Below are positions 1 to 64,000 of a stretch of 64,000 nucleotides of DNA, in pieces. Below the pieces are notes generated by a model that searched no databases, was not told the origin of the DNA, and saw only the letters and a program-made list of their open reading frames with translations. Position numbers and translations under genes: made by a program. This stretch comes from Halogeometricum sp. S1BR25-6 (GTDB lineage: Archaea; Halobacteriota; Halobacteria; Halobacteriales; Haloferacaceae): assembly GCF_031624495.1 (NCBI RefSeq), contig NZ_JAMQOP010000001.1, positions 1,116,001-1,180,000 on the forward strand, given 5' to 3'. Every line of letters starts with the position of its first letter. The stretch's first letter is position 1.

Positions 1-97
1 TGGAGACGGGTCCGACGCCGGCGCTGGCGAGGACGACGGCGACGAGGAGGACGCACAGCGCCCCGCACCACGCGAGGGTTCGCGTTCGGACGGTCAT
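1..97 (-). CDS. btuC: FecCD/BtuC-type ABC transporter permease (N-terminal fragment)
   Basis: Only the first 32 codons are in the window; the gene runs off the left edge. The start is an ATG read from 97 leftwards (MTVRTRTLAW...). A basic N-terminus leads into a hydrophobic helix ending near residue 28 and then a Gly-Pro-Val, the usual beginning of FecCD-family permeases, which carry cobalamin or iron chelates across the membrane with BtuF-type binding proteins. It is divergent from a BtuF-like binding protein at 161, which supports the call. The substrate is inferred from that neighbour, and the family cannot be proved from 32 residues. Confidence 0.6.
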   Translation of the reverse strand, partial: MTVRTRTLAWCGALCVLLVAVVLASAGVGPVS

Positions 98-160
98 TCG
101 ATATGCAATCGCAGTTGGTTTAGGTAAATACTTGTTGCGATAGGGCGCACGCCGGAGTAG
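98..160. promoter_or_regulatory. Divergent promoter region between btuC and btuF
   Basis: This 63-bp AT-richer gap separates two divergent genes. An A/T-rich stretch at about 122-131 (gtaaata) sits about 30 bp before the ATG at 161, the spacing expected for a haloarchaeal TATA box and a near-leaderless transcript. No cobalamin riboswitch fold is apparent, and the gap is too short for one. Confidence 0.4.
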
Positions 161-1309
161 ATGCGACTCAGAACACTTACGCTCGTAACGCTCCTTCTCG
201 TCGCCGCCGTCGCGCCCGTCTCCGGCGCCGCGGCGGTCGGCCCGAGCGCGGTCGAACAGCAGACGACGACCACACAGGCCGAAGCCTGCTCGTTCCCGTA
301 CTCGGCGACGGACGCGACGGGCACCGAAGTGACGCTCGAATCGGACCCCGGCCGCATCGTGACGCTGAACCCCAGCGCCGCGCAGACGATGTGGGAGATA
401 GGCGCCCGCGACGAAGTCGTCGGCGTCTCCCAGTACGCCGCCTACCTCGACGGCGCCTCCGAGAAGGCGAACGTCTCGGGGGCCAACGGCGCGAACGTCG
501 AGAAAGTGCTCGCGGCGAACCCCGACCTCGTCCTCGTCCCGAGTTCCTCCTACGGCGCCTCGAAGGACCGCGTCGACCAACTCCGCGCGCAGGGAGTCCC
601 CGTGTTCGTGTTCGGGGAGGGCACTTCCCTCGCGTACGTCGCGAACAAGACCGAGCAAATCGGCCGCCTCACCGGTAACTGCGAGGCCGGCCGCGAGGTG
701 GCCGACGACGTCCGCGAGTCCGTCAGCCAGATGCGCGCGGTCCTCGAAGACAAGGAGAAACCGGTCGGTCTCAACTACTTCTACGGCTACACCTCCGGGT
801 CGAACACGTTCATCGGCGACGTGATGACCACCGGCGGCCTGCGCAACGGCGCGGCGGAGGCGAACATCAGCGGCTTCGCGCAGATAAACGACGAGACGGT
901 CGTGGCGATGAACCCCGAGTACGTCGTCGCGCCCGAGGAGTCGCCCGTTCCGTCGAACGAGGCGTGGAACAGCACGACGGCGCTGCAGGAGGGCAACGTG
1001 ATCCGCGTGAACACGAACTACCTCCAACAGCCCGCGCCGCGCTCCGTCGACGCCGCCGAGGCCATCATGCAGGCGGTCCACCCCGACGCGTACGCGGAGT
1101 ACCGGCAGATGGGGGCGGAGAACGGGACGGCGACCGGTGAGACGACGACGGACGAAACGACGACCACCGTGGTCGTCGACGACACGCCGCCGGAGTCGGA
1201 GACGGAAACCGGAGCCGGAACCGAGACGGGTGCGGACTCGCCCGGGTTCGGCGTCCTCGCCGGTCTCGTCGCTCTCGTCGGCGCGGCGCTGCTGGCGGCG
1301 CGTCGGTAA
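161..1309 (+). CDS. btuF: PGF-CTERM-anchored ABC transporter substrate-binding protein, cobalamin type
   Basis: A 382-residue extracellular binding protein of the BtuF/FhuD (PBP2) family, delivering cobalamin or a related corrinoid to a BtuCD permease. Residues 1-23 form a Sec signal peptide ending in a small-residue stretch. The binding domain spans about 45-315, with the family-typical opening in which a residue near 80 (MWEIGA) precedes an lgv-like strand. A Thr/Glu/Asp-rich linker (about 318-355) leads to a C-terminal PGF motif, one hydrophobic helix and a terminal Arg pair, the PGF-CTERM signal processed by archaeosortase A. The protein is therefore expected to be lipid-anchored outside the cell. 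It is divergent from btuC. Confidence 0.85.
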   Translation: MRLRTLTLVTLLLVAAVAPVSGAAAVGPSAVEQQTTTTQAEACSFPYSATDATGTEVTLESDPGRIVTLNPSAAQTMWEIGARDEVVGVSQYAAYLDGASEKANVSGANGANVEKVLAANPDLVLVPSSSYGASKDRVDQLRAQGVPVFVFGEGTSLAYVANKTEQIGRLTGNCEAGREVADDVRESVSQMRAVLEDKEKPVGLNYFYGYTSGSNTFIGDVMTTGGLRNGAAEANISGFAQINDETVVAMNPEYVVAPEESPVPSNEAWNSTTALQEGNVIRVNTNYLQQPAPRSVDAAEAIMQAVHPDAYAEYRQMGAENGTATGETTTDETTTTVVVDDTPPESETETGAGTETGADSPGFGVLAGLVALVGAALLAARR

Positions 1310-1459
1310 CGACGCTTTGCCCCCGCTCGCTCCGTTCCACCGCGAGTTCGTCCGCCGGAGGCGAGCGAAGCCGACGCCCGCGTCCGGGGAACCGAAACCA
1401 GAATCGAACGAGAATCGCGGACCACAACCGTATTACGGGCGCGTCGCGGTCGTTCGACC

Positions 1460-1741
1460 ATGGCTGTGGAGAACGTCATCTGGCCCCGCTACCTCGACGC
1501 CGAGAAGTCGCGGTCCGCGGGCCGGCGCGTGCCGCTCGAGGACGCCGTCGTGGAACCGACGATAGACGAGATAGCCGAGGCGGTCCAGCAGATCGGCTAC
1601 GACGCCGTCATCGAACGCGACGTGCGACACCCCAGAGAGTGGGAGACGCGCGGCCGCGTCGTCGTCAAGGGCGCCGAGGACTCGACGAAGAACGACCTCG
1701 TGCAGGCCGTCGCCGCATACGTCGGCATCCTGCGGGACTGA
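1460..1741 (+). CDS. srp19: Signal recognition particle 19 kDa protein (SRP19)
   Basis: 93 residues, normal for archaeal SRP19. It binds the helix 6 and 8 tips of 7S RNA and prepares it for SRP54 binding in co-translational membrane targeting. Recognisable features are the N-terminal IWPRYLDA block (residues 7-14), a run typical of SRP19 (SAGRRVP, 19-25), and the RVVVKG strand near residues 70-75. The gar1 gene follows after only 5 bp, so the two are probably co-transcribed; both products bind stable RNAs. Confidence 0.93.
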
Positions 1742-1746
1742 CACCG

Positions 1747-1974
1747 ATGCAACGAGTCGGCACCGTCTCACGGACGGCGCAGAACCTCGCCATCGCGCGC
1801 TGCGAGGGCGCGGAACACCCCGACATCGGCCGGGAAGTCGTCGACGAGTCGCTCTCCTCCGTCGGCCGCGTCGTCGACGTGTTCGGACCGGTCGAGCGGC
1901 CGTACGTGGCCGTGGCGACCGGCGACCGCGCCGCGCCCGCGACGCTCGTCGGAACGAAACTGTACGCGCGGTGA
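1747..1974 (+). CDS. gar1: H/ACA RNA-protein complex component Gar1
   Basis: A 75-residue protein matching archaeal Gar1, the small beta-barrel subunit of the H/ACA guide RNP that pseudouridylates rRNA together with Cbf5, Nop10 and L7Ae. The conserved core is the strand pattern VGRVVDVFGPVERPYVAV (about residues 39-56), followed by a short LVGTKLY end. There is no Gly/Arg tail, as usual in archaea. It starts 5 bp after srp19 and is likely translated from the same mRNA. Confidence 0.9.
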   Translation: MQRVGTVSRTAQNLAIARCEGAEHPDIGREVVDESLSSVGRVVDVFGPVERPYVAVATGDRAAPATLVGTKLYAR

Positions 1975-2035
1975 CGCAGCAGGCGGGACGGAACAGAACA
2001 CAATCCCCATAGCCCCCGACGCGAAACGGGCGGAC

Positions 2036-3043
2036 ATGCGCAAACGCGTCGCCTTCGCGGTCGGTCTCGCCGCGCTCGTCTTCCTCCTCGTTCAGTTGGG
2101 GGCGCTGGCGCTCGTCCCCACGTTCTACGACGCGGGCTACCAGACCGTCGAGGACCCGACGGACCCGACGAACAGCCTCGCCTACCTCGCCGCCATCCTC
2201 GTCGCCACCGGCGTGATGCTCGCGGCGTTCAAGTACGACTTCGACTGGGCGGTCCGCGCGCTCGTTGTCGTCACCAGCGGGATGCTCTCGTGGTACGTCT
2301 TCTCGGTGTTCCTCCCCGGACTCGTCGCCGTCGCCGCCGCGGTCGGCGTCTCCGCCGCCCTGGTCGCCTACCCCGAGTGGTACGTCATCGACGCCGCGGG
2401 CGTCCTCATGGGCGCCGGCGCGGCCGCCCTGTTCGGCATCAGCTTCGGACTCCTCCCCGCCGTCGTCCTCCTCGTCGCCCTCGCCGTCTACGACGCCGTC
2501 AGCGTCTACGGCACGAAGCACATGCTGGACCTCGCGGAGGGCGTGATGGACCTCCGCATCCCCGTCGTGTTGGTCATCCCGACGACGCTGTCGTACTCGC
2601 TTCTCGACGACGACTTCGGCGACGCGAACGACGTCCACGAGGGAGCGGACGCGACGGCCGACCGAGACGCCGACCCGAACCCCGACGGCGGCCGCGACGC
2701 CGGCACCGACATCGACGAGGACCTGACCGACGACGACGTGCGCGACGCGTTCTTCATCGGTCTCGGCGACGCCGTGATGCCGACCGTGATGGTCGCCAGC
2801 GGCGCCTTCTTCCTGCCGCGGTCGCTGGCGCCGTCGCTCGGCGTCGGGTTCCTCCCGGCGCTGACGCTGCCCGCGTTGACGGCGATGATCGGAACGTTCG
2901 TCGGCCTGTTCGCGCTGCTGTGGCTGGTACTGAAGGGACGCGCTCACGCCGGCCTCCCCCTCCTGAACGGCGGCACCATCGGCGGCTATCTGGTGGGTGC
3001 GCTGCTCTCGGGCGTGCCGCTGTTGACGGCGCTGGGACTCTGA
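2036..3043 (+). CDS. Presenilin/SPP-family intramembrane aspartyl protease
   Basis: 335 residues with about nine membrane helices. The three family signatures are visible: a YD motif at Tyr152-Asp153 in helix 6, GLGD with the second catalytic aspartate at Asp245 in helix 7, and PAL at residues 279-281. The two aspartates cut substrates inside the bilayer. Between helices 6 and 7 lies a hydrophilic, Asp-rich loop (about residues 196-236), as long as the loop cleaved in eukaryotic presenilin but highly acidic in the haloarchaeal manner. It resembles the archaeal PSH group. The natural substrate is unknown; signal-peptide remnants are one possibility. It stands alone after gar1. Confidence 0.88.
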   Translation: MRKRVAFAVGLAALVFLLVQLGALALVPTFYDAGYQTVEDPTDPTNSLAYLAAILVATGVMLAAFKYDFDWAVRALVVVTSGMLSWYVFSVFLPGLVAVAAAVGVSAALVAYPEWYVIDAAGVLMGAGAAALFGISFGLLPAVVLLVALAVYDAVSVYGTKHMLDLAEGVMDLRIPVVLVIPTTLSYSLLDDDFGDANDVHEGADATADRDADPNPDGGRDAGTDIDEDLTDDDVRDAFFIGLGDAVMPTVMVASGAFFLPRSLAPSLGVGFLPALTLPALTAMIGTFVGLFALLWLVLKGRAHAGLPLLNGGTIGGYLVGALLSGVPLLTALGL

Positions 3044-3153
3044 CGGCGGTTCGTTTCGAGGTTCCTCGTTCGGAAGACGGCTCGACGTAGCCGCTCTGAA
3101 CGCGCGCTCCGCTCCGAAGTTACCTTTCGGCGGCCGACACTCGCGATAGCGGT

Positions 3154-3525
3154 TTATCGTTCAGTGTCGAACCGGTCATCTCGAAGAGAGGCCAGTACCC
3201 GGTTCCCGGACGCGAGGAGCGCATCGAACCGCTCGCTGTTGAACGATACGACCTCCTGTTCGGTCGCATCGTAGTCGATTACGCCCGCCTCGTCGAGTCG
3301 GGGAAGGTGCGAGTGATGGAGCGTTCTCGCAATCTGCATCTCGGGAAACCGGGGCATCTCGGAGGGATGCAGATGTTCTTGTTCCTCGACTCGCTTCGCT
3401 ACCGTATCCAGGCTCACTGGTGTCTCACACTGCAGCAGGACGTGGAGGACCTGCCGTCGGCGCGGCATCTTGAGGAGGTTGTACACCGTCACAGTATCGA
3501 CGGCAGAGGCGTTCATTGATGTCAT
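3154..3525 (-). CDS. DUF7344-type winged-helix regulator
   Basis: 123 residues. The pattern is a leading NLLKMPRRRQVLHVLL helix, a middle stretch ending in E-E-Q-E, then a TLHHSHLPRLDEAGVIDYD block. This is the signature of the small haloarchaeal HTH family I know as DUF7344, presumed transcription regulators. I start it at the ATG at 3525; a second ATG lies three codons downstream (3516). The open frame continues upstream, but that part has no family similarity and different composition. A related gene lies at 24565. The target is unknown. Confidence 0.7.
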   Translation of the reverse strand: MTSMNASAVDTVTVYNLLKMPRRRQVLHVLLQCETPVSLDTVAKRVEEQEHLHPSEMPRFPEMQIARTLHHSHLPRLDEAGVIDYDATEQEVVSFNSERFDALLASGNRVLASLRDDRFDTER

Positions 3526-3873
3526 GGTAGTCTCTGACGTCGAAGTCGCCGCTACACGGGAAAGAAGGGGAAACTTCACTCGGAACGTAACAACAGCGGC
3601 ACGACTCGGCTTCGCGGGGACCCTAATCGACGCAATAGGCGGACACGTCGTCGCTATCTTCGCCAAGTGTCGACTCTCTAAAGGGGAGACAAGCAGTCCC
3701 TCCCGGAGAGCCTCCTCTCGGTGATAGCTGTGCGCGCCGTAGTCGGCCGGACTCGGTAGACGCGGGTCGTCGCTCCGAGACCGCTCGGTGTCCGATTCCA
3801 ACGCCACCCCTCTATTCGGTCTCGTCGTCGGAGCGACCTCCGACCGTCGGACCATCGACAACTGCGGACAGCG
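3526..3873. other. Intergenic region without a recognised gene
   Basis: 348 bp between two leftward genes. No open frame here has convincing codon use or similarity. It contains a 10-bp perfect inverted repeat, GTCGCTCCGA at 3769-3778 and its complement at 3828-3837, which may fold or act as an operator. Otherwise I see nothing in it. Confidence 0.5.
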
Positions 3874-4377
3874 CTATCTCTCGCCCGCCCCGTGCCGGAC
3901 GAACACGGCCATCCCGGACTCGAAATCGTCCATCGCGTCGGCGGAGAGTTCCGCGCGGCCGACGCCGAGGACGTCGCCGTCGGGGGAGACGACGGCCACC
4001 TCGTCGCCGGGTCGAATCGCCGGGTCGACGCCCGTGACGAACTTCGCGAAGGCGTTCTTGCCGTCGCGGACGAACGGTTCGCTCTCGTCGCCGACGGCGA
4101 CGCGGTTCGCCGGCGCCGGGAACCGCTCAACGAGGCGCCGTCCGCCCTCGACGCCGAGGGTGAATCGTCCGTCCGTCCCGTAGGAGACGACGCGGCTCTC
4201 GTCGCCGAGCACCTGTCGCGGCCGGCCGCTGGTCGACCGCTTGACCGTCAGGTCGTCGTCGGGGAACAGCGCCCGCCCCGCGCCTGCGCCGAACTGGTAG
4301 TCGGCGACGGTCCGGAGGTCTGACAGCGTCGCGTCGCCGCCCCCACCGTCGCCACTTCCGTCGGTGTCGTCGCTCAT
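3874..4377 (-). CDS. PUA-domain protein of unknown role
   Basis: 167 residues starting at the ATG at 4377 (MSDDTDGSGD). After a Gly/Asp-rich leader and a helical region (about 15-90), the C-terminal half (about 92-167) has the PUA fold pattern: an F-V-R-D-G-K-N-A-F-A-K-F-V stretch, IRPGDEVAVV, and the G-V-G-R-A closing strand. PUA domains bind RNA in tRNA-guanine transglycosylase and pseudouridine synthases. No catalytic domain is attached, so an RNA-binding accessory protein is the best guess. It is followed in the divergent direction by a small membrane protein gene. Confidence 0.7.
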   Translation of the reverse strand: MSDDTDGSGDGGGGDATLSDLRTVADYQFGAGAGRALFPDDDLTVKRSTSGRPRQVLGDESRVVSYGTDGRFTLGVEGGRRLVERFPAPANRVAVGDESEPFVRDGKNAFAKFVTGVDPAIRPGDEVAVVSPDGDVLGVGRAELSADAMDDFESGMAVFVRHGAGER

Positions 4378-4497
4378 GCCCGCCCCTTTCGGTCGGTCCG
4401 TGAAGTCACTCGCGGTCCGCGGCGGTCGGTTGCGAACTGCTACCACGCTCGGCTCACGAGGAAAGGGATAAGTAACGGACGGTACTCCGAGACGAGT

Positions 4498-4677
4498 ATG
4501 TCGACGGACGTACGGCAAGTCGCGCTCGGAACCTCGCTGCTGTTGGCCAGCAGCGCCCTCTTCTTGGAGACGGGCATCGACGGCCGCGTCTCGGCGCTCC
4601 TCGTCGGAATCGCCGTCTGCGCGTTCGGCCTCGCCGTCGTCCGCCTCCTCGGCGGCATCGACGGCCGGGCCGCCTGA
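4498..4677 (+). CDS. Small two-helix membrane protein
   Basis: 59 residues, from the ATG at 4498 to the TGA at 4675-4677. The composition is coding-like, with G/C at third positions. Two hydrophobic segments (about 8-22 and 33-53) separated by a short IDGRVS loop predict a membrane hairpin. It is transcribed away from the PUA gene. I do not recognise a family; small proteins like this are common in haloarchaea. Confidence 0.55.
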   Translation: MSTDVRQVALGTSLLLASSALFLETGIDGRVSALLVGIAVCAFGLAVVRLLGGIDGRAA

Positions 4678-4791
4678 GCGCGGACCGCCCGAGCACGGAC
4701 TTCCGAGGCGAGTCGTTCCCCAGCCAATCGAGCGACGGCGCCGACGCGGGAGACATGTGATTTTAACAAGGTGTATTCCGAATCGCCGGGC

Positions 4792-5844
4792 ATGTCCGCT
4801 CTCCAGTCGCTTCGAACCGCGTTCGGGTCGCTCGCGAGCAGTCCCGTGTTGTTCCTCGCCGGCCTCGCCTACGCCGTGGTCGTGCTCCCGCAGTCGGTGC
4901 TGCCGCTGGCCGGGATGCAACTCGCCGGGTCGGCGCTCCAACTGCTCACGTTCTTCGTCACGCCGTTTCTCATCGCCGGCATCATCGGCATGGCCGCGGA
5001 GGCGACGGCCGGCGGCGACACGTCGCTGTCGACGCTCACCCGCGTCGGGAAGGACCGGTACGTCCCCCTGCTCATCGCCAAGTTCGTCCAGATAGGTGTC
5101 TACATCGCGTACGCCATCGCCGCCGGCATCGTCGCGCTCATCGTCGCCGCCATCGGGTTCGTCGCCGGCGTGCCCCTCCTGGCCGGTCTCGCCCTCCTCC
5201 TGTTCTTTCTCGGGGCGCTCGTCCTCCAGTTTTTCATCCAGTTCTTCCCCGTCGCCGTCGCCCTTGACGACGCGGACGCCATCGACAGCTTCCGCGTGAG
5301 CCTCCGACTCGTCCGCGAGAACCTCCTCAGCACGCTCGGCTACACCGTCCTCACGTTCCTCGTCACCGCCGCCGTCTCCCTCGTCACCGCCGGTCCCATC
5401 TACTACCAGCAGATACAGACGCTGAGTCAGATGCAGGAGATGCAGCAGGGCGGCGCCACTCCTGGCTTCGGGCCCGGCGGGATGCCGACGGGGATGGAGA
5501 TGTTCCAGTTCTCCACGGCGGAGATTCTCCTCATCGCCCTCATCTCGCTGGCGTCGATGATGCTCGTGTTCACCTTCCGGCAGACGTACGCGACGGCGTT
5601 CTACGAGGACCACGTCCCGCCGCTCGGACCCGAAGACCCCGGCTCGACGACGGATGCGCCGGGCGCGGTCGGCGCCGACGAACTCGACGCGACGGCCGAC
5701 GACGGGTGGAATACTGAGAGAGCGAACGAAACGGACGACGGGTGGGCGACGGATGCGGACGATGCCGGGGACCGCGCCGACGACCGGTTCGGGGAGGACC
5801 GCACCGATGACCACTCTGACGACCGGTCGAACGACCGGTTCTGA
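4792..5844 (+). CDS. Polytopic membrane protein with acidic C-terminal tail
   Basis: 350 residues from the ATG at 4792. A T-rich box at about 4760-4766 (ttttaac) lies about 27 bp upstream, suggesting a leaderless transcript, so the in-frame ATG at 4771 is less likely. Six or so hydrophobic helices occupy residues 15-265. The core resembles the helical membrane domain seen in glycerophosphodiesterase-like and other haloarchaeal families, but no active site is visible. A Met/Gln/Gly-rich loop (about 208-238) precedes the last helix. The tail after residue 275 is almost all Asp, Thr, Gly and Arg, with repeated DD pairs, and is probably disordered in the cytoplasm. The function is unknown. Confidence 0.7.
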   Translation: MSALQSLRTAFGSLASSPVLFLAGLAYAVVVLPQSVLPLAGMQLAGSALQLLTFFVTPFLIAGIIGMAAEATAGGDTSLSTLTRVGKDRYVPLLIAKFVQIGVYIAYAIAAGIVALIVAAIGFVAGVPLLAGLALLLFFLGALVLQFFIQFFPVAVALDDADAIDSFRVSLRLVRENLLSTLGYTVLTFLVTAAVSLVTAGPIYYQQIQTLSQMQEMQQGGATPGFGPGGMPTGMEMFQFSTAEILLIALISLASMMLVFTFRQTYATAFYEDHVPPLGPEDPGSTTDAPGAVGADELDATADDGWNTERANETDDGWATDADDAGDRADDRFGEDRTDDHSDDRSNDRF

Positions 5845-5850
5845 CCCCGT

Positions 5851-6348
5851 CTACAGCAGGAACGTGTCCTGTCGGTCGGACATGTTGATGAAGTTGTCCG
5901 CCGCCTCGACGAGTTCGTCGGCCGTCGACTCCTCGAACGCGATGACCTCCACGCGCACGCCCTCGTGGCGGAGGTGCGAGCAGAGGCGGGAGAAGTCGCC
6001 GTCGCCGGTGCAGAGGACGACGGTGTCGACGTGGTTTGCCAGCGTCACGGCGTCGAGGCTCATCCCCACGTCCCAGTCGGCCTTCTTCGACCCGTCGCCG
6101 AACGTCTTGATGTCGCGTATCTTCGTCTCGAAGCCGATGTCGACGAGAGCCTCGAAGAACGTCTCCTCGTCCGGCGAGTCCGCGCGGACGACGTAGGCGA
6201 TGGCGCGGGTCAGACTCCGGCCGGCGACGCTCTTGTCCAAGAGCGACGAGTAGTCGATGTTTCGCGAGTAGAGACTCTGCGCGGAGTGATAGAGGTTCTG
6301 TGCGTCCGCTAACACGGCGACGCGTTGTTCCGGGTGGATATCGGTCAT
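5851..6348 (-). CDS. NYN/LabA-like PIN-fold protein (predicted RNase)
   Basis: 165 residues, ATG at 6348. It shows the NYN domain pattern: an opening VAVLADAQNLY with the first acidic residue (about 11-21), a KADWDVGM block with paired Asp (about 89-96), and LCTGDGDFSRL (about 111-121) followed by VEVIAFE. The conserved aspartates form a metal site as in PIN nucleases, so RNA cleavage is the likely activity. The gene converges with the membrane protein gene (6 bp between stops) and its start faces the dapA operon. Confidence 0.85.
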   Translation of the reverse strand: MTDIHPEQRVAVLADAQNLYHSAQSLYSRNIDYSSLLDKSVAGRSLTRAIAYVVRADSPDEETFFEALVDIGFETKIRDIKTFGDGSKKADWDVGMSLDAVTLANHVDTVVLCTGDGDFSRLCSHLRHEGVRVEVIAFEESTADELVEAADNFINMSDRQDTFLL

Positions 6349-6708
6349 AGTACAATCCCGGTCGTGGTCCCTTATGAATGGGGGTGTCTGCGCCCGTTCG
6401 CGCCCGGACGCGCCCTCGCGAGGCGTCGGAACCGCCGACGGATTCCGACCCGCTCCGACCCGTGCGAACGGCGGTTCTTGCGAGCGACGTAAGCTATATG
6501 CTCGCGTAGCGCCGTCCGTCGAACGTGACGCACACCACGCCGTTCCCGTCCGCCGCTCGCCGGCCGGTAGCGACGCGTGGCGCTCTTTTGCACCCGAAAA
6601 AACGCGCGCCCTGACGCCTTCGGCGGGAGTGGCGACCCCGTCTCTGGCGACCCCCGGCCGGCGCGGCGCGCAGGTGACCGACCGACTCGCAGACACGACA
6701 CACAGCAC
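6349..6708. promoter_or_regulatory. Divergent NYN gene / dapA upstream region
   Basis: 360 bp without a convincing gene. Two candidate TATA-like elements face dapA: ctatatg at about 6494-6500 and an A-run (gaaaaaac) at about 6596-6603. If the first is used, the lysine operon would have a leader of roughly 180 nt; the second would give about 80 nt. No lysine riboswitch structure is recognisable. Confidence 0.35.
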
Positions 6709-7632
6709 ATGACAGACTTCGACCTGACAGGGGTGTTCCCGGCGATGACGACGCCGTTCGCCCCGGACGAACGCATCGACCACGAGACGCTCGCCGAGAA
6801 CGCCGAACGACTCGAACGCGCCGGCGTGGACGGACTGGTTCCCGTCGGCTCCACGGGGGAGAGCGCGACGCTCACCCACGACGAACACGTCGAGGTGGTG
6901 GAGACGGTGGTCGAGGCCGTCGACGTGCCCATCATCGCGGGTGCCGGCTCGAACTCCACCCGCGAGGCGCTCGAACTCTCGCGGCGCTCCGTCGACGTCG
7001 GCGCCGACGGCCTGCTGCTCATCTCGCCGTACTACAACAAGCCCGAGCAAGCGGGGTTCGTCGAGCACTACCGCACCATCGCCGACGCCGTCGACGTGCC
7101 CCAAATCGTCTACAACGTTCCCTCCCGCACCGGGCGCAACATCGAACCGGCGACCGTCGAACTGCTCGCCGGCCACGAAAACATCGCGGGCTACAAGGCC
7201 GCCAGCGGCGACCTCGGGCAGATTTCCGAGGTCGTCGAGCGGACGCGCGAGGAGGAGTTCTCGGTGCTGTCGGGCGACGACGCGCTCACCCTCCCCGTCA
7301 TGTCCGTCGGCGGGGACGGCACCATCTCGGTCACCGCCAACGTCGAACCCGAACGGACCGTCGCGATGGTCGAGGCGGCCGCCGCGGACGACTACGCCCG
7401 CGCCCGCGAACTCCACCACGAACTCGGCCCGCTCAACCGTCAACTGTTCGCCGAGACGAACCCCATCCCGGTGAAGGCCGCCATGGAGATTCGCGGCTAC
7501 GGGTCGGGCGGACTCCGCTCGCCCCTCACGGACCTCTCGGCGGAACCGCGCGCGGAGTTGGAGGCCATCCTCGCGGACCTCGAAGAGAGCCGCGCGGCGT
7601 CGCTGGGACTCGAAACCGCGGAGGGCGCGTAG
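6709..7632 (+). CDS. dapA: 4-hydroxy-tetrahydrodipicolinate synthase
   Basis: 307 residues. It condenses pyruvate with aspartate semialdehyde, the first committed step to diaminopimelate and lysine. Conserved points are GSTGESATL (about 45-53), the active Tyr135 in IVYNVPSRTG, and the Schiff-base Lys163 in GYKAASGD, matching Tyr133 and Lys161 of E. coli DapA. The ATG at 6709 is chosen because the family begins about there (MTDFDLTGVFPAMTTPF); the open frame upstream is unrelated. It opens a six-gene operon and its stop is directly followed by dapB. Confidence 0.96.
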   Translation: MTDFDLTGVFPAMTTPFAPDERIDHETLAENAERLERAGVDGLVPVGSTGESATLTHDEHVEVVETVVEAVDVPIIAGAGSNSTREALELSRRSVDVGADGLLLISPYYNKPEQAGFVEHYRTIADAVDVPQIVYNVPSRTGRNIEPATVELLAGHENIAGYKAASGDLGQISEVVERTREEEFSVLSGDDALTLPVMSVGGDGTISVTANVEPERTVAMVEAAAADDYARARELHHELGPLNRQLFAETNPIPVKAAMEIRGYGSGGLRSPLTDLSAEPRAELEAILADLEESRAASLGLETAEGA

Positions 7633-8412
7633 ATGAGCGGGGATAGCGAACCGGTCCGCGTCGCCGTCACGGGCGCCGCGGGCCGGATGGGACGGGAACT
7701 GCTCGACGTCGCCGGGAACCGCGACGACGTCGAGGTGGTCCTCGCCGTCAACCGGACCCCGACGGACTCGGTGGCGGGCGTCGACGTGCGCGAGACCGGC
7801 GACCTGTCCGGCCACCTCGGCGAGACCGAACCCGACGTGTTGGTCGACTTCACCGGCCCCGAGTCGAGCGTCGACTACGCAACCGCCTGCGCCGAGATGG
7901 GCGTCGCCGTCGTCGTCGGCACCACCGGCTTCGACGAGGACGGCCAAGCGGCCCTGGACGACGCCGCCGAGTCGGTCCCCCTCCTGCACGCGACGAACTT
8001 CTCGCGCGGCATCGCCGCCCTCCGGCGGGCCGTCGGGGAGGCCGTCGACGCCCTCCCCGGCTACGACATCGAGGTGACGGAGACGCACCACAACGGCAAG
8101 CGCGACGCCCCCTCCGGCACCGCGAACACGCTCTTGGACGACATCGACGACGCGCGCGGCGACGCCGAACGCGTGTACGGCCGCGAGGGCGACCAGCCCC
8201 GGAGCGAGGGCGAAATCGGCGTCCACGCCCGCCGCGCCGGGGGCGTGACCGGGGAACACGAGGTGCTCCTCGCAGACGACCACCAGACGCTGAGCCTGAC
8301 GCACCGCGCCGGTTCGCGCGGCGTCTTCGCCGCGGGCGCCCTCGACGCCGCGGTGTGGCTCTCCGGCCGGGAGGCCGGTCGATACGACTTCGAGGAGGTA
8401 CTCGACGCATGA
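7633..8412 (+). CDS. dapB: 4-hydroxy-tetrahydrodipicolinate reductase
   Basis: 259 residues. It reduces the DapA product to tetrahydrodipicolinate with NAD(P)H. The N-terminal Rossmann motif is GAAGRMG (about 13-19), and the substrate site is ETHHNGKRDAPSGTA with His152, His153 and Lys156 (residues 150-164). There is no gap after dapA, and the stop TGA overlaps the dapD ATG (ATGA), so translation is probably coupled. Confidence 0.96.
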   Translation: MSGDSEPVRVAVTGAAGRMGRELLDVAGNRDDVEVVLAVNRTPTDSVAGVDVRETGDLSGHLGETEPDVLVDFTGPESSVDYATACAEMGVAVVVGTTGFDEDGQAALDDAAESVPLLHATNFSRGIAALRRAVGEAVDALPGYDIEVTETHHNGKRDAPSGTANTLLDDIDDARGDAERVYGREGDQPRSEGEIGVHARRAGGVTGEHEVLLADDHQTLSLTHRAGSRGVFAAGALDAAVWLSGREAGRYDFEEVLDA

Positions 8413-9254
8413 GCATCCAGACCGAAATCGACGACCTGTGGCAGCGATACCAAGACGACGAACTCTCCGCGGACACCGCCGGCTCCGAGACGCTGGCGAC
8501 GCTCGACGCGTTCCTCGTCGCCCTCGAACAGGGCGAGGAGCGCGCGGCCGAACCCGTGGGCGGGTCCGGCCCGGACGGCTGGACGGTCAACGAGTGGGTC
8601 AAGCGCGGCATTCTGCTGAACTTCGGCCTCCGGGAGACGACCGCCCGCGAGTACGGCGGCGTGCGGTACTACGACGTGCTCCCCCTGCGCCAGACGACCG
8701 ACCTCGGCCAGCGCGGGACGCGGAACACGCCGGACGGGACGACCATCCGCCGGGGCGCGTACCTCGGCTCCGACTGCATCATGATGTCGCCCTCGTTCGT
8801 CAACGTCGGCGCGCACGTCGACGACGGCACCCTCGTCGACTCCTGCGACACCGTCGGCTCCTGCGCGCAACTCGGCAAGAACGTCAAACTCGGCGCGAAC
8901 ACGCTGATCGGCGGCGTGCTCGAACCCGTCGAGGACGCCCCCGTCATCGTCGAGGACGGCGTCTCCCTCGGCGCGGGGTGTCGCGTCACCTCAGGGTTCC
9001 ACGTCGGCGAGAACACCGTCGTCGGCGAGAACACGCTGTTGTCGCCGCGCATCCCCGTGTACGACTTGGTGGAAGAGGAGGTGCTGTACGGCCATCTCCC
9101 CTCCGACCGACGCGCGTTCACGCGCTACGTCGAATCCTCACTCGGCGACCACGACCTCTTCGAGGGCGGCGCGTACAAGCCCGCCGTCGTCGCACTCGAC
9201 ATCGAGGAGGACACCCTCGACAGCACCCGGCGCGAGGAGGCGCTTCGGGAATGA
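8409..9254 (+). CDS. dapD: Tetrahydrodipicolinate N-succinyltransferase
   Basis: 281 residues. It succinylates tetrahydrodipicolinate and commits the pathway to the succinylase branch. An N-terminal helical region (1-90) is followed by a left-handed beta-helix of hexapeptide repeats (about 110-230; for example GAYLGSDC, NVGAHVDDG, LGKNVKLG, IGGVLEP). It begins four bases inside dapB and ends overlapping lysA by four. A dapC-type aminotransferase, needed for the next step, is not in this window. Confidence 0.95.
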   Translation: MSIQTEIDDLWQRYQDDELSADTAGSETLATLDAFLVALEQGEERAAEPVGGSGPDGWTVNEWVKRGILLNFGLRETTAREYGGVRYYDVLPLRQTTDLGQRGTRNTPDGTTIRRGAYLGSDCIMMSPSFVNVGAHVDDGTLVDSCDTVGSCAQLGKNVKLGANTLIGGVLEPVEDAPVIVEDGVSLGAGCRVTSGFHVGENTVVGENTLLSPRIPVYDLVEEEVLYGHLPSDRRAFTRYVESSLGDHDLFEGGAYKPAVVALDIEEDTLDSTRREEALRE

Positions 9255-10546
9255 CGGCCGAAGGGGGCGACGCGGGCAGGACCGCGGGCAGGACCGCGGG
9301 CCGGACGGCGGACGCCGAGAACCCGCCGGTCCGGCGCCTCTCTGCGTGGGACGCCGACGGACTCGTCGCCCTCGCCGAGGAGTACGGCACGCCCCTGTAC
9401 GTGATGGACCGCGACCGCGTTCGGCAGAACTGCGCGCGCCTCCGCGAGGCGTTCCCCGACGCGGAGGTTCGTTACGCGGTGAAGGCCCACACGGGCCGTG
9501 CGGTGCTCGAAGCGGTCCGCGAGTCCGGCCTCGCGGCCGAGTGCGCCTCCGCGGGCGAGGTCGAACGCGCCCTCGCCGCCGGCTACGAGGGGGCCGAGAT
9601 ACAGTACACGGCGGTGAACCCGCCCGCCCGCGATTTGGACCACGTCGTCGACCGCTGGCGCGACCACCCGGAGCTGACCGTCACCGTCGGCGCCGCCGAC
9701 ACCGTCGACCGCCTGCGCGAACGCGGGTTCGACGGCCGCCTCTGCATTCGCGCGAATCCGGGCGTCGGCGCGGGTCACCACGAGAAGGTCCGCACGGGCG
9801 CGAACGCGAAGTTCGGCGTCCCGTACGACGAGGTGGCCGACCTCGCCGAGTCCGTCGCCGGCGAGTTCGAACTCGTCGGCCTGCACGCCCACGCCGGGAG
9901 CGGCATCTCGGGCGAGGACCTCTCGAACCACCGCGAACTCGTCGAGCGGATGGGTAATCTCGCCCGCGAGGTGGAATCGCGCGTCGGTCCCCTGGAGTTC
10001 GTCGACGTGGGCGGCGGATTCGGCGTTCCGTACCGAGAGGAGGAACCGCCCCTCGACTTGGAGAGCGTGGCCGACGCGACGCGCGAGGCACTCGGCGACG
10101 TGTCGGGGACGCTCGCGGTCGAACCCGGCCGGTACGTCGTCGCGGACGCCGGCGTCCTCCTCGCGCGGGTCAACACCGTCAAGCAGGCGGCCGACGCCAC
10201 CGTCGTCGGCGTCGACGCCGGGATGACCACCTTACTCCGCCCGGCGATGTACGACGCCTACCACGAGATCCGAAACATATCATCTGACGACAACGATGAG
10301 GCGATATCTGCCACGGTCGCGGGCCCTATCTGTGAGTCCGCCGACGTCCTGTGTGAGAACAGGTCCCTTGCGAACCCCCGACGGGGAGCGTATCTCGCCG
10401 TCGGAAACGCGGGGGCCTACGGATACGAGATGGCGAGCACCTACAATTCGCGGCCGAGACCGGCCGAAGTCGCGCTCGACGGCGGGAAGGCCCGCCTCGT
10501 GCGACGGCGCGAGACCCTGACTGACCTCACGGAGCTAGAACAATGA
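9251..10546 (+). CDS. lysA: Diaminopimelate decarboxylase
   Basis: 431 residues. A PLP enzyme of alanine-racemase fold that makes L-lysine from meso-diaminopimelate. The PLP Lys78 sits in RYAVKAH. A glycine-rich phosphate loop (VDVGGGFG) lies near residue 255, and the second active-site segment GPICESADVLC near 357-367 carries the catalytic Cys. The N-terminus holds three 12-bp repeats that encode AGRT. A patch around 10270-10345 has lower GC and unusual codons for this gene (ATA, TCA, TCT) and coincides with a surface loop. It overlaps dapD and dapF by four bases each. Confidence 0.95.
   Translation: MTAEGGDAGRTAGRTAGRTADAENPPVRRLSAWDADGLVALAEEYGTPLYVMDRDRVRQNCARLREAFPDAEVRYAVKAHTGRAVLEAVRESGLAAECASAGEVERALAAGYEGAEIQYTAVNPPARDLDHVVDRWRDHPELTVTVGAADTVDRLRERGFDGRLCIRANPGVGAGHHEKVRTGANAKFGVPYDEVADLAESVAGEFELVGLHAHAGSGISGEDLSNHRELVERMGNLAREVESRVGPLEFVDVGGGFGVPYREEEPPLDLESVADATREALGDVSGTLAVEPGRYVVADAGVLLARVNTVKQAADATVVGVDAGMTTLLRPAMYDAYHEIRNISSDDNDEAISATVAGPICESADVLCENRSLANPRRGAYLAVGNAGAYGYEMASTYNSRPRPAEVALDGGKARLVRRRETLTDLTELEQ
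9272..9307. repeat. 12-bp tandem repeat x3 inside lysA
   Basis: Two exact copies of GCGGGCAGGACC (9272-9283, 9284-9295) and a third diverged copy (9296-9307). The unit is in frame and encodes Ala-Gly-Arg-Thr, so gain or loss of a unit would only change the length of the LysA N-terminal tail. Confidence 0.9.
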
Positions 10547-11463
10547 GCGTACTCGAAGAGCGAATCCCAGTCGCAAAGTATCACGGAACCGGAAACGACT
10601 TCATCGTCGTCGACGCCGAGGAGTCGGTCCCCGACCGACCGGCGTTCGCGAAGACGCACTGTAGCCGGGAGTCCGGCGTCGAAGGAGTGGACGTCGACGT
10701 CGACGCCGACGTCGACATCGGCTCCGACGACGGCGACGACGGCGCGGGCCGACGCGGCGCGGACGGCGTCCTCTTTCTCGCCCTCGAAGGCCGATACTCC
10801 CCGCCGCGCGTCGTGATGACCTTGGTCCAACCGGACGGCTCCGTCGCAGCGATGTGCGGCAACGGCGCGCGTTGCGCCGCCGCGTGGGCGGCCGAACGCA
10901 CCGGCAGCGACGAACTGATGATAGACACGCCCGCCGGCACCCGACGCGCCACCGTCGACGGCGACCGGGTAACCATCGAAATGGGCGTCCCCTCCTTTCA
11001 CCCCCGCGACGTCCCCCTCGCCGCCGACGAGGAACTGGTCGAAGCCGAAATCGAGGGCCTGACGGTCACCGCCGTCAACACCGGCGTCCCGCACGCCGTG
11101 GCGTTCGTCGACGACGTTTCAGAGGTAGATCTCGACGCCGTCGCGCCCGCCGTCCGCCACGCGGACGCCTTCCCACAGGGGGCGAACGTCACCGTCGCCT
11201 CGCAGAACGACGACGGAACGTTCCGACAGCGAACCTTCGAGCGCGGCGTCGAAGGCGAGACGCGGTCGTGCGGCACGGGCGCCGTCGCCGTCGTCGCCGC
11301 GGCCAAGCGCCTCGGCCGCGTCGAGGGCGACGACTCCGTCATCGTCTCGCCGCCGGGCGGCGACCTCGAAATCACCGTCCCGGACGTCGGACCGGCGACG
11401 CTGGCCGGCCCCGCCGCCTACGAGTTCGAGACCGAACTCGACGTGGCCGTCCGCTCGCGGTAG
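10543..11463 (+). CDS. dapF: Diaminopimelate epimerase
   Basis: 306 residues. It interconverts LL- and meso-diaminopimelate by a two-base cysteine mechanism. Cys105 in MCGNGARC and Cys243 in SCGTGA are the catalytic pair, and KYHGTGNDF (12-20) is the usual start. An Asp/Val-rich low-complexity insert (about 46-68, built from repeated GACGTC-like codons) sits just before the RGADG substrate loop. It is translationally coupled to lysA. The insert may be a haloarchaeal loop expansion; it should not disturb the core. Confidence 0.95.
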   Translation: MSVLEERIPVAKYHGTGNDFIVVDAEESVPDRPAFAKTHCSRESGVEGVDVDVDADVDIGSDDGDDGAGRRGADGVLFLALEGRYSPPRVVMTLVQPDGSVAAMCGNGARCAAAWAAERTGSDELMIDTPAGTRRATVDGDRVTIEMGVPSFHPRDVPLAADEELVEAEIEGLTVTAVNTGVPHAVAFVDDVSEVDLDAVAPAVRHADAFPQGANVTVASQNDDGTFRQRTFERGVEGETRSCGTGAVAVVAAAKRLGRVEGDDSVIVSPPGGDLEITVPDVGPATLAGPAAYEFETELDVAVRSR

Positions 11464-12612
11464 ATGGTCGGGTTCGATTCGATCGCCGACGCGGACACCG
11501 ACGGAGCGACGGCCGACGCGACCGACGACTTCGACCCGATAGCCTTTCTGGAGGACGCGGTTCCCATCGCCTCGAACGAGGACGTGGGAGAGATGCGCGC
11601 GTTCCTCGTCGAGACGCTCGAATCGAACGGCGTCGAAGCGACGGTGGACGACGCGGGCAACACCCTCGCCTCGAAGGGCGCTCCCGACCCCGAGACGCAC
11701 CTCGTCTTCAACACGCACGTCGACACCGTCTCGCCGCACGTCCCGTTCGAACGGGACGGCGAGCGAATCCGCGGCCGCGGTTCCTGCGACGCGAAGGGAC
11801 CGCTCGCAGCCCTCCTCGCAGCGTTTTTCGCCGTCGACCCCGCTCCGAACGCCCGCGTGACGCTCGCAGTCACGCCCGACGAGGAGGTGCTGTCGACGGG
11901 TGCGGCGGCGCTCGATTTGGGAGCCGACATGTACCTCGTCGGCGAACCCACGGGGCTCGACGTCTGCACCGCCGCCAAAGGGCGGTTTCAGGGCACGCTG
12001 ACGCTCTCGGGCGTCGCCTCCCACGCCGCCGAACCCGACTCCGGGGTCAACGCGGTGTTCGCCTTAGAGCAGGCACTCGCGGCGATTCGCTCGTTCGACG
12101 ACGGCCGCGAGGAACACCCGCAGTTGGGCGGCGCGACGCTGACGCCGACGGTGGTCGACGGCGGCGACTCGACCAATCAGGTTCCCGCGGCGTGCCGCCT
12201 GGTCCTCGACCGGCGGAGCGTCCCGCCGGAGACGGCCGAGGGGTTCCGCGAGTCGCTCGAATCGACGCTGAGAGACGTCGTCCCCGACGAGGTGGGCGTC
12301 GAGTTCGCCCTCACCGAGCGTTCGACGCCCTTCTTGGAGGCGTTCGCCACCGACGAGGGCCACGAACTGGTTTCGACGCTCGCCGCGGCGTCCGAACGCG
12401 CGGGCGGGTCTGGAGCCATCCGGCCGTTCGCGGCGGCGACGGAGGCGTCGTACTTCGCGCCGGCGCCCGTCGTCGTCTTCGGTCCCGGCGTCCTCGCCGA
12501 CGACGAGGGCGCGGTGGCCCACGCCGACCGCGAGTACGTGCGCGTCGCGGACGTCCGGCGCGCCGCCGAGGCGGTGACCGACGCGGCGGCCGAACTCGTC
12601 GGTACCGAGTAG
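11464..12612 (+). CDS. dapE: Succinyl-diaminopimelate desuccinylase (M20 family)
   Basis: 382 residues. It removes succinate from N-succinyl-LL-diaminopimelate. The M20 dizinc site is visible: His85 in NTHVDT, Asp109 in RGSCDAKG, the general base pair Glu140-Glu141 in PDEE, and a late metal His353 in VAHADREYV. The lid domain lies about 165-285. M20 enzymes vary in substrate, but its place directly after dapF and the presence of DapD make desuccinylation of diaminopimelate the best assignment. It is the last gene of the operon. Confidence 0.9.
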   Translation: MVGFDSIADADTDGATADATDDFDPIAFLEDAVPIASNEDVGEMRAFLVETLESNGVEATVDDAGNTLASKGAPDPETHLVFNTHVDTVSPHVPFERDGERIRGRGSCDAKGPLAALLAAFFAVDPAPNARVTLAVTPDEEVLSTGAAALDLGADMYLVGEPTGLDVCTAAKGRFQGTLTLSGVASHAAEPDSGVNAVFALEQALAAIRSFDDGREEHPQLGGATLTPTVVDGGDSTNQVPAACRLVLDRRSVPPETAEGFRESLESTLRDVVPDEVGVEFALTERSTPFLEAFATDEGHELVSTLAAASERAGGSGAIRPFAAATEASYFAPAPVVVFGPGVLADDEGAVAHADREYVRVADVRRAAEAVTDAAAELVGTE

Positions 12613-12667
12613 CAGTCTCTCCTTCCGAAGCGTAACTGCCATACCCGTCGGCGGAGTCGGGTCGGGT

Positions 12668-13360
12668 ATGTACGAGGCGGTCCACGCCCACCCCGACGGC
12701 GACAGTACCGCGGCGCGGTTCGCGGCGACGGCCGCGAAGCAGGGGTACGACGGCGTGGTCGTCCGCGCCGACGACGTCCGACCGGACTACGGGTGTCTGG
12801 AGGGGGCCGACTGCGACGTGGTCGACGCGGTCGAAATCGTCGCCGACGGCCCCGAACAGGCCAGCGGCGCGGTGGGGAACTTCCGGCCGGACCGAACCGT
12901 CGTGCTCGTCCGCGGCGGGACCGACCGGTTGAACCGCTTCGCCGTCGAACAGGACCGTGTGGACGTGCTCTCCCGACCGTTCGCGGGCGACGGTGACGTC
13001 AACCACGTGCTGGCGAAGGCCGCGAAACGGAACGGCGTCCGCGTCGAGTTCGACCTCGGACCCGCCCTCCGGGCGACCGGCGGGCACCGCGTCCAACACC
13101 TCGACGACCTGCGGAAACTGAAGCGCATCCTCGACCACTACGACGCGCCGTACGTCGTCAGCGCGAACGCCCGGTCGCACCTCGAACTCCGCGCCCCGCG
13201 GGAACTCGCGGCTGTAGGCGAGGAAATCGGACTCGGCGCCGAGTGGGTCCGCGAGGGGTTGGCCGAGTGGGGGCGAATCGCCGCCCGCAACCGCGAGCGA
13301 CTGTCCGAGTCGTTCATAGCCCCGGGCGTCGAACGTGGTCGATATGAGAAAGACGATTGA
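12668..13360 (+). CDS. rnp3: Ribonuclease P protein component 3 (Rpp30)
   Basis: 230 residues with the TIM-barrel pattern of archaeal Rpp30, which pairs with Pop5 to activate the RNase P RNA catalytic domain in tRNA 5' maturation. Typical blocks are YEAVHAHPDGD at the N-terminus, VEFDLGPALRATGGHR (about 120-135) and the SANARSHLELRAPRE segment (about 160-175). It overlaps the following methyltransferase by 17 bases, with rnp2 and psmA further on, a conserved archaeal order. Confidence 0.9.
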   Translation: MYEAVHAHPDGDSTAARFAATAAKQGYDGVVVRADDVRPDYGCLEGADCDVVDAVEIVADGPEQASGAVGNFRPDRTVVLVRGGTDRLNRFAVEQDRVDVLSRPFAGDGDVNHVLAKAAKRNGVRVEFDLGPALRATGGHRVQHLDDLRKLKRILDHYDAPYVVSANARSHLELRAPRELAAVGEEIGLGAEWVREGLAEWGRIAARNRERLSESFIAPGVERGRYEKDD

Positions 13361-13982
13361 GGAACACGCCGACCGTTTCTCCGCCATCGCCGACGACTAC
13401 GACGAGTCGCAGGACTCCGAAGAGTACCGCGCCTGCGCGAATCTCGTAATCGAACACGCCGCGCCGACCGCCGAGGACGTCGTCTTGGACCTGGGGACGG
13501 GGACGGGGGCTATCGCCTTGGCCCTCGCGCCGAACGCCAAACGCGTCGTCGGCCGCGACATCAGCGAGGGGATGCTCGAACGGGCCAGAGAGAAGGCCGA
13601 GGAGATGGGCATCGAGAACGTCGAGTTCGGCGAGGGACGGTTCCGCGACCCGAACTACGACGGCGACGTCGATATCGTCACCACGAACTTCGCGATGCAC
13701 CACCTCTCCGACGAGGAGAAACGCGAGGCCATCGCGGTCATCGCGGACCTCGACCCCGACCGGTTCGTCCTCGGCGACGTGATGTTCTTCGGCGAACCGA
13801 ACCCCGAAGAGCCCTTCTACAGCCCCGAGGTCGACGACCCGGCGACGGTGGGAGAACTCGCGGACGCCCTCACCGACGAGGGGTTCGTCCTCACCGCCGT
13901 CGAACGGGTCCACGACCAGGTCGGCGTCCTCGTGGCCGAGCGATTCGGCGACGCGGGCGACCGCGTCCCCGTCGAGGAATGA
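13344..13982 (+). CDS. Class I SAM-dependent methyltransferase
   Basis: 212 residues from the ATG at 13344, chosen because MRKTIEEHADRFSAIADDYDE is the family-like opening. Motif I for S-adenosylmethionine is DLGTGTGAIAL (about 46-56), an acidic residue follows in GRDIS, and NFAMHHLSDEEK marks motif IV. The substrate is not evident. Its position between the two RNase P protein genes is often conserved in archaea and hints at RNA or protein modification tied to that operon, but this is inference. Confidence 0.85.
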   Translation: MRKTIEEHADRFSAIADDYDESQDSEEYRACANLVIEHAAPTAEDVVLDLGTGTGAIALALAPNAKRVVGRDISEGMLERAREKAEEMGIENVEFGEGRFRDPNYDGDVDIVTTNFAMHHLSDEEKREAIAVIADLDPDRFVLGDVMFFGEPNPEEPFYSPEVDDPATVGELADALTDEGFVLTAVERVHDQVGVLVAERFGDAGDRVPVEE

Positions 13983-13983
13983 G

Positions 13984-14463
13984 ATGAAACACCTCCCGAA
14001 GCACCTCCAACCGCGGTGGCGCTACCTCGCCGTCGAGGTGGAGTCGTGGCCCGACGCCAGCATCGACAGGGGGGACTTCCAGCGCGAACTGTGGTACGCC
14101 GCGCAGAACCTCTACGGCGACGCCGGGAGCGCCGCCGCCGACCTGACCGTGCTCTCCTTCTCGTTCGCCGACGGCGACGGCGAGACGGTGGTTCGGGCCT
14201 ACCGCGGAACGGAGGGGCGGGCGCGGGCGGCGCTGGCCTGCATCTCGGAGGTGAACGGTTCGCCCGTCGGCGTGCGAGTCGCCGGCATCTCCGGGACGGT
14301 GCGCGCCTGTGAAGAAAGGTATTTAGGACGCCGGGCCGGAAACTCGGAACAGAGAGACGTCGCGTTCGAGAACGAGTCGCGGTCCGCCGTCGTCCGTGGT
14401 TCACGGGTCGACGTTCGCGGGGCGGGCGGCTTCGTCGGCGCGACGCAACTCGATTTCGAGTGA
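13984..14463 (+). CDS. rnp2: Ribonuclease P protein component 2 (Pop5)
   Basis: 159 residues. The first 110 match archaeal Pop5 (MKHLPKHLQPRWRYLAVEVE, then ISGTVRACEERYL), the partner of Rpp30. The C-terminal 40 residues are a polar extension that varies in the family. It starts one base after the methyltransferase stop and is followed by psmA after 6 bp. Confidence 0.88.
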   Translation: MKHLPKHLQPRWRYLAVEVESWPDASIDRGDFQRELWYAAQNLYGDAGSAAADLTVLSFSFADGDGETVVRAYRGTEGRARAALACISEVNGSPVGVRVAGISGTVRACEERYLGRRAGNSEQRDVAFENESRSAVVRGSRVDVRGAGGFVGATQLDFE

Positions 14464-14469
14464 TAACTT

Positions 14470-15240
14470 ATGCAGGGACAAGCCCAACAGCAGGCATACG
14501 ACCGCGGGATTACCATCTTCTCGCCCGACGGTCGTCTCTACCAAGTAGAGTACGCGCGTGAAGCAGTCAAACGAGGCACGGCGAGCATCGGCGTCCGCAC
14601 CTCCGAGGGCGTCGTTCTCGCCGCGGACAAGCGGTCGCGCTCGCCGCTCATGGAACCGACGAGCGTCGAGAAGATCCACAAAGCCGACGACCACATCGGC
14701 ATCGCCTCGGCCGGCCACGTCGCCGACGCGCGCCAACTCATCGACTTCGCCCGGCGGCAGGCGCAGGTCAATCGCCTCCGCTACGGCGAACCCATCGGCA
14801 TCGAGACGCTGACGAAGACCATCACCGACCACATCCAGCAGTACACGCAGGTCGGCGGCGCCCGCCCGTTCGGGGTCGCACTCCTCATCGGCGGCATCGA
14901 GAACGGCACGCCGCGCCTGTACGAGACGGACCCCTCGGGGACGCCCTACGAGTGGAAGGCCGTCTCCATCGGCGCCGACCGCGGCGACCTTCAGGACTAC
15001 CTCGAGGAGAACTACCGCGAGGACCTCACCCTCGACGAGGGCATCGGCCTCGCCCTCCGCGCCATCGCCTCGACGAACGACGACGAACTCGACGCCGGCG
15101 GCGTCGACGTCGGCACCGTCTCCGGGGAGACGGAGGCGTTCGTCGAACTGACGAACGACGAGATTTCGGAGTACATCGCCGAAAACGACCTCGAACCCAG
15201 CGAGGACGAGGACGAAGGCGGCGACGAGACGGCCGAGTGA
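14470..15240 (+). CDS. psmA: Proteasome subunit alpha
   Basis: 256 residues. It forms the outer ring of the 20S proteasome, controlling entry of substrates and docking the PAN/Cdc48 ATPases. The N-terminal gate segment (AYDRGITIFSPDGRLYQVEYA, residues 9-29) is diagnostic, and KRGTASIG follows. The C-terminal tail is rich in Glu and Asp (about 235-256), typical of haloarchaea. It ends the RNase P operon; no beta subunit is in the window. Confidence 0.96.
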   Translation: MQGQAQQQAYDRGITIFSPDGRLYQVEYAREAVKRGTASIGVRTSEGVVLAADKRSRSPLMEPTSVEKIHKADDHIGIASAGHVADARQLIDFARRQAQVNRLRYGEPIGIETLTKTITDHIQQYTQVGGARPFGVALLIGGIENGTPRLYETDPSGTPYEWKAVSIGADRGDLQDYLEENYREDLTLDEGIGLALRAIASTNDDELDAGGVDVGTVSGETEAFVELTNDEISEYIAENDLEPSEDEDEGGDETAE

Positions 15241-15490
15241 CGGCCCTCCGACGCCTTCGACTTCGACGCATCGCGTAGCGACGACCCGTCGCGTCCCGCG
15301 GTCTCGGGCTCCCTTTCTCGGGTTTCGTGTAACCGACGCGCGGAGTCGGTCGTATCCTCCCGCCGACGCCGCCGTCCGAGTCGCCGAGTCGGACCCGAAC
15401 CCGAACCCGGTCTACCCACCGAGCGATGCGACTCCGGACTCGAAAGCGGTTCGGAACGTCGAGAACACGGCCGGGCGAGTCGGCGCCGCC

Positions 15491-15844
15491 TCAGTACTCC
15501 TCGTACGCGAGATTCATCAGCCACTGCGAGAACGCGTTGCTGTTGGAGTTGACCTCCTCCTCGCCGATGAACGGCGACAGCATGTCGCCGGCCATCAGCA
15601 TCGCGAAGTCGAGGTCCCGGGCGGTGGGTTCGAGGTAGTAGGTGTTGTGCCCGTTGTACACCGTGTCCTCGCGTTCGATGAGGTCGAGTTCGAACAGGTG
15701 CTCGGCGATTCGGCTCCCCTTCCGGGAGGTGATGTCCAGTTCCTTCCAGAAGTCGCTCTGATGGATGCCGCCGCTCTCCCGGATGAGTTCGAGTCCCGCG
15801 CGTTCGTCCTCCGAGAGGTCGGCCTCGGCCTCGCCTGCGCTCAT
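15491..15844 (-). CDS. Small winged-helix DNA-binding protein
   Basis: 117 residues. The middle has a helix-turn-helix (about 26-60: GIHQSDFWKELDITSRKGSRIAE) followed by a wing (EREDTVYNGHNTYYL). The C-terminal third (MLMAGDMLSPFIGEEEVNSNSN...) may form a dimerisation or ligand segment. It looks like a MarR/ArsR-like regulator conserved in haloarchaea. It lies 25 bp downstream of the NRDE gene on the same strand and could be its partner; the target is unknown. Confidence 0.7.
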   Translation of the reverse strand: MSAGEAEADLSEDERAGLELIRESGGIHQSDFWKELDITSRKGSRIAEHLFELDLIEREDTVYNGHNTYYLEPTARDLDFAMLMAGDMLSPFIGEEEVNSNSNAFSQWLMNLAYEEY

Positions 15845-15869
15845 GTACGAGGGGTCGCCCGCGACCCGT

Positions 15870-16628
15870 TTAAACCTGACTTTCGACCCGTTCGTAGGGC
15901 GTCTCGCAGGGCGGTCCGGGCGCGAACGCGTACTCCGCGCCGCCGTCGGCCCACAGCGTGATGAGCGACGAGGAGCGGGTGCCGTAGCGACCCTCCGGGT
16001 CGTGGACGCAGACGCCGTACTCGTGGTCGCCGAGCACCGACGCCGCCCGGTCGCGCCACTCTTCGGGGGACTCCGGTCTCGGCGCCGTCCGCGGTTCGAG
16101 GGCCTCGCGGACGCGCCGGGCGTTGTCGGCCTGCTCCCGACCCGCTTCGGGTCGCCGAGCCGGTTCGAAGAAGTCCCCGTCGTAGCCGACGTTGACGACG
16201 ACGTGGACGCCCGGGTCGAGTCGCGTCGTCACCAACGACCCGTCCCACTCGAAGACGAACGCGTCGTCGGCGTCGGCGACGACGAGGTTGAAGCCGTCGT
16301 AGACGTCTTCCTCGACGGCGGATTCGACCGTCTCGCGGGCGTCGGCGGCGCTCTCGGCGCGGAGGACGTCGACGACGAGTTGGCCGCGGGAGCGTTCGCC
16401 GCCGCCCTCGACGTCGACCCAGCGGTTGGTGATACCGACGAAGACGCCGCGGTCGTTGTAGCCGACCCACGTCCCGCCCGCGTCGCTGTCGCGCGGGGCG
16501 ACGAACGCCGGGTCGCCGTCGACGACGCCCGGCGGTTTGGAGGGTCGGTCCAGCGCCTCGTCGCGGTTGGCCGCGACGACGACGGGCGCCGCGTCGAACG
16601 CCTGCCACGCGATGGTCAGGGTGCACAC
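15870..16628 (-). CDS. NRDE-family (TANGO2-like) protein
   Basis: 252 residues from a GTG start (MCTLTIAW). The Asn-Arg-Asp-Glu signature is at residues 21-24, and Cys2 would become N-terminal after Met removal, as expected for an Ntn-hydrolase-like fold. Other family blocks are GGTWVGYNDRGVFVGITNR (about 51-69) and the late GTRSSSLI. The biochemical role of the family is unsettled; the eukaryotic TANGO2 relative has been linked to haem and lipid metabolism. Confidence 0.85.
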   Translation of the reverse strand: MCTLTIAWQAFDAAPVVVAANRDEALDRPSKPPGVVDGDPAFVAPRDSDAGGTWVGYNDRGVFVGITNRWVDVEGGGERSRGQLVVDVLRAESAADARETVESAVEEDVYDGFNLVVADADDAFVFEWDGSLVTTRLDPGVHVVVNVGYDGDFFEPARRPEAGREQADNARRVREALEPRTAPRPESPEEWRDRAASVLGDHEYGVCVHDPEGRYGTRSSSLITLWADGGAEYAFAPGPPCETPYERVESQV

Positions 16629-16978
16629 GGCTCTCGTCTAGGGGTCGCGGCGAGAAAACGGTTCGGCGCTCGTGCGTCCTCAGCGGATGCGAAGATGACA
16701 GAGGTACCGCGGTGAACAACTCGGAAGCCCCCGCCGTCCGAACTCCCGCGACTCGCTGCGGTCCTCGTCGCTCCGTTCGCTCCTGCGGTCCTTGCTTCGT
16801 CACCAGAACGCGGAGCGTTCTGGTTGGCTCACGAGAGCTTTGCTCTCGTGAACGCCGGGGTTCGTCCGGACGCCGGGCCCCTTCCAGTCCCGCCCGCGGC
16901 GGTCGGACGGGCGACTGTCGAGTGTCGAAAGTCGACGTCGGCGTCTCGGAACCCCGGCCTCGTCGCCCGCGTCGGAAC
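16629..16978. other. Intergenic region with haloarchaeal repeat-type sequence
   Basis: 350 bp without a gene, between the starts and ends of two leftward genes. It begins with a motif shared with 59003 (gtgaaca...ggaagcccccg at 16712-16732). A stretch with two nearly repeated gcggtcct words follows (16748-16800), then twin hairpins (16802-16851), then a CG-rich tail (to about 16915) with a cgcccg/cgggcg inverted pair. It looks like a mosaic of short intergenic repeats rather than degraded coding sequence. Confidence 0.6.
16802..16851. repeat. Twin perfect stem-loops
   Basis: Two hairpins stand four bases apart. The first has stem ACCAGAACGC (16802-16811), loop gga and stem GCGTTCTGGT (16815-16824). 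The second has stem TCACGAGAGC (16829-16838), loop ttt and stem GCTCTCGTGA (16842-16851). Both have exact 10-bp stems and 3-nt loops. Confidence 0.9.
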
Positions 16979-19465
16979 CTACTCTTCGAACCGCTCGGGG
17001 TTCCGCGTCGCTAAGGCGACGTTCACGGCGGTGACGTTCTCCGGCACGTCGTGGACGCGGACGATGTCGGCGCCGCGGTCCGCCGCGAGGGCCGACGCCG
17101 CAGCGGTGGCGACGGGGTTGTCGCCCGCCTCCCTGCCCACGAGTTCGAACATCGACTTGTGCGAGTGGCCGAACAGGAGCGGACAGCCGAGGGCGTCGAA
17201 CTCCTCTAATCTATCGAGTATCTCGAAGTTCTCCGTCTTCGATTTGCCGAAGCCGATACCGGGGTCGACGATGACGTTCTCGCGCGGGACGCCCGCCTTC
17301 TCGGCTAAGAGGATGCGCTCTCCGAGTTCGTCGATGACGTCGTCGACCACGTCGTCGTAGTCGACGTCCTTGCCGGGCACGACGGGGGCGTCGATGCTGT
17401 GCATGACGATGACCGGCACGTCGCGTTCGGCGGCGAGAAAGCGCATCTCCGGGTCTTCGAGGCCGGTCACGTCGTTGAGGATGTCGGCGCCCGCGTCGAG
17501 GGCCGCCTCGCCGACGGCCGCCTTCCGCGTGTCCACGGAGAGCAGAGCGTCCACGTCGGCCAACGCCTCGATGACGGGGACGATGCGGCGAATCTCCTCG
17601 TCGACGGGCACCTCCTCCGCGCCGGGGCGGGTGGATTCCCCCCCGATGTCGACGATGTCCGCTCCCGCCTCGACCATCGCCTCGGCGCGTTCGAGGGCGG
17701 CGGTCGTGTCGTAGAACTCCCCGCCGTCGTGGAAGCTATCGGGCGTGACGTTCAGAATACCCATCACGGCGGTGCCGTCGTTCCACGGGTAATCGGAGTC
17801 GGTCGCGCCGTCGCTCCCCGCCGCGTCGAGGCCGACCCGCGCCCGTACGTCCGCGGCGACGTCGGGCAACCCGTACGGCGCGTCCGCGAGTCGGTCGGTC
17901 AGTTCCGCGAACTCCGAGAGCGTCCCCGTCAACACCACCTCGGCGAGTTCGCCGTCGCCGACGTCCGCCGAGACGGTGCAGTTACCCCCGGTTTCCACCA
18001 TCGCCGTCTCAACGGCGCGCGCCTGACGGCGCTGGAGGGGCAGGGCGACGGTGCGGTGGACGACGTCCTCGCGCGCCTCGGCGACCTCCGCGGTGTCGAC
18101 ATGCGCGCGTTCGAGCAGTCGCCCGGCGTCCGAGCGGTCGCGGACCGTCGGCGACGTGACGACGCGCGTCCACGTCGCGCGCGCCTCGGCGACGAGGAAG
18201 AGCGACCCGAGAGCGAGCACGCAGTCGCCCGGGTCGGCGCGTTCGCGGGCCGACGCGAGCGCCGAGGCCACGTCGCTCCCGACGGTCACGTCCCCGACGC
18301 CGGCGTCCTCGAACACGCGGGCGAGCACCTCCGGGTCCTCCGAGCGGGGGTTGTTCGGCCGGCAGGTGACGACGGTGTCCGGGTCGGGGAGGGCCTCGAC
18401 CATCTCGCGGTGGTCCTTGTCGTGCATCGCACCGAAGACGAGATGCAGGTCCTCGGCGTCGAAGTCGTCGAAGATTGTGGCGACGGACTCGCAGGCGCCG
18501 GGGTTGTGCGCGCCGTCGAGGACGACGTAGGGGTCCGTCTCCATCACCTCGAACCGACCGGGCCAGTGGGCGGTCCGCAGACCGCGTTCGAGCGTCGCGG
18601 CGTCGAGTTCGGTCCCGAGTTCGTCGGCGACCTGCCGGGCGAGCACGCAGGCGATGCCCGCGTTCTCCGCCTGGTACGCGCCGAGCAGCGGAACCCGCCC
18701 GTCGACGCGCCAACCGTCGCCTGCGACGCTGACGGCGGACTCCTGGTGGTTCACACGGCCCTCCGAGCGGACGGTCACGTCCGCACCGTCCGACGCGGTT
18801 CCGTTCGCCCCCTCCGCGGCGACGGTGACGACGTCTCCCGCCCGTTCGCGGACGGTCGAGAGCGCCGCGCCCGTCGTTCCGGTCACGAGCGGTCGGCCCG
18901 CGGGGGCGACGGCGGCCTTCGTCTCGGCTATCTCCTCTACCGTGTCGCCGAGGACGGCGGTGTGTTCGAGCGAGACGTTCGTCACCGCGGCGGCGACGGG
19001 GTCGACGACGCTCGTGGCGTCCAGTTCCCCGCCCATGCCGACTTCGAGCACCGCCACGTCCACGTCGGCCTCCGCGAAGTACCAGACCGACAGCGCCGTC
19101 ATCACCTCGAAGAACGTGAGGGGGTCGCCGTCGGCGGCCCGTTCGAGGAGCCACGGCTTCGCGCGGTCGACGAACTCGCAGACCGCGGCCTCGGGTATCT
19201 TCCGCCCGTCGACGTGGATTCGCTCGCGGAGCGTCTCGAAGTGCGGCGACGTGTAGAGGCCCGCGCTCAGTCCGGCCTCCCGGAGGACCGACTCGGTCAT
19301 CCGGGCCGTGCTCCCTTTGCCGTTCGACCCCGCCACCTGCACGAACGTCACGTCCTCGTGGGGGTCGTCGAACTCGGCGAGGAGCGCCCGAACCGACGCC
19401 GTCCCCGGTTTGACCTGAAACCGGCGGAGGTCGAAGAGGAAGCGCACCGCCTCGTGGTACTGCAT
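16979..19465 (-). CDS. folCP: Bifunctional folylpolyglutamate/dihydrofolate synthase - dihydropteroate synthase
   Basis: 828 residues joining two folate enzymes. Residues 1-425 are FolC (Mur-ligase-like): P-loop GSNGKGSTA near 44-52 and a DGAHNPGA block near 310. Residues 565-828 are FolP: NVTPDSF, DIGGESTRPGAEE, GIGFGKS and GHSHKSMF in order, which bind pterin diphosphate and p-aminobenzoate. The 140-residue middle part is not obviously either enzyme. Such a fusion is experimentally known from Haloferax volcanii. The stop is at 16979 and the start at the ATG at 19465. It is divergent from uspA. Confidence 0.95.
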   Translation of the reverse strand: MQYHEAVRFLFDLRRFQVKPGTASVRALLAEFDDPHEDVTFVQVAGSNGKGSTARMTESVLREAGLSAGLYTSPHFETLRERIHVDGRKIPEAAVCEFVDRAKPWLLERAADGDPLTFFEVMTALSVWYFAEADVDVAVLEVGMGGELDATSVVDPVAAAVTNVSLEHTAVLGDTVEEIAETKAAVAPAGRPLVTGTTGAALSTVRERAGDVVTVAAEGANGTASDGADVTVRSEGRVNHQESAVSVAGDGWRVDGRVPLLGAYQAENAGIACVLARQVADELGTELDAATLERGLRTAHWPGRFEVMETDPYVVLDGAHNPGACESVATIFDDFDAEDLHLVFGAMHDKDHREMVEALPDPDTVVTCRPNNPRSEDPEVLARVFEDAGVGDVTVGSDVASALASARERADPGDCVLALGSLFLVAEARATWTRVVTSPTVRDRSDAGRLLERAHVDTAEVAEAREDVVHRTVALPLQRRQARAVETAMVETGGNCTVSADVGDGELAEVVLTGTLSEFAELTDRLADAPYGLPDVAADVRARVGLDAAGSDGATDSDYPWNDGTAVMGILNVTPDSFHDGGEFYDTTAALERAEAMVEAGADIVDIGGESTRPGAEEVPVDEEIRRIVPVIEALADVDALLSVDTRKAAVGEAALDAGADILNDVTGLEDPEMRFLAAERDVPVIVMHSIDAPVVPGKDVDYDDVVDDVIDELGERILLAEKAGVPRENVIVDPGIGFGKSKTENFEILDRLEEFDALGCPLLFGHSHKSMFELVGREAGDNPVATAAASALAADRGADIVRVHDVPENVTAVNVALATRNPERFEE

Positions 19466-19543
19466 ACGCGAAGGTCACGAGCGTCTCGCTTAGGAGTGTC
19501 GAACCGGCCCACTTCTGCGGGGACTTGCGGACGGATATTCATT

Positions 19544-19570
19544 ATCGAGGGGGACTAAGTCCCCCTCGAT
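19544..19570. promoter_or_regulatory. 27-bp perfect palindrome overlapping the uspA start codon
   Basis: Arms ATCGAGGGGGACT (19544-19556) and AGTCCCCCTCGAT (19558-19570) match exactly around one central base. The ATG of the UspA gene (19569-19571) shares its A and T with the right arm. A TATA-like atattcatta lies just upstream (about 19534-19543), so the palindrome covers the expected transcription start. It could be a repressor operator or a hairpin hiding the start codon. Confidence 0.85.
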
Positions 19571-20006
19571 GTACGACTCGATTCTGGTTCCGACGGACGG
19601 CAGCGAGGGGACGGAGAAGGCACTCGACCACGCGTTGGAGGTCGCCTCCCTCTCGGGGGCGACGGTCCACGCCCTCTCGGTGGTCGACCGGCGACTCTAC
19701 CTCGCGGCGAGCGACGACCAGAAGGACGAGTTGCAGGAATCGCTGCACGACGACGCCGAGGCCGCCGTCGACGACGTGGCCGAGACGGTCCGCGAGGCGG
19801 GCGCGGAGTGCGTCACCGCCGTCCGCGACGGCGTCCCCTACAAGTGCATCCTCGACTACGCCGAGGAGGCGGACGTCGACCTCGTGGTGATGGGGACCCA
19901 CGGGCGCACCGGTCGGGACAAGCTTGCGAGTCTCGGCAGCGTCACCGAACGCGTCGTCGAGAACACCGACCGGCCCATCCTCGTCGTGAGCATCGGCGGG
20001 GAGTGA
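19569..20006 (+). CDS. Universal stress protein (UspA family)
   Basis: 145 residues, single domain. It opens with YDSILVPTDGSEGTEKAL, and the ATP-binding signature G-x2-G-x9-G-S/T is present as GTHGRTGRDKLASLGSV (about 115-131), so it is probably of the nucleotide-binding subtype. Such proteins form cytoplasmic dimers and modulate stress survival. The start codon lies in a perfect palindrome, which suggests tight control. It converges with purN-purH, with a shared terminator candidate between. Confidence 0.9.
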   Translation: MYDSILVPTDGSEGTEKALDHALEVASLSGATVHALSVVDRRLYLAASDDQKDELQESLHDDAEAAVDDVAETVREAGAECVTAVRDGVPYKCILDYAEEADVDLVVMGTHGRTGRDKLASLGSVTERVVENTDRPILVVSIGGE

Positions 20007-20060
20007 GAGCGGCGTCTCGTCGGGGCGAACTCGAAGAGGTCGGAGGGCGCGAGCGACCGC

Positions 20061-20081
20061 TCAGTCGCGTCTGAACGACCG
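20061..20081. repeat. Near-copy of the purN-purH 3' end
   Basis: These 21 bases match 20132-20152, the last codons and stop of the purine gene, at 20 of 21 positions. Read on the minus strand, both end in Arg-Ser-Phe-Arg-His/Arg-Asp-stop. The copy lies 51 bp downstream of the gene, beyond its stop, and looks like a small duplication scar. Confidence 0.8.
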
Positions 20082-20106
20082 AAAGACTCGCCGGCCTCGT
20101 CTTTCG
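20080..20106. terminator. Candidate bidirectional terminator between uspA and purN-purH
   Basis: An inverted repeat CGAAAGAC (20080-20087) and GTCTTTCG (20099-20106) flanks an 11-base loop in the gap between two convergent genes. The A and T runs in the arms give a weak T-rich stretch in either direction. Confidence 0.4.
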
Positions 20107-20131
20107 AGATTCGGACACTCCACCACTACGT

Positions 20132-21709
20132 TCAGTCGTGTCTGAACGACCGCCGGCCGGTGAACGCCATCGCGATGCCGCGTTCGTCCGCGGCGGCGAT
20201 GACGTCCTCGTCGTTCACGGAGCCGCCGGGCTGAATGACGGCCTCGACGCCGGCGTCTGCGGCCTCCTCGATACCGTCCGGGAACGGGAAGAAGGCGTCC
20301 GAGGCCATCACGGTCCCCTCGGGACCCTTGCCCTCGGCGTGTTCCTCGGCCTTCATGGCGGCGAGGCGGACGGCGTCGACGCGGGAGACCTGTCCCATCC
20401 CGATACCGACGGTTTCCGTCCCGTCGGCGAACAGGATGCCGTTGGACTTCACGTGTTTGAGCACCTTCCACGCGAACAGCATCGTCTCCAGTTGCTCGTC
20501 GGTGGGTTCGGTCTCGGTGACGACCTCCAAATCGTCGACGGTCGGGGCCCAGAGGTCGCGTTCCTGCACGAGTCGGCCGCCGACGAGCGGTTTCTCGGTG
20601 AGTCGGTCCGTGCGCTCGCCCAACTCGCCCACGTCCAGCACGCGGAGGTTCTCCTTTCCGGTCAGCACGTCGAGGGCGGCGTCGGTGTACCCCGGCGCGA
20701 CGACGACCTCCTTGAACGAGTCGACGATCAGTTCCGCCGTCTCGGCGTCGCACTCGCGGTTCAGGGCGACGATGCCGCCGAAGGCGCTCATCGCGTCCGT
20801 CGAGAGGGCGTCGGCGTACGCCTCCGCCAGCGAGTCGGCGGCGGCACAGCCGGCGGGGTTGGCGTGTTTGATGACCGCCGCGGCGGGTTCGTCGAACTCC
20901 TTGATGAGGTTGAGCGCGCCGTCGGCGTCGTTGTAGTTGTTGTACGACAGCGCTTTCGCCCCCTCGTTCAGTTGCGCGGCGCGGACGACGGAGGCCTCCT
21001 CGCAGGCGTCGTCGGCGTAGACGGCGGCGTCCTGGTGGGGGTTCTCGCCGTAGCGGAGTTCGGCGGCCTTGTCGTCGGAGACGAGGCGGCGTTCGGGGAA
21101 GTCGCCGCCGCGGTCGCCGTCGACGGTCACCGTCCCGTCCTCGACGTCGACGCGTCCCTCGGCGAACCAGCGGACCGCACGCGGGTACGCCGCGAACTCG
21201 CCCTCGCGGAGGACGCGCCCTTTGAGGGAGTCCTCGTCGTCGTCCTCGTAGACGGGGACGGCCTCCTGGGTGACGATAGGGCCGGCGTCGACGTCCTCGG
21301 TGACGACGTGGACCGTACAGCCGGTGGTGCGGACGCCGGCGTCGAGCACCTGTTCGTGGGCGTCCATGCCGGGGAACGACGGGAGCAGCGAGGGGTGGAC
21401 GTTGAGCGCCGTCGGCGTCCCCTCGACGAACGTCTCGGTGAGGATGCGCATGTAGCCGTCGAGGCAGACGAGGTCGAAGTCGTACCCCGAGAGACACTCG
21501 AGGACGCGGCGCTCGTGGGATTCGCGTGACTCCTCGGCGTCGCGTTCGACGACCTCCGTGGGAATCCCGCGTTCGGAGGCGGCGTCGAGGACGGGGGCGC
21601 CCTCCTCGTTCGCGAGGACGACGGCGAGTTCCGCCCCGCCGGGCGCTCGCTCGTCGATGTGCAGGAGGTTCCGCCCGCGATTGCTCGCCAGACCGGCAAT
21701 CTTGGTCAT
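20132..21709 (-). CDS. purNH: Fused GAR transformylase (PurN) - AICAR transformylase (PurH C-terminal type)
   Basis: 525 residues from the ATG at 21709. Residues 1-195 are PurN-like: LASNRGRNLLHI at the start, and NVHPSLLPSFPG with the catalytic Asn-His region near 109-120. Residues 228-525 are the AICAR formyltransferase domain, opening with LRYGENPHQ and including SYNNYNDADGAL and KHANPAGCA. The IMP cyclohydrolase domain of bacterial PurH is missing; archaea commonly use PurO instead. The protein thus covers two formyl-transfer steps of purine synthesis. It is divergent from purB. Confidence 0.93.
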   Translation of the reverse strand: MTKIAGLASNRGRNLLHIDERAPGGAELAVVLANEEGAPVLDAASERGIPTEVVERDAEESRESHERRVLECLSGYDFDLVCLDGYMRILTETFVEGTPTALNVHPSLLPSFPGMDAHEQVLDAGVRTTGCTVHVVTEDVDAGPIVTQEAVPVYEDDDEDSLKGRVLREGEFAAYPRAVRWFAEGRVDVEDGTVTVDGDRGGDFPERRLVSDDKAAELRYGENPHQDAAVYADDACEEASVVRAAQLNEGAKALSYNNYNDADGALNLIKEFDEPAAAVIKHANPAGCAAADSLAEAYADALSTDAMSAFGGIVALNRECDAETAELIVDSFKEVVVAPGYTDAALDVLTGKENLRVLDVGELGERTDRLTEKPLVGGRLVQERDLWAPTVDDLEVVTETEPTDEQLETMLFAWKVLKHVKSNGILFADGTETVGIGMGQVSRVDAVRLAAMKAEEHAEGKGPEGTVMASDAFFPFPDGIEEAADAGVEAVIQPGGSVNDEDVIAAADERGIAMAFTGRRSFRHD

Positions 21710-21877
21710 GTGAAGAGTGCCTCGGGCCGGGAGAAAAACAGTTGCGGTCCTCGCCCGCCCGATATGCACGTTCGAGCATATAAAACGGGATATGAGCGCG
21801 CGGGCACCCGGAATGTATGCACGAGAGTGGGATAGTCCATCGACACGCTTTTGCGTCACCCGGCGGCATCCTCGCGC
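21710..21877. promoter_or_regulatory. Divergent purN-purH / purB promoter region
   Basis: 168 bp between divergent purine genes. An A-run at about 21732-21739 is placed for a leaderless purN-purH start, and gcttttgcg (21847-21855) is placed for a leaderless purB start. Between them a stronger TATA (catataaaac, 21777-21786) overlaps the inverted repeat ATATGC (21762-21767) / GCATAT (21776-21781), a possible operator for purine control. Confidence 0.45.
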
Positions 21878-23263
21878 ATGGACGACCTCTCCCGCTCGGA
21901 CCCGCTCGCCGCCGTGTCGCCCTTGGACGGCCGATACGCCGGTCGAACCGAACCGCTCGTTCCGTACGCCAGCGAGGCCGCCCTCATGCGCGCCCGCGTC
22001 CGCGTCGAGGCCAAGTACCTGCTGGCGCTCTCGGACCTCGACGCGACGCCGCTGTCGCTCTCCGAGTCGGAGCGCGAGTCGGTTCTGGCGCTCCCCGAGG
22101 AGTTCGACGGCGAGGACGCCCGCCTCGTGAAGCGCCTCGAAACCGAGGGCGCGGCGGGGTACGCCGCGACGAATCACGACGTGAAGGCCGTCGAGTACTT
22201 CATCCGGACGGAGACGGACGAGCGGGTCCACCCGTGGATTCACTTCGGACTCACGAGCGAGGACGTGAACAACCTCGCGCAGCGACTGCTCGCCAAGCCG
22301 GCCGTCGAGGACGTGCTCGTTCCGGCCGTCGAAGACGTCAGAGACGAACTCGCGGCCCTCGCCCGAGAGTACCGCGCGACGCCGATGCTCGCGCGGACGC
22401 ACGGTCAGCCCGCGACGCCGACCACGTTCGGGAAAGAGATGGCCGTCTACGCTGCCCGACTCGGGACGCAACTCGGGCGCGTCAAGGAGGCGGCGGGGGA
22501 ACTGTCGGGTAAACTCGCCGGCGCGTCGGGAACGTACGCGGCGCACGTCGCCGCCTACCCCGAGGTGGACTGGCGGGCGTTCTCCCGCGAGTTCGTCGAG
22601 GGCCTCGGCCTCGAACACACCGCGCTGACGACGCAGGTGAACCCCTGCGACGACCTCTCGACCCTGTTCGACGCCCTCCGCGGCGTCGACAACGTCCTCC
22701 TCGACCTGGACCGCGACGTGTGGCTGTACGTCTCCCAGCGCTACCTCGGACAGGAGACCACCGAGGGCGAGACGGGGTCGTCGACGATGCCGCACAAGGT
22801 GAACCCCATCGACTTCGAAAACAGCGAAGGAAACCTCTCGAAGGCCAACTCCGACCTCTCGTTTCTCGCGGACTACGTGACGAACTCCCGCCTCCAGCGG
22901 GACCTCTCGGACTCGACGGTCAAGCGGAATATCGGGTCGGCGTTCGCCCACTGTCTCATCGGCTACGGGAAGACGGCCGCCGGTCTCCGGAAGGTGGTGC
23001 CGAACGAGCGAGTCATGCGCGAAGAACTGGAAGCCCACCCCGAACTCATCGGCGAGGCGGTCCAGACCATCCTCCGGCGCGAGGGCGACACCGAGGCGTA
23101 CGAGCGGGTGAAGGAACTCACGCGCGGACGCGACGTGACGTTGGAGGACTTCCGCGACCTGTTCGACGAACTCGACGTCGAGGAGTCCGTCCGCGAGGAG
23201 TTGCGGGCGCTGTCGCCGACGACGTACGTCGGACTCGGCGAGGAACTCGTGGACGAACTGTAG
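21878..23263 (+). CDS. purB: Adenylosuccinate lyase
   Basis: 461 residues of the fumarase/aspartase superfamily. It cleaves SAICAR to AICAR and adenylosuccinate to AMP. Conserved regions are VSPLDGRYAGRTEPL at the start, the TRTHGQPATPTTFGKE helix containing the active His (about 170-185), and the mobile signature loop GSSTMPHKVNPID (about 305-317). The ATG at 21878 is preferred because MDDLSRSDPLAAVSPLDGRY is the normal start. It is divergent from the upstream purine fusion gene; fumarate is released in both reactions. Confidence 0.95.
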   Translation: MDDLSRSDPLAAVSPLDGRYAGRTEPLVPYASEAALMRARVRVEAKYLLALSDLDATPLSLSESERESVLALPEEFDGEDARLVKRLETEGAAGYAATNHDVKAVEYFIRTETDERVHPWIHFGLTSEDVNNLAQRLLAKPAVEDVLVPAVEDVRDELAALAREYRATPMLARTHGQPATPTTFGKEMAVYAARLGTQLGRVKEAAGELSGKLAGASGTYAAHVAAYPEVDWRAFSREFVEGLGLEHTALTTQVNPCDDLSTLFDALRGVDNVLLDLDRDVWLYVSQRYLGQETTEGETGSSTMPHKVNPIDFENSEGNLSKANSDLSFLADYVTNSRLQRDLSDSTVKRNIGSAFAHCLIGYGKTAAGLRKVVPNERVMREELEAHPELIGEAVQTILRREGDTEAYERVKELTRGRDVTLEDFRDLFDELDVEESVREELRALSPTTYVGLGEELVDEL

Positions 23264-23784
23264 GTCTGGGCTCGGGTCCACGCCGGATTCGGAGGACGGG
23301 GAGACGGTCCCCGTAGAATACTCGGCTACTGATAGTTCATCGGAGGGTGGTGGATACAGCGCGCGAGTCGGTCACAGGCTCGGCACCTGTCTGAGAGAAC
23401 CGAATCGCTCAAAACAGGAAGGGCCGCAAGTCGTTCGAGACGTGGGACGTACGGCAACTTGGTTCGGTCATGCAAGTGACTCTGCCAAACCGTTATCCGG
23501 CTCTGTTACGAATATCTGAGTAACGGAACTACGGCTGCGCACTCTGTGTTCGCGCCCCCCAAGATGAAGGGGCCATTTGAACCGGGATACCCGGTTGAGG
23601 AGGCAGTCTCCTCGTTCACCTCGCGTGGGAGTCACGCGGAACATATCATTCAGAACGCTTGTTCCGCAACAGCATCAGTCACGCATGACAGTACCCGCGT
23701 ATCCAACTCATAGAACCGACAGTACACCCCGGTCGTCGGACAGCTCGTCCGTCCACCCATTCACCGCTTGGAGGAGAAGCCCCG
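23264..23784. other. Gene-free region with an inverted-repeat array
   Basis: 521 bp after purB with lower GC than the neighbours. I see no gene. Short words and inverted repeats dominate the second half (23505-23665), detailed separately. The last 100 bp lead to the HTH gene at 23785. Confidence 0.5.
23505..23665. repeat. Array of six consecutive inverted repeats
   Basis: In order: GTTAC/GTAAC (23505-23524), CCCC/GGGG (23557-23572), AACCGGG-ata-CCCGGTT (23580-23596), GAGGAG-gcagt-CTCCTC (23597-23613), CGCGTG-ggagt-CACGCG (23622-23638) and GGAACA/TGTTCC (23638-23665). The third and fourth abut exactly. Such packing suggests a folded RNA or a complex protein-binding site upstream of the HTH gene. 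Confidence 0.75.
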
Positions 23785-24462
23785 ATGAGCGTCGTACTTG
23801 AGTTCACGCTCCCCTCGGATTCGTTTCCGTTCGGACGGTCCACGAGCGGGGACCCGAGCGTCCGAGTCCAACTCGAACGCCTCGTTCCTCTCAAAGAATC
23901 CCGCATCCCTTTCCTGTGGGCGACGGGCAAAGCGTTCGACCAGTTCGAACAGCACCTTCGAGACAGCGCCGTAGTCGAACATCTCGAGGCCGTCACGCGA
24001 CTCGGCGAGAGCGTCCTCTATTACGTCGAGTGGGACACGGACAAGGAAACGTTTCTGAACGGTCTCAGCGAACACGACGGGGCGATCATGGACGCCCACG
24101 GCGATTCCGAGTGGTCGTTCACCGTTCGCTTCCGGAGCCACGCCGACTTGACGCGGTTTCATCAGTTCTATCAGGCCCACAACTACCCCGTTCACATCGA
24201 CCGCGTGTACGCCCCCGACGAAGCCTCCCGGACGGAGTACGGCTTCGGCCTCACGCCCGAACAGCGCGAGGCGCTGACGATGGCTGTCCAAGAGGGCTAC
24301 TTCTCCGTCCCCCGAGAGACGAAACTCGACGAGATCGCCGACCAGTTGGGCATCAGTAGACAAGCCACCTCCGAGCGCGTCCGGCGCGGAGCCGAAACGG
24401 TCCTCCGAAAATCGCTGATTGGTCTCGTCGCTGAGAATTTCGAGCCGGTCGACGAGTCGTGA
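23785..24462 (+). CDS. Bat-type HTH_10 transcriptional regulator
   Basis: 225 residues. The C-terminal third (about 150-215) is the bacterio-opsin-activator HTH seen throughout haloarchaea: LTPEQREALTMAVQEGYFSVPRE, then IADQLGISRQATSERVRRG. The N-terminal part (1-145) is a beta-rich sensor-like region with no attached PAS or GAF domain. Likely a DNA-binding regulator; the signal and targets are unknown. It lies in a gene-poor, lower-GC stretch and does not form an operon with purB. Confidence 0.85.
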   Translation: MSVVLEFTLPSDSFPFGRSTSGDPSVRVQLERLVPLKESRIPFLWATGKAFDQFEQHLRDSAVVEHLEAVTRLGESVLYYVEWDTDKETFLNGLSEHDGAIMDAHGDSEWSFTVRFRSHADLTRFHQFYQAHNYPVHIDRVYAPDEASRTEYGFGLTPEQREALTMAVQEGYFSVPRETKLDEIADQLGISRQATSERVRRGAETVLRKSLIGLVAENFEPVDES

Positions 24463-24564
24463 GACCAGTTCTACTTAAAGCGGCTTTCCATATCCGGTAG
24501 GAAGAGACGGAGAAGGATATGTCAGGCAGACAGTTGAATCGGACAGGTGAACCACAGATGAACG

Positions 24565-24909
24565 ATGCGGATAGAAGAGCTCACCTCCGATTCGGTGTTC
24601 CGGTGCCTCGCAGACGAACGTCGACGGCACATCCTCGGCTACTTTCGGAACAACGACGGCGATACCGCATCGTTCGACGACCTCGTCGACTACGTGACCC
24701 AGCGGGAGGGACAGCCGACGGCACCGGACAGAGAGACCGTCGCCATCGACCTGTACCACCGCCATCTTCCGATGCTGGCCAACTACGGCGTTATCGACGT
24801 CGATGACCGAACCGAGAGCGTCCGGTACACCGGTGACGGAAAGATAGAGGCCGTGTTGGGTGACGAGCCCGGTCGGTCGATCCGTGCTCCAGAGGCGGCG
24901 GATGACTGA
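24565..24909 (+). CDS. DUF7344-type winged-helix regulator
   Basis: 114 residues. The LADERRRHILGYF helix (about 15-27) and the YHRHLPMLANYGVIDVDD block (about 64-81) give the same pattern as the gene at 3154. The two are paralogues with clearly different sequences. It comes 102 bp after the Bat-type regulator, so the two could form a small regulatory unit. An upstream ATG-like codon at 24558 is out of frame and not used here. Confidence 0.75.
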   Translation: MRIEELTSDSVFRCLADERRRHILGYFRNNDGDTASFDDLVDYVTQREGQPTAPDRETVAIDLYHRHLPMLANYGVIDVDDRTESVRYTGDGKIEAVLGDEPGRSIRAPEAADD

Positions 24910-24994
24910 TGCTCCGTATCCAGCGTGTGGCGTTCGCGTCCCGCTTGACGATCGCTTCTGGTAATCAACCGCTTAGCAGTAACCTCGTATAACA

Positions 24995-25210
24995 ATGTCA
25001 AAGACAACATCTGGATGGCCGGAACGGGATGGAATGGTACTCAGACACTGCTCGAACTGCGGAGGGGAACGCGAGCACGAGATATCGCTGACGATTACGA
25101 CGGCGATACGGCGCGACAACGTGAAGCCGGAGAACGAGAAATGCGCCAGAAAGCCCCACAGAGTCTACGAGTGCGCATACTGCGGTCGCGCACACCCCGA
25201 ACGAGCGTAG
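24995..25210 (+). CDS. Small zinc-ribbon protein
   Basis: 71 residues with two Cys pairs: HCSNCGGE near residues 18-25 and YECAYCGRAHP near 58-68, spaced as a zinc ribbon. A further Cys at about position 50 is probably not a ligand. Families of this kind are abundant in haloarchaea; it resembles the one I know as DUF7835, without certainty. AT-rich sequence just upstream (ctcgtataac) fits a promoter. The function is unknown. Confidence 0.65.
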   Translation: MSKTTSGWPERDGMVLRHCSNCGGEREHEISLTITTAIRRDNVKPENEKCARKPHRVYECAYCGRAHPERA

Positions 25211-25373
25211 CTTACAGTCTACTGCGATACCTCCTCGTTGGAGATAGATAACCGGACAGTCGGAGCTAATAGCCTCTTTCTCTGGGATGGTGGTCGGTAC
25301 TACAGACCGAATGCCCCGTCTCCACGAAGTGCTCTATCGACCGCCTGTTGAACTCACAGGGCGTCAGATCACC

Positions 25374-25637
25374 CGAATCACTCACTGACCAGCTACACTG
25401 CTGGCACACAATCTCCACAGTGAATGTTAACAGGCCGCACATATGAATCCTCCGTCCATCGCTGTTGCAGTGAGATGCGCGTCGTCGGAAGAGACGTAAA
25501 CGACGGCAGACTGACTGTTATCGTAGGATGAACGTCGCCTCTGGGGAGGCGACGTAGTCTGGTCGATAGCTGACCGGTTGGGATCGGGGGCCACAGACCA
25601 GTGTCCACCAGCGGGGGTATCCAGAGTGAGTGATTCG
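25374..25637. repeat. 264-bp segment bounded by perfect 13-bp inverted repeats
   Basis: CGAATCACTCACT at 25374-25386 and its exact complement at 25625-25637. No target-site duplication is evident next to the ends and the interior has no transposase. It is a candidate miniature inverted-repeat element, but a chance match in this region is possible. Confidence 0.4.
25533..25554. repeat. 9-bp stem with tetraloop
   Basis: CGTCGCCTC (25533-25541), loop TGGG, then GAGGCGACG (25546-25554). It lies inside the segment bounded by 13-bp inverted repeats. No T-tract follows, so it is not an obvious terminator. Confidence 0.7.
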
Positions 25638-25845
25638 CCGTGGATACGCGGATGGTCGACCCGACTTCCGTCTGGTGGATATCCTCAGATTAGAGAGGTA
25701 GACCAGTGAGCGCCGGGGTTGTTAGTAAGCGCCGTTCAAATACGGAAGGCTAACTGTCGCGACTATCGCTCAGAACGTCGAGAACCGGAGGACTCGTTCG
25801 CGGACGCTGGTCACGCCGAAAGATGTCCTGGGAGAAGGAGATAGT

Positions 25846-25950
25846 ATGTCAGGCCACGCCGTTGATACCGGCGGGAACCTTCTCCGTCGGACGCTTGATG
25901 TTCCGGTCGATCCGAACGAATCCGTTCGCGCTGTGACTGAAACGGATTGA
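25846..25950 (+). CDS. Possible small ORF or decayed gene fragment
   Basis: 34 codons from the ATG at 25846 to the TGA at 25948 (MSGHAVDTGGNLLRRTLD...). The same frame is open upstream from 25729 and, after the TGA, again to about 26080. Its codon choice (many G/C third bases) is more coding-like than the surroundings. It is not recognised. It may be a real small protein, a fragment of a larger decayed gene, or chance. Confidence 0.2.
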   Translation: MSGHAVDTGGNLLRRTLDVPVDPNESVRAVTETD

Positions 25951-26583
25951 AGTGTCGCCGTACCGAGCGAGGTAGTTTCATCAAGAACCGAGGCAAGTGG
26001 GCGAATGTACGCTTGCCGAACAGACGAGGAGAGACACGCCAGCGACGGAGTGTTGGGGTTCGATAATAGCAGTAACTGATGAGTATAATCGATCACCCCC
26101 GTCACAGCGAGCGGTGTTTCGACGATGCTGAAGAGACAGATAGGAATCGGGTAGGTTATATCTTGGTTCGATATCTGCACTCCTCGAAAGCGGCCGGTCT
26201 ACCAAAACGCTCACTGTCCAGTAGAGCGAGTTCGCGTCTTCCGAATAACTGATGTGAGGCTTCTATGGCATAGTCGGGTCAGAAACAACCGCTCAACACG
26301 CAGTCTCACTCAGCAGTTAGTTCAGTGTGGGTCGGACGGAATAAACGAATCCTCAGTGATGAGTACATCCTCTCTATTCAGCGTGCCAGTGCTGTCAGCA
26401 CCCGAAGACTTCGACAGAACCGGAGAGGAGGGAAGACGGAGATGCGACACGTCCGGTGAGCGCCGACTCGGGCTGGAGTTCGTGAGTGACGCCGCGGGCT
26501 GGCGCGGCGCGGCCCTCACCGTGCATCTTCCTTTACTCATCATAGAATAAATCTTTTGGTGACTGGGGTCGTAGCGACTGCAC

Positions 26584-27663
26584 ATGAGAGCTATCGCAGT
26601 GAAGCAGGGCGAGAACCGTCCGGCGCTCGTGGACAAACCGCGTCCGACGCCGTCGGCGGGTCAAGCCCTCGTTCGCACCCTCTTCGTCGGCGTGGACGGC
26701 ACCGACCACGAGGTCATCGCGGGCGGGCACGGCGGGGTCCCGGAGGGCGAAGACCACCTCGTCCTCGGCCACGAGGCCGTCGGCGTCGTCGAGGACCCGA
26801 ACGGCACCCGGTTCGAGGCGGGCGACGTGGTCGTTCCGACGGTCCGGCGGCCGCCGAACGGCGAGAACGAGTACTTCGAGCGCGGCGAACCCGACATGGC
26901 GCCCGAGGGGATGTACCACGAACGCGGCATCCTCGGCGCGCACGGCTTCATGGCGGAGTACTTCGTGAGCGAGGAGGAGTTTCTCGTGGAGGTTCCGGCG
27001 TCGCTCGCGGACCTCGGCTTTCTCGTCGAACCGGTATCCATCGCCGAGAAGGCGGTCGAACTCGCCTACGCCTCCCGGTCGAGTTTCACGTGGGAACCCG
27101 AGGCCGGGGCCGTCCTCGGCAACGGGAGCCTCGGACTGTTGACGCTGGCGCTCCTGCGCGACAAACTCGGGTACGAGCGCCTGTACTGTCTCGGCCGCCG
27201 GGACCGACCCGACCCGACCATTGACATCATCGAGGAACTCGGAGCGACGTACGTCGACTCCCGCGAGACGCCCGCCGACCGGATGTCGGAGGCGTTCGAG
27301 CCGATGGACTTCGTCTTCGAGGCGACGGGCTACGCGAAACACGCCTTCGAGAGCGTCCACGCCCTCGCGCCGAACGGCGTCGCGGCGCTCCTCGGCGTCC
27401 CCGGCCCGTGGGAGTTCGAGGTGGACGGCGGGTCGCTGCACAACGAACTCGTCATGCAGAACAAGGCGCTCGTCGGGAGCGTCAACTCGCACGTGCGCCA
27501 CTTCGAGTCGGCCGTCGACACGCTGGCGGAACTCCCGCCGTGGTTCACGGACGCCTTAGTCACGAACGTCTACGGCCTCGACGAGTTCGCGTCAGCGTTC
27601 GACGACGACGATACCACTATAAAAACTGCCGTTCAATTCGGTACGTATGAAGAACGTCGATGA
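26584..27663 (+). CDS. gdh: Zinc-dependent glucose 1-dehydrogenase
   Basis: 359 residues of the medium-chain dehydrogenase family. It oxidises glucose to gluconolactone with NADP+ or NAD+, the first step of the semi-phosphorylative Entner-Doudoroff route in haloarchaea. The catalytic zinc ligands seen in the Haloferax mediterranei enzyme are present: Asp38 and His63-Glu64 (LVLGHEAVG), with the later Glu in FLVEPVSIAEKAVE near 140-152. The coenzyme motif is GNGSLGLL (about 180-187). An AT-rich box near 26546 suggests its own promoter. The 3' end overlaps gfcR by 17 bases and carries the gfcR promoter. Confidence 0.95.
   Translation: MRAIAVKQGENRPALVDKPRPTPSAGQALVRTLFVGVDGTDHEVIAGGHGGVPEGEDHLVLGHEAVGVVEDPNGTRFEAGDVVVPTVRRPPNGENEYFERGEPDMAPEGMYHERGILGAHGFMAEYFVSEEEFLVEVPASLADLGFLVEPVSIAEKAVELAYASRSSFTWEPEAGAVLGNGSLGLLTLALLRDKLGYERLYCLGRRDRPDPTIDIIEELGATYVDSRETPADRMSEAFEPMDFVFEATGYAKHAFESVHALAPNGVAALLGVPGPWEFEVDGGSLHNELVMQNKALVGSVNSHVRHFESAVDTLAELPPWFTDALVTNVYGLDEFASAFDDDDTTIKTAVQFGTYEERR
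27617..27646 (+). promoter_or_regulatory. Candidate gfcR promoter inside the end of gdh
   Basis: The sequence ctataaaaa (27617-27625) lies within the last codons of gdh, about 26 bp before the gfcR ATG at 27647. This is the distance expected between a haloarchaeal TATA box and a leaderless start. Confidence 0.55.
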
Positions 27664-28285
27664 TCTCATCGAGAGCGCGGCAGAGCTCGCGGACCGCGGG
27701 TTGTCGAAGGGGGAAATCGCGGACGAACTGAACGTCTCGCGGGAGACGGCCAGTTGGCTCGTCGACCGCAGCGGCGCGTCGAGCCCAGAGCGGGCGGCGA
27801 CCGCGACCGAGACGAGCGGTCCGCAGGACATCCACGTCGACTGGAGCGCCATCGGCCGGGACTCGAAACGCATGGGGTACGTCGCGCGCGCGATGTCAGA
27901 CCTGTTGGAGGGGGAAGGCGACGAGGTCGACCTCACCATCGGTATCGAGAAGGCGGGGGTGCCGCTGGCGACCGTCGTCGCGCAGGAACTCGACACCGAC
28001 CTCGGGACGTACGCGCCCGCGAAGCACCAGTGGGAGGAAGGGGACATGGACGACCTGGGCGGGTCGTTCTCGCGGAACTTCTCGGAGATACGCGACCGCC
28101 AGTGCTACGTCGTCGACGACACCGTCACCTCGGGGACGACGATGAAAGAGACCATCGACGCCATCCGCGAGGAGGGCGGCCGTCCCGTCGCCTGCGTCGT
28201 CATCGTGGACAAACAGGGTCTCGAAGAGATAGACGACGTGCCCGTCTACTCGCTCATCGACGTGGTCGGCGTCGGCCGGGAGTAG
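27647..28285 (+). CDS. gfcR: PRPP-fold transcriptional regulator GfcR
   Basis: 212 residues. The N-terminal HTH (about 1-45: LADRGLSKGEIADELNVSRETASWL) is fused to a type I phosphoribosyltransferase domain with the PRPP motif YVVDDTVTSGTT (about 148-159). In Haloferax volcanii this protein activates glucose and fructose catabolism genes, and its gene lies next to gdh, as here. It could sense a phosphosugar or PRPP through the second domain. The gene overlaps gdh by 17 bases. Confidence 0.9.
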   Translation: MKNVDDLIESAAELADRGLSKGEIADELNVSRETASWLVDRSGASSPERAATATETSGPQDIHVDWSAIGRDSKRMGYVARAMSDLLEGEGDEVDLTIGIEKAGVPLATVVAQELDTDLGTYAPAKHQWEEGDMDDLGGSFSRNFSEIRDRQCYVVDDTVTSGTTMKETIDAIREEGGRPVACVVIVDKQGLEEIDDVPVYSLIDVVGVGRE

Positions 28286-28370
28286 TCGCTCCCTTCCGGC
28301 GCCCCGAGCGCCGCCGATTCGGGGCGCCGACGACGCAACCCATTTGACGCGCCGTCACCTATCTTCGCGC

Positions 28371-28712
28371 ATGACGTTCCAACCCGGCAGCGATCTGTCC
28401 GACGAGGAGATCCGAGAGCGCGTCGACGACCTCATCGAGTCGAACGAGGTGGTGCTGTTCATGAAGGGCAACCGTCTGATGCCGCAGTGCGGCTACTCCG
28501 CCCGCGCGGTCGAACTCCTCGGCAAGCACCGCGAGGAGTTCGAGACGGTGGACGTCCTCCCCGCCCTCGACGCCTACCGCGCCGCCCTGAACGAACACAG
28601 CGGCTGGGAGACCATCCCGCAGGCGTACGTCGAAGGGGAGTTCGTCGGGGGGAGCGACATCCTCTCGGAACTCGACGAGCGCGGCGAACTCGGCGAGACC
28701 GTCTCGGCCTAA
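28371..28712 (+). CDS. Monothiol glutaredoxin-like protein
   Basis: 113 residues. A single redox cysteine, Cys40, lies in PQCGYS, comparable with the CGFS motif of monothiol glutaredoxins, after a VVLFMKGN strand (27-34). TIPQAYVEGEFVGGSDIL (about 80-97) provides the cis-Pro and the GG-S/D glutathione-contact region. Family members carry or sense [2Fe-2S] clusters. Haloarchaea use gamma-glutamylcysteine rather than glutathione, so the thiol cofactor may differ. The start is the ATG at 28371. Confidence 0.88.
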   Translation: MTFQPGSDLSDEEIRERVDDLIESNEVVLFMKGNRLMPQCGYSARAVELLGKHREEFETVDVLPALDAYRAALNEHSGWETIPQAYVEGEFVGGSDILSELDERGELGETVSA

Positions 28713-28847
28713 TCCGCCCACGGGAGTTGTATTTCGCTTCGCGCGACCGAATCAAAGAGTAGGCCTAATAAGTTCGCAGGCCGTACAGTAACACAGGTAT
28801 CGACGTCGCGCCGCCGCGCGCCAGCACTAACCGATACTGCTCCAACA

Positions 28848-29411
28848 ATGTCAGGCCGCGTATTCCGACTCCACTCAACGCTCGAACTGCCACTCGAAGA
28901 CGTCATGGAGTTCTTCGAGAACGACCCCGACCTCCCGCCGGAGGTCGAGGACGTGGAAGTCACCCGCCGGAACAACACGCTCATACTCAAGGCCGTCGCG
29001 GCCGACGACAACCTCAGCAAGTACACCCCGACGGCGCAACTCAAAGCGAGCGTCACCGAAAATCGGGTGTACGAGGAGGAACCACCTCGCGCGGGCGCCC
29101 CGCGGTGGGGCGAGGAGGAAGAGGAGATTCCCTCCGAACTCGTCGAGTTCGCGTGTTTCAAAGGCGACCGGGAGACGGTTCTCCAGAACACCGCCCTCCA
29201 GTACCCGATGTTCCTCGTGCTCCGCGAACTCGCGATGATCGCCGAAAAGGGGACGCTCACCGCCATCACCGAGTACGACGGTGAACTCGACGCCACGCGC
29301 ATCGTCGAGGGCGAGGAGCGCCCGGCGACCATCGAAGTCGTCGAGAACCCCTCGAAGGGCGGGTCGGGCGGCGGCGGCGTCAACTGGCGCGACAACAAGT
29401 TCATCAGCTAA
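28848..29411 (+). CDS. Conserved haloarchaeal protein of unknown function
   Basis: 187 residues, soluble and acidic, with about 18 percent Glu. No signal peptide or membrane segment. A central acidic stretch (about 82-98, EEE-rich) separates an N-terminal alpha/beta half (MSGRVFRLHSTLELPLEDV) from a helical second half, and the end is a Gly-Ser run (about 168-178) then NWRDNKFIS. I do not recognise a family. It is transcribed alone after glutaredoxin with a 135-bp gap. Confidence 0.6.
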   Translation: MSGRVFRLHSTLELPLEDVMEFFENDPDLPPEVEDVEVTRRNNTLILKAVAADDNLSKYTPTAQLKASVTENRVYEEEPPRAGAPRWGEEEEEIPSELVEFACFKGDRETVLQNTALQYPMFLVLRELAMIAEKGTLTAITEYDGELDATRIVEGEERPATIEVVENPSKGGSGGGGVNWRDNKFIS

Positions 29412-29534
29412 CGACCCCGTCTGACGCAGTCCCGACGTCTGTTCTCCTCGCAGCGGCGTTCGCTCCGAAGTAACGGTGCCTGCGACTCCGAGAGTCGACA
29501 GAGATTTCCGCCGCCGGCCTATCTCGACACCCGG

Positions 29535-29672
29535 ATGGTGGACGACGACCGTCGCGAGACGATAGTCTCGCACTTTTTCGGTGGGATGCGCGGGGGCGAC
29601 GAACGGGTGAACGGGGGGCGCTCGCGCGCCGACTCGGGGAGCAGAGCGGAGACGGAGACGAGGACCGGATGA
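29535..29672 (+). CDS. Possible leader ORF coupled to the arylsulfotransferase gene
   Basis: 45 codons from an ATG at 29535, ending in a TGA that overlaps the next gene's ATG (ATGA at 29669). The product would be basic and Arg/Gly/Ser-rich. The perfect coupling geometry is suggestive, but a hairpin lies inside the frame and the composition is not typical, so it may be noncoding. Confidence 0.25.
   Translation: MVDDDRRETIVSHFFGGMRGGDERVNGGRSRADSGSRAETETRTG
29554..29577 (+). terminator. Stem-loop followed by T-run
   Basis: GCGAGAC (29554-29560), loop gata, GTCTCGC (29565-29571), then acttttt. It has the shape of an intrinsic terminator and could end the transcript from 28848, which stops 143 bp upstream. 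Confidence 0.45.
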
Positions 29673-31153
29673 CCGACGAGCGACGCCGCCTCCCGAGTCG
29701 CACGTCGGCGCGTCGGGGACTTCGCCTCGCCGTGCTTGCTCTCATCGCTCTCACGCTGCTGTCCGCCGGCGTCTCGTTCCTGACGTACGACCCCGTCGAC
29801 GCCGCCGGGGGCGCGGCCGTGAACGAACCTACCGGCGCCGCCGCCGACACCGGCGTCGGCGCCCCTCGCGTCGTCGCCACCGTCGACGGCGTGGGTCCGG
29901 GTCAGATCGTCGCCTACGACGCCGACGGACGGGTCGTCTACCGGAACGACTCGCTGACGCTGTACCACGACGTCGACCCGACGCCCGGAACGGACCGAAC
30001 GGTGACGTACGTCGCCTCCGACGTGGCCGCCGTCGACGCCTGCGCGGGCGAGGCCTGCCTGCGGAACGTCATCGAGCGGGTGAACCTCACCACCGGCGAG
30101 GTGACCCGGGTGTACGAACGCGTCCACCGGCGCAACGGGTCGACGCAGATACACGACGTCGACCGGGTGAACGACTCGACGTTCCTCGTCGCCGACATCA
30201 GCTACCCCGACCGGGTGTACATGGTGAACGTCACGACGGGCGAAACCGTCTGGCAGTGGCGCGCCTCGGAGGCGTTCGCCCCCGAGAGCGGCGGGAGCTA
30301 CCCCGCCGACTGGACGCACGTCAACGACGTGGAGATGCTCCCGGACGGCCGCGTCATGGTGAACCTCCGGAACCAGGACCAAGTCGTGTTCATCGAACCC
30401 GGCGAGGGGGTGCAGTCCAACTGGACGCTCGGCGCCGACGGTAAGCACGGCGTCCTCTTCGAGGCGCACAACCCCGACTACATCCCCGAGTCGCGGGGCG
30501 GCCCGGCCGTCGTCGTCGCCGACTCGGAGAACAACCGCCTCGTCGAGTTTCAACGGACGGACGGGTCGTGGACGCGGAGTTGGACGTGGCGGGACACGAC
30601 CCTCCAGTGGCCGCGGGACGCGGACCGCCTTCCCTCCGGCCGGACGCTCGTCGCCGACTCGCACGGCGAACGCCTCCTGAGCGTCCGACCGAACGGCGCT
30701 ATCGCGTGGTCGAAGCGGTTCCCCACCGGGAGTTACGACGTGGAGCTTCTCGGCACGGGCGACGAGAGCGCCGGCGGGAGCAGCGCGGCGCAACTTAACC
30801 TCCGGTCCCGGCGGCCGAGTTCGCTCGTCCGGGACGGGAATACCTCGATGCGGGGCGCGGCGGTGGGTCCGTCGCTCGCCGCGACGCCCCCGGTGAACGC
30901 CGCCTTGGGTGACGGAGAGTCGGTCGGCGCTCGACTGGCCGGAGCGGCCGGGCCCGCGGTCGAGTACGTCCGCTACTCGCTCGTCTCCGTCGTTTCGCCC
31001 CGCGTCCTCCACGGTCTTCTGTACGTCCTCCCGCCGTGGGTGTCGCCACTCGACGTGACGCTCGCGCTCGGAACGGGAGTCGTCGGCGCGCTCTGGGCTG
31101 TCACGGCCGCGACGATGCGGTTCTCCTTGCGCGGCCGGCCCCGTTCGGAGTGA
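29669..31153 (+). CDS. Arylsulfotransferase-like (ASST) membrane protein
   Basis: 494 residues. One N-terminal helix (about 17-38) anchors a large outside domain with the repeated short blades of an ASST/PQQ-like propeller (for example DVDPTPGTDRT, THVNDVEMLPDGRVMVNLRNQ, VADSENNRLVEF, VADSHGERLL). The C-terminal part (about 425-485) has further hydrophobic segments. The catalytic His residues of classical bacterial ASST are not obvious, so sulfotransfer is uncertain; a structural or carbohydrate-related role is possible. No sulfotransferase partner gene lies beside it except the PP-loop genes downstream. Confidence 0.7.
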   Translation: MTDERRRLPSRTSARRGLRLAVLALIALTLLSAGVSFLTYDPVDAAGGAAVNEPTGAAADTGVGAPRVVATVDGVGPGQIVAYDADGRVVYRNDSLTLYHDVDPTPGTDRTVTYVASDVAAVDACAGEACLRNVIERVNLTTGEVTRVYERVHRRNGSTQIHDVDRVNDSTFLVADISYPDRVYMVNVTTGETVWQWRASEAFAPESGGSYPADWTHVNDVEMLPDGRVMVNLRNQDQVVFIEPGEGVQSNWTLGADGKHGVLFEAHNPDYIPESRGGPAVVVADSENNRLVEFQRTDGSWTRSWTWRDTTLQWPRDADRLPSGRTLVADSHGERLLSVRPNGAIAWSKRFPTGSYDVELLGTGDESAGGSSAAQLNLRSRRPSSLVRDGNTSMRGAAVGPSLAATPPVNAALGDGESVGARLAGAAGPAVEYVRYSLVSVVSPRVLHGLLYVLPPWVSPLDVTLALGTGVVGALWAVTAATMRFSLRGRPRSE

Positions 31154-31252
31154 GCCGCGACCGACTCCCGCACGCTGCGGGTCGCACGCGCGTCGGAAAC
31201 TGCTATCGCCGCACGGAAGTCGTTCGCACGGCCTGACCAGGATGAAAGACGC

Positions 31253-31282
31253 TTTAGGGCTGTAATTAGATGTAATTACTGT
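31253..31282 (+). promoter_or_regulatory. Promoter with paired direct repeats
   Basis: A TATA-like tttag (31253-31257) lies about 27 bp before the ATG at 31283. Between them TGTAATTA occurs twice, at 31261-31268 and 31271-31278, exactly one helical turn apart. This is the geometry of an operator bound by a dimeric or tandem regulator on one DNA face. Confidence 0.6.
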
Positions 31283-32254
31283 ATGCCGGAAGGCTTCCCC
31301 GACTACCTCGACGTCGACTACACGGACGGCGAAGGAGAGAACCCCGACGACTATCCGTCCATCCAGGACAAAATAGAGAAAGCAATCGAGGTCACGAAGG
31401 ACGGCCTCGAACAGTACGAGAACCCCGTCGTGATGTGGACGGGCGGAAAAGACTCCACGCTCTGTCTGTACTTCATCAAGGAGGTCGCAGAGAAGCACGG
31501 CTACGAGGTACCGCCGGCCGTCTTCATCGACCACTACCAGCACTTCGACGAGATTCACGACTTCGTCGACAAGTGGGCCGACGAGTGGGACCTCGAGGTC
31601 ATCTACGCCCGCAACGAGGACGTCGGCGCCTACGTCGACGAACACGGCCTCGAACCCGGCGACGACATCCCCGTCGACGAACTCTCCGAGCACAACCAGC
31701 ACCACATCCGCAACCTGCTGGAGTACGAGGACGACACGTTCCCGTTCCTGCTCGACACCTACGTCGGCAACCACCTCCTGAAGACGGTGGCGCTGAACGA
31801 CGCCCTCGAAGAGTACGACGTCGACGGCGTCATCTCCGGCGTCCGCTGGGACGAACAGGAAGCCCGCGCCGACGAGACGTTCTTCTCGCCGCGGCACGAC
31901 CCCGACATCTACCCGCCGCACGACCGCATTCAACCCATCCTCCAGTTCGACGAGGCGTCCGTCTGGGACGCGTTCTGGAACTTCGTCGTTCCGGACACCG
32001 TCGAGGGCTACCCCGACGACGGCTACGTTCCGCAGTCGGCCGACGACCTGCCGAACGACCTGACGCAGGACGACATCCCCGTCTCGCCGAAGTACTTCGC
32101 CGGCTTCCGCTCGCTGGGCAGCGAGGTGTCCACCGACAAGACCACCGAGGAACCGGCGTGGCTGCAGGACATGGAGAACACGACCGAGCGCGCGGGCCGC
32201 GCCCAGGACAAAGAGGACCTGATGGAACGCCTGCGCGACCTCGGCTACATGTGA
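31283..32254 (+). CDS. PP-loop ATP pyrophosphatase, CysD/PAPS-reductase-like (paralogue 1)
   Basis: 323 residues. The N-type ATP pyrophosphatase motif is WTGGKDSTL (about 52-60). VFIDHYQHFDE and the late LQFDEASVWDAFWNFV recall the CysD/CysH superfamily fold. The product has only one cysteine (in the PP-loop helix) and lacks the C-terminal ECGxH of true PAPS reductases, so reductase activity is unlikely. It may adenylate or thiolate an unknown substrate. It is nearly a twin of the next gene at 32404. The start follows a well-formed promoter with direct repeats. Confidence 0.8.
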   Translation: MPEGFPDYLDVDYTDGEGENPDDYPSIQDKIEKAIEVTKDGLEQYENPVVMWTGGKDSTLCLYFIKEVAEKHGYEVPPAVFIDHYQHFDEIHDFVDKWADEWDLEVIYARNEDVGAYVDEHGLEPGDDIPVDELSEHNQHHIRNLLEYEDDTFPFLLDTYVGNHLLKTVALNDALEEYDVDGVISGVRWDEQEARADETFFSPRHDPDIYPPHDRIQPILQFDEASVWDAFWNFVVPDTVEGYPDDGYVPQSADDLPNDLTQDDIPVSPKYFAGFRSLGSEVSTDKTTEEPAWLQDMENTTERAGRAQDKEDLMERLRDLGYM

Positions 32255-32290
32255 AGTCGGGACGCACGCGAACGCGCGCGTCCGCCCGGT

Positions 32291-32313
32291 GAACGAGGCG
32301 GACGTTCATTTTT
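32291..32313 (+). terminator. Weak stem-loop with T-run
   Basis: GAACG (32291-32295), loop aggcgga, CGTTC (32303-32307), then attttt. Placed 37 bp after the stop of the first PP-loop gene. Confidence 0.4.
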
Positions 32314-32403
32314 CGAGCGTTCGGTCTCGAGCGACGCGTACGAGTCGTGCGAACGAATGACCACGCAAAGCTAGATATCCTCGCCGCGCGATAGGTCACA
32401 CCG

Positions 32404-33357
32404 ATGACTCCCTCTTTCCCCTCGTACGTGACGCTCGACTACGACGCCGGCTGCGGCGAGAGCGCCGACGACTACCCGACGCTCGAAGACAAGATGGGCA
32501 AGGCCGTCGAGGTGACGCGCGAAGCCCTCGAACAGTACGAGCGACCCGCCGTCATGTGGACCGGCGGGAAGGACTCCACCGTCGTTCTCTACGTCGTCCG
32601 CGAAGTCGCGGCCGAGATGGGCGTCGACGTCCCGCCCGTCGTGTTCATCGACCACTTCGAGCACTTCCCCGAAACCGTCGCGTTCGTCGAGCGCTGGACC
32701 GATGCGTGGGACCTCGACCTCGTGGTCGCCAAGAACGAGGACTTCGTCCGCCTCGGGGCCGCCCCCGGCGACGAGATACCCCTCGCGGACCTCTCGGAGA
32801 CGAACCGCCGCGAACTCGAACGCCTGGAGTACGAGGGGGAGACCCTCACCCTCGACGCCGACTCATTCGAGGGGAACCACCTGCTGAAGACGGTGGCGCT
32901 GAACGACGTGATATCGGAACACGAGTTCGACGGTATCTTCTCCGGCGTCCGCTGGGACGAACAGGAGTCCCGCGCCGACGAGACGTTCTTCTCGCCGCGG
33001 CACGACTCCGAGAAGTACCCGCCGCACGACCGCGTCCACTCCATCCTCCAGTTCGAGGAGGCCGACGTCTGGGCGGCGTTCTGGAACTACATCGTCCCCG
33101 ACGCGACCCACGGCTACCCGACGGGTCACGCCCCCGAGAACGTCGAGGACTTCCCCGAGGGAATCGAGGCGGCGGACGTCCCCGTCTCGCCGAAGTACTT
33201 CGAGGGGTTCCGCTCGCTCGGCACCGAGTCGGGGTCGGCGAAGTCCGACGACCGCCCGGCGTGGGTGCAGGACCTCGGCGCGAGCAAGGAGCGGGAGGGC
33301 CGCGCGCAGGACAAAGAGGACCTGATGGGTCGCCTGCGCGACCTCGGCTACATGTAA
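32404..33357 (+). CDS. PP-loop ATP pyrophosphatase, CysD/PAPS-reductase-like (paralogue 2)
   Basis: 317 residues, colinear with the gene at 31283. The PP-loop WTGGKDSTV lies near 52-60, and ILQFEEADVWAAFWNYIV near residue 220. One cysteine only, at a different position (GCGESADD near residue 17), so again no PAPS-reductase site. The tracts around 32944-33006 and the last 50 bases match paralogue 1 almost base for base, while the rest has diverged, which suggests tandem duplication with later gene conversion. Confidence 0.8.
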   Translation: MTPSFPSYVTLDYDAGCGESADDYPTLEDKMGKAVEVTREALEQYERPAVMWTGGKDSTVVLYVVREVAAEMGVDVPPVVFIDHFEHFPETVAFVERWTDAWDLDLVVAKNEDFVRLGAAPGDEIPLADLSETNRRELERLEYEGETLTLDADSFEGNHLLKTVALNDVISEHEFDGIFSGVRWDEQESRADETFFSPRHDSEKYPPHDRVHSILQFEEADVWAAFWNYIVPDATHGYPTGHAPENVEDFPEGIEAADVPVSPKYFEGFRSLGTESGSAKSDDRPAWVQDLGASKEREGRAQDKEDLMGRLRDLGYM

Positions 33358-33430
33358 TCCGGCGCCGCGACCCCCCGACGGCCCCCGCGGAACCGGAGGA
33401 GGTATACGAGCCTCCGCTCTACCGCCCCCA

Positions 33431-34195
33431 ATGACCGAATCCGGCGACTGGGTCGGCCTCTTCTCCGGCGGCAAGGACTCCTCGTGGGCGCTCTACCGCG
33501 CGCTGGAGGCGGGATTGAACGTCACCCGACTGCTGACCGTCCACCCCGGCGAGGACTCCGAGTCCTACATGTACCACGTCCCGGCGACGCATCTCGCGTC
33601 GCTGGCGGCCGAGAGCGTCGGCATCGACCTCGTGGAGGTGACGCCCGAGGACCTCGGAGCGACGGACGCGACGGACTCGGGCGAACAGGGCGACGCCGAA
33701 CTCGAACCGCTCGAAGCGGCGCTTCGGGACCTCTCTTCGGACCTCAACCTCGCGGGCGTCACCGCCGGCGCCATCGAGAGCGAGTTCCAGACGAACCGCA
33801 TCCAGGCGATGTGCGACCGCCTCGACATCGACCTGTTCGCGCCGCTCTGGCGGGAGAACCCCCGCGAACTCGGCGAGGCGATGCTCGACGCCGGGTTCGA
33901 GATCACAATCGTGCAGGTCGCGGCGCACGGTCTCGACGAGTCGTGGCTCGGCCGAACGCTCGACCGGGAGGCGCTGGACGAACTGGTCGAACTGCAGGAG
34001 CGCTACGGCGTCCACCCCCTCGGCGAAGGCGGCGAGTTCGAGACGTTCGTCACGGACGCCCCGCACATGTCCCGCCCCATTGAACTGGAGTACGAGACGG
34101 TCTGGGAGGGGACGCGCGGCCGCATCGACGTGACGGACGCGCGACTCGGCGAGCGAGCGGGTGCGGGTAAAAACGAGAACGAAGACGAAGCGTAG
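33431..34195 (+). CDS. Diphthine-ammonia ligase-like PP-loop protein (Dph6 family)
   Basis: 254 residues. PP-loop FSGGKDSSWALY (about 11-22), a middle GVTAGAIESEFQ block and LFAPLW (about 137-142), as in Dph6, which amidates diphthine on elongation factor 2 using ATP. Archaea make diphthamide, so this role is plausible. It follows the PP-loop pair after 73 bp, giving three genes of one ATPase superfamily in a row. Confidence 0.85.
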   Translation: MTESGDWVGLFSGGKDSSWALYRALEAGLNVTRLLTVHPGEDSESYMYHVPATHLASLAAESVGIDLVEVTPEDLGATDATDSGEQGDAELEPLEAALRDLSSDLNLAGVTAGAIESEFQTNRIQAMCDRLDIDLFAPLWRENPRELGEAMLDAGFEITIVQVAAHGLDESWLGRTLDREALDELVELQERYGVHPLGEGGEFETFVTDAPHMSRPIELEYETVWEGTRGRIDVTDARLGERAGAGKNENEDEA

Positions 34196-34241
34196 TCGCA
34201 GGCGAGGCGGGTCGGCGTCGTCGCCGTCCCGCTTCCCGTTG

Positions 34242-35201
34242 TTATTCGAGGTGCGAGTGCGCGCCGATGAGGGCGTTCGAGAGGTCGAGGTTCTCGATGT
34301 GGGTGTCCTCGTCGACGATGGTGTTTCGGATGTCCGCGTTCCGGATGATGGAGTCCTTGAAGATGACCGTCTTCTCCAGCGTCGAGTCCTCGACGACGCT
34401 GTTGGCCATGACGTGGACGTTCTCGCCGAGGTCGCTGTTCTCGACGCTCGCCGTCTCGTGGACGAAGTTCTCGCCGCCGAGATACCACGACACCGCGTCG
34501 AGGTAGCTCTCGGGCGTCCCGATGTCGAACCAGGCGCCGTCGAACGTGAACGCGTGTACGTCGCCCTTACCCTGGAGCCACTGGATGAACCAGCCCGGTT
34601 CGTCGGGGTTGTTGCCGCCGGTGAGGTACTCGTCGAACTTCGGCAGCGTCTCCGCCGGGAACGCGTAGCAGGCGATAGAGACGAGCGTGCTGTTCGGTTC
34701 CTCGGGTTTCTCCTGGAAGTTGACCACTCGGTCGCCCTCCAGTTCGACGAGGCCGTAGGATTTAGCCCGCTCCTTCGACCCCACGTCGTAGGCGGCGATA
34801 GAGGGGGTGTTCTTCTCCTCGAAGAAGTCGACGAACTCGCTCACGTCGAACGACAGCAGGTTGTCGCCGGCGATGACGACGAGGTCCTCCTCGACGTTCT
34901 CGCGGTCGATGAGTTGTTCGAGCGCACCGACGACGCCGAACTTCTCGTCCTCCTCGACCGTCTCCTCGACGGAGAGCGTCGGTTTCTCGAACGGCGAGTC
35001 CGCGAGGTACTCTTCGAACACCTCCTCGAAGCGCTCGTTCGTGCTGACGAACACCTCCGAGACACGGTCGTCCTCCTCTAGATCCTCGAAGATGACGTCT
35101 ATCACCGTCTCTTCGCCCACCGGTAGAAACATCTTGGGGCGGTGTTTCGTGATGGGCCACATTCGCGTCGCGTACCCTCCTGCAAGGACGACTGCCTTCA
35201 T
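34242..35201 (-). CDS. Sugar-1-phosphate nucleotidyltransferase with beta-helix tail
   Basis: 319 residues. The N-terminal nucleotidyltransferase motif is LAGGYATRMWPITKHRPKMF (about 6-25), and AGDNLLSFD (about 106-114) supplies a metal/nucleotide contact. The last 75 residues form a left-handed beta-helix pattern (SDLGENVHV, VVEDSTLEKTV, IRNADIRNT). It resembles glucose-1-phosphate thymidylyl- or uridylyltransferases for glycan or S-layer glycosylation precursors; the exact sugar is not decidable. It converges with the Dph6-like gene. Confidence 0.85.
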   Translation of the reverse strand: MKAVVLAGGYATRMWPITKHRPKMFLPVGEETVIDVIFEDLEEDDRVSEVFVSTNERFEEVFEEYLADSPFEKPTLSVEETVEEDEKFGVVGALEQLIDRENVEEDLVVIAGDNLLSFDVSEFVDFFEEKNTPSIAAYDVGSKERAKSYGLVELEGDRVVNFQEKPEEPNSTLVSIACYAFPAETLPKFDEYLTGGNNPDEPGWFIQWLQGKGDVHAFTFDGAWFDIGTPESYLDAVSWYLGGENFVHETASVENSDLGENVHVMANSVVEDSTLEKTVIFKDSIIRNADIRNTIVDEDTHIENLDLSNALIGAHSHLE

Positions 35202-35338
35202 GCTCGAATGGACTTACCGCTCTGTCAAGTTCTTTTCCCATCCTGCCCATTTCGTGATACTAATTTCGAACCACTGCGACGGGTCGAATCGGAAAGCGGA
35301 CGGAAGGACTAACCACCGCTCGGTGCCTACCCGAGGAC

Positions 35339-35638
35339 ATGTCGGAGTCGGACTCGGACGCGACGACGCGGCAGCGAATCGCCGACGCCCTGCGGGAGGG
35401 ACCGCAAACGGCGAGCGAACTATCGGAGACGGTGGGCGTCTCCCAGTCGTCGGCGTATCACCACCTGAGACACGTCGCCCAGTCGGTCGAGTCGGCGGGC
35501 GACGAGCGGTTCCTCGTCGCGCCGCCGGAGTGCCGCGAGTGCGGCTTCTCGGCGTTCGACGACCCGGTGAACTACCCCTCGCGGTGCCCGGACTGCCGCT
35601 CGGAGCGCATCGAGGAGGCCGTGTTCAAAATCGAGTGA
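35339..35638 (+). CDS. HTH plus zinc-ribbon regulator
   Basis: 99 residues. The N-terminal ArsR-like helix-turn-helix (about 11-50: ALREGPQTASELSETVGVSQSSAYHHL) is joined to a zinc ribbon with CRECG near 65-69 and CPDCR near 82-86. This pattern is known from small archaeal DNA-binding proteins. It is convergent with the HNH nuclease gene (4 bp between stops). The target is unknown. Confidence 0.8.
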   Translation: MSESDSDATTRQRIADALREGPQTASELSETVGVSQSSAYHHLRHVAQSVESAGDERFLVAPPECRECGFSAFDDPVNYPSRCPDCRSERIEEAVFKIE

Positions 35639-35642
35639 CGAG

Positions 35643-36494
35643 TCAGAAGTCGGCTACCTCGCGGTTGTGGTAGTCGAGAAACCGCGCGTCGAGGGCGTGG
35701 TCCCCGCGGACGAACAGCGTCTCACCGTCGACGGCGGCGTCGTAGGCGTGCGCGATGCGGTAGGATTCGGGGTCGACGGCGACGGTGCCGTAGTCGAAGT
35801 CGGCGTGGTGGTTCGGACAGAGGACGAGGAGGTTCGACTCGGCGTCGGGTCCGTCGTGCGGCCGGCCGAGCGGTCTGACGTGGTGAGCCTCGGCGTACCC
35901 GTCGTCCTCGCCGGCCCCCCGCCGTCGCGTCTCTCCGCACACTTGGCACGCGAAATCGTACCGGCGCTTCAACGCCGTCGCCAACGGCGTGTTCCGGACG
36001 ATTCGGGTGCGGGTCGTCTCGACTCGTTCCGGCGCGTCGAGGTCCGACGCCGCCTCTTCGCGGTCGATTCCCTCTCGTTTCTCGCTGCGCCGTTGGAGGG
36101 TGAACTGGTAGACCGTCCGACCCCCGTATTCGACTTCGTCGCAGGCCAAGACGTCGACCTGTCCCTGGTACTCCCACGCCGACTCACCCTCCCCGCGGTG
36201 GAAGAAGAATATCGGAAGCGGCGACTCCGCGGCGTTCGCCAGGTAGCGGTTGCCGCCCGTGAGCGTCTGGTCTCCGTTCTGTCCCTCGCCGACGTACGTG
36301 AACTGACCGCCGGTCACGTCGTCCTCGTACGGTCCGGCATCGGTCGAGAACAGGCGCAGATACCGCTGACGTCTGTCGTCGTCGTCGTAGCAGATTTCGA
36401 TGCCGCGCCCGGTCATCCGCCGGTCGAACGCCTCGCGCAGTTCGGCGGCTTCGTACGCGGCGCCGGGTTCGAGTTCGAGGTCCGCGAGTCTCAC
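35643..36494 (-). CDS. HNH endonuclease with SRA/PUA-like N-terminal domain
   Basis: 283 residues from a GTG at 36494; a longer frame starts at a TTG at 36521, but a T-rich TATA-like element (36518-36527) would overlap it and fits a leaderless start at 36494. The C-terminal HNH site is clear: CQVCGE, AHHVRPLGR and CPNHHADFD (about 180-235), with Cys pairs for zinc. The N-terminal half has an FTYVGEGQNGDQTLTGGNRYLA pattern, as in the SRA-like domain of modification-dependent nucleases such as ScoMcrA. A type IV restriction role against modified DNA is the inference; no methylase gene is adjacent. Confidence 0.8.
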   Translation of the reverse strand: MRLADLELEPGAAYEAAELREAFDRRMTGRGIEICYDDDDRRQRYLRLFSTDAGPYEDDVTGGQFTYVGEGQNGDQTLTGGNRYLANAAESPLPIFFFHRGEGESAWEYQGQVDVLACDEVEYGGRTVYQFTLQRRSEKREGIDREEAASDLDAPERVETTRTRIVRNTPLATALKRRYDFACQVCGETRRRGAGEDDGYAEAHHVRPLGRPHDGPDAESNLLVLCPNHHADFDYGTVAVDPESYRIAHAYDAAVDGETLFVRGDHALDARFLDYHNREVADF

Positions 36495-36552
36495 GTCGCT
36501 CCGGTCCCGCCGCGACCGCAAAAAGATTGGCCGTGCGAACTGTCTCCGTGCG

Positions 36553-37245
36553 CTACGCCTCGATACCGAGTTCGTCGAGCAGCGTCTCGGCCGCGGCGTG
36601 CGAGGAACCGGGACCGCGCGCGGTCACGAGGTCGCCGTCGACGGTGACGCTCGCGTCCTTATCGAGTTCGGCGTCCCAGACGCCGCCGGCGGCCTTCACC
36701 TCGTCTTCGACCCAGTAGGGGAGTTTCCGGCCGTCGGGCATCAGGTCGTTCTCGTCGACGATGCCCTCCTCCCACTCGTTGGGGAAGCCGGTGACCTCGC
36801 GGTCCTCGACGAGGAAGCCGCCGTCCGCCTCGCGCGTGAAGCCGAGCAGGCCGACGGCGTGGCAGACGACGAGCGCCTTCCCGTCGTCGCCGCCGACGGC
36901 GCTCAGGAGCGCCTGCCGGGCGTGGCGGTCCTGGTTGATGTCCCACGCGGTGCCGTGCCCGCCGGGGAACACGACGACGTCGTAGTCCGTCGCGTCCACC
37001 GTCGCTATCGGTTCGGGGTTCGCCAGTCGTTCGTCGTTCTCGTGGACCTCCAACACTGCCTCGGACGTCTCCTCGCCGACTTCGTCGGGGTCGACCGAGC
37101 GCTCGTCGACGACCGGTTTCTCGCCCGTCGGCGTCGCCACGGTGACGTCGACGCCGGCGTCCGAGAGCGTGGTCAACGGCTCGGTGCACTCTTCGCCCCA
37201 GTAGCCCGCCTCGCTGACGATGAACAGCGCTGTCGTATCTGACAT
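36553..37245 (-). CDS. DJ-1/PfpI superfamily protein (class I glutamine amidotransferase-like)
   Basis: 230 residues. The nucleophile-elbow motif is VVCHAVGLL with Cys128-His129, and an acidic residue near Glu18-Glu19 completes the DJ-1 type site. PGGHGTAWD (94-102) is the flanking glycine-rich loop. The long form with an inserted segment resembles Hsp31-like glyoxalase/chaperone members. A role in detoxifying reactive carbonyls or protein repair is likely, but the substrate is not shown. Confidence 0.88.
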   Translation of the reverse strand: MSDTTALFIVSEAGYWGEECTEPLTTLSDAGVDVTVATPTGEKPVVDERSVDPDEVGEETSEAVLEVHENDERLANPEPIATVDATDYDVVVFPGGHGTAWDINQDRHARQALLSAVGGDDGKALVVCHAVGLLGFTREADGGFLVEDREVTGFPNEWEEGIVDENDLMPDGRKLPYWVEDEVKAAGGVWDAELDKDASVTVDGDLVTARGPGSSHAAAETLLDELGIEA

Positions 37246-37312
37246 GGTGTCTCCCCGTACGGACGCGCGAGGAAAAAGCGACCCGGCACCGGAACCCCCG
37301 TTCCCCTTCGCG

Positions 37313-38644
37313 CTACCGCTCGACGTTCGCCGGCCGTTCCAGCGCGCGTTCGTCGCGGGCGGTGAGAAAGCACGCAGAGCGGTGACCGTCCCCGTGGTCG
37401 GTGAACTCGGGTGTCGACTCCTCGCACGGGGTGACGAACGCCGACGCGAGCGCTTCCCCGGCTTCCGCCTCCGCTCCGTTCACCAGCAGGTCGAACGCGT
37501 CCCCGAGGCGTCGCTCGGCCGCGTCGTCCGACAGTCGGTCGGGGAGGCCGAAGTCGTCCCGAATCTCCCGTTCGACGGCCGCGTCCGGCGCCGTTTCGTC
37601 GCCCCCGTTGTCTCGGTCCGCGTCGACGGACTCGCGGACCGCCTCGACGTCGACGGCGCCGGCGACCACCTCGTCGCGGAAGTTCAGGAGCGAGCGCCAG
37701 TGGGACTGTTCGAGGTCGTACTCGTCGGACTGAATCACGCGGTGACAGCGCGTGTGGAACCGACACCCCGACGGCGGGTCGACGGGACTCGGCACCTTCC
37801 CCGTCAGGTCGATTCCCTTCCGTCGCTGTCTCGGGTCCGGCGTCGGAATCGCCGAGAGCAGCGCCTCGGTGTAGGGGTGCTGCGGGTTCGAGAACACCTC
37901 CTCGGTCTCCCCGATTTCGACGATTTTGCCGAGGTACATGACGGCGACCCGGTCGCAGACGTCTCTGACGACGGACATGTCGTGGCTGATGAACAGCATC
38001 GACAGCCCGTAGCGCTCCTGCAGGCGGTCGACGAGCGAGAGTATCTCCGCGCGGACGGAGACGTCGAGTGCGCTCACCGGTTCGTCGGCGATGACCAGTT
38101 CCGGGTTGAGCACGAGCGCTCGGGCGAGGCCGATGCGCTGTTTCTGCCCGCCGGAGAACTCGTGGGGGTAGCGGTCGTAGTCGCCCGCCGAGAGGCCGAC
38201 GTCTTCGAGGAGGTTCTCGACTATTTCGCGGCGCCGCGCTCTGTCCGTCATCCCGTGGACCGCGAGCGACTCGGCGACGGAGCTTCCGACCGTCATCCGC
38301 GGGTCGAGGCTGGAGGAGGGGTCTTGGAAGATCATCTGCGCGTCCCGGCGGAACGCCTTCAGTTCCGCTTCGTCGAACTGCGTGACGTCCCGCGGACCCT
38401 CGCCGCGGCCGCCGTCGAACAGCACCTGTCCCCCCGTCGGCTCCTCCAACCGGACGATGGACGACGCCGCGGTCGACTTCCCGCACCCGGACTCGCCGAC
38501 GAGGCCGAGCGTCTCCCCGCGCGCGATGTCGAAGCTGATGCCGTCGACGGCCCGCGCGGCGCCGACCTGCCGGGAGAGGATACCCTCGGTGATGGGGTAG
38601 TGCTTCTCCAGGTTCCGGACCGAGAGGAGCGGTCGGTCAGTCAT
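37313..38644 (-). CDS. Oligopeptide/dipeptide ABC transporter ATP-binding protein (OppF/DppF type)
   Basis: 443 residues from the ATG at 38644. Walker [10 protein letters not shown] (about 43-51), signature SGGQKQR (about 160-166), Walker B LVIADEP. The family's C-terminal Cys cluster begins with CRFHTRC near residue 298, but a 106-residue acidic insert separates it from the next cysteine (FVTPCEE). It overlaps the upstream ATPase by 8 bases. With four other genes it forms a peptide-type importer, all on this strand. Confidence 0.92.
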
Positions 38645-39872
38645 CGGCGGTCCTCCCGGTCGCCGTCGGTTCGTCGTCGGTCGACCCGACGATGGCCGAC
38701 TCGTCGAACCCCTCGCCGTAGTACACACAGGAGACGCGGTGACTCTCCGAGAGGACGTGTTCGGGCGGCTGCTCGCCGACGGTGCACTCCTCGACCGCGT
38801 GCGGACAGCGGGGGGCGAACCGACAGCCGTCGGGCGGGTCGACCGGGTTCGGAAGCGTCCCCTCGATGCCGCCGGCGGCTCGGCCCCCGCCGGGGAGACA
38901 GTCGATGAGCGCGCGCGTGTACGGGTGCGAGGGGGTCTCGAATATCTCGTAGACGTCGCCGCGCTCCATCACCTTCCCGGCGTACATGACGACGACCCGG
39001 TCGGCTATCTCCGCGACGACGCCGAGGTCGTGCGTGATGAACAGGATGCCCATGCCGTACTCCTGCTGGAGGTCGGCGACGAGGTCCAGAATCTGGCTCT
39101 GAACGGTCACGTCCAGCGCCGTCGTCGGTTCGTCGGCGACGAGCAGGTCCGGGTTCGTGGCCAGCGCCATCGCGATCATCACGCGCTGTTTCTGCCCGCC
39201 GGAGAACTCGTGCGGGTAGTCGTCGAACCGCGCCGCGGCGTTGGCGATGCCGACTCGCTCTAGGAGGTCGACCGCCCGCTCTCTGGCCGCCTTCTTCCCG
39301 ACGTCCTCGTGGACCTGAATCGCCTCGACGATCTGCCAGCCCACCGTGTAGCAGTGGTTGAGCGCGTCCTGCGGGTTCTGAAACACGTGGCTGATGTCAG
39401 CCCCTCGGACGCGCCGCAGCGCCGATTCCGGCGCGCGCGCGAGGTCCACGTAGCCGCGGGTTATCTCGCCGTTCGTCCGCTCCTCGACGACGACGAACCG
39501 GTCGTCGTTGGGGGCGGGGTCGGCCTCGCCGCGACCGGTCGGGTCGGCGGCGTCGACCACCCGCTTCGGGAACCGCTCGGCGAACTCGCGGACGGTCTCT
39601 ATCTCGCCGAACCGAATCGACCCCTCGACGGTTCCCGGCGGCGAGGGAATCAGCCGCGTCACCGACTCGCTGGCGACGGTCTTCCCGCTTCCCGACTCGC
39701 CGACGATGCAGACCGTCTCGCCCCGGCGGACGTCGAAGTCGACGCCGTCGACGGCGGTGAGGAGGCCGGCGTCGGTGTCGAACGTCGTCCGCAGGCCCTC
39801 GACCGAGAGCAGCGGTCTGTCCGTGCGCGCGTTCGCATTTGCGTTCGTGTTCGTGGCTGTATTCGGATTCAT
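38637..39872 (-). CDS. Oligopeptide/dipeptide ABC transporter ATP-binding protein (OppD/DppD type)
   Basis: 411 residues from the ATG at 39872. The N-terminus is low-complexity ([14 protein letters not shown]). Walker A GESGSGKT (about 59-66), signature SGGQKQR and Walker B LLVADEP are intact. About 50 extra residues, partly acidic, lie between Walker A and the Q-loop ([10 protein letters not shown]). The C-terminal Cys motif [14 protein letters not shown] is normal. It ends 8 bases inside the OppF-type gene and follows the permease by 2 bp. Confidence 0.92.
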
Positions 39873-39874
39873 GT

Positions 39875-41062
39875 TCACGACTCCGCCTCCGCGCGCGCCT
39901 CGGGGTTCAGCGCGTCCAACAGCGCGTCGCCGAGGAAGTTGAACGCGAGGATGGTCAAAAAGAGGACGAGTCCCGGCGCCAGCGTGATCCACGGCGCGTA
40001 CGAGAGGTGGTCCCGTCCGATGCTGATGAGTTGGCCCCACGACGCGACGCTCGTATCGCCCAGTCCGAGGAACGACAACTGCGCCTCCGCGAGGAGGAAC
40101 GCCGGAATCAGCAGCGTCGCGTCGGTGATGATGCTGCTCGCGGTGTTCGGGACGAGGTGTCGTCGGATGGTGCGGTACGTTCCGGCGCCGCTGAGACGAC
40201 TCGCCTTCATGTACTCCTCTTGGGTCTTCGCGAGCGCGTTACTCCGCACGTAGCGCGCGGTCCCCTCCCACGAGAACAGGCCAAACAGGATGACCATCGT
40301 GAACAGGTCGCCGCCCCACGTGTAGATGATGAGCAGGTAGAGCACGAGCGTCGGGAACGACTGCTGGACGTCGACGTAGCGCATCAGCACCTCGTCGACC
40401 ATCCCGCCGGCGTACGCGCTGACAGTACCGACGCTCGCGCCGATGACGACGGCCATCAGCGTCGCGATGAGTCCGACTTTCATCGATACCTGCATCCCGT
40501 ACACGATCATCGCGAAGATGTCGCGCCCGTCGGGGGTGGTTCCGAGCGGGTGCTGCCACGTCCCCTGACAGACGCCGCCGGCGGCCTCGCCGACGCACTC
40601 GATGACGTAGTTCCGCTGAATCTCCATGAACACGGGCGGCTGGAACTGCCGGAGCAGTTCCGACTCGGGCGGACTGATAAGGAGCGGTCCGAGGATGCCG
40701 CCGACGAAGACGGCGGCGAGGAAGGCGAGGCTGACGACCGCCGGGCGGTTCTTCTTGAACTCCGCCCAGTAGTAGCGCGTCATCCGCTTGTTCCGGTACA
40801 GGGGAAGGATGCCGTAGAACCCGACAAACAGCAGCGACAGCGCGAGCAGCCAATCGAGCCGCGTCACGTCGTAGCCCCAGCCGACGGCGGCGAACGTTGC
40901 CGTGCGGTCGGGGACGGCGACGTAGTCGTAGATAAATAGCGCGGCGAGTCCCGCGAGTATCGCGGCGAGGGCGACGAGGCTCTTCGTCACCTCCCGTCCG
41001 CTCTCGCTCGTTATCTCGTCCCAGTCGACCGTGTCGAACCGCGGTGAGTCTTGCGTGGCCAT
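39875..41062 (-). CDS. Peptide-type ABC transporter permease (OppC/DppC type)
   Basis: 395 residues, longer than usual because of an extra N-terminal cytoplasmic and membrane portion (about 1-125). Six or more helices; the cytoplasmic ATPase contact EAA-like loop is SNALAKTQEEYMKASRLSGAGTYRTIRRH (about 272-300, given here only by key residues E-A... G). The last two codons overlap the start of the OppB-type gene at 41062. Together with OppB it forms the transport pore. Confidence 0.9.
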   Translation of the reverse strand: MATQDSPRFDTVDWDEITSESGREVTKSLVALAAILAGLAALFIYDYVAVPDRTATFAAVGWGYDVTRLDWLLALSLLFVGFYGILPLYRNKRMTRYYWAEFKKNRPAVVSLAFLAAVFVGGILGPLLISPPESELLRQFQPPVFMEIQRNYVIECVGEAAGGVCQGTWQHPLGTTPDGRDIFAMIVYGMQVSMKVGLIATLMAVVIGASVGTVSAYAGGMVDEVLMRYVDVQQSFPTLVLYLLIIYTWGGDLFTMVILFGLFSWEGTARYVRSNALAKTQEEYMKASRLSGAGTYRTIRRHLVPNTASSIITDATLLIPAFLLAEAQLSFLGLGDTSVASWGQLISIGRDHLSYAPWITLAPGLVLFLTILAFNFLGDALLDALNPEARAEAES

Positions 41063-42036
41063 TATCTATCGTCGAAGCTGATTCGCGGGTCCAGTACGGT
41101 GTACACGAGGTCCTGCAGGAGGTTGCCGATGGTCGCGACGAACACGAAAAACAGCGACGTGCCGAGCACGACGCTCGTGTCCTGGGCGACGATGGCGCGG
41201 TAGAGGAGTCGCCCGAGACCGGGTATCGAAAACACCACCTCGACGAGTATCGACGACCCCGTGAACAGCGCCAGCAACTGCGCGACCATCGTCGTCGAGA
41301 GGGGGACCATCGTCGGTCTGAGGACGTGTCGCGCGTAGATGCGGAACGTCGAGACGCCCTTCGCGCGCGCCGTCTTCACGAAGTCGGCGTTCATGAACTC
41401 CGAGGACTCGTTGCGCGAGACGCGCATGATGCCTCCGATGGACCCTGTCACCAACACGAACACCGGTATCGCGAGCTGAATCGCGTTCTCGACGCTGAAC
41501 ACCGGCACGCCCGTGTTGTACGTGATGGGAATCCAGCCCAACTCCACCCCGAAGATGAGGAGGAGGATGATACCGAAGAAGAAGTTCGGTATCGCGTAGC
41601 CGAAGAAGGCGAACCCCGTCGCGAGGTGGTCCTTCCAGGAGTACTGGTTGGCCGACGAGTAGAGTCCGACCAGCGGTCCCAGCGTGACGACGAGCAGCGT
41701 CCACGGCACGGAGTACTGGACGGTGTAGTACAGCGCTTCGGTCACCGCCTCCGTCACCGGTTGTGCCCTAGAGTCGGACCACCCCCAGTTCAGCGTGTAG
41801 ATGTTGGTCATGTAGCCGATGTACTGTTCGTGCAGCGGTCTGTCCAGTCCGCGGAGCTGTCGGACCCTATCCTGTGCCTCTGCGGGGTTGTCGCCCGCGA
41901 GCGCGGCCTGTTGGGCCGCCTGCTGTACTTCGGGGTTCGGCGCGGCGGTGAGCAGTCCCCACGTCACCGAGACGATGATGAACGTGACGACGAACGACCA
42001 CGCGACCCGACGAGCGATGTACCATCCGAGTCCCAT
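41062..42036 (-). CDS. Peptide-type ABC transporter permease (OppB/DppB type)
   Basis: 324 residues with six membrane helices. The N-terminal GWYIARRVAWSFVV helix is typical of OppB. The EAA loop region carries a FVKTARAKGVSTFRI stretch (about 218-232) for contact with the ATPases. It lies between the binding protein and OppC genes. Substrates of such systems in haloarchaea may be peptides, sugars or nickel complexes, so the name is by family only. Confidence 0.9.
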   Translation of the reverse strand: MGLGWYIARRVAWSFVVTFIIVSVTWGLLTAAPNPEVQQAAQQAALAGDNPAEAQDRVRQLRGLDRPLHEQYIGYMTNIYTLNWGWSDSRAQPVTEAVTEALYYTVQYSVPWTLLVVTLGPLVGLYSSANQYSWKDHLATGFAFFGYAIPNFFFGIILLLIFGVELGWIPITYNTGVPVFSVENAIQLAIPVFVLVTGSIGGIMRVSRNESSEFMNADFVKTARAKGVSTFRIYARHVLRPTMVPLSTTMVAQLLALFTGSSILVEVVFSIPGLGRLLYRAIVAQDTSVVLGTSLFFVFVATIGNLLQDLVYTVLDPRISFDDR

Positions 42037-42104
42037 GTTGTTGTCTCTGTAAGTTGTCTGAAAGGGCGGTCGTCTGCGATGCGTCTACCGGGCGCGGAGC
42101 GAGT

Positions 42105-44003
42105 TTACTCGTTGCGGTACCACGTCGGGAAGTCCCACCCGCTGAAGAAGTTCTCCGCGGGGCCGACGATGCCGGCGGAGTAGCCGACGGTGTCGGCGGG
42201 GAACGCGAGCATCCCCATCGGCTGGTCCTCGGCGACGTTCTTGAATATCTCCGTGAAGATGGGCTGGAGTTCCTCCTCGCTGGCCGCGCTGTTCGCCCGC
42301 TGGAACAGTTCCTCGGCGTTCCACGAGGGGTAGTAGCCGTACGGGTTGTACGAGGAGTCGCGCGAGAAGAACACGCTCGCCGTCGTCGGGTTCAGCGGAT
42401 AGGTGTTGAGACCGAACACGACGCTCATGTCCCACGGGTTCGCGCTCGTCACCTCGCGGGGGCCGGCGTTGTACGGCCCGTTGGACCACTCGTACTGGTC
42501 CGGGTCGTCGGGGACCTGCTGCTGCCAGTAGTTGTTGGTGAACTGGGTGCCGTCGATGGCCTGCACGTTCACCTGAATCCCGGCGTTGTCGCCGAACTCC
42601 TGTGCGATGTACTGGGCCATGTTGCGCTCGGTGTTCTGCCCGGCGCTGTGGTACAGGCTCAGTTCGACCTGGTCGCCGCTCGGGGTGAGCAGTTGCCCGT
42701 CGTTGCCGTAGCTGTAGTCGGTGTCGGAGATGGCCTCTCGAATCCGGCTTCGCGTCGCCTCCGGACCGTAGAGGTCGCCCGTCCCGAACTGCATGATTTC
42801 GCTCTCGTCGGGGTACCACTGCGACCACTGGGGCTGCCAGGTGTACTGCACCTGCGCGTAGTCGCGGAACACGCCCTGAACGAGCGCCTGCTTGTTGACC
42901 GCACAGCCGAGTCCCTGTCGGAACTTCTTCTTCTGGAAGAGGTTGCCGGGACCCGCATTCCAGCCGTTGTCGCGCATGTTGTAGACGCAGACTTCGTTGA
43001 ACGGCTGGGGAATCTGGTAGACGTCGACGCCGTCCATCCCGTCGAACTCGGTGACGCGGTTCGGCGGCACCGCGACGCTGTCGGTCTGTCCCGCTTCGAG
43101 CGCACCCAGGCGGGCCGCCTGCTCCTGGGTGACCTGCACTTCGAGTTCCTCGAAGTAGGGGGCGTTGCCGAAGCGGTCCGGCACGTCTTCGGCCTCCCTG
43201 AGGTAGTAGTTCTCGTTTCGGGTGAACGTGATATTGCTCGACCGGTTCCACTGGTCGAGCGAGTACGCGCCGAGGTTCCCCCCCTCGACGAATTGGAGTT
43301 CGGTGAGTTCCGGGTTGTTCTCCAATCCTTGGGCGTCCTGCTCGCCGACGAACGGTTCGAGGAGGGCCTTGGGAACCGGGTAGAGGAGAGGGTCGTACGT
43401 CTCGGGGTACAGTGGGTTCGGGTTCGGAAGTTCGATCTGGAACTCGTAGGTGCCGGTCTGCTCGACGTTCACCTCGCTCGGCCACGAGGAGGCGTCGGCC
43501 GTCGCGGCCCAGTCGCTCTGGTGGAGTTCCGTGATCTGATAGACGAAGTCCTCGGCGGTCACCTCGCCGTAGTCGCCGCCGAACTGCAGTCCCTCGCGGA
43601 CGCTGGCGACCCACACGTCGCCGCCGTCGGTCGTCAGGTCGTACAGTTGGGGGAAGTACTCCGTGCCGGGCCGGAAGCCGTAGCCCAAATCGAGCGCGTA
43701 GGAGACGACGTCCGCCGCGCCCTGTTCGTTGTTGTACAGCGGGTTCAGCGTCGCCAGCGACCCCGAGATGTCCGTTCGGTACGTGCCGCTGACGTCGGGG
43801 AGTTCGTCCATCGCGGTGTTCGTCCCCTCCGCGGTCCCGAGTTCGGAGCCGTCGGTCGCGGTCGCCGACTCCGTCCCCGTGCTCGCGTTCCCGTCGTCGC
43901 CGCTACAGCCGGCTAGTCCGGTCACGCCTGCCACACCTAGCGCTTTGAGCCAGCTCCGACGGTTGATTCCGTTTCGCTCGCCGTCGCCGCCTCGTTCGTG
44001 CAT
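42105..44003 (-). CDS. Tat-exported lipoprotein substrate-binding protein (peptide type)
   Basis: 632 residues from the ATG at 44003. The N-terminus has a twin-arginine motif and lipobox: RRSWLKALG then LAGCSGDD, so it is exported folded and lipid-anchored, normal in haloarchaea. An acidic Ser/Thr linker follows. The mature domain (about 60-630) is of the SBP_bac_5 type (QGAADVVSY, then PYFEELEVQ), for peptides or similar ligands. A longer start at GTG 44012 is possible, but a T-rich box near 44026-44034 favours 44003 as a leaderless start. Confidence 0.92.
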   Translation of the reverse strand: MHERGGDGERNGINRRSWLKALGVAGVTGLAGCSGDDGNASTGTESATATDGSELGTAEGTNTAMDELPDVSGTYRTDISGSLATLNPLYNNEQGAADVVSYALDLGYGFRPGTEYFPQLYDLTTDGGDVWVASVREGLQFGGDYGEVTAEDFVYQITELHQSDWAATADASSWPSEVNVEQTGTYEFQIELPNPNPLYPETYDPLLYPVPKALLEPFVGEQDAQGLENNPELTELQFVEGGNLGAYSLDQWNRSSNITFTRNENYYLREAEDVPDRFGNAPYFEELEVQVTQEQAARLGALEAGQTDSVAVPPNRVTEFDGMDGVDVYQIPQPFNEVCVYNMRDNGWNAGPGNLFQKKKFRQGLGCAVNKQALVQGVFRDYAQVQYTWQPQWSQWYPDESEIMQFGTGDLYGPEATRSRIREAISDTDYSYGNDGQLLTPSGDQVELSLYHSAGQNTERNMAQYIAQEFGDNAGIQVNVQAIDGTQFTNNYWQQQVPDDPDQYEWSNGPYNAGPREVTSANPWDMSVVFGLNTYPLNPTTASVFFSRDSSYNPYGYYPSWNAEELFQRANSAASEEELQPIFTEIFKNVAEDQPMGMLAFPADTVGYSAGIVGPAENFFSGWDFPTWYRNE

Positions 44004-44036
44004 CCGTGACACAGTCTGGAAAAAATAGACAGCGCG
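44004..44036 (-). promoter_or_regulatory. Promoter of the peptide ABC operon
   Basis: Read leftwards, ctattttttcc (about 44025-44035) lies about 25 bp from the ATG at 44003, the spacing of a haloarchaeal TATA box with leaderless transcription. Confidence 0.5.
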
Positions 44037-44209
44037 TTATCACTCTTCCGGAGCGATTCGGTAGGAACTCGTTCGGTGATTTCTAACGTTGTTGGACGGG
44101 TGGTCGAGGATATCCTACAGAGTAGACGAACGGAAGGTTCGTCGGGCAGAATATATCACGGTTTACTGTTTACGACTGGTTCGGCGAAACGGGGCGTCAA
44201 CCGGGGCGG

Positions 44210-44776
44210 TCAGTCGTCGCCGTCCTCGTCGACGATGACCACTTCGCCGTCCTCGACGGCGACGTTGATGAGCGTCTTGACGTGGTGGTCGGTGTCGTCG
44301 AGTTCGTTCGGGCCGGCCTTCTTGATGACGGCGACGGTGTCGACGACGTCCGCGCCCGTCGACTTCAGGGCGTCGAGCACGGCGCACATCGTCCCGCCCG
44401 TCGAGAGTACGTCGTCGAGGACGAGGACGCGGTCGCCCGCCGACACGTCGTTGATGTACATGTCGTTCTCCGAGTAACCGGTCTGCTGGCTCAAAGACAC
44501 CTCGCCGTCGAGACCGTACTGGCGCTTGCGGATGACGACGAGGGGAATGTCGGTCATCAGCGAGACGGCGGTCGAGATGTGGATGCCCATCGCCGCCGGG
44601 GTGACGATCTTGTCGACGTCTTCGAGGTCGGCCTTCCGGATGATCCGGATGACTATCTCGCGGAGGAGGCCGGGTTCGAGCATCGGCACCCCGTCGCTGA
44701 TGGGGTGGACGAAGTACTCGTAGTCCCCTTTCTCGATAATCGGCGCTTCGAGGAGCGACCGCCGCAACTGGTCCAT
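44210..44776 (-). CDS. hpt: Hypoxanthine/guanine-type purine phosphoribosyltransferase
   Basis: 188 residues of the type I PRTase fold. The PRPP-binding motif is [13 protein letters not shown] (about 118-130). [26 protein letters not shown] (about 64-90; key residues RKRQYG) is characteristic of archaeal HGPRT-like proteins close to adenine/xanthine PRTases. It salvages purine bases with PRPP. Which base it prefers is uncertain. It lies alone in the gap upstream of the ABC operon. Confidence 0.85.
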
Positions 44777-44870
44777 GTCGCCGGTTCATCGGTTCGGGAA
44801 TAAAAGCTGGCGGTTCGTTCCCCGCGTACGAGCCGTCCGCACGGTTCGTGCCACCGCCTCACGCGGTCGC

Positions 44871-45290
44871 TCAGATGCCGAGCAGTTCCATCGCGGCGCG
44901 GACGAGTGGTTCTTCGCGTTCGCCGGGATGGACCAGGAGAACCATCCCGCGGCCGCCACAGTACACCTGAAGCAGTTTCCGGCCGTCGAGCATCCCCGAT
45001 TTGTACTCCACGCGCTTCTGGGTCGGGCGCAGACCTGCGAACAGGCCGTATCGGACGAACTCCTCGCGCATCTCCTCGGCCAACTTCGAGATGGTCGCGG
45101 TGAGCGACGGTCGGTCGCCGTACGACGCCGAGAGCGCGTCGCTCACGTGAAACAGGTCGAACGACGTCGCGCCGTAGACGGCGACGAGGTCCAACGGTTC
45201 GTCGGCCGCCCGACGCAACGTCCGCATCGTTACGTCGCGGTTCGGACCGGGCCAGTTCGCGCTCTTCATCTGGGCGGGGTCACGTATCAT
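44871..45290 (-). CDS. Conserved haloarchaeal protein of unknown function
   Basis: 139 residues, soluble, ATG at 45290. It begins with a Met-Ile-Arg-Asp leader, then mixed alpha/beta sequence (DLVAVYGATSFDLFHVSDAL) and a closing LLQVYCGGRGMVLLVHPGE strand pair. No motif I recognise; it might belong to a small haloarchaeal ligand-binding or roadblock-like family. An AT-rich promoter lies upstream (atttata near 45378-45386). Confidence 0.55.
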   Translation of the reverse strand: MIRDPAQMKSANWPGPNRDVTMRTLRRAADEPLDLVAVYGATSFDLFHVSDALSASYGDRPSLTATISKLAEEMREEFVRYGLFAGLRPTQKRVEYKSGMLDGRKLLQVYCGGRGMVLLVHPGEREEPLVRAAMELLGI

Positions 45291-45432
45291 ACGCCTTCTC
45301 CCTCGTCCCGACGCGGGAGTCTCCCATCCCCCGAATCCACGCCTGGAATATTCACGATGCCTTGATTTTTCTATGAATGTATAAATCTTAGGAGAAATGT
45401 TTGCGAGATAGGAATAGTTCGTCGAGCGAGCT

Positions 45433-45460
45433 GTCGGTGCGGCGCCGTCGGTGCGGCGCC
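45433..45460. repeat. 14-bp tandem duplication
   Basis: GTCGGTGCGGCGCC occurs twice back to back (45433-45446, 45447-45460) in the gap before the Lrp-type gene's 3' end. A simple slippage product; no function is implied. Confidence 0.85.
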
Positions 45461-45503
45461 GTCGGACGCGACGGCGGCCGGTTCCGACGGAATCGGGTCC
45501 GAG

Positions 45504-46007
45504 TCAGGCGTCGTCGTCCGCGTCGGACAGTCCCGCCTCCTCGTCCTCGTCTAAGAATCCTTGGTACGGGCAGATGAACTCGTCGCGGATCAGCTGTTCG
45601 TCGGCGATTTTGAGCCCCAGCGCGTCCAGTTCCTTGCTGATTCGGTTGAGGTCGTCGTGGTTCCGCCCGATGGCGTTCACGTAGACGTTGCGCTCCCCGG
45701 TCATAATCTCGCGGACGGCCGTCACGCCCCGGATGTCCCTCGCCCCGTTCGCGAGCGCGTCCCGGTCCGGAACGGGCGCCGTGCAGATGATCTTAGTGTA
45801 CAGCGGGTACCCGGCGAGGTCGTAGTCGATGTCGACGTGGTAGCCGCGGATAATTCCGCTGTCTTCCAGCTTGTTGAGTCGCGTTCGGACGGTGCTCGAC
45901 GACAGGCCGAGTTGCTCCGCGATGTCCGTGGAGGACGTCGCCCTCGCGTCCTGCTGGAGGTAGTATAAGATGTGCCGGTCGACGGAGTCCAGTTCGCCGT
46001 CTTTCAT
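45504..46007 (-). CDS. Lrp/AsnC-family transcriptional regulator
   Basis: 167 residues. The N-terminal HTH is LDSVDRHILYYLQQDARATSSTDIAEQLGLSSSTVRTRLNKLEDSGIIRGY (about 6-56; key residues D-I-A-E-Q-L-G-L-S-S-S-T-V) with the Lrp-type wing. The C-terminal RAM-like ligand domain spans about 70-145 (MTGERNVYVNAIG), and a short acidic tail follows. It is divergent from the RCK/APC/Mrp operon and separated by about 200 AT-richer bases, so it may control that operon in response to an amino acid or Na+ state. Confidence 0.88.
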   Translation of the reverse strand: MKDGELDSVDRHILYYLQQDARATSSTDIAEQLGLSSSTVRTRLNKLEDSGIIRGYHVDIDYDLAGYPLYTKIICTAPVPDRDALANGARDIRGVTAVREIMTGERNVYVNAIGRNHDDLNRISKELDALGLKIADEQLIRDEFICPYQGFLDEDEEAGLSDADDDA

Positions 46008-46223
46008 CGATGGTGGATGGTGGCGCGCTCGAACGGTATAGTCTTGTTCTGTTGCCCGGTCCGTCGTTCACCCGCGAGGCGCGAGCGTCGCCGCACATAT
46101 TATGACGGTAACCGACATCTATGACGTATCAATCGTCGACCCGTCAAAATAACCCGCTAATTTATTGCCTCCCGTCGACGAGAGAGAACGAGATTGATTC
46201 GACGAACACACGATCTATCCCCC

Positions 46224-46649
46224 ATGACCGGAACAGAGACAACCCAGCCATTCGACGGCGCAGAGGAGACTGCCCAGGCCACCCACTACGTTCTCGGCGG
46301 CGCCCACGTCGGCACCGCCATCGCCGAGCGGTTGCGGGACGGCGGCCACCGGGTCGTCATCGTCGACGAGTCCTACGAATCCCGAGACATCCCCGGCGTG
46401 ACCGGGGACCCGGCGGTGGTCGACGTCCTCTCGGAGTCCGGAGTGGAGAGCGACTCGACGGTCGTCGTCGCGACGCGGTCGGACCGCCGGAACCTGCTCA
46501 TCGCACAACTCGTCCGGGCCCGGTTCGACGGTCCGCGGGTCATCGCGTTCGTCAACGACCCCGAACGGCGCTCGCTCTTCACGGACGCGGGTCACGAGTC
46601 GTTCTGCGTGACGACGACGCTGTCCGACGCGGTGGGTGAGGTCGTGTGA
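46224..46649 (+). CDS. TrkA-N (RCK_N) domain protein
   Basis: 141 residues from the ATG at 46224; an in-frame TTG at 46194 is possible but an upstream A/T box (taatttat, about 46159-46166) sits closer to the ATG distance. A single NAD(H)-binding RCK_N fold: YVLGGAHVGTAIAERL near 21-36, VVIVDES and DVLSESGVESDSTVVVATR (about 75-93). It has no TrkA_C ligand domain. It overlaps the APC permease gene (GTGA) and probably acts with it. Confidence 0.85.
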   Translation: MTGTETTQPFDGAEETAQATHYVLGGAHVGTAIAERLRDGGHRVVIVDESYESRDIPGVTGDPAVVDVLSESGVESDSTVVVATRSDRRNLLIAQLVRARFDGPRVIAFVNDPERRSLFTDAGHESFCVTTTLSDAVGEVV

Positions 46650-48823
46650 AGGAACTGGAACGCGACCTCGGCCTCCCGTCCGTCCTCGCGATCAGCATCG
46701 GGGCGATGATCGGCAGCGGCATCTTCATCCTCCCGGCCCTCGCGCTCGAAATCGCGGGGCCGATGGTGATACTCGCGTACGCGCTCGCGGGCCTGCTCGT
46801 CGTGCCGGCCGCCCTCTCGAAGTCCGAGATGGCGACCGCGATGCCCGAAGCCGGCGGAACGTACATCTACATCGAGCGGGGGATGGGTCCGCTGCTCGGC
46901 ACCATCGCCGGCGTCGGGACGTGGTTCTCCCTCTCGTTCAAGGGGGCGCTCGCGCTGGTCGGCGGCGTTCCGTACCTGCTCTTGCTGTTCGACCTCCCGC
47001 TGAAACCGGTCGCGCTGGGGTTGGCGGCGGTGCTGATACTCATCAACGTGGTCGGCGCCAAGCAGACGGGGCGGCTCCAGGTCGCCATCGTCGTCGTCAT
47101 GCTCGCAGCCCTCGGCTGGTTCGCCGCCGGGAGCGCCCCCGGCGTCCAGTCGGCCAACTACGCCGGTTTCTTCGACGCCGGCGTCGGCGGCCTCCTCGCC
47201 GCCACCGGCCTGGTGTTCGTCTCGTACGCCGGCGTCACCAAGGTCGCGAGCGTCGCCGAGGAGGTCGAGGACCCCGGTCGGAACATCCCCATCGGGATAC
47301 TCGGGTCGCTCGCGTTCACGACGGTCCTGTACGTCGGTATCGTGGCGGTGCTCGTCGGAGTGACGACGCCGGGCAGCGTCGCCGGGTCGCTGACGCCGGT
47401 CGCGGTCGCCGCGGAGGCGACGCTCGGTCAGGCCGGCGTCGTCGCGGTCATCCTCGCGGCCATCCTCGCGCTCATCTCGACGGCGAACGCGGGCATCCTC
47501 TCCTCCTCGCGGTATCCGTTCGCCATGAGCCGGGACAAACTCGCGCCGCCCTCGCTCTCGACGGTGAGCGAGCGGTTCGGAACGCCGGTGACCTCCATCA
47601 CGCTCACCGGCGCGGTACTGTTGGTGCTCATCGCGTTCGTCCCCATCCTCGACATCGCGAAACTCGCCAGCGCCTTCCAGATACTCGTGTTCGGCCTCAT
47701 CAACCTCGCCGTCGTCGCCTTCCGCGAGGGAAGCGCCGAGTACGAACCCGAGTTCACGTCGCCGCTGTACCCGTGGATGCAGGTGTTCGGCGCCGTCACC
47801 GGGGCCCTCCTCTTGACGCAGATGGGGACGGTCGCCCTCGTCGGGGCGGCCGTCATCACAGTCGGCAGCGTCGGCTGGTACCTCCTCTACGTCCGGCCGC
47901 GGGTGAACCGCGAAGGGGCGGCGACGGACGCGGTCCGCCGGCGCGTCGGCAGAGACGTGCTCGCGGAGACCGAGACGGGAATCGACGACTCCGCCCGCGA
48001 GGTCCTCGTCGCGCTGACGAAGAACCTCGACGAGAGTCGCGAGCGGTCGCTGGTCGCCATCGCCGCGGACCTGGTCCGACCCGACGACGGCCGCGTGGTC
48101 GTCGTCCGCTTCGAGGAGGTTCCCGACCAGGCTCCGCTCACCGAGGACGTGGCGGTGCAGTCGTCCGACGACCTCTCCTTCGAGACGCGGATGGAGGGGC
48201 TCTCGGCGGAGTTGGGCGTCGACGTCGAGGCCGACGAGATAGTGAGCCACGACACGAAGCACGCGGTCGTCAACTTCGCGGAGAGCCGCGGGGTGGACAC
48301 CGTCGTGGCCGAGCACGAACCGCTTCGGCTCCGGTCTCGGCTGCTCGGCGACCCTATCGACTGGGTCGTCCGCCACGCCCCCTGCGAGGTGCTCCTCGTG
48401 GACAACCTCGGGTACGACGCGCCGGAGCGCATCGCCCTCTCCGGGGACGGGGGTCCGTACCTCCCGCTGGCGGTGAACGTCACGGAGGCCCTCGCCGCGG
48501 CGAACGGGAGCGGCGTCTCGCTGTGGTACCCCGCCGACCGGAAGGACTCCGACCAGTACGAGCGCACGATCGAGGACTACCAGTCGGAGCTTTCCCGGAT
48601 GCTCTCGGCGCCGGTTCGCGCGGAGTCGATCAGGGCCGACGGCGGACGCCCGTCGGCGCCGGACCTGGTGGTGCGTCGAGGGACCGACGAGCGGCTCCGG
48701 AACGCGCTGCTCGACGAGCGTCCGGTCATCCCGACGCCGGGATGCACGACGATTACCGTCTATCCGCGCCGGTCGGGTCGACCCCGGTTCGCGCGCCGAC
48801 TCCTCGAACGCCTCACGTTCTGA
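46646..48823 (+). CDS. APC-family amino acid permease with two C-terminal universal-stress-type domains
   Basis: 725 residues from a GTG at 46646. Residues 1-430 carry about twelve membrane helices, with the APC opening LGLPSVLAISIGAMIGSGIFILPAL (about 5-30; key GSGIF at 22-26). Residues 440-570 and 570-710 are alpha/beta soluble regions resembling UspA domains (EVLVALTKNLDESRERSLVAIAADL; CEVLLVDNL near 590). The fusion suggests that nucleotide or stress state gates amino acid uptake. It is translationally coupled to the RCK_N gene and lies upstream of the Mrp set. Confidence 0.85.
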   Translation: MKELERDLGLPSVLAISIGAMIGSGIFILPALALEIAGPMVILAYALAGLLVVPAALSKSEMATAMPEAGGTYIYIERGMGPLLGTIAGVGTWFSLSFKGALALVGGVPYLLLLFDLPLKPVALGLAAVLILINVVGAKQTGRLQVAIVVVMLAALGWFAAGSAPGVQSANYAGFFDAGVGGLLAATGLVFVSYAGVTKVASVAEEVEDPGRNIPIGILGSLAFTTVLYVGIVAVLVGVTTPGSVAGSLTPVAVAAEATLGQAGVVAVILAAILALISTANAGILSSSRYPFAMSRDKLAPPSLSTVSERFGTPVTSITLTGAVLLVLIAFVPILDIAKLASAFQILVFGLINLAVVAFREGSAEYEPEFTSPLYPWMQVFGAVTGALLLTQMGTVALVGAAVITVGSVGWYLLYVRPRVNREGAATDAVRRRVGRDVLAETETGIDDSAREVLVALTKNLDESRERSLVAIAADLVRPDDGRVVVVRFEEVPDQAPLTEDVAVQSSDDLSFETRMEGLSAELGVDVEADEIVSHDTKHAVVNFAESRGVDTVVAEHEPLRLRSRLLGDPIDWVVRHAPCEVLLVDNLGYDAPERIALSGDGGPYLPLAVNVTEALAAANGSGVSLWYPADRKDSDQYERTIEDYQSELSRMLSAPVRAESIRADGGRPSAPDLVVRRGTDERLRNALLDERPVIPTPGCTTITVYPRRSGRPRFARRLLERLTF

Positions 48824-49178
48824 ACATGCTCGCGACACCGATTCCACGGCGCGCCGTCCCCCGGCGAATCGAACGACGACCGCGGTCGGACGACGGGCCG
48901 TCGGCGGACGGGTCGACTCCCCCGGCCGGGCGAACCCCGCTCGGCGGAGCGAGACCCGAGAGTCGCCCGGTCGCGACCGTGCGGGCCGACCGAGCCCCGC
49001 GCGCCCTTCGCTCCCCGCCTCGCAACCGTCCTCACAGCCGCTCTGGCGGTCGAACCCGCGACAAGGGGCCCGGGGAAAAGAAACGCTTAACGGCCTCGGT
49101 CGAAGAATTCACGTTAGATGTTGGTTTCAAGGACTATCGATCTCGTTCCCGTTCGAACCAGAATTTCTCGCCGATGAG
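48824..49178. promoter_or_regulatory. Gap between the APC permease and the Mrp operon
   Basis: 355 bp without a gene. It is GC-rich to about 49060, then A-rich (aaaagaaacgcttaacgg near 49076-49094), a possible TATA-like promoter about 90 bp before the first Mrp gene. The Mrp genes may thus be transcribed partly on their own. Confidence 0.4.
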
Positions 49179-50228
49179 GTGGTTTCGTTGACCAGCTCTC
49201 GACTACTCGTTCCGGTCTCGGAGTCGGGGACGCTCCGGAGTACGGTCGAGTTCGCCGTCCGTCGAGCCATCGAACGCGCCGAAGAAACCGGTTCGCAGGC
49301 GTCGGTCCACTTCGTCTATCCGCTCTCCGAACGGGTCACGGCCGGTTCGGAGACCGAGGAGACGCAGACCGGCCGGTCGCTCCTCGAACGGGTGAGCGTC
49401 TGGGCCGAGGAGGACCGCGGCGACGACGAGGAGGCGGTGGCTTTCGAGACGGCGACCATCGGCACCCGACAGTATCTGTTCAGCCCCGGTGATTACGCGG
49501 ACGTACTCGTGCAGTACGCCCGGAAGAACGACCTCGACACCGTCGTGTTCGACCCCGGATTCAACCCCCTCGGGACGGCGCCGCTGCTCCCGCCGCTGGA
49601 GAACGAGGTTCGCCGGGGCGGAATCGAGGTGGAGGAGGCGCCGGTCGGGCGGGAGCGGCGCAATCCGCTCTTGGTGCAGCGCGGAACGATCGCGCAGTTT
49701 CTCAGCCTGTTCGTCGTCTCCTACGGCTTCTATCTGTTGCTCGCCGGCTCGTTCGCCGTGTTCGAACTCGTCACGGGAGCGATCACCGCGGCCATCGTCT
49801 CCGTGGCGCTGTGGGGAATCTCTCTCACCACGCCGCTGGAGCCGGTTCGGACCGCAAAGCAGGCCGGTCGGTTCGCCCTGTACGTGCCGTACCTGCTGTG
49901 GGAGATCGCGAAGGCGAACGTGACCATCGCGTACGTCGTGCTTCACCCCGACCTGCCGATCGACCCCGAGGTGGTCGAGTTCGACGCGGCCGTCTGGTCC
50001 GCGTTGCCCGTCACGACGCTCGCCAACAGCATCACGCTCACCCCCGGGACGCTGACGGTCGACGTCTCGCGGCAGCACTTCACGGTGCACACGCTCACCG
50101 GCGACTCGCGCGACGACCTGTTCTCCGGCGCCCTCGAACGGGCGGTCCGGTTCGTCTTCTACGGACGGGCGGCCGCGCGCATCCAGACGCCCCTCGAACG
50201 CCAACGAGCGGAGGACGAAGAGCAATGA
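49179..50228 (+). CDS. mnhE: Mrp antiporter subunit E with N-terminal universal-stress-type domain
   Basis: 349 residues. The GTG at 49179 is used here; a TTG at 49188 with an upstream gaggtgg sequence is the alternative start. Residues 1-155 form a UspA-like alpha/beta region (SRLLVPVSESGTLRSTVEFAVR at the start), not present in bacterial MnhE. Residues 170-335 are the MnhE domain with two or three membrane helices (LSLFVVSYGFYLLLAGSF) and the TLANSITLTPGTLTVDV core. It is the first subunit of a Na+/H+ antiporter complex. The stop overlaps mnhF (ATGA). Confidence 0.9.
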   Translation: MVSLTSSRLLVPVSESGTLRSTVEFAVRRAIERAEETGSQASVHFVYPLSERVTAGSETEETQTGRSLLERVSVWAEEDRGDDEEAVAFETATIGTRQYLFSPGDYADVLVQYARKNDLDTVVFDPGFNPLGTAPLLPPLENEVRRGGIEVEEAPVGRERRNPLLVQRGTIAQFLSLFVVSYGFYLLLAGSFAVFELVTGAITAAIVSVALWGISLTTPLEPVRTAKQAGRFALYVPYLLWEIAKANVTIAYVVLHPDLPIDPEVVEFDAAVWSALPVTTLANSITLTPGTLTVDVSRQHFTVHTLTGDSRDDLFSGALERAVRFVFYGRAAARIQTPLERQRAEDEEQ

Positions 50229-50500
50229 CGTTCGTCGAGGACGTGTTGTTGACCGCCGCCGCCGTGTTCGTTCTCACCTCGCTGGTCGGCGTCTTTCGGA
50301 TCGTCCGGGGACCCACCATGCCCGACCGCGTCATCGCGGTCAACGTCGTCGGGTCGAACGTGGTGATCGTCATCGCGCTGTTGGCGGCCGCCATCGGCGA
50401 ACCGGGAGCGCTGGACATCGCTCTCGTGTACGCGCTGTTGAACTTCCTGTTGAGCATCGCCATCTCGAAGTTCACCGTCGAGCGGGGAGGGGTACTCTGA
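50225..50500 (+). CDS. mnhF: Mrp antiporter subunit F
   Basis: 91 residues with three membrane helices. The RIVRGPTMPDRVIAVN segment between the first two is diagnostic of MnhF/MrpF. A small structural subunit of the Na+/H+ antiporter. Its start overlaps the mnhE stop and its stop overlaps the mnhG start. Confidence 0.93.
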   Translation: MTFVEDVLLTAAAVFVLTSLVGVFRIVRGPTMPDRVIAVNVVGSNVVIVIALLAAAIGEPGALDIALVYALLNFLLSIAISKFTVERGGVL

Positions 50501-50820
50501 TGACCCCGCGAGAGATCGCGGTCGTCGCGCTGCTCGCCGGCGGCGTCTTCTTCGCCATCGTCGCCGTCGTCGGACTCGTCCGCCTCCCCGACCTCTACAC
50601 GCGGGCGCACAGCACCTCGAAGAGCGAGACGCTCGGGGCCGTCCTGACGCTCGCGGCCGTGACGATAGCGTTCGACGGCGGCCTGTCGACGGTCAAGACG
50701 GCGCTCCTGTTGTTGTTCATGTTCATCACGAATCCGACCGCCGCACACGCCATCGTTCGGGCGGCGGCCGAGCAGGGTATCGACCCGTGGACCGAGGACG
50801 CGGAGGGGGGTGAGCAGTGA
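50500..50820 (+). CDS. mnhG: Mrp antiporter subunit G
   Basis: 106 residues with three helices and the LVRLPDLYTRAHSTSKSETLG stretch typical of MnhG/MrpG (about 26-46, key residues LPDLYTRAH). A short acidic tail follows. The gene is coupled by overlap on both sides. Confidence 0.93.
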   Translation: MTPREIAVVALLAGGVFFAIVAVVGLVRLPDLYTRAHSTSKSETLGAVLTLAAVTIAFDGGLSTVKTALLLLFMFITNPTAAHAIVRAAAEQGIDPWTEDAEGGEQ

Positions 50821-51353
50821 TCGAAGCGATAGAGGTCGCCCTGCTCGTGTTCGTCGTGAGTTGCGCCTTCGCGACGGCGTTCCTCCGGGACGTGCTCAGT
50901 GCGATCATCGCGTTCAGCGCGTACAGCCTGGGCATCGCCATCGTCTGGGTGTACCTCCGCGCGCCCGACGTCGGGCTCACGGAAGCGGCGGTCGGCGCCG
51001 GCGTGATGACGATACTGTTCCTGTTGACAATCGCGAAGACGACCCGTCCGACCGACGAGCGCACCATAGAGCGCATTGATTACCGCGCGGCGGCGGTCGC
51101 AATCGCCCTCGTCGCCGTCCTCTCGACGACGCTGGTCGCGCTTCCGCCGGTGGGCGCCGCCGACACGGCGGTCGTGACCGACGACGTGACGAGGTACTAC
51201 CTGGAGAACGCCTACGAGGTGACCGAAGTGCAGAACGCCGTGACGGCCGTCCTCGCGGCGTACCGCGGGTTCGACACGATGGGGGAGGCCGCCGTCGTCT
51301 ACGCGGCGGGGGTCAGCCTCCTCGTCGTCCTCAAAAAGGAGGTATTCGAATGA
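50817..51353 (+). CDS. MnhA C-terminal-type subunit (MbhD/MbhE-like, DUF4040)
   Basis: 178 residues, GTG start at 50817. The first 80 residues match the MbhD part (LRDVLSAIIAFSAYSLGIA, then PDVGLTEAAVGAGVMT), and the rest resembles MbhE with NAYEVTEVQNAVTAVLAAYRGFDTMGE. In bacterial Mrp these form the C-terminus of MrpA; here they are a separate gene. The subunit probably lines the Na+ pathway next to MnhF and MnhG. Confidence 0.85.
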   Translation: MIEAIEVALLVFVVSCAFATAFLRDVLSAIIAFSAYSLGIAIVWVYLRAPDVGLTEAAVGAGVMTILFLLTIAKTTRPTDERTIERIDYRAAAVAIALVAVLSTTLVALPPVGAADTAVVTDDVTRYYLENAYEVTEVQNAVTAVLAAYRGFDTMGEAAVVYAAGVSLLVVLKKEVFE

Positions 51354-51835
51354 GCACGGACACCGAGACGCCCGAGACCGAGTCGACCGAGCGGCAATCA
51401 CCGTACGTCGAGAGTCCGCTCATCATGACGACCGTCCGCGTGATCATGCCGTTCGTCTTCACGCTCGGACTGTTCGTGATGTTCCACGGGGCGGACTCCT
51501 CCGGCGGCGGCTTCCAGGGGGGCGTCATCGTCGGGACCGTCGTCATCATGCTGGGTATCGCGTTCGGAATCGAGGCGACCCGCGACTGGATCGGACCGAA
51601 GCTTCCCATCGTGATGATCTGCCTCGGCGTCCTCGCGTTCCTCTTGACCGGGATGGGTTCGGTGCTGCTCGGCGGCGGGTTCTTAGAGTACAGTGCGTAC
51701 GGCTTCTACCACGCCACGAAGTACGGAATCGAGTTCGTCGAACTGGCCATCGGTCTCGTCGTCTCCGGGATCGTAACCGGCCTCTTTTTCGTCATCGCCT
51801 CCGGACTACGAAACAACTGGAGTGATACACAGTGA
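51350..51835 (+). CDS. mnhB: Mrp antiporter subunit B
   Basis: 161 residues with four membrane helices. The MFHGADSSGGGFQGG stretch (about 45-59) is diagnostic for MnhB/MrpB. A Thr/Glu/Ser leader (1-20) is likely cytoplasmic. The start overlaps the DUF4040 subunit stop; the stop overlaps mnhC. Confidence 0.93.
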   Translation: MSTDTETPETESTERQSPYVESPLIMTTVRVIMPFVFTLGLFVMFHGADSSGGGFQGGVIVGTVVIMLGIAFGIEATRDWIGPKLPIVMICLGVLAFLLTGMGSVLLGGGFLEYSAYGFYHATKYGIEFVELAIGLVVSGIVTGLFFVIASGLRNNWSDTQ

Positions 51836-52188
51836 TCGACTTTCTGGTCTCTCGGATCTACTACCTCGTGTCGTTCCTGCTGTTGGGTCTCGGCGCCTAC
51901 ATGATGATCGGGAACGCGAACCTGGTGAAGAAGGTGATCGGGATGAACGTCTTCCAGACGGGCATCTTCCTGTTCTTCATCGTGACCGCGTTCGTCGACG
52001 GGGCGAGTCCCCCGCTCCTGACGGCCCCGGAGCCCTACGTCAGTCCGCTGCCGCACGTGCTGATACTGACCGCCATCGTCGTCGGCGTGAGCCTCACCGC
52101 CGTCGCCCTCGGACTGATCGTTCGCATCTACGAGGAGTACGGCACCCTGAACGAGGACGCCATCCGGAAGGTGACCTCCGATGAATGA
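51832..52188 (+). CDS. mnhC: Mrp antiporter subunit C (NuoK-like)
   Basis: 118 residues with three helices, GTG start at 51832. LVKKVIGMNVFQTGIFLFFI (about 30-50) carries the NuoK-type GMN/Q-T residues, and a conserved Glu-like acidic spot follows. The subunit is homologous to NuoK of complex I and contributes to proton translocation. Confidence 0.92.
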   Translation: MIDFLVSRIYYLVSFLLLGLGAYMMIGNANLVKKVIGMNVFQTGIFLFFIVTAFVDGASPPLLTAPEPYVSPLPHVLILTAIVVGVSLTAVALGLIVRIYEEYGTLNEDAIRKVTSDE

Positions 52189-53695
52189 CCTCCCGCCGTT
52201 CCTCGTCGCGGTGCCGCTTCTCGGTTCGGTCGTGGCGCTGCTCGCGGGCCTCGTCCGCTCCCGGAGCGGGTGGCCCATCGCCGTCTGTACGGCTCTCCTC
52301 CAGACCGCCATGGCCGCCGTCCTCGCGGTTCGCGCGTTCGGCGGACAGCCGGTCCAGTACGTCGTCGGTGGGTTCTCCGCGCCGTTCGGCATCGAACTCG
52401 TCATCGACGGTCTGTCCGCGACGATGGTCGTGCTCGTGGCCGTCGTCGCCCTCGGCGTCCTCGGGTACGCGCGAGTCGCGGGGCCGCGGTCGAACGCGTT
52501 CTACGCGACGTACCTGCTGCTTCTCGCCGGACTGTCGGGGATGAGCATCACCGCCGACGTGTTCAACATGTACGTCTTCTTGGAGATTACGGGGCTGGCC
52601 GCCTACGCGCTGGTCGCCAGCGGCGAGGGCGGGCGCTCGGCCCGCGCCGCGCTCAAGTATCTCCTCGTCGGGACGGTCGGCGCGTCGCTGTTCCTGCTCG
52701 GAATCGGGTTCGCGTACGTCGCGACGGGGACGCTCAACATGGCCGACCTCTCGGCGCAACTCGCGGCGGTGGGCTACGGGTCGCCGCTGGTCCGGGCGTC
52801 GTTCGGCCTCCTCGTCGTCGGTCTGTTCGTCAAAATCGCGGTGTTCCCGATCCACACCTGGCAGCCGGCCGCCTACGCCGGCGCGCCGGACTCGGTGAGC
52901 GCCCTCATCTCGGCGCTCGTCTCGACCATCGCGGCATACGCCCTGATTCGGATCGTCTTCACGGTCTTCACCGTGGAGTTCCTGGCCGCCAACCCGTTCG
53001 CGCAGACCGTCCTCGTCGCCGCCGCCGTCGTGAGCATCGTCGCCGGGAGCGTCCTCGCGGTCACGCAGCGCGAGATAAAGCGCATGCTCGCCTACTCCTC
53101 GGTCTCCCAGTTCGGACTCATCGTCGGCGCCGTCGCGGTGGCCAACGGGACCGCGCTGACGGGCGCGATGATCCACCTCGTCGGCCACGCGGTGATGAAA
53201 GGCGGACTGTTCCTGACGAGCGGACTCATCGCTGACGAAACCGACGCTCGGACGGTCGACGACTACCGGGGGCTCGCCGAACGCTTCCCGGTCGGCTCGA
53301 CCGCGTTCGGGGTCCTCGCGCTCGCGATGGTCGGCGTCCCGCCGGCGGTCGGGTTCGTCGGCAAGTGGTACATCGCCCTGGGCGCCGTCGAGGCACGGGC
53401 GTGGCCGCTCGTCGCGGTCCTCCTCCTGAGTACGCTGCTGACGCTGGCGTACTTCGCGCGCGTGCTCGAGCGGATATACTTCCGCGAGTCGCCCGACGCC
53501 GACGCGAGAGCCGAGACGGCGTCCGACGAGACGCTGGTCACCGACGGGGAGGGAGACGACGCCGGACGCCCCCCCGTCTCGACCGGCATGCGAGCGACGG
53601 TGGTGCTCGCCGCCGTCCTCGCGGTCGTCCTCGGCGTCGCCGCGTTCGAGTACGGACAGCTTCTTGAACCAACCATCGCGCGTCTCCTCGCATGA
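52181..53695 (+). CDS. mnhD: Mrp antiporter subunit D (NuoM/NuoN-like)
   Basis: 504 residues, about fourteen membrane helices. Key charged residues of the proton channel are present: a helix Glu in MYVFLEITGLAAYAL and Lys218 in VKIAVFPIHTWQ. A second lysine lies in the later TQREIKRMLAYSSVSQFG region. It overlaps mnhC at its start and the next antiporter subunit at its end. An acidic loop (about 430-470) precedes the final helix. Confidence 0.93.
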   Translation: MNDLPPFLVAVPLLGSVVALLAGLVRSRSGWPIAVCTALLQTAMAAVLAVRAFGGQPVQYVVGGFSAPFGIELVIDGLSATMVVLVAVVALGVLGYARVAGPRSNAFYATYLLLLAGLSGMSITADVFNMYVFLEITGLAAYALVASGEGGRSARAALKYLLVGTVGASLFLLGIGFAYVATGTLNMADLSAQLAAVGYGSPLVRASFGLLVVGLFVKIAVFPIHTWQPAAYAGAPDSVSALISALVSTIAAYALIRIVFTVFTVEFLAANPFAQTVLVAAAVVSIVAGSVLAVTQREIKRMLAYSSVSQFGLIVGAVAVANGTALTGAMIHLVGHAVMKGGLFLTSGLIADETDARTVDDYRGLAERFPVGSTAFGVLALAMVGVPPAVGFVGKWYIALGAVEARAWPLVAVLLLSTLLTLAYFARVLERIYFRESPDADARAETASDETLVTDGEGDDAGRPPVSTGMRATVVLAAVLAVVLGVAAFEYGQLLEPTIARLLA

Positions 53696-55458
53696 CAGAA
53701 GTCGCCTCACTCAGACCGATCGTCGCAGTGCTCGTTTCGGCCGTCGCCATCGTCCCGATTCTCGCTTCGGCCGGGCGCCCGAACCTCCGGGAGGGCTGGA
53801 CCTTCCTCGCCGCCGTGACGAAACTCGGCGTCGTCGGGAGCATGGTCCCGGGCGTCCTCGGGGGGACGGTGTACGTGACGAACCTCGGGACATTCCTGCC
53901 GGGAGTGCAGTTCGCGCTCAGGGCCGACCCGCTCGGCATCCTGTTCGGTCTGCTGGCGAGTTTGCTGTGGCTCGTGACGAGTTTCTACAGCGTCGGATAC
54001 ATGCGCGGACTGTCCGAGCACAACCAGACGCGCTACTTCGCGGCGTTCGCGGGGAGCCTCTCGGCGGCCATCGGAATCGCCTTCTCGGCGAACCTCATCG
54101 TGCTGTTCGTCTTCTACGAACTGCTCACGGTGGCGACCTACCCGCTCGTCGCGCACGACGAGACGGCGGAGGCCCGCGCCGCCGGGCGCAAGTACCTCGC
54201 GTACACGTTCGGCGGCGGGGTCGCTGTCCTCGCCGGGACGGTGCTGGTGTTCTGGACGACGGGGACGACGGCGTTCACTCCCGGCGGTATCGCCGGACTG
54301 GGAGCCGCCGACCCCGTGTTCGCGCGGGCCGCGTTCGCGCTGTTGGCCGCCGGCTTCGGGGTGAAGGCCGCGCTCATGCCGCTTCACTCGTGGCTCCCCG
54401 ACGCGATGGTCGCGCCGACGCCCGTCTCGGGACTCCTGCACGCGGTCGCCGTCGTCAAGTCCGGCGTGTTCGGCATCGCCCGAATCGTGCTCGACGTGTA
54501 CGGTCCCGGACTGCTCTCCGACCTCGGTCTCGGCGTGCTGTTGGCCTCCGTGGCGGCGATCACCCTGGTTGTCTCCAGCATCATCGCGCTCCGGCAGGAC
54601 AACCTCAAGCGGCGGCTGGCGTTCTCGACGGTGAGTCAGCTATCCTACATCGTCCTCGGGCTGGCCGTCCTCAACCCGCTGTCGCTCGTCGGCGGCCTCC
54701 TGCACATCCCCGCGCACGCGTTCATGAAGCTCACCCTGTTCCTCTGTGCGGGGGCAATTCACGTCGAGACGCACACCGACGACATCAGCAACATGGCCGG
54801 CATCGGAAAGCGAATGCCCCTGACGATGACCGCCTTCGGCGTGGCGGCGCTCGGGATGGCCGGGATTCCCCTCGTCGCGGGGTTCGTCAGCAAGTACTTC
54901 CTGCTCATCGGGACGATTCAGGCGGGCGATATCGTGTTCACGGCCGCGCTGCTCGTCTCGGGCGTGCTCAACATCGCGTACTTCTGGCCGGTGGTCTACG
55001 CCGCCTTCTTCGAGGCGCCGGCCGACAGCGACGAGAAACCCGTCGTCGAGCACGTGCTCGGCGGCCGGTTCGGCGCGTCGAAATCCGGCTCGGACCCCGA
55101 CGCGGCCACCGACGGCGGGAACGCCCCCGCTGACGACGAGGACGCGACCAACGGCGGCGGCACCTCCGCGGCCGCGGACGTCGAGAGCGACGACCACGGG
55201 TACGCCTCCGACCACGAGGGACAGGGGACGATGGACCGAATCCAGGCGGCCGCGCACATCCGCACCGAGCACGGTCACGACGCCAGCCCCGCCTGGGAGC
55301 ACCGCCGCTGGAACGGCGACGAGTCGACGTGGTTCATGCTGGGTCCGATCCTGTTCGCGATGACGGGGTCGATAGTTCTCGGCGTCGTCCCTGACGCCGC
55401 CGTCTTCCTGCGAATCGTGAGACTGGTCGTCGAGGGCGTAACGGGGGTGGCGGTCTGA
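53692..55458 (+). CDS. Second NuoM/MrpD-type antiporter subunit
   Basis: 588 residues. The same proton-channel pattern as mnhD: a Glu in LFVFYELLTVATYPL and Lys225 in VKAALMPLHSWLPDA, then VVKSGVFGIARI. A hydrophilic, Asp/Gly-rich insert (about 452-530) and the late helix near residue 545 are extra. Its presence makes the operon unusual, since classical Mrp has one D subunit. It overlaps mnhD by 4 and the next gene by 1. Confidence 0.9.
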   Translation: MTEVASLRPIVAVLVSAVAIVPILASAGRPNLREGWTFLAAVTKLGVVGSMVPGVLGGTVYVTNLGTFLPGVQFALRADPLGILFGLLASLLWLVTSFYSVGYMRGLSEHNQTRYFAAFAGSLSAAIGIAFSANLIVLFVFYELLTVATYPLVAHDETAEARAAGRKYLAYTFGGGVAVLAGTVLVFWTTGTTAFTPGGIAGLGAADPVFARAAFALLAAGFGVKAALMPLHSWLPDAMVAPTPVSGLLHAVAVVKSGVFGIARIVLDVYGPGLLSDLGLGVLLASVAAITLVVSSIIALRQDNLKRRLAFSTVSQLSYIVLGLAVLNPLSLVGGLLHIPAHAFMKLTLFLCAGAIHVETHTDDISNMAGIGKRMPLTMTAFGVAALGMAGIPLVAGFVSKYFLLIGTIQAGDIVFTAALLVSGVLNIAYFWPVVYAAFFEAPADSDEKPVVEHVLGGRFGASKSGSDPDAATDGGNAPADDEDATNGGGTSAAADVESDDHGYASDHEGQGTMDRIQAAAHIRTEHGHDASPAWEHRRWNGDESTWFMLGPILFAMTGSIVLGVVPDAAVFLRIVRLVVEGVTGVAV

Positions 55459-57227
55459 TGGTCGACTCCCTCGTCCCGCTCGTTCCGCCGTTCGTGCCCG
55501 TGCTGCTGGCGGCGGTGCTGCTTCCGCTCGTCGGCCGACGCGCGGGTCACGTCCTCGGCATCCTCGCGACGGCCGTCGTCGTCCCGTACGTCTGGCTGAC
55601 CCCCGAGGGGCAGCATCTCCCCGTACAGCTGTTCGGCTTCGACGCGGTGCTGTACAACGTCGACCCCTTCTCGACGCTGATGGGGCTGATATTCGGGTTC
55701 ATCGGCGCGGTGGGCGTCCTCTACTCGTGGTACTCCGAGGCGTCGGCGCTTCAGACCGCCTTCGCCCTCTCGTACGTCGGGACGAGTCTCGGCGCCGTCT
55801 TCGGCGGCGACTGGCTGTCGCTCATCTTCTTCTGGGAGCTGATGGCCGTCACGAGCACGCTCCTCGTGTGGCACTACGGCGGCCGGGCGGTGCGCGCCGG
55901 CTACCGGTACGCCCTCCTGCACGGTATCGGCGGGACGCTCCTGCTGGGCGCCGTCGCGTGGCACTACGCCGAGGTCGGCTCGTTCCTGTTCACCGCCACG
56001 GCCGGCGGAATGGCGGGCCCCGTCGCGCCCGTGCTCGCGGCCGTCGGCATCGGCGTCAACGTCGGGTTCGTCGGCCTCCACGCCTGGTTGCCCGACACCT
56101 ACCCGCGGCCGCACGTCGCCGCGAGCGTCTTCCTCTGCGTGTTCACGACGAAGACGGGCGTCTACGGGATGTACCGGGCGTTCCCGGACGGCAACGTCGC
56201 CATCGCCTACATGGGCGGCATCATGGCCGTCTTCGGGGCGACCTACGCGCTGTTCCAGAACGACATGCGGCGGCTGCTCTCCTATCACATCCAGTCGCAG
56301 GTCGGCTACATGGTCGCCGGCGTCGGCATCGGTAGCGCGCTCGGTCAGGCCGGCGCGATGGCCCACGTGTTCAACCACATCCTCTACAAGGGACTCCTGT
56401 TCATGACCGCCGGCGTCGTCATCTACCGGACCGGCAGGGAGAGCCTGAAGAAACTCGGCGGTCTCGGCCGCGAGATGCCGATAACCGCCGTTTGCTTTAC
56501 CGTCGCCGCCCTCTCCATCGCCGGCTTCCCCCTGTTCAACGGCTTCGTCAGCAAGGGGATCATCATCTCGGCGAGCCACTACGACTTCCCGGCCGGACCC
56601 GTCGCAGTCGGCGACTTCCACACCTTGGAACTCCTGTTGCTCGTCGGGGGCGTCGGGACGTTCCTCTCGTTCATCAAGTTCGGCTACTACGCCTTCTTCC
56701 ACGGCGAGTACGAGGGTAGCGTCGACGACGCCAACCGCGGACAGACGGTCGCGATGGTCGCCGTCGCCGCGCTCTGCGTGTTCTTCGGCGTCGTCGACTC
56801 GGCGCTGTTCGCCATCCTCCCCTACGACGTGACCACCGAAGCCGTCGTCTCGCACGAGTACGTCACGTACACGGTCGACCACGTCATCGAGGGACTGGCG
56901 CTCGCCGCCATCGGCCTCGTCGGGTTCGTCCTCATCAAGAAACCGCTGTCGAAGGTGGGTCGCGTCCCCGACGTCGACAGCCTCTACAACCCCGCGGCGC
57001 TGTACGGAACGCGCGCGGTCGTCGTCGGCGTCACGGAACTGTACGCCGCGGTCGACCGGGCGGCGGTGCGGGTCGCGCACGGCGTCGGCGACGCGGCGAG
57101 AGACCCCCGCGCGGTCGTGGCGCGCTCTACGGACCGAGAGGACGTTCCGATGCGGGCCGACATCGGTACGAGCGTCGCACTCGTGACGCTCGTCATCCTG
57201 AGCGTCCTCGTCTTGATGTTCGTCTGA
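55458..57227 (+). CDS. NuoL/MrpA-type antiporter subunit
   Basis: 589 residues, with about fifteen helices. The channel Glu127 is present in FFWELMAVTS. In the homologous lysine position, however, the sequence is GVNVGFVGLHAWLPD, with Asn201 where the two upstream subunits have Lys; a later lysine in FTTKTGVYGMYRAF is present. It is last in the operon and lacks the C-terminal MrpA part that is encoded at 50817. Presumably a proton- or Na+-translocating subunit with altered chemistry. Confidence 0.88.
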   Translation: MVDSLVPLVPPFVPVLLAAVLLPLVGRRAGHVLGILATAVVVPYVWLTPEGQHLPVQLFGFDAVLYNVDPFSTLMGLIFGFIGAVGVLYSWYSEASALQTAFALSYVGTSLGAVFGGDWLSLIFFWELMAVTSTLLVWHYGGRAVRAGYRYALLHGIGGTLLLGAVAWHYAEVGSFLFTATAGGMAGPVAPVLAAVGIGVNVGFVGLHAWLPDTYPRPHVAASVFLCVFTTKTGVYGMYRAFPDGNVAIAYMGGIMAVFGATYALFQNDMRRLLSYHIQSQVGYMVAGVGIGSALGQAGAMAHVFNHILYKGLLFMTAGVVIYRTGRESLKKLGGLGREMPITAVCFTVAALSIAGFPLFNGFVSKGIIISASHYDFPAGPVAVGDFHTLELLLLVGGVGTFLSFIKFGYYAFFHGEYEGSVDDANRGQTVAMVAVAALCVFFGVVDSALFAILPYDVTTEAVVSHEYVTYTVDHVIEGLALAAIGLVGFVLIKKPLSKVGRVPDVDSLYNPAALYGTRAVVVGVTELYAAVDRAAVRVAHGVGDAARDPRAVVARSTDREDVPMRADIGTSVALVTLVILSVLVLMFV

Positions 57228-57321
57228 CCGCGCCCGGACCGGTCGACTCCGGGCGCGCCGTTCCACCGGAACGCCGGACACCGGAACGCCCCGGAGTTCT
57301 TCCCGACCCTGACTGCCTCGG

Positions 57322-57681
57322 TCAGCCGCCGTTATCGTCGCGGTCGTCGTCGCCGTTCTCGTCGCTGTCGTCGCCGCTTCTCGGCCACCGATACACCCCG
57401 TAGAGAGCGAGTATGAGACTGACGCTGAGCAGTTGGCCGCCGGCGGCCCCGTTCTGTCGGAAGTAGATCAACATCAGCCCGAGACTAAAACACAGCAGCA
57501 CGGCGTTCCAGATGACGACCTGAAGGACGAACAGCGTGGTGATGGACGAGTCCGACATCGAGTCCGAGTTCGCCGTCGGGACGTCGACCTTCGGCACGTC
57601 GACGTTGGGAATCCGGGCGGTCGGACCGCGGTATTCGTCGGGATAGACGTCGTCCAATCCGATGTCTCGGTCGTCTCTCAT
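57322..57681 (-). CDS. Small membrane protein of unknown function
   Basis: 119 residues, ATG at 57681. An N-terminal cytoplasmic stretch repeats short Asp/Val/Pro phrases (IPNVDVPKVDVP). Two helices (about 48-73 and 79-95) are linked by a short Arg/Gln loop, and an acidic tail of Asp/Asn/Gly follows. It converges with the Mrp operon. I do not recognise its family. Confidence 0.6.
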   Translation of the reverse strand: MRDDRDIGLDDVYPDEYRGPTARIPNVDVPKVDVPTANSDSMSDSSITTLFVLQVVIWNAVLLCFSLGLMLIYFRQNGAAGGQLLSVSLILALYGVYRWPRSGDDSDENGDDDRDDNGG

Positions 57682-57747
57682 CTCCCATGTAAACCTCCTG
57701 AGCGAGGCGTATAAGGCTCTCGGAGCGCTGTGCCGGTCGATTCGAAC

Positions 57748-58908
57748 CTACTCGAACACCGCGGCCAACTCCGCCGCGACGCGCGCGCCGAGGTCGGCTT
57801 TCGACCCCGAAAATTCGGTCACGTCGTCGTCGCGGACGAACAGCGCTCGCGTCTCGTCTTCGCCCATCACCGAGGCGTCGTTAGCGACGACGAACGCCAG
57901 TCCGGCGCGGTCGAGAATCCGCCGCGCCGCCGTCACCATCTCGTCGTCGTCGCCGGACGTCTCGGCTTTGAAGCCGACGACGGGGAGGTCGGGGTGGGCC
58001 TCCCGCACGCGGTCGATAAGCTTCGGCGTCGGTTCGAGTTCGAGCGTCCGGGGTTCGCCCGAGCGGAGTTTCGTCTCCGCGGCGTCGACGGTGTAATCCG
58101 AGATGGCCGCCGCGGAGACCAGAGCGTCGGCGTCCGCGTTGCCCGCGGCGTCGAGGACGGCGTCGAGCATCTCCGCGCCCGTCTCGACGCGGACCGTCTC
58201 GGCGTACGGCACGTCGGCGCCGTCGTGGACGAGCGTCACGTCGGCGCCGCGGACGTAACAGGCGCGTGCGACCTCTCTGCCGGTCTTCCCCGAGGACCGG
58301 TTCGTCAGCACGCGCACGGGGTCGATGGGCTCCGAGGTGGCGCCCGCGGTGACCACGACGCGCTTCCCGGTCAGCGTCCCCTCGGTCGTCGCGCGGGCGG
58401 CGTCCGTGACGATAGCCTCCTCGGTGGCTATCTTCGCCTTCCCCTCCTCGACTCTCGGGTCGACGAACCGGACGCCCCACGACTCCACGCGGTCGATGGC
58501 GTCGAGCACGCCGGGGTGGTCGTACATCGGTTCGTGCATCGCGGGGGCGACGACGACGGGCACGCCCGCGCCGAGGGCCGTCGTCGCGCACGTCGTCACC
58601 GGCGTGTCGTCCACCGCGCTCGCTATCTTCCCGACGGTGTTCGCCGTCGCGGGCGCGAGGAGGAGGACGTCCGCCCACCCATCGCGGCCGCAGAGTTCGA
58701 CGTGTTCGACGCGGCCCGTTATCTCGGTCACGACGTCGTTCCCGGTGGCGAACTCGACGGCCCACGGGTGGACGATGCCCCGCGCGCTCTCGGTCATCAC
58801 GCCGCGGACCGACGCCCCCCGCCGCCGGAGTTCGTGGGCCAACTCGACCACCTTCACCGCGGCGATGCTGCCCGAGACGCCGAGGGCGACGTTCACGCCA
58901 TCTAACAT
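57748..58908 (-). CDS. coaBC: Bifunctional phosphopantothenoylcysteine synthetase/decarboxylase
   Basis: 386 residues. Coenzyme A synthesis steps 2 and 3: CoaC (about 1-180) decarboxylates the cysteine adduct with FMN, CoaB (about 190-386) joins cysteine to phosphopantothenate. GVSGSIAAVKVVELA and the active His in GIVHPWAVEFATGNDV are seen for CoaC; GATSEPIDPVRVLTNRSSGKTG for CoaB (key residues TNRSSGK). Archaea use this pathway after their own phosphopantothenate synthesis. Confidence 0.93.
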   Translation of the reverse strand: MLDGVNVALGVSGSIAAVKVVELAHELRRRGASVRGVMTESARGIVHPWAVEFATGNDVVTEITGRVEHVELCGRDGWADVLLLAPATANTVGKIASAVDDTPVTTCATTALGAGVPVVVAPAMHEPMYDHPGVLDAIDRVESWGVRFVDPRVEEGKAKIATEEAIVTDAARATTEGTLTGKRVVVTAGATSEPIDPVRVLTNRSSGKTGREVARACYVRGADVTLVHDGADVPYAETVRVETGAEMLDAVLDAAGNADADALVSAAAISDYTVDAAETKLRSGEPRTLELEPTPKLIDRVREAHPDLPVVGFKAETSGDDDEMVTAARRILDRAGLAFVVANDASVMGEDETRALFVRDDDVTEFSGSKADLGARVAAELAAVFE

Positions 58909-59002
58909 CGTCGTGGCGTTCGAGACGGGCGGAGTAAAACGGTCCGGTGTCGACGGCGCGGGATGCGCGTTCGGTACGACACAGAGCGGCGGGAGGGTCG
59001 CA

Positions 59003-59052
59003 GTGAACAGTTTGGAAGCCCCCGGTCGTTCGGCCGGCTATCGAGCGACCGG
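59003..59052. repeat. Second copy of intergenic element with hairpin
   Basis: The bases gtgaacagtttggaagcccc begin at 59003; the 21-bp block to 59023 matches 16712-16732 at 18 of 21 positions. A stem follows: CCGGTCGTTCG (59022-59032) with CGAGCGACCGG (59042-59052), one wobble. It sits between coaBC and the FAD-protein gene, outside any coding frame. Confidence 0.7.
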
Positions 59053-59096
59053 ATTCGGGAGGAGTCGCCTGCGGTTGCGCCGTCCGCGAACAGCGC

Positions 59097-59894
59097 CTAC
59101 TCGTCCAGTCGGCCGCGTTCGTCCTCGACCAGACTCGGGTGCGTCCGCTGGGGTTCCTCGTGCGGGTCGGCGAAGAAGTCGGTCATCACCTCACGAGATT
59201 CGGCCTCGCGGCGCTCCCGTTCCTCAGCGTCTATCTCCTCGCACCCCGGCGGCACCTCGCGTCCGCGGTCGGTGAAGTAGCCCTCGGGGGCGACCCAGTC
59301 GTGGTAGTAGGAGACGTCGCTGTCGTGGACGACGGTCAGACCGACTTCCGCGCCGTGACCGGCCGAGACGACGGCTTGGTGGTACTTCTCGGCGAGTCGG
59401 CCCGCGGCGTAGACGCCCTCGACGGAGGCGCGTCCCTGTTCGTCCACGTCGACGTAGCGCTTGCTCCCCGCCTCGCGGGTGGTCACGTTCAGGTCGTCGA
59501 GGTAGTCGGCATCCGACCACGAGGCGGCGACGACGAACCGCGTCCGAACGGTCTCGACGGTCCCGTCGGCCTCAACGCTGGCGACGAACCGCACGCCCGT
59601 CTGGCCGTCCTCCTCGACGCGTTCGACAGTTACAACGCGCCCCTCGCGCCGCCGGACGTCGTTGCGGTCGGCCTGTTCTGCGAGCAGGTCGCCGAACAGC
59701 CGGGAGTTGACGCCGGCCGGGAACCCGGGGACGTTCTCCAGGTGGGCGTTGCGGTTCAGGATGCTCTCGCCGCCGTTGACGACGAGGGTGTCGAGTCCGG
59801 CGCGGGCGGTGAACGTCGCGGCGGTGAGGCCGGCGACGCCGCCGCCGACCACGAGGACGTCCGCCGGGCCGTGCGCGTGTTCGTCTCGGTCCAT
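59097..59894 (-). CDS. FAD-binding protein, reduced thioredoxin-reductase-like
   Basis: 265 residues. The N-terminal FAD motif is VVGGGVAGLTAATF (about 15-28), and the late GVYAAGRLAEKYHQAVVSAGHGAEVG (about 172-197) is the second FAD contact. The stretch between them is too short for a full NADPH domain and lacks the redox CxxC, so this is a minimal FAD domain. Reduction by NADPH cannot be assumed. The C-terminus has an acidic/Arg tail. The role is unknown; perhaps a flavin-linked dehydrogenase or sensor. Confidence 0.8.
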   Translation of the reverse strand: MDRDEHAHGPADVLVVGGGVAGLTAATFTARAGLDTLVVNGGESILNRNAHLENVPGFPAGVNSRLFGDLLAEQADRNDVRRREGRVVTVERVEEDGQTGVRFVASVEADGTVETVRTRFVVAASWSDADYLDDLNVTTREAGSKRYVDVDEQGRASVEGVYAAGRLAEKYHQAVVSAGHGAEVGLTVVHDSDVSYYHDWVAPEGYFTDRGREVPPGCEEIDAEERERREAESREVMTDFFADPHEEPQRTHPSLVEDERGRLDE

Positions 59895-59960
59895 AAACGG
59901 GGTACCGCGCTGGCGAGGATGAGTCCGTCGGTTCGGGCGGGTCCGAGACCGGCCGCCTGC

Positions 59961-60869
59961 TCAGAGCCGGTAGTCAGTCTCGTTCAGTCGCCCCTCGTCG
60001 GTCGCGTCGAGGCTGACGAGGCCGGCGGGGTCGTCGCTGCTCGGGTCCGAGGAGTCGACCGCCTCGACGCGGAGGCGCCACCGGCGGTCGGCCAGCGGCG
60101 TCGCCTCGGTGAACGAGACGGGGCGGTCGGGGAGTCGTCGCACGAGGTCGACCGCGATGGGCAGCGTCGGAAGCCGACCGGTCCGTTCGGCGAGGGCGTA
60201 GTCGGCGAACGTCGCCTCCCACGCGTCGCCGCCGGGGCACGCCGCCACGTCGTAGTCGCCGATGAACGACGCCTCGGCAAGTCGAGCGAGCGTCCGCGCT
60301 ATAGCCGACTCGACCGTCGGTTCGGTCCACCCCTCGGAACCGGTCCCGCCGAGCAGGTCGGCCGCGGCGTCGACGACGGTCCGCTGGTCGGCGGCGTCGA
60401 GTCCGATGTCCAGTTCGTTCATCGCGCTCCACAGCATCGTGAGACAGAAGTCGTCGCGGTCTTCGACCACTTCCGCCAGCGTCAGGTACATCTCCATCGC
60501 GGCGGACTCGGCGGCCCGAAAGCCCGTCTCCGAGAGCGCCTCGAACACCGCGCCCGAGACGTCGTGACAGAAGGCGGTGTAGCGCATTCTGACGTCCGAG
60601 TCGGCGTTCGACCGCGGGGTTGGCGGACCGGCGGCGTCGCGGACAATCAAGTGATGCCGCGGCGCCTCCGGGTCGTACCGCCGGAGCGCGGAGTGGTACT
60701 CGTCGGCCATGTCGGCCGCGCGTTCGGCGTCCTCGCGGCTGTCGAAGCGCTCGCCCGCCAACGGGACGGGTTCGCGCGCCGTGCGCGCACAGACCACGGC
60801 GTACGGTCCCGTCGGCGCGGACAGTCCGCTCACGTGCGCTCGAATGTCTCTGAGGGTCCCACCCACCAT
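59961..60869 (-). CDS. Conserved haloarchaeal protein of unknown function
   Basis: 302 residues from the ATG at 60869, chosen because MVGGTLRDIRAHVS looks like a normal start; the open frame upstream has no family-like sequence. No membrane segment. A helical middle (about 95-190, many Ala/Glu/Met) is bounded by mixed alpha/beta ends. Three cysteines (in CARTA, FCHDV and FCLTML) are not arranged as a metal site. I do not recognise it. It is divergent from the SRPBCC gene. Confidence 0.55.
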   Translation of the reverse strand: MVGGTLRDIRAHVSGLSAPTGPYAVVCARTAREPVPLAGERFDSREDAERAADMADEYHSALRRYDPEAPRHHLIVRDAAGPPTPRSNADSDVRMRYTAFCHDVSGAVFEALSETGFRAAESAAMEMYLTLAEVVEDRDDFCLTMLWSAMNELDIGLDAADQRTVVDAAADLLGGTGSEGWTEPTVESAIARTLARLAEASFIGDYDVAACPGGDAWEATFADYALAERTGRLPTLPIAVDLVRRLPDRPVSFTEATPLADRRWRLRVEAVDSSDPSSDDPAGLVSLDATDEGRLNETDYRL

Positions 60870-60966
60870 CTCGACCCGACAGTTCGTTGTCAGAGCTATC
60901 AACGTTGTGGTTCCGACGCGCGCGTTTCCCACAAGGCTTTGTTCGCAGCCTCCGAACCCCGAACTC

Positions 60967-61503
60967 GTGGACGAAATCGTCGTCAGCACCGTCGTCTACC
61001 TGCCGCCCGAGGAGGTGTACGACTTTCTCGCCGACTTCCCTCGGTACGTACACTACTCCGAACACCTCACCGACGTGACGCGTCGGACGGGGGACGGCGG
61101 GGCGGGGACGCGGTACGCGATGCGCTTCTCGTGGTGGAAACTCAACTACACGGCCGTCTCGGAGGTGACGGAACTCCACCCGCCGGACCGAATCGACTGG
61201 CGGATTGTCAAGGACTTCCGCGCGCACGGGCACTGGCACGTCGAGGAGTTGCCGGAACTCCCCGACGACGCCCCCGAGGACGCCGAGACGGCCTGTCGCG
61301 TCGTCTTCGAGGTGTCCTACGACGCCGACTCCGCCGACGAGAGCACGCTCAACCTCCCGCGGTTCGTCTCGTTCGGGTGGGTCATCGACAAACTGAAACC
61401 CGCCCTAGAGAAGGAGGCCGAACGCGTCGTCTCGCGTATCGTCGAGGACCTCGAAGGTCGCCAGCGTCCGGTCGAGTTGACCGTCGACCGCCGAAAGGAC
61501 TAG
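60967..61503 (+). CDS. SRPBCC/START-like ligand-binding protein
   Basis: 178 residues from a GTG at 60967. It has a polyketide-cyclase-like opening, VVYLPPEEVYDFLADFPRYVHYSEHL (about 9-34; key residues VYDFL-DF-RY), a strand pair WWKLNYTAVSEVTEL, and a final helix FGWVIDKLKPALEKEAERVVSRIVEDL. Such folds hold hydrophobic ligands (lipids, quinones, coenzyme Q-like) in a cavity. The ligand is unknown. It precedes trkA by 106 bp and is divergent from an unknown gene. Confidence 0.85.
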   Translation: MDEIVVSTVVYLPPEEVYDFLADFPRYVHYSEHLTDVTRRTGDGGAGTRYAMRFSWWKLNYTAVSEVTELHPPDRIDWRIVKDFRAHGHWHVEELPELPDDAPEDAETACRVVFEVSYDADSADESTLNLPRFVSFGWVIDKLKPALEKEAERVVSRIVEDLEGRQRPVELTVDRRKD

Positions 61504-61609
61504 CGAACGCCCCTCTGCGCGCGCCGGTGCGGTTCCGCGCGGATGTCGAAAGAAGAATACCGGTTCGGTCGCAACGCTCCACAGAAATGCTACTCGGAGG
61601 GGGCCACAC

Positions 61610-62947
61610 GTGCGCGTAGTTATCGTCGGCGCCGGACAGGTCGGATCCAGCATCGCGGCCGACCTCGCCGACGTGCACGAGGTCGTCGTCATCGACTCGG
61701 ACGCCGAACGCGTCGAGGACATGAACTACTCGCACGACGTGTTGGCCATCGCCGGCGACGGCACGGCCGTCTCGACGCTCGAAGAGGCGGGCGTCGACGA
61801 CGCGGGGATGGTCATCGCCTCGACGGACGACGACGAGACGAACATCGTCGTCTGTTCGACGGTGAAGGCCATCAGCGACGCGTTCACCATCGCCCGCGTG
61901 AAGAATACCGAGTACCTGCGGACGTGGCAGCGCTCGAAGAAGGCGTTCGGCATCGACTTCATGGTGTGTACGAACCTGCTGGCCGCCGAGTCCATCGTGC
62001 GCATCATCGGCCTGCCGGCGGCGCGGGACGTCGACCCCTTCGCCGGCGGGCGGGTGCAGATGGCGGAGTTCGAGGTGGCCGAGAACAGCCCCGTCTCGAA
62101 CGTCACCGTCCGCGATGCCGACCGCTTCGAGGCGCTGACGTTCGCCGCCATCCTGCGCAACGGCACCGTCGAGATACCGCGCGGGGAGACGGTCATCCAA
62201 CCGAACGACCGCGTCGTCGTCATCGGCACGCCCAAGAGCGTCCAGGAGTTCGCGCGGACGGTCGCCCCCGACGAGTCGCCGGGAACCGCCGAGGAGGTGG
62301 TCGTCGTCGGCGGGTCGGAGATCGGATTCCACGTCGCCCGACTGCTCGAAGAGCGCGGCTTCCGCCCGCGCCTCATCGAACGCGACCCCGAACGGGCGCG
62401 GAATCTGGCCGAGAAACTGCCGGACACCGTCGTTATGGAGTCGGACGCGACCGACACGGAGTTCCTCGAACGCGAGCACGTCGGCGACGCCGACCTCGTC
62501 GTCGCCGCTCTGGAGTCCGACGAGAAGAACCTCCTCGTCTCGCTTCTGGCCGCCCGCATCGGCGTCGAGCGCACCGTCGCGATCATCGACGCGACGGAGT
62601 ACGTCGACCTGTTCGAGGCCGTCGGCGTCGACGTGGGGGTGAACCCGCGCGAGGTGGTCGCCGAGGAGATAACGCGGTTCACCCGCGAGGGCGGCGCGGA
62701 GAACGTCGCGCTCATCGAGTCGGACAAGGCCGAGGTGCTCGAAATCGAGGTCGACGACGCGAGCATCCTCGCCGGCCGCGAGATACGCGAATCCATCCAG
62801 CAACTTCCCGAGGGCGTCGTCGTCGGCGCCATCACGCGCGACCGGGAGTTCATCACGCCGCGCGGCGACACCGTCGTCGAGGCGGGCGACCACGTCGTCC
62901 TGTTCGTCGACGCCGCCGTCGCCAGCGAGGTGACCCCCAGACTGTGA
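61610..62947 (+). CDS. trkA: Trk K+ transport system NAD-binding regulatory protein TrkA
   Basis: 445 residues from a GTG at 61610. Two RCK units: the first NAD motif is VIVGAGQVGSSIAADL (about 3-18), the second VVVGGSEIGFHVARLL (about 228-243). TrkA_C ligand domains follow each (about 140-220 and 360-440). It forms the cytoplasmic ring that gates TrkH with ATP, NADH or other nucleotides. trkH follows 88 bp downstream. Confidence 0.93.
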   Translation: MRVVIVGAGQVGSSIAADLADVHEVVVIDSDAERVEDMNYSHDVLAIAGDGTAVSTLEEAGVDDAGMVIASTDDDETNIVVCSTVKAISDAFTIARVKNTEYLRTWQRSKKAFGIDFMVCTNLLAAESIVRIIGLPAARDVDPFAGGRVQMAEFEVAENSPVSNVTVRDADRFEALTFAAILRNGTVEIPRGETVIQPNDRVVVIGTPKSVQEFARTVAPDESPGTAEEVVVVGGSEIGFHVARLLEERGFRPRLIERDPERARNLAEKLPDTVVMESDATDTEFLEREHVGDADLVVAALESDEKNLLVSLLAARIGVERTVAIIDATEYVDLFEAVGVDVGVNPREVVAEEITRFTREGGAENVALIESDKAEVLEIEVDDASILAGREIRESIQQLPEGVVVGAITRDREFITPRGDTVVEAGDHVVLFVDAAVASEVTPRL

Positions 62948-63035
62948 GCCGTCCACCGTTCGCCCCAACGACGAACCCGCGGACGGTATCGCAAACTAGT
63001 ACACACCGGCCCGAGAGAATCGAGACGGTTCGCCG

Positions 63036-64000
63036 ATGAAGCTACGCGTCGACTACCGGGCCAGCCTCAGTCTCGTCGGGAGCATCCTCAAGTACCTCGC
63101 GGTCCCGCTCTGTTTTCCGCTCCTCGTGGCGCTGTACTACGGCGAGACGGTGGTTCCGTTCGCGGTCACGATTCCCCTGACCGTCGTCCTCGGCGCGGGA
63201 CTGGAGCGACTGGACCCCGACCCGGACATCCGCGCCCGCGAGGGCTTTCTCATGGTCGGGCTGACGTGGCTCACCGTCGCCGTCGTCGGCGCCGTCCCGT
63301 ACCTCATCGAGGCGCACGGCATCCCGCCGGCCGTCGCCCCGGTCCGCCCCGCCTCGACGCTCGGCAACCCGGCCAACGCCCTCTTCGAGAGCATGAGCGG
63401 CTTCACGACGACGGGCGCGACGGTTCTCGGGGAGATATCGTTCGACGCGCACACCCGCGGGATCATGATGTGGCGACAGCTGACCCAGTGGCTCGGCGGG
63501 ATGGGTATCGTCGTCCTCGCCGTCGCCATCCTGCCGGAACTGTCGGTCGGCGGCGCGCAGTTGATGGACGCCGAGGCGCCCGGCCCCGGTATCGAGAAAC
63601 TCACGCCCCGCATCGCCGAGACGGCCCGCGCGCTGTGGGGTGCGTACCTCGGCTTCACCGTCCTCGAAGCGGCGCTGTTGTACGGACTGTTTCTCCTCGG
63701 TATCGACCCGAACATGACCCTCTACAACGCCGTCGCCCACGCGCTGACGACGATGCCGACGGGCGGGTTCTCCCCCGAGGCGCGCAGTATCGAGGCGTTC
63801 TCGGCGGCGGCTCAGTGGATCATCATCCCGTTCATGATCGCCGCCGGCGTCAACTTCGCGCTGTTCTGGCACGCGCTCACGGGCGACCCGCGCCGCGTCT
63901 TCGAGGACACGGAGTTCCGCTCGTACATCGGCGTGATGGCGGCGCTGACCGCGCTGCTCTCGGCGCTGTTGTTCACCGGCGCGGGCTTCACCGCCTCGGT
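63036..64000 (+). CDS. trkH: Trk K+ transport system membrane subunit TrkH (N-terminal part)
   Basis: The first 321 codons from the ATG at 63036; the gene runs off the right edge. Membrane helices start at once. The selectivity-filter-like loop SMSGFTTTGATVL (about 119-131) and a second LTTMPTGGFSPEA (about 238-250) are the Trk/Ktr potassium-pore signatures, each with the conserved Gly. It forms the K+ importer that works with TrkA upstream, important for a salt-in lifestyle. Confidence 0.93.
   Translation, partial: MKLRVDYRASLSLVGSILKYLAVPLCFPLLVALYYGETVVPFAVTIPLTVVLGAGLERLDPDPDIRAREGFLMVGLTWLTVAVVGAVPYLIEAHGIPPAVAPVRPASTLGNPANALFESMSGFTTTGATVLGEISFDAHTRGIMMWRQLTQWLGGMGIVVLAVAILPELSVGGAQLMDAEAPGPGIEKLTPRIAETARALWGAYLGFTVLEAALLYGLFLLGIDPNMTLYNAVAHALTTMPTGGFSPEARSIEAFSAAAQWIIIPFMIAAGVNFALFWHALTGDPRRVFEDTEFRSYIGVMAALTALLSALLFTGAGFTAS

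Follow-up and report, generated by a model that had tools for sequence, protein, structure and literature searches.

The universal stress protein gene (usp) at 19569-20006 (+) of the window, by which we mean the whole 64-kb stretch of DNA analysed, encodes a 145-aa protein that matches the Usp profile PF00582 over residues 1-140 (117.3 bits against a curated cut-off of 24; E 9.9e-34). Its start codon, ATG at 19569-19571, lies partly within a 27-bp perfect palindrome at 19544-19570, ATCGAGGGGGACT-A-AGTCCCCCTCGAT, a symmetric feature to which no strand is assigned. The two 13-nt arms (19544-19556 and 19558-19570) are 100% complementary and flank a single central base at 19557. Relative to the usp ATG the palindrome runs from -25 to +2, its final two bases being the A and T of the start codon. 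The exact arms and single central base over the start of usp described in the original prediction were thus verified. At the centre lies the motif TAAG (19556-19559, +; -13 to -10), where a haloarchaeal promoter has its -10 'WW' element; in orthologues this position is often CGAA or GAA.

The upstream neighbour is divergent. An 828-aa open reading frame at 16979-19465 (-) carries Pfam domains that make it a fusion of Mur-ligase-like and pterin-binding parts, presumably of folC type and folP type respectively. Its ATG is 103 bp from that of usp, and its start region could be aligned in all five Halogeometricum loci. Downstream of usp, a long open frame at 20132-23281 (-) resembles PurN/PurH-type purine enzymes by eye; a Pfam scan of 20132-21800 gave no match, probably because the scanned stretch started out of frame.

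Promoter geometry and the predicted transcript

The TATA-like sequence TATTCATT at 19536-19543 directly precedes the palindrome, as had been predicted. Congener alignment and the A+T peak of the orthologues place the TATA-like box of usp, TATTCATTA, at 19536-19544 (+), which is -33 to -25 from the ATG. Two of the congeners have TATTAATTA as their box and the other two have GTTGATTA.

To describe this region more widely we used 30 orthologous loci, of which five come from Halogeometricum and the other 25 from different genera within the family. Paralogue loci were kept out of these counts, as were eight further genomes that had matches but no locus. H. pallidum was present twice (L004 and L019), and L004 alone was counted. 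A separate set of 80 protein-matched loci was screened for upstream palindromes and kept out of the counts, several of them being genes among the 25.

An A+T-rich, TATA-like box is present some 30 bp upstream of the ATG in all 30 orthologues. Their A+T content is high from -33 to -26, with maxima at -30 (0.97), -29 (0.93) and -27 (0.83); between -13 and -10 there is a lesser A-rich spot. The A+T-richest 7-mer begins between -35 and -28 in every orthologue when ties are included, and is untied in 24 of the 30. From the position of the box, the usp transcript is predicted to be leaderless, starting at or next to the ATG. Such a start would be in keeping with passages of PMC4983044 on Haloferax volcanii, according to which 72% of protein-coding transcripts are leaderless and about 80% of the leaderless transcripts begin exactly on the start codon. 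The same source describes a haloarchaeal promoter layout of a TATA box followed by a -10 'WW' element. The suggestion that the palindrome covers the transcription start and the start codon together is supported as geometry, with the transcription start a predicted one.

A predicted leaderless start would leave the palindrome almost wholly upstream of the transcript, and its stem would be absent from the RNA. This bears on the proposal of a translational switch, in which the AUG would be hidden by a hairpin in the 5' leader. If the strand were transcribed it could form a 13-bp stem, and a folding energy of -26.9 kcal/mol for the 61-nt stretch that contains the stem (z -2.9 relative to shuffled sequences) would make the hairpin stable. 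A leader of 25 nt or more would be needed for the hairpin, however, while the A+T-richest 7-mer of all 30 orthologues puts the start at the ATG, most H. volcanii leaderless transcripts begin at the start codon in the passages cited above, and the stem shows no covariation. When compensatory changes were sought against H. pallidum and the nearest congener (G002), none was found: all five differences in the former and the one in the latter break pairs. Despite the strong fold we therefore rejected an RNA switch as the main reading, the conserved promoter geometry predicting a leaderless transcript, and we consider it very improbable. In haloarchaea with leaderless transcripts, a hairpin upstream of a gene will usually lie outside the mRNA.

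Rarity, recurrence and conservation of the arms

In 464 kb of sequence from the own genome, namely the 64-kb window and 20 stretches of 20 kb, no other perfect inverted repeat has arms of at least 13 bp and a gap of up to 6. Those 20 stretches contained no perfect repeat with arms of 13 bp or more, the longest being two of 12 bp. In six genomes simulated under a first-order Markov model, matched in size and dinucleotide make-up, the mean number of palindromes with such arms was 0.33 at gaps of up to 1 and 2.0 at gaps of up to 6; scaled to 64 kb, the expectations are about 0.005 and 0.03. The palindrome is thus unusual for a single window but unremarkable across a whole genome or a scan of many windows. 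Its placement over a core promoter is rarer still, by a rough estimate no more than a few per cent per genome, and we counted this in favour of a function.

The function originally predicted for the DNA was that of a strong repressor-type operator. In a species-restricted form of this idea, a homodimeric repressor would occupy the 27-bp dyad, which separates the TATA-like box from the start site, and would block RNA polymerase or open-complex formation; stress would release usp. The perfect dyad stands at a promoter position suited to steric repression and is rare in the genome. The search for further sites, however, found one only: the own genome has no second copy of the full palindrome with up to 3 mismatches, at other promoters or elsewhere, and across 170 family genomes the same threshold matched only the own site and its orthologue in G002. 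A single genomic copy would still suit an operator that has one target gene. Looser patterns were slightly above their reversed-pattern controls. With one mismatch, the half-site occurred 10 times outside the two arms and its control 2 times; with up to 2 mismatches, the 15-bp core occurred 19 times, the own site included, and its control 10 times. No regulator gene was seen beside the palindrome among the flanking genes inspected.

A regulon shared among Usp genes was also considered and rejected. The own genome has 34 further Usp matches, and at the 29 whose loci we examined the start region held no perfect inverted repeat with arms longer than 7 bp; where the Usp match did not begin at residue 1, as with second domains of tandem genes, the stretch examined was that near the domain start. 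A literature search found nothing on this site, judging by titles or abstract openings.

Other palindromes were seen upstream of usp elsewhere in the family. In genus g9 (L115-L117, L119 and L120), probably Haloferax, a different 13-bp palindrome, ACACCGACGGTGT, lies at -46 to -34, just upstream of the usp TATA-like box. Among the 9 g9 genomes with a usp orthologue at E <= 1e-50, 7 carry exact ACACCGNCGGTGT in that place; it is common to closely related species and hence no proof of constraint. A single genome of genus g26 (G164, locus L118) has a 19-bp palindrome, CGGTGTCGATTCGACACCG, at -56 to -38, also upstream of the usp TATA-like box, with 9-bp arms around one central base.

Conservation of the arms in close relatives was run as the refuting test. 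In the same register, against 13 of 13 matched arm positions in the own genome, G002 has 12 (Usp protein 95% identical to the own protein), H. pallidum (G003) 8 (93%), G004 3 (85%) and G001 6 (83%). The arms are thus kept in one congener of four and degraded in a second, while the remaining two are at or near the mean of 3.7 found for background registers. Orthologues from the 25 loci of other genera have 2 to 9 matches. Over the 27 orthologues outside the own genome, G002 and H. pallidum, the mean is 4.22 against a background-register mean of 3.70. Two g26 loci, L114 and L118, reach 8 and 9 of 13 in the same register and a third (L122) has 5; among background registers, 2.3% have 8 matches or more. 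Across the five congeneric genomes and the 25 others, the dyad was therefore not kept in the orthologous promoters beyond that of G002. With arms that fade within the genus and no second genomic copy, a conserved operator is unsupported.

The spacer between the TATA-like box and the ATG did not evolve more slowly than the neighbouring intergenic DNA in any of the four congeners, with no Fisher p below 0.10. Differences in the spacer and in adjacent intergenic sequence were 5/25 and 6/69 for H. pallidum (p 0.15), 14/25 and 25/69 for G004 (p 0.10), 13/24 and 25/69 for G001 (p 0.15), and 1/25 and 5/69 for G002 (p 1.0). The G002 usp gene differs from the own gene at 37 of 435 positions, with 12 of 13 arm matches kept. 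Its single spacer difference in 25 is slightly low compared with third codon positions (30/145, Fisher p 0.05), which leaves room for a weak recent constraint on the spacer in G002.

Taking these results together, we think the operator, restricted to the own species or to it and G002, possible but on balance unlikely. The nearest congener retains nearly all of the dyad, but it is not kept in the other three, where the gene, its neighbour and the TATA-like box are; the own genome offers one site, and the aligned congeners show no compensatory changes.

Origin of the palindrome and known counterparts

The explanation that we think probable is that the palindrome is a recent inverted repeat, restricted to one lineage, that it lies in the spacer of a predicted leaderless promoter, a stretch under weak constraint, and that it has no dedicated regulatory role. 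The palindrome would lie between the TATA-like box, at -33 to -25, and a predicted transcription start at or next to the ATG, and its most likely origin is either point changes or the correction of an earlier quasi-palindrome on a hairpin template. Several things stand against this explanation: the position and the perfection of the palindrome are jointly improbable, the few spacer differences of G002 leave room for weak recent constraint, two of the three g26 loci show partial symmetry, and the half-site and core matches are slightly above controls. The site was chosen for its perfection, so recent changes towards symmetry are expected from the selection of the example alone.

Hairpin-templated mutation of a quasi-palindrome, one candidate origin, would copy one arm from the other during replication, whether or not the product was later used; as a proposal about origin it overlaps with the recent, lineage-restricted repeat that we prefer. 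In H. pallidum this register holds an 8/13 quasi-palindrome. It differs from the own sequence at five columns, three of which (18, 21 and 22 of 27) cluster in a 5-bp part of one arm. At four of the five (2, 18, 21 and 22) G004 has the H. pallidum base, a hint that symmetry is the more recent state. PMC8794818 documents the perfecting of stems by template switching. However, G002 keeps a mismatch (C at column 9 against C at column 19) that would be unexpected after a clean arm copy unless changed later, and column 2 lies in the opposite arm, so at least two events would be needed. G004 and G001 differ at more than half of the spacer columns, and their alignment is therefore uncertain. We regard hairpin templating as a rather unlikely origin for the palindrome.

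Symmetry that arose recently could also have been put to use. A newly evolved operator at the level of the species would be a quasi-palindrome perfected in one Halogeometricum lineage, at which a dimeric regulator blocks both initiation and the leaderless AUG. This seems improbable to us. If it were true, the locus would be a snapshot of the birth of an operator in archaea, and any true operator here would mean that a regulatory site was born within the genus, with living relatives at 8/13, 12/13 and 13/13. The preferred reading, a recent repeat without a dedicated role, carries a caution instead: a perfect palindrome on a start codon may be recent and local.

The site can be set beside three known systems. 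Like the dyad operators of archaeal homodimeric repressors, it has dyad symmetry over the (here predicted) transcription start. Unlike them, it is kept in one congener only, has no second copy and has no known cognate regulator; its perfect 13-bp arms exceed the typical length of an archaeal dyad operator. It shares with the quasi-palindromes made by template switching, as described by Monttinen and Loytynoja (2022, PMC8794818), an imperfect form in a relative, a perfect form here and the clustering of differences in one arm. It departs from them in the mismatch of G002 and in having a change in each arm, which does not amount to a single clean copy. In layout it resembles the leaderless haloarchaeal promoter, for which passages of Babski et al. 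(2016, PMC4983044) give a BRE/TATA-like box, a -10 WW element and a start at the ATG. The usp promoter shares its TATA-like box, some 30 bp upstream of the ATG, and has an A-rich centre at -13 to -10, both conserved among orthologues. What sets it apart is the spacer flanking the -10 element, which in its own lineage is mirror-symmetric.
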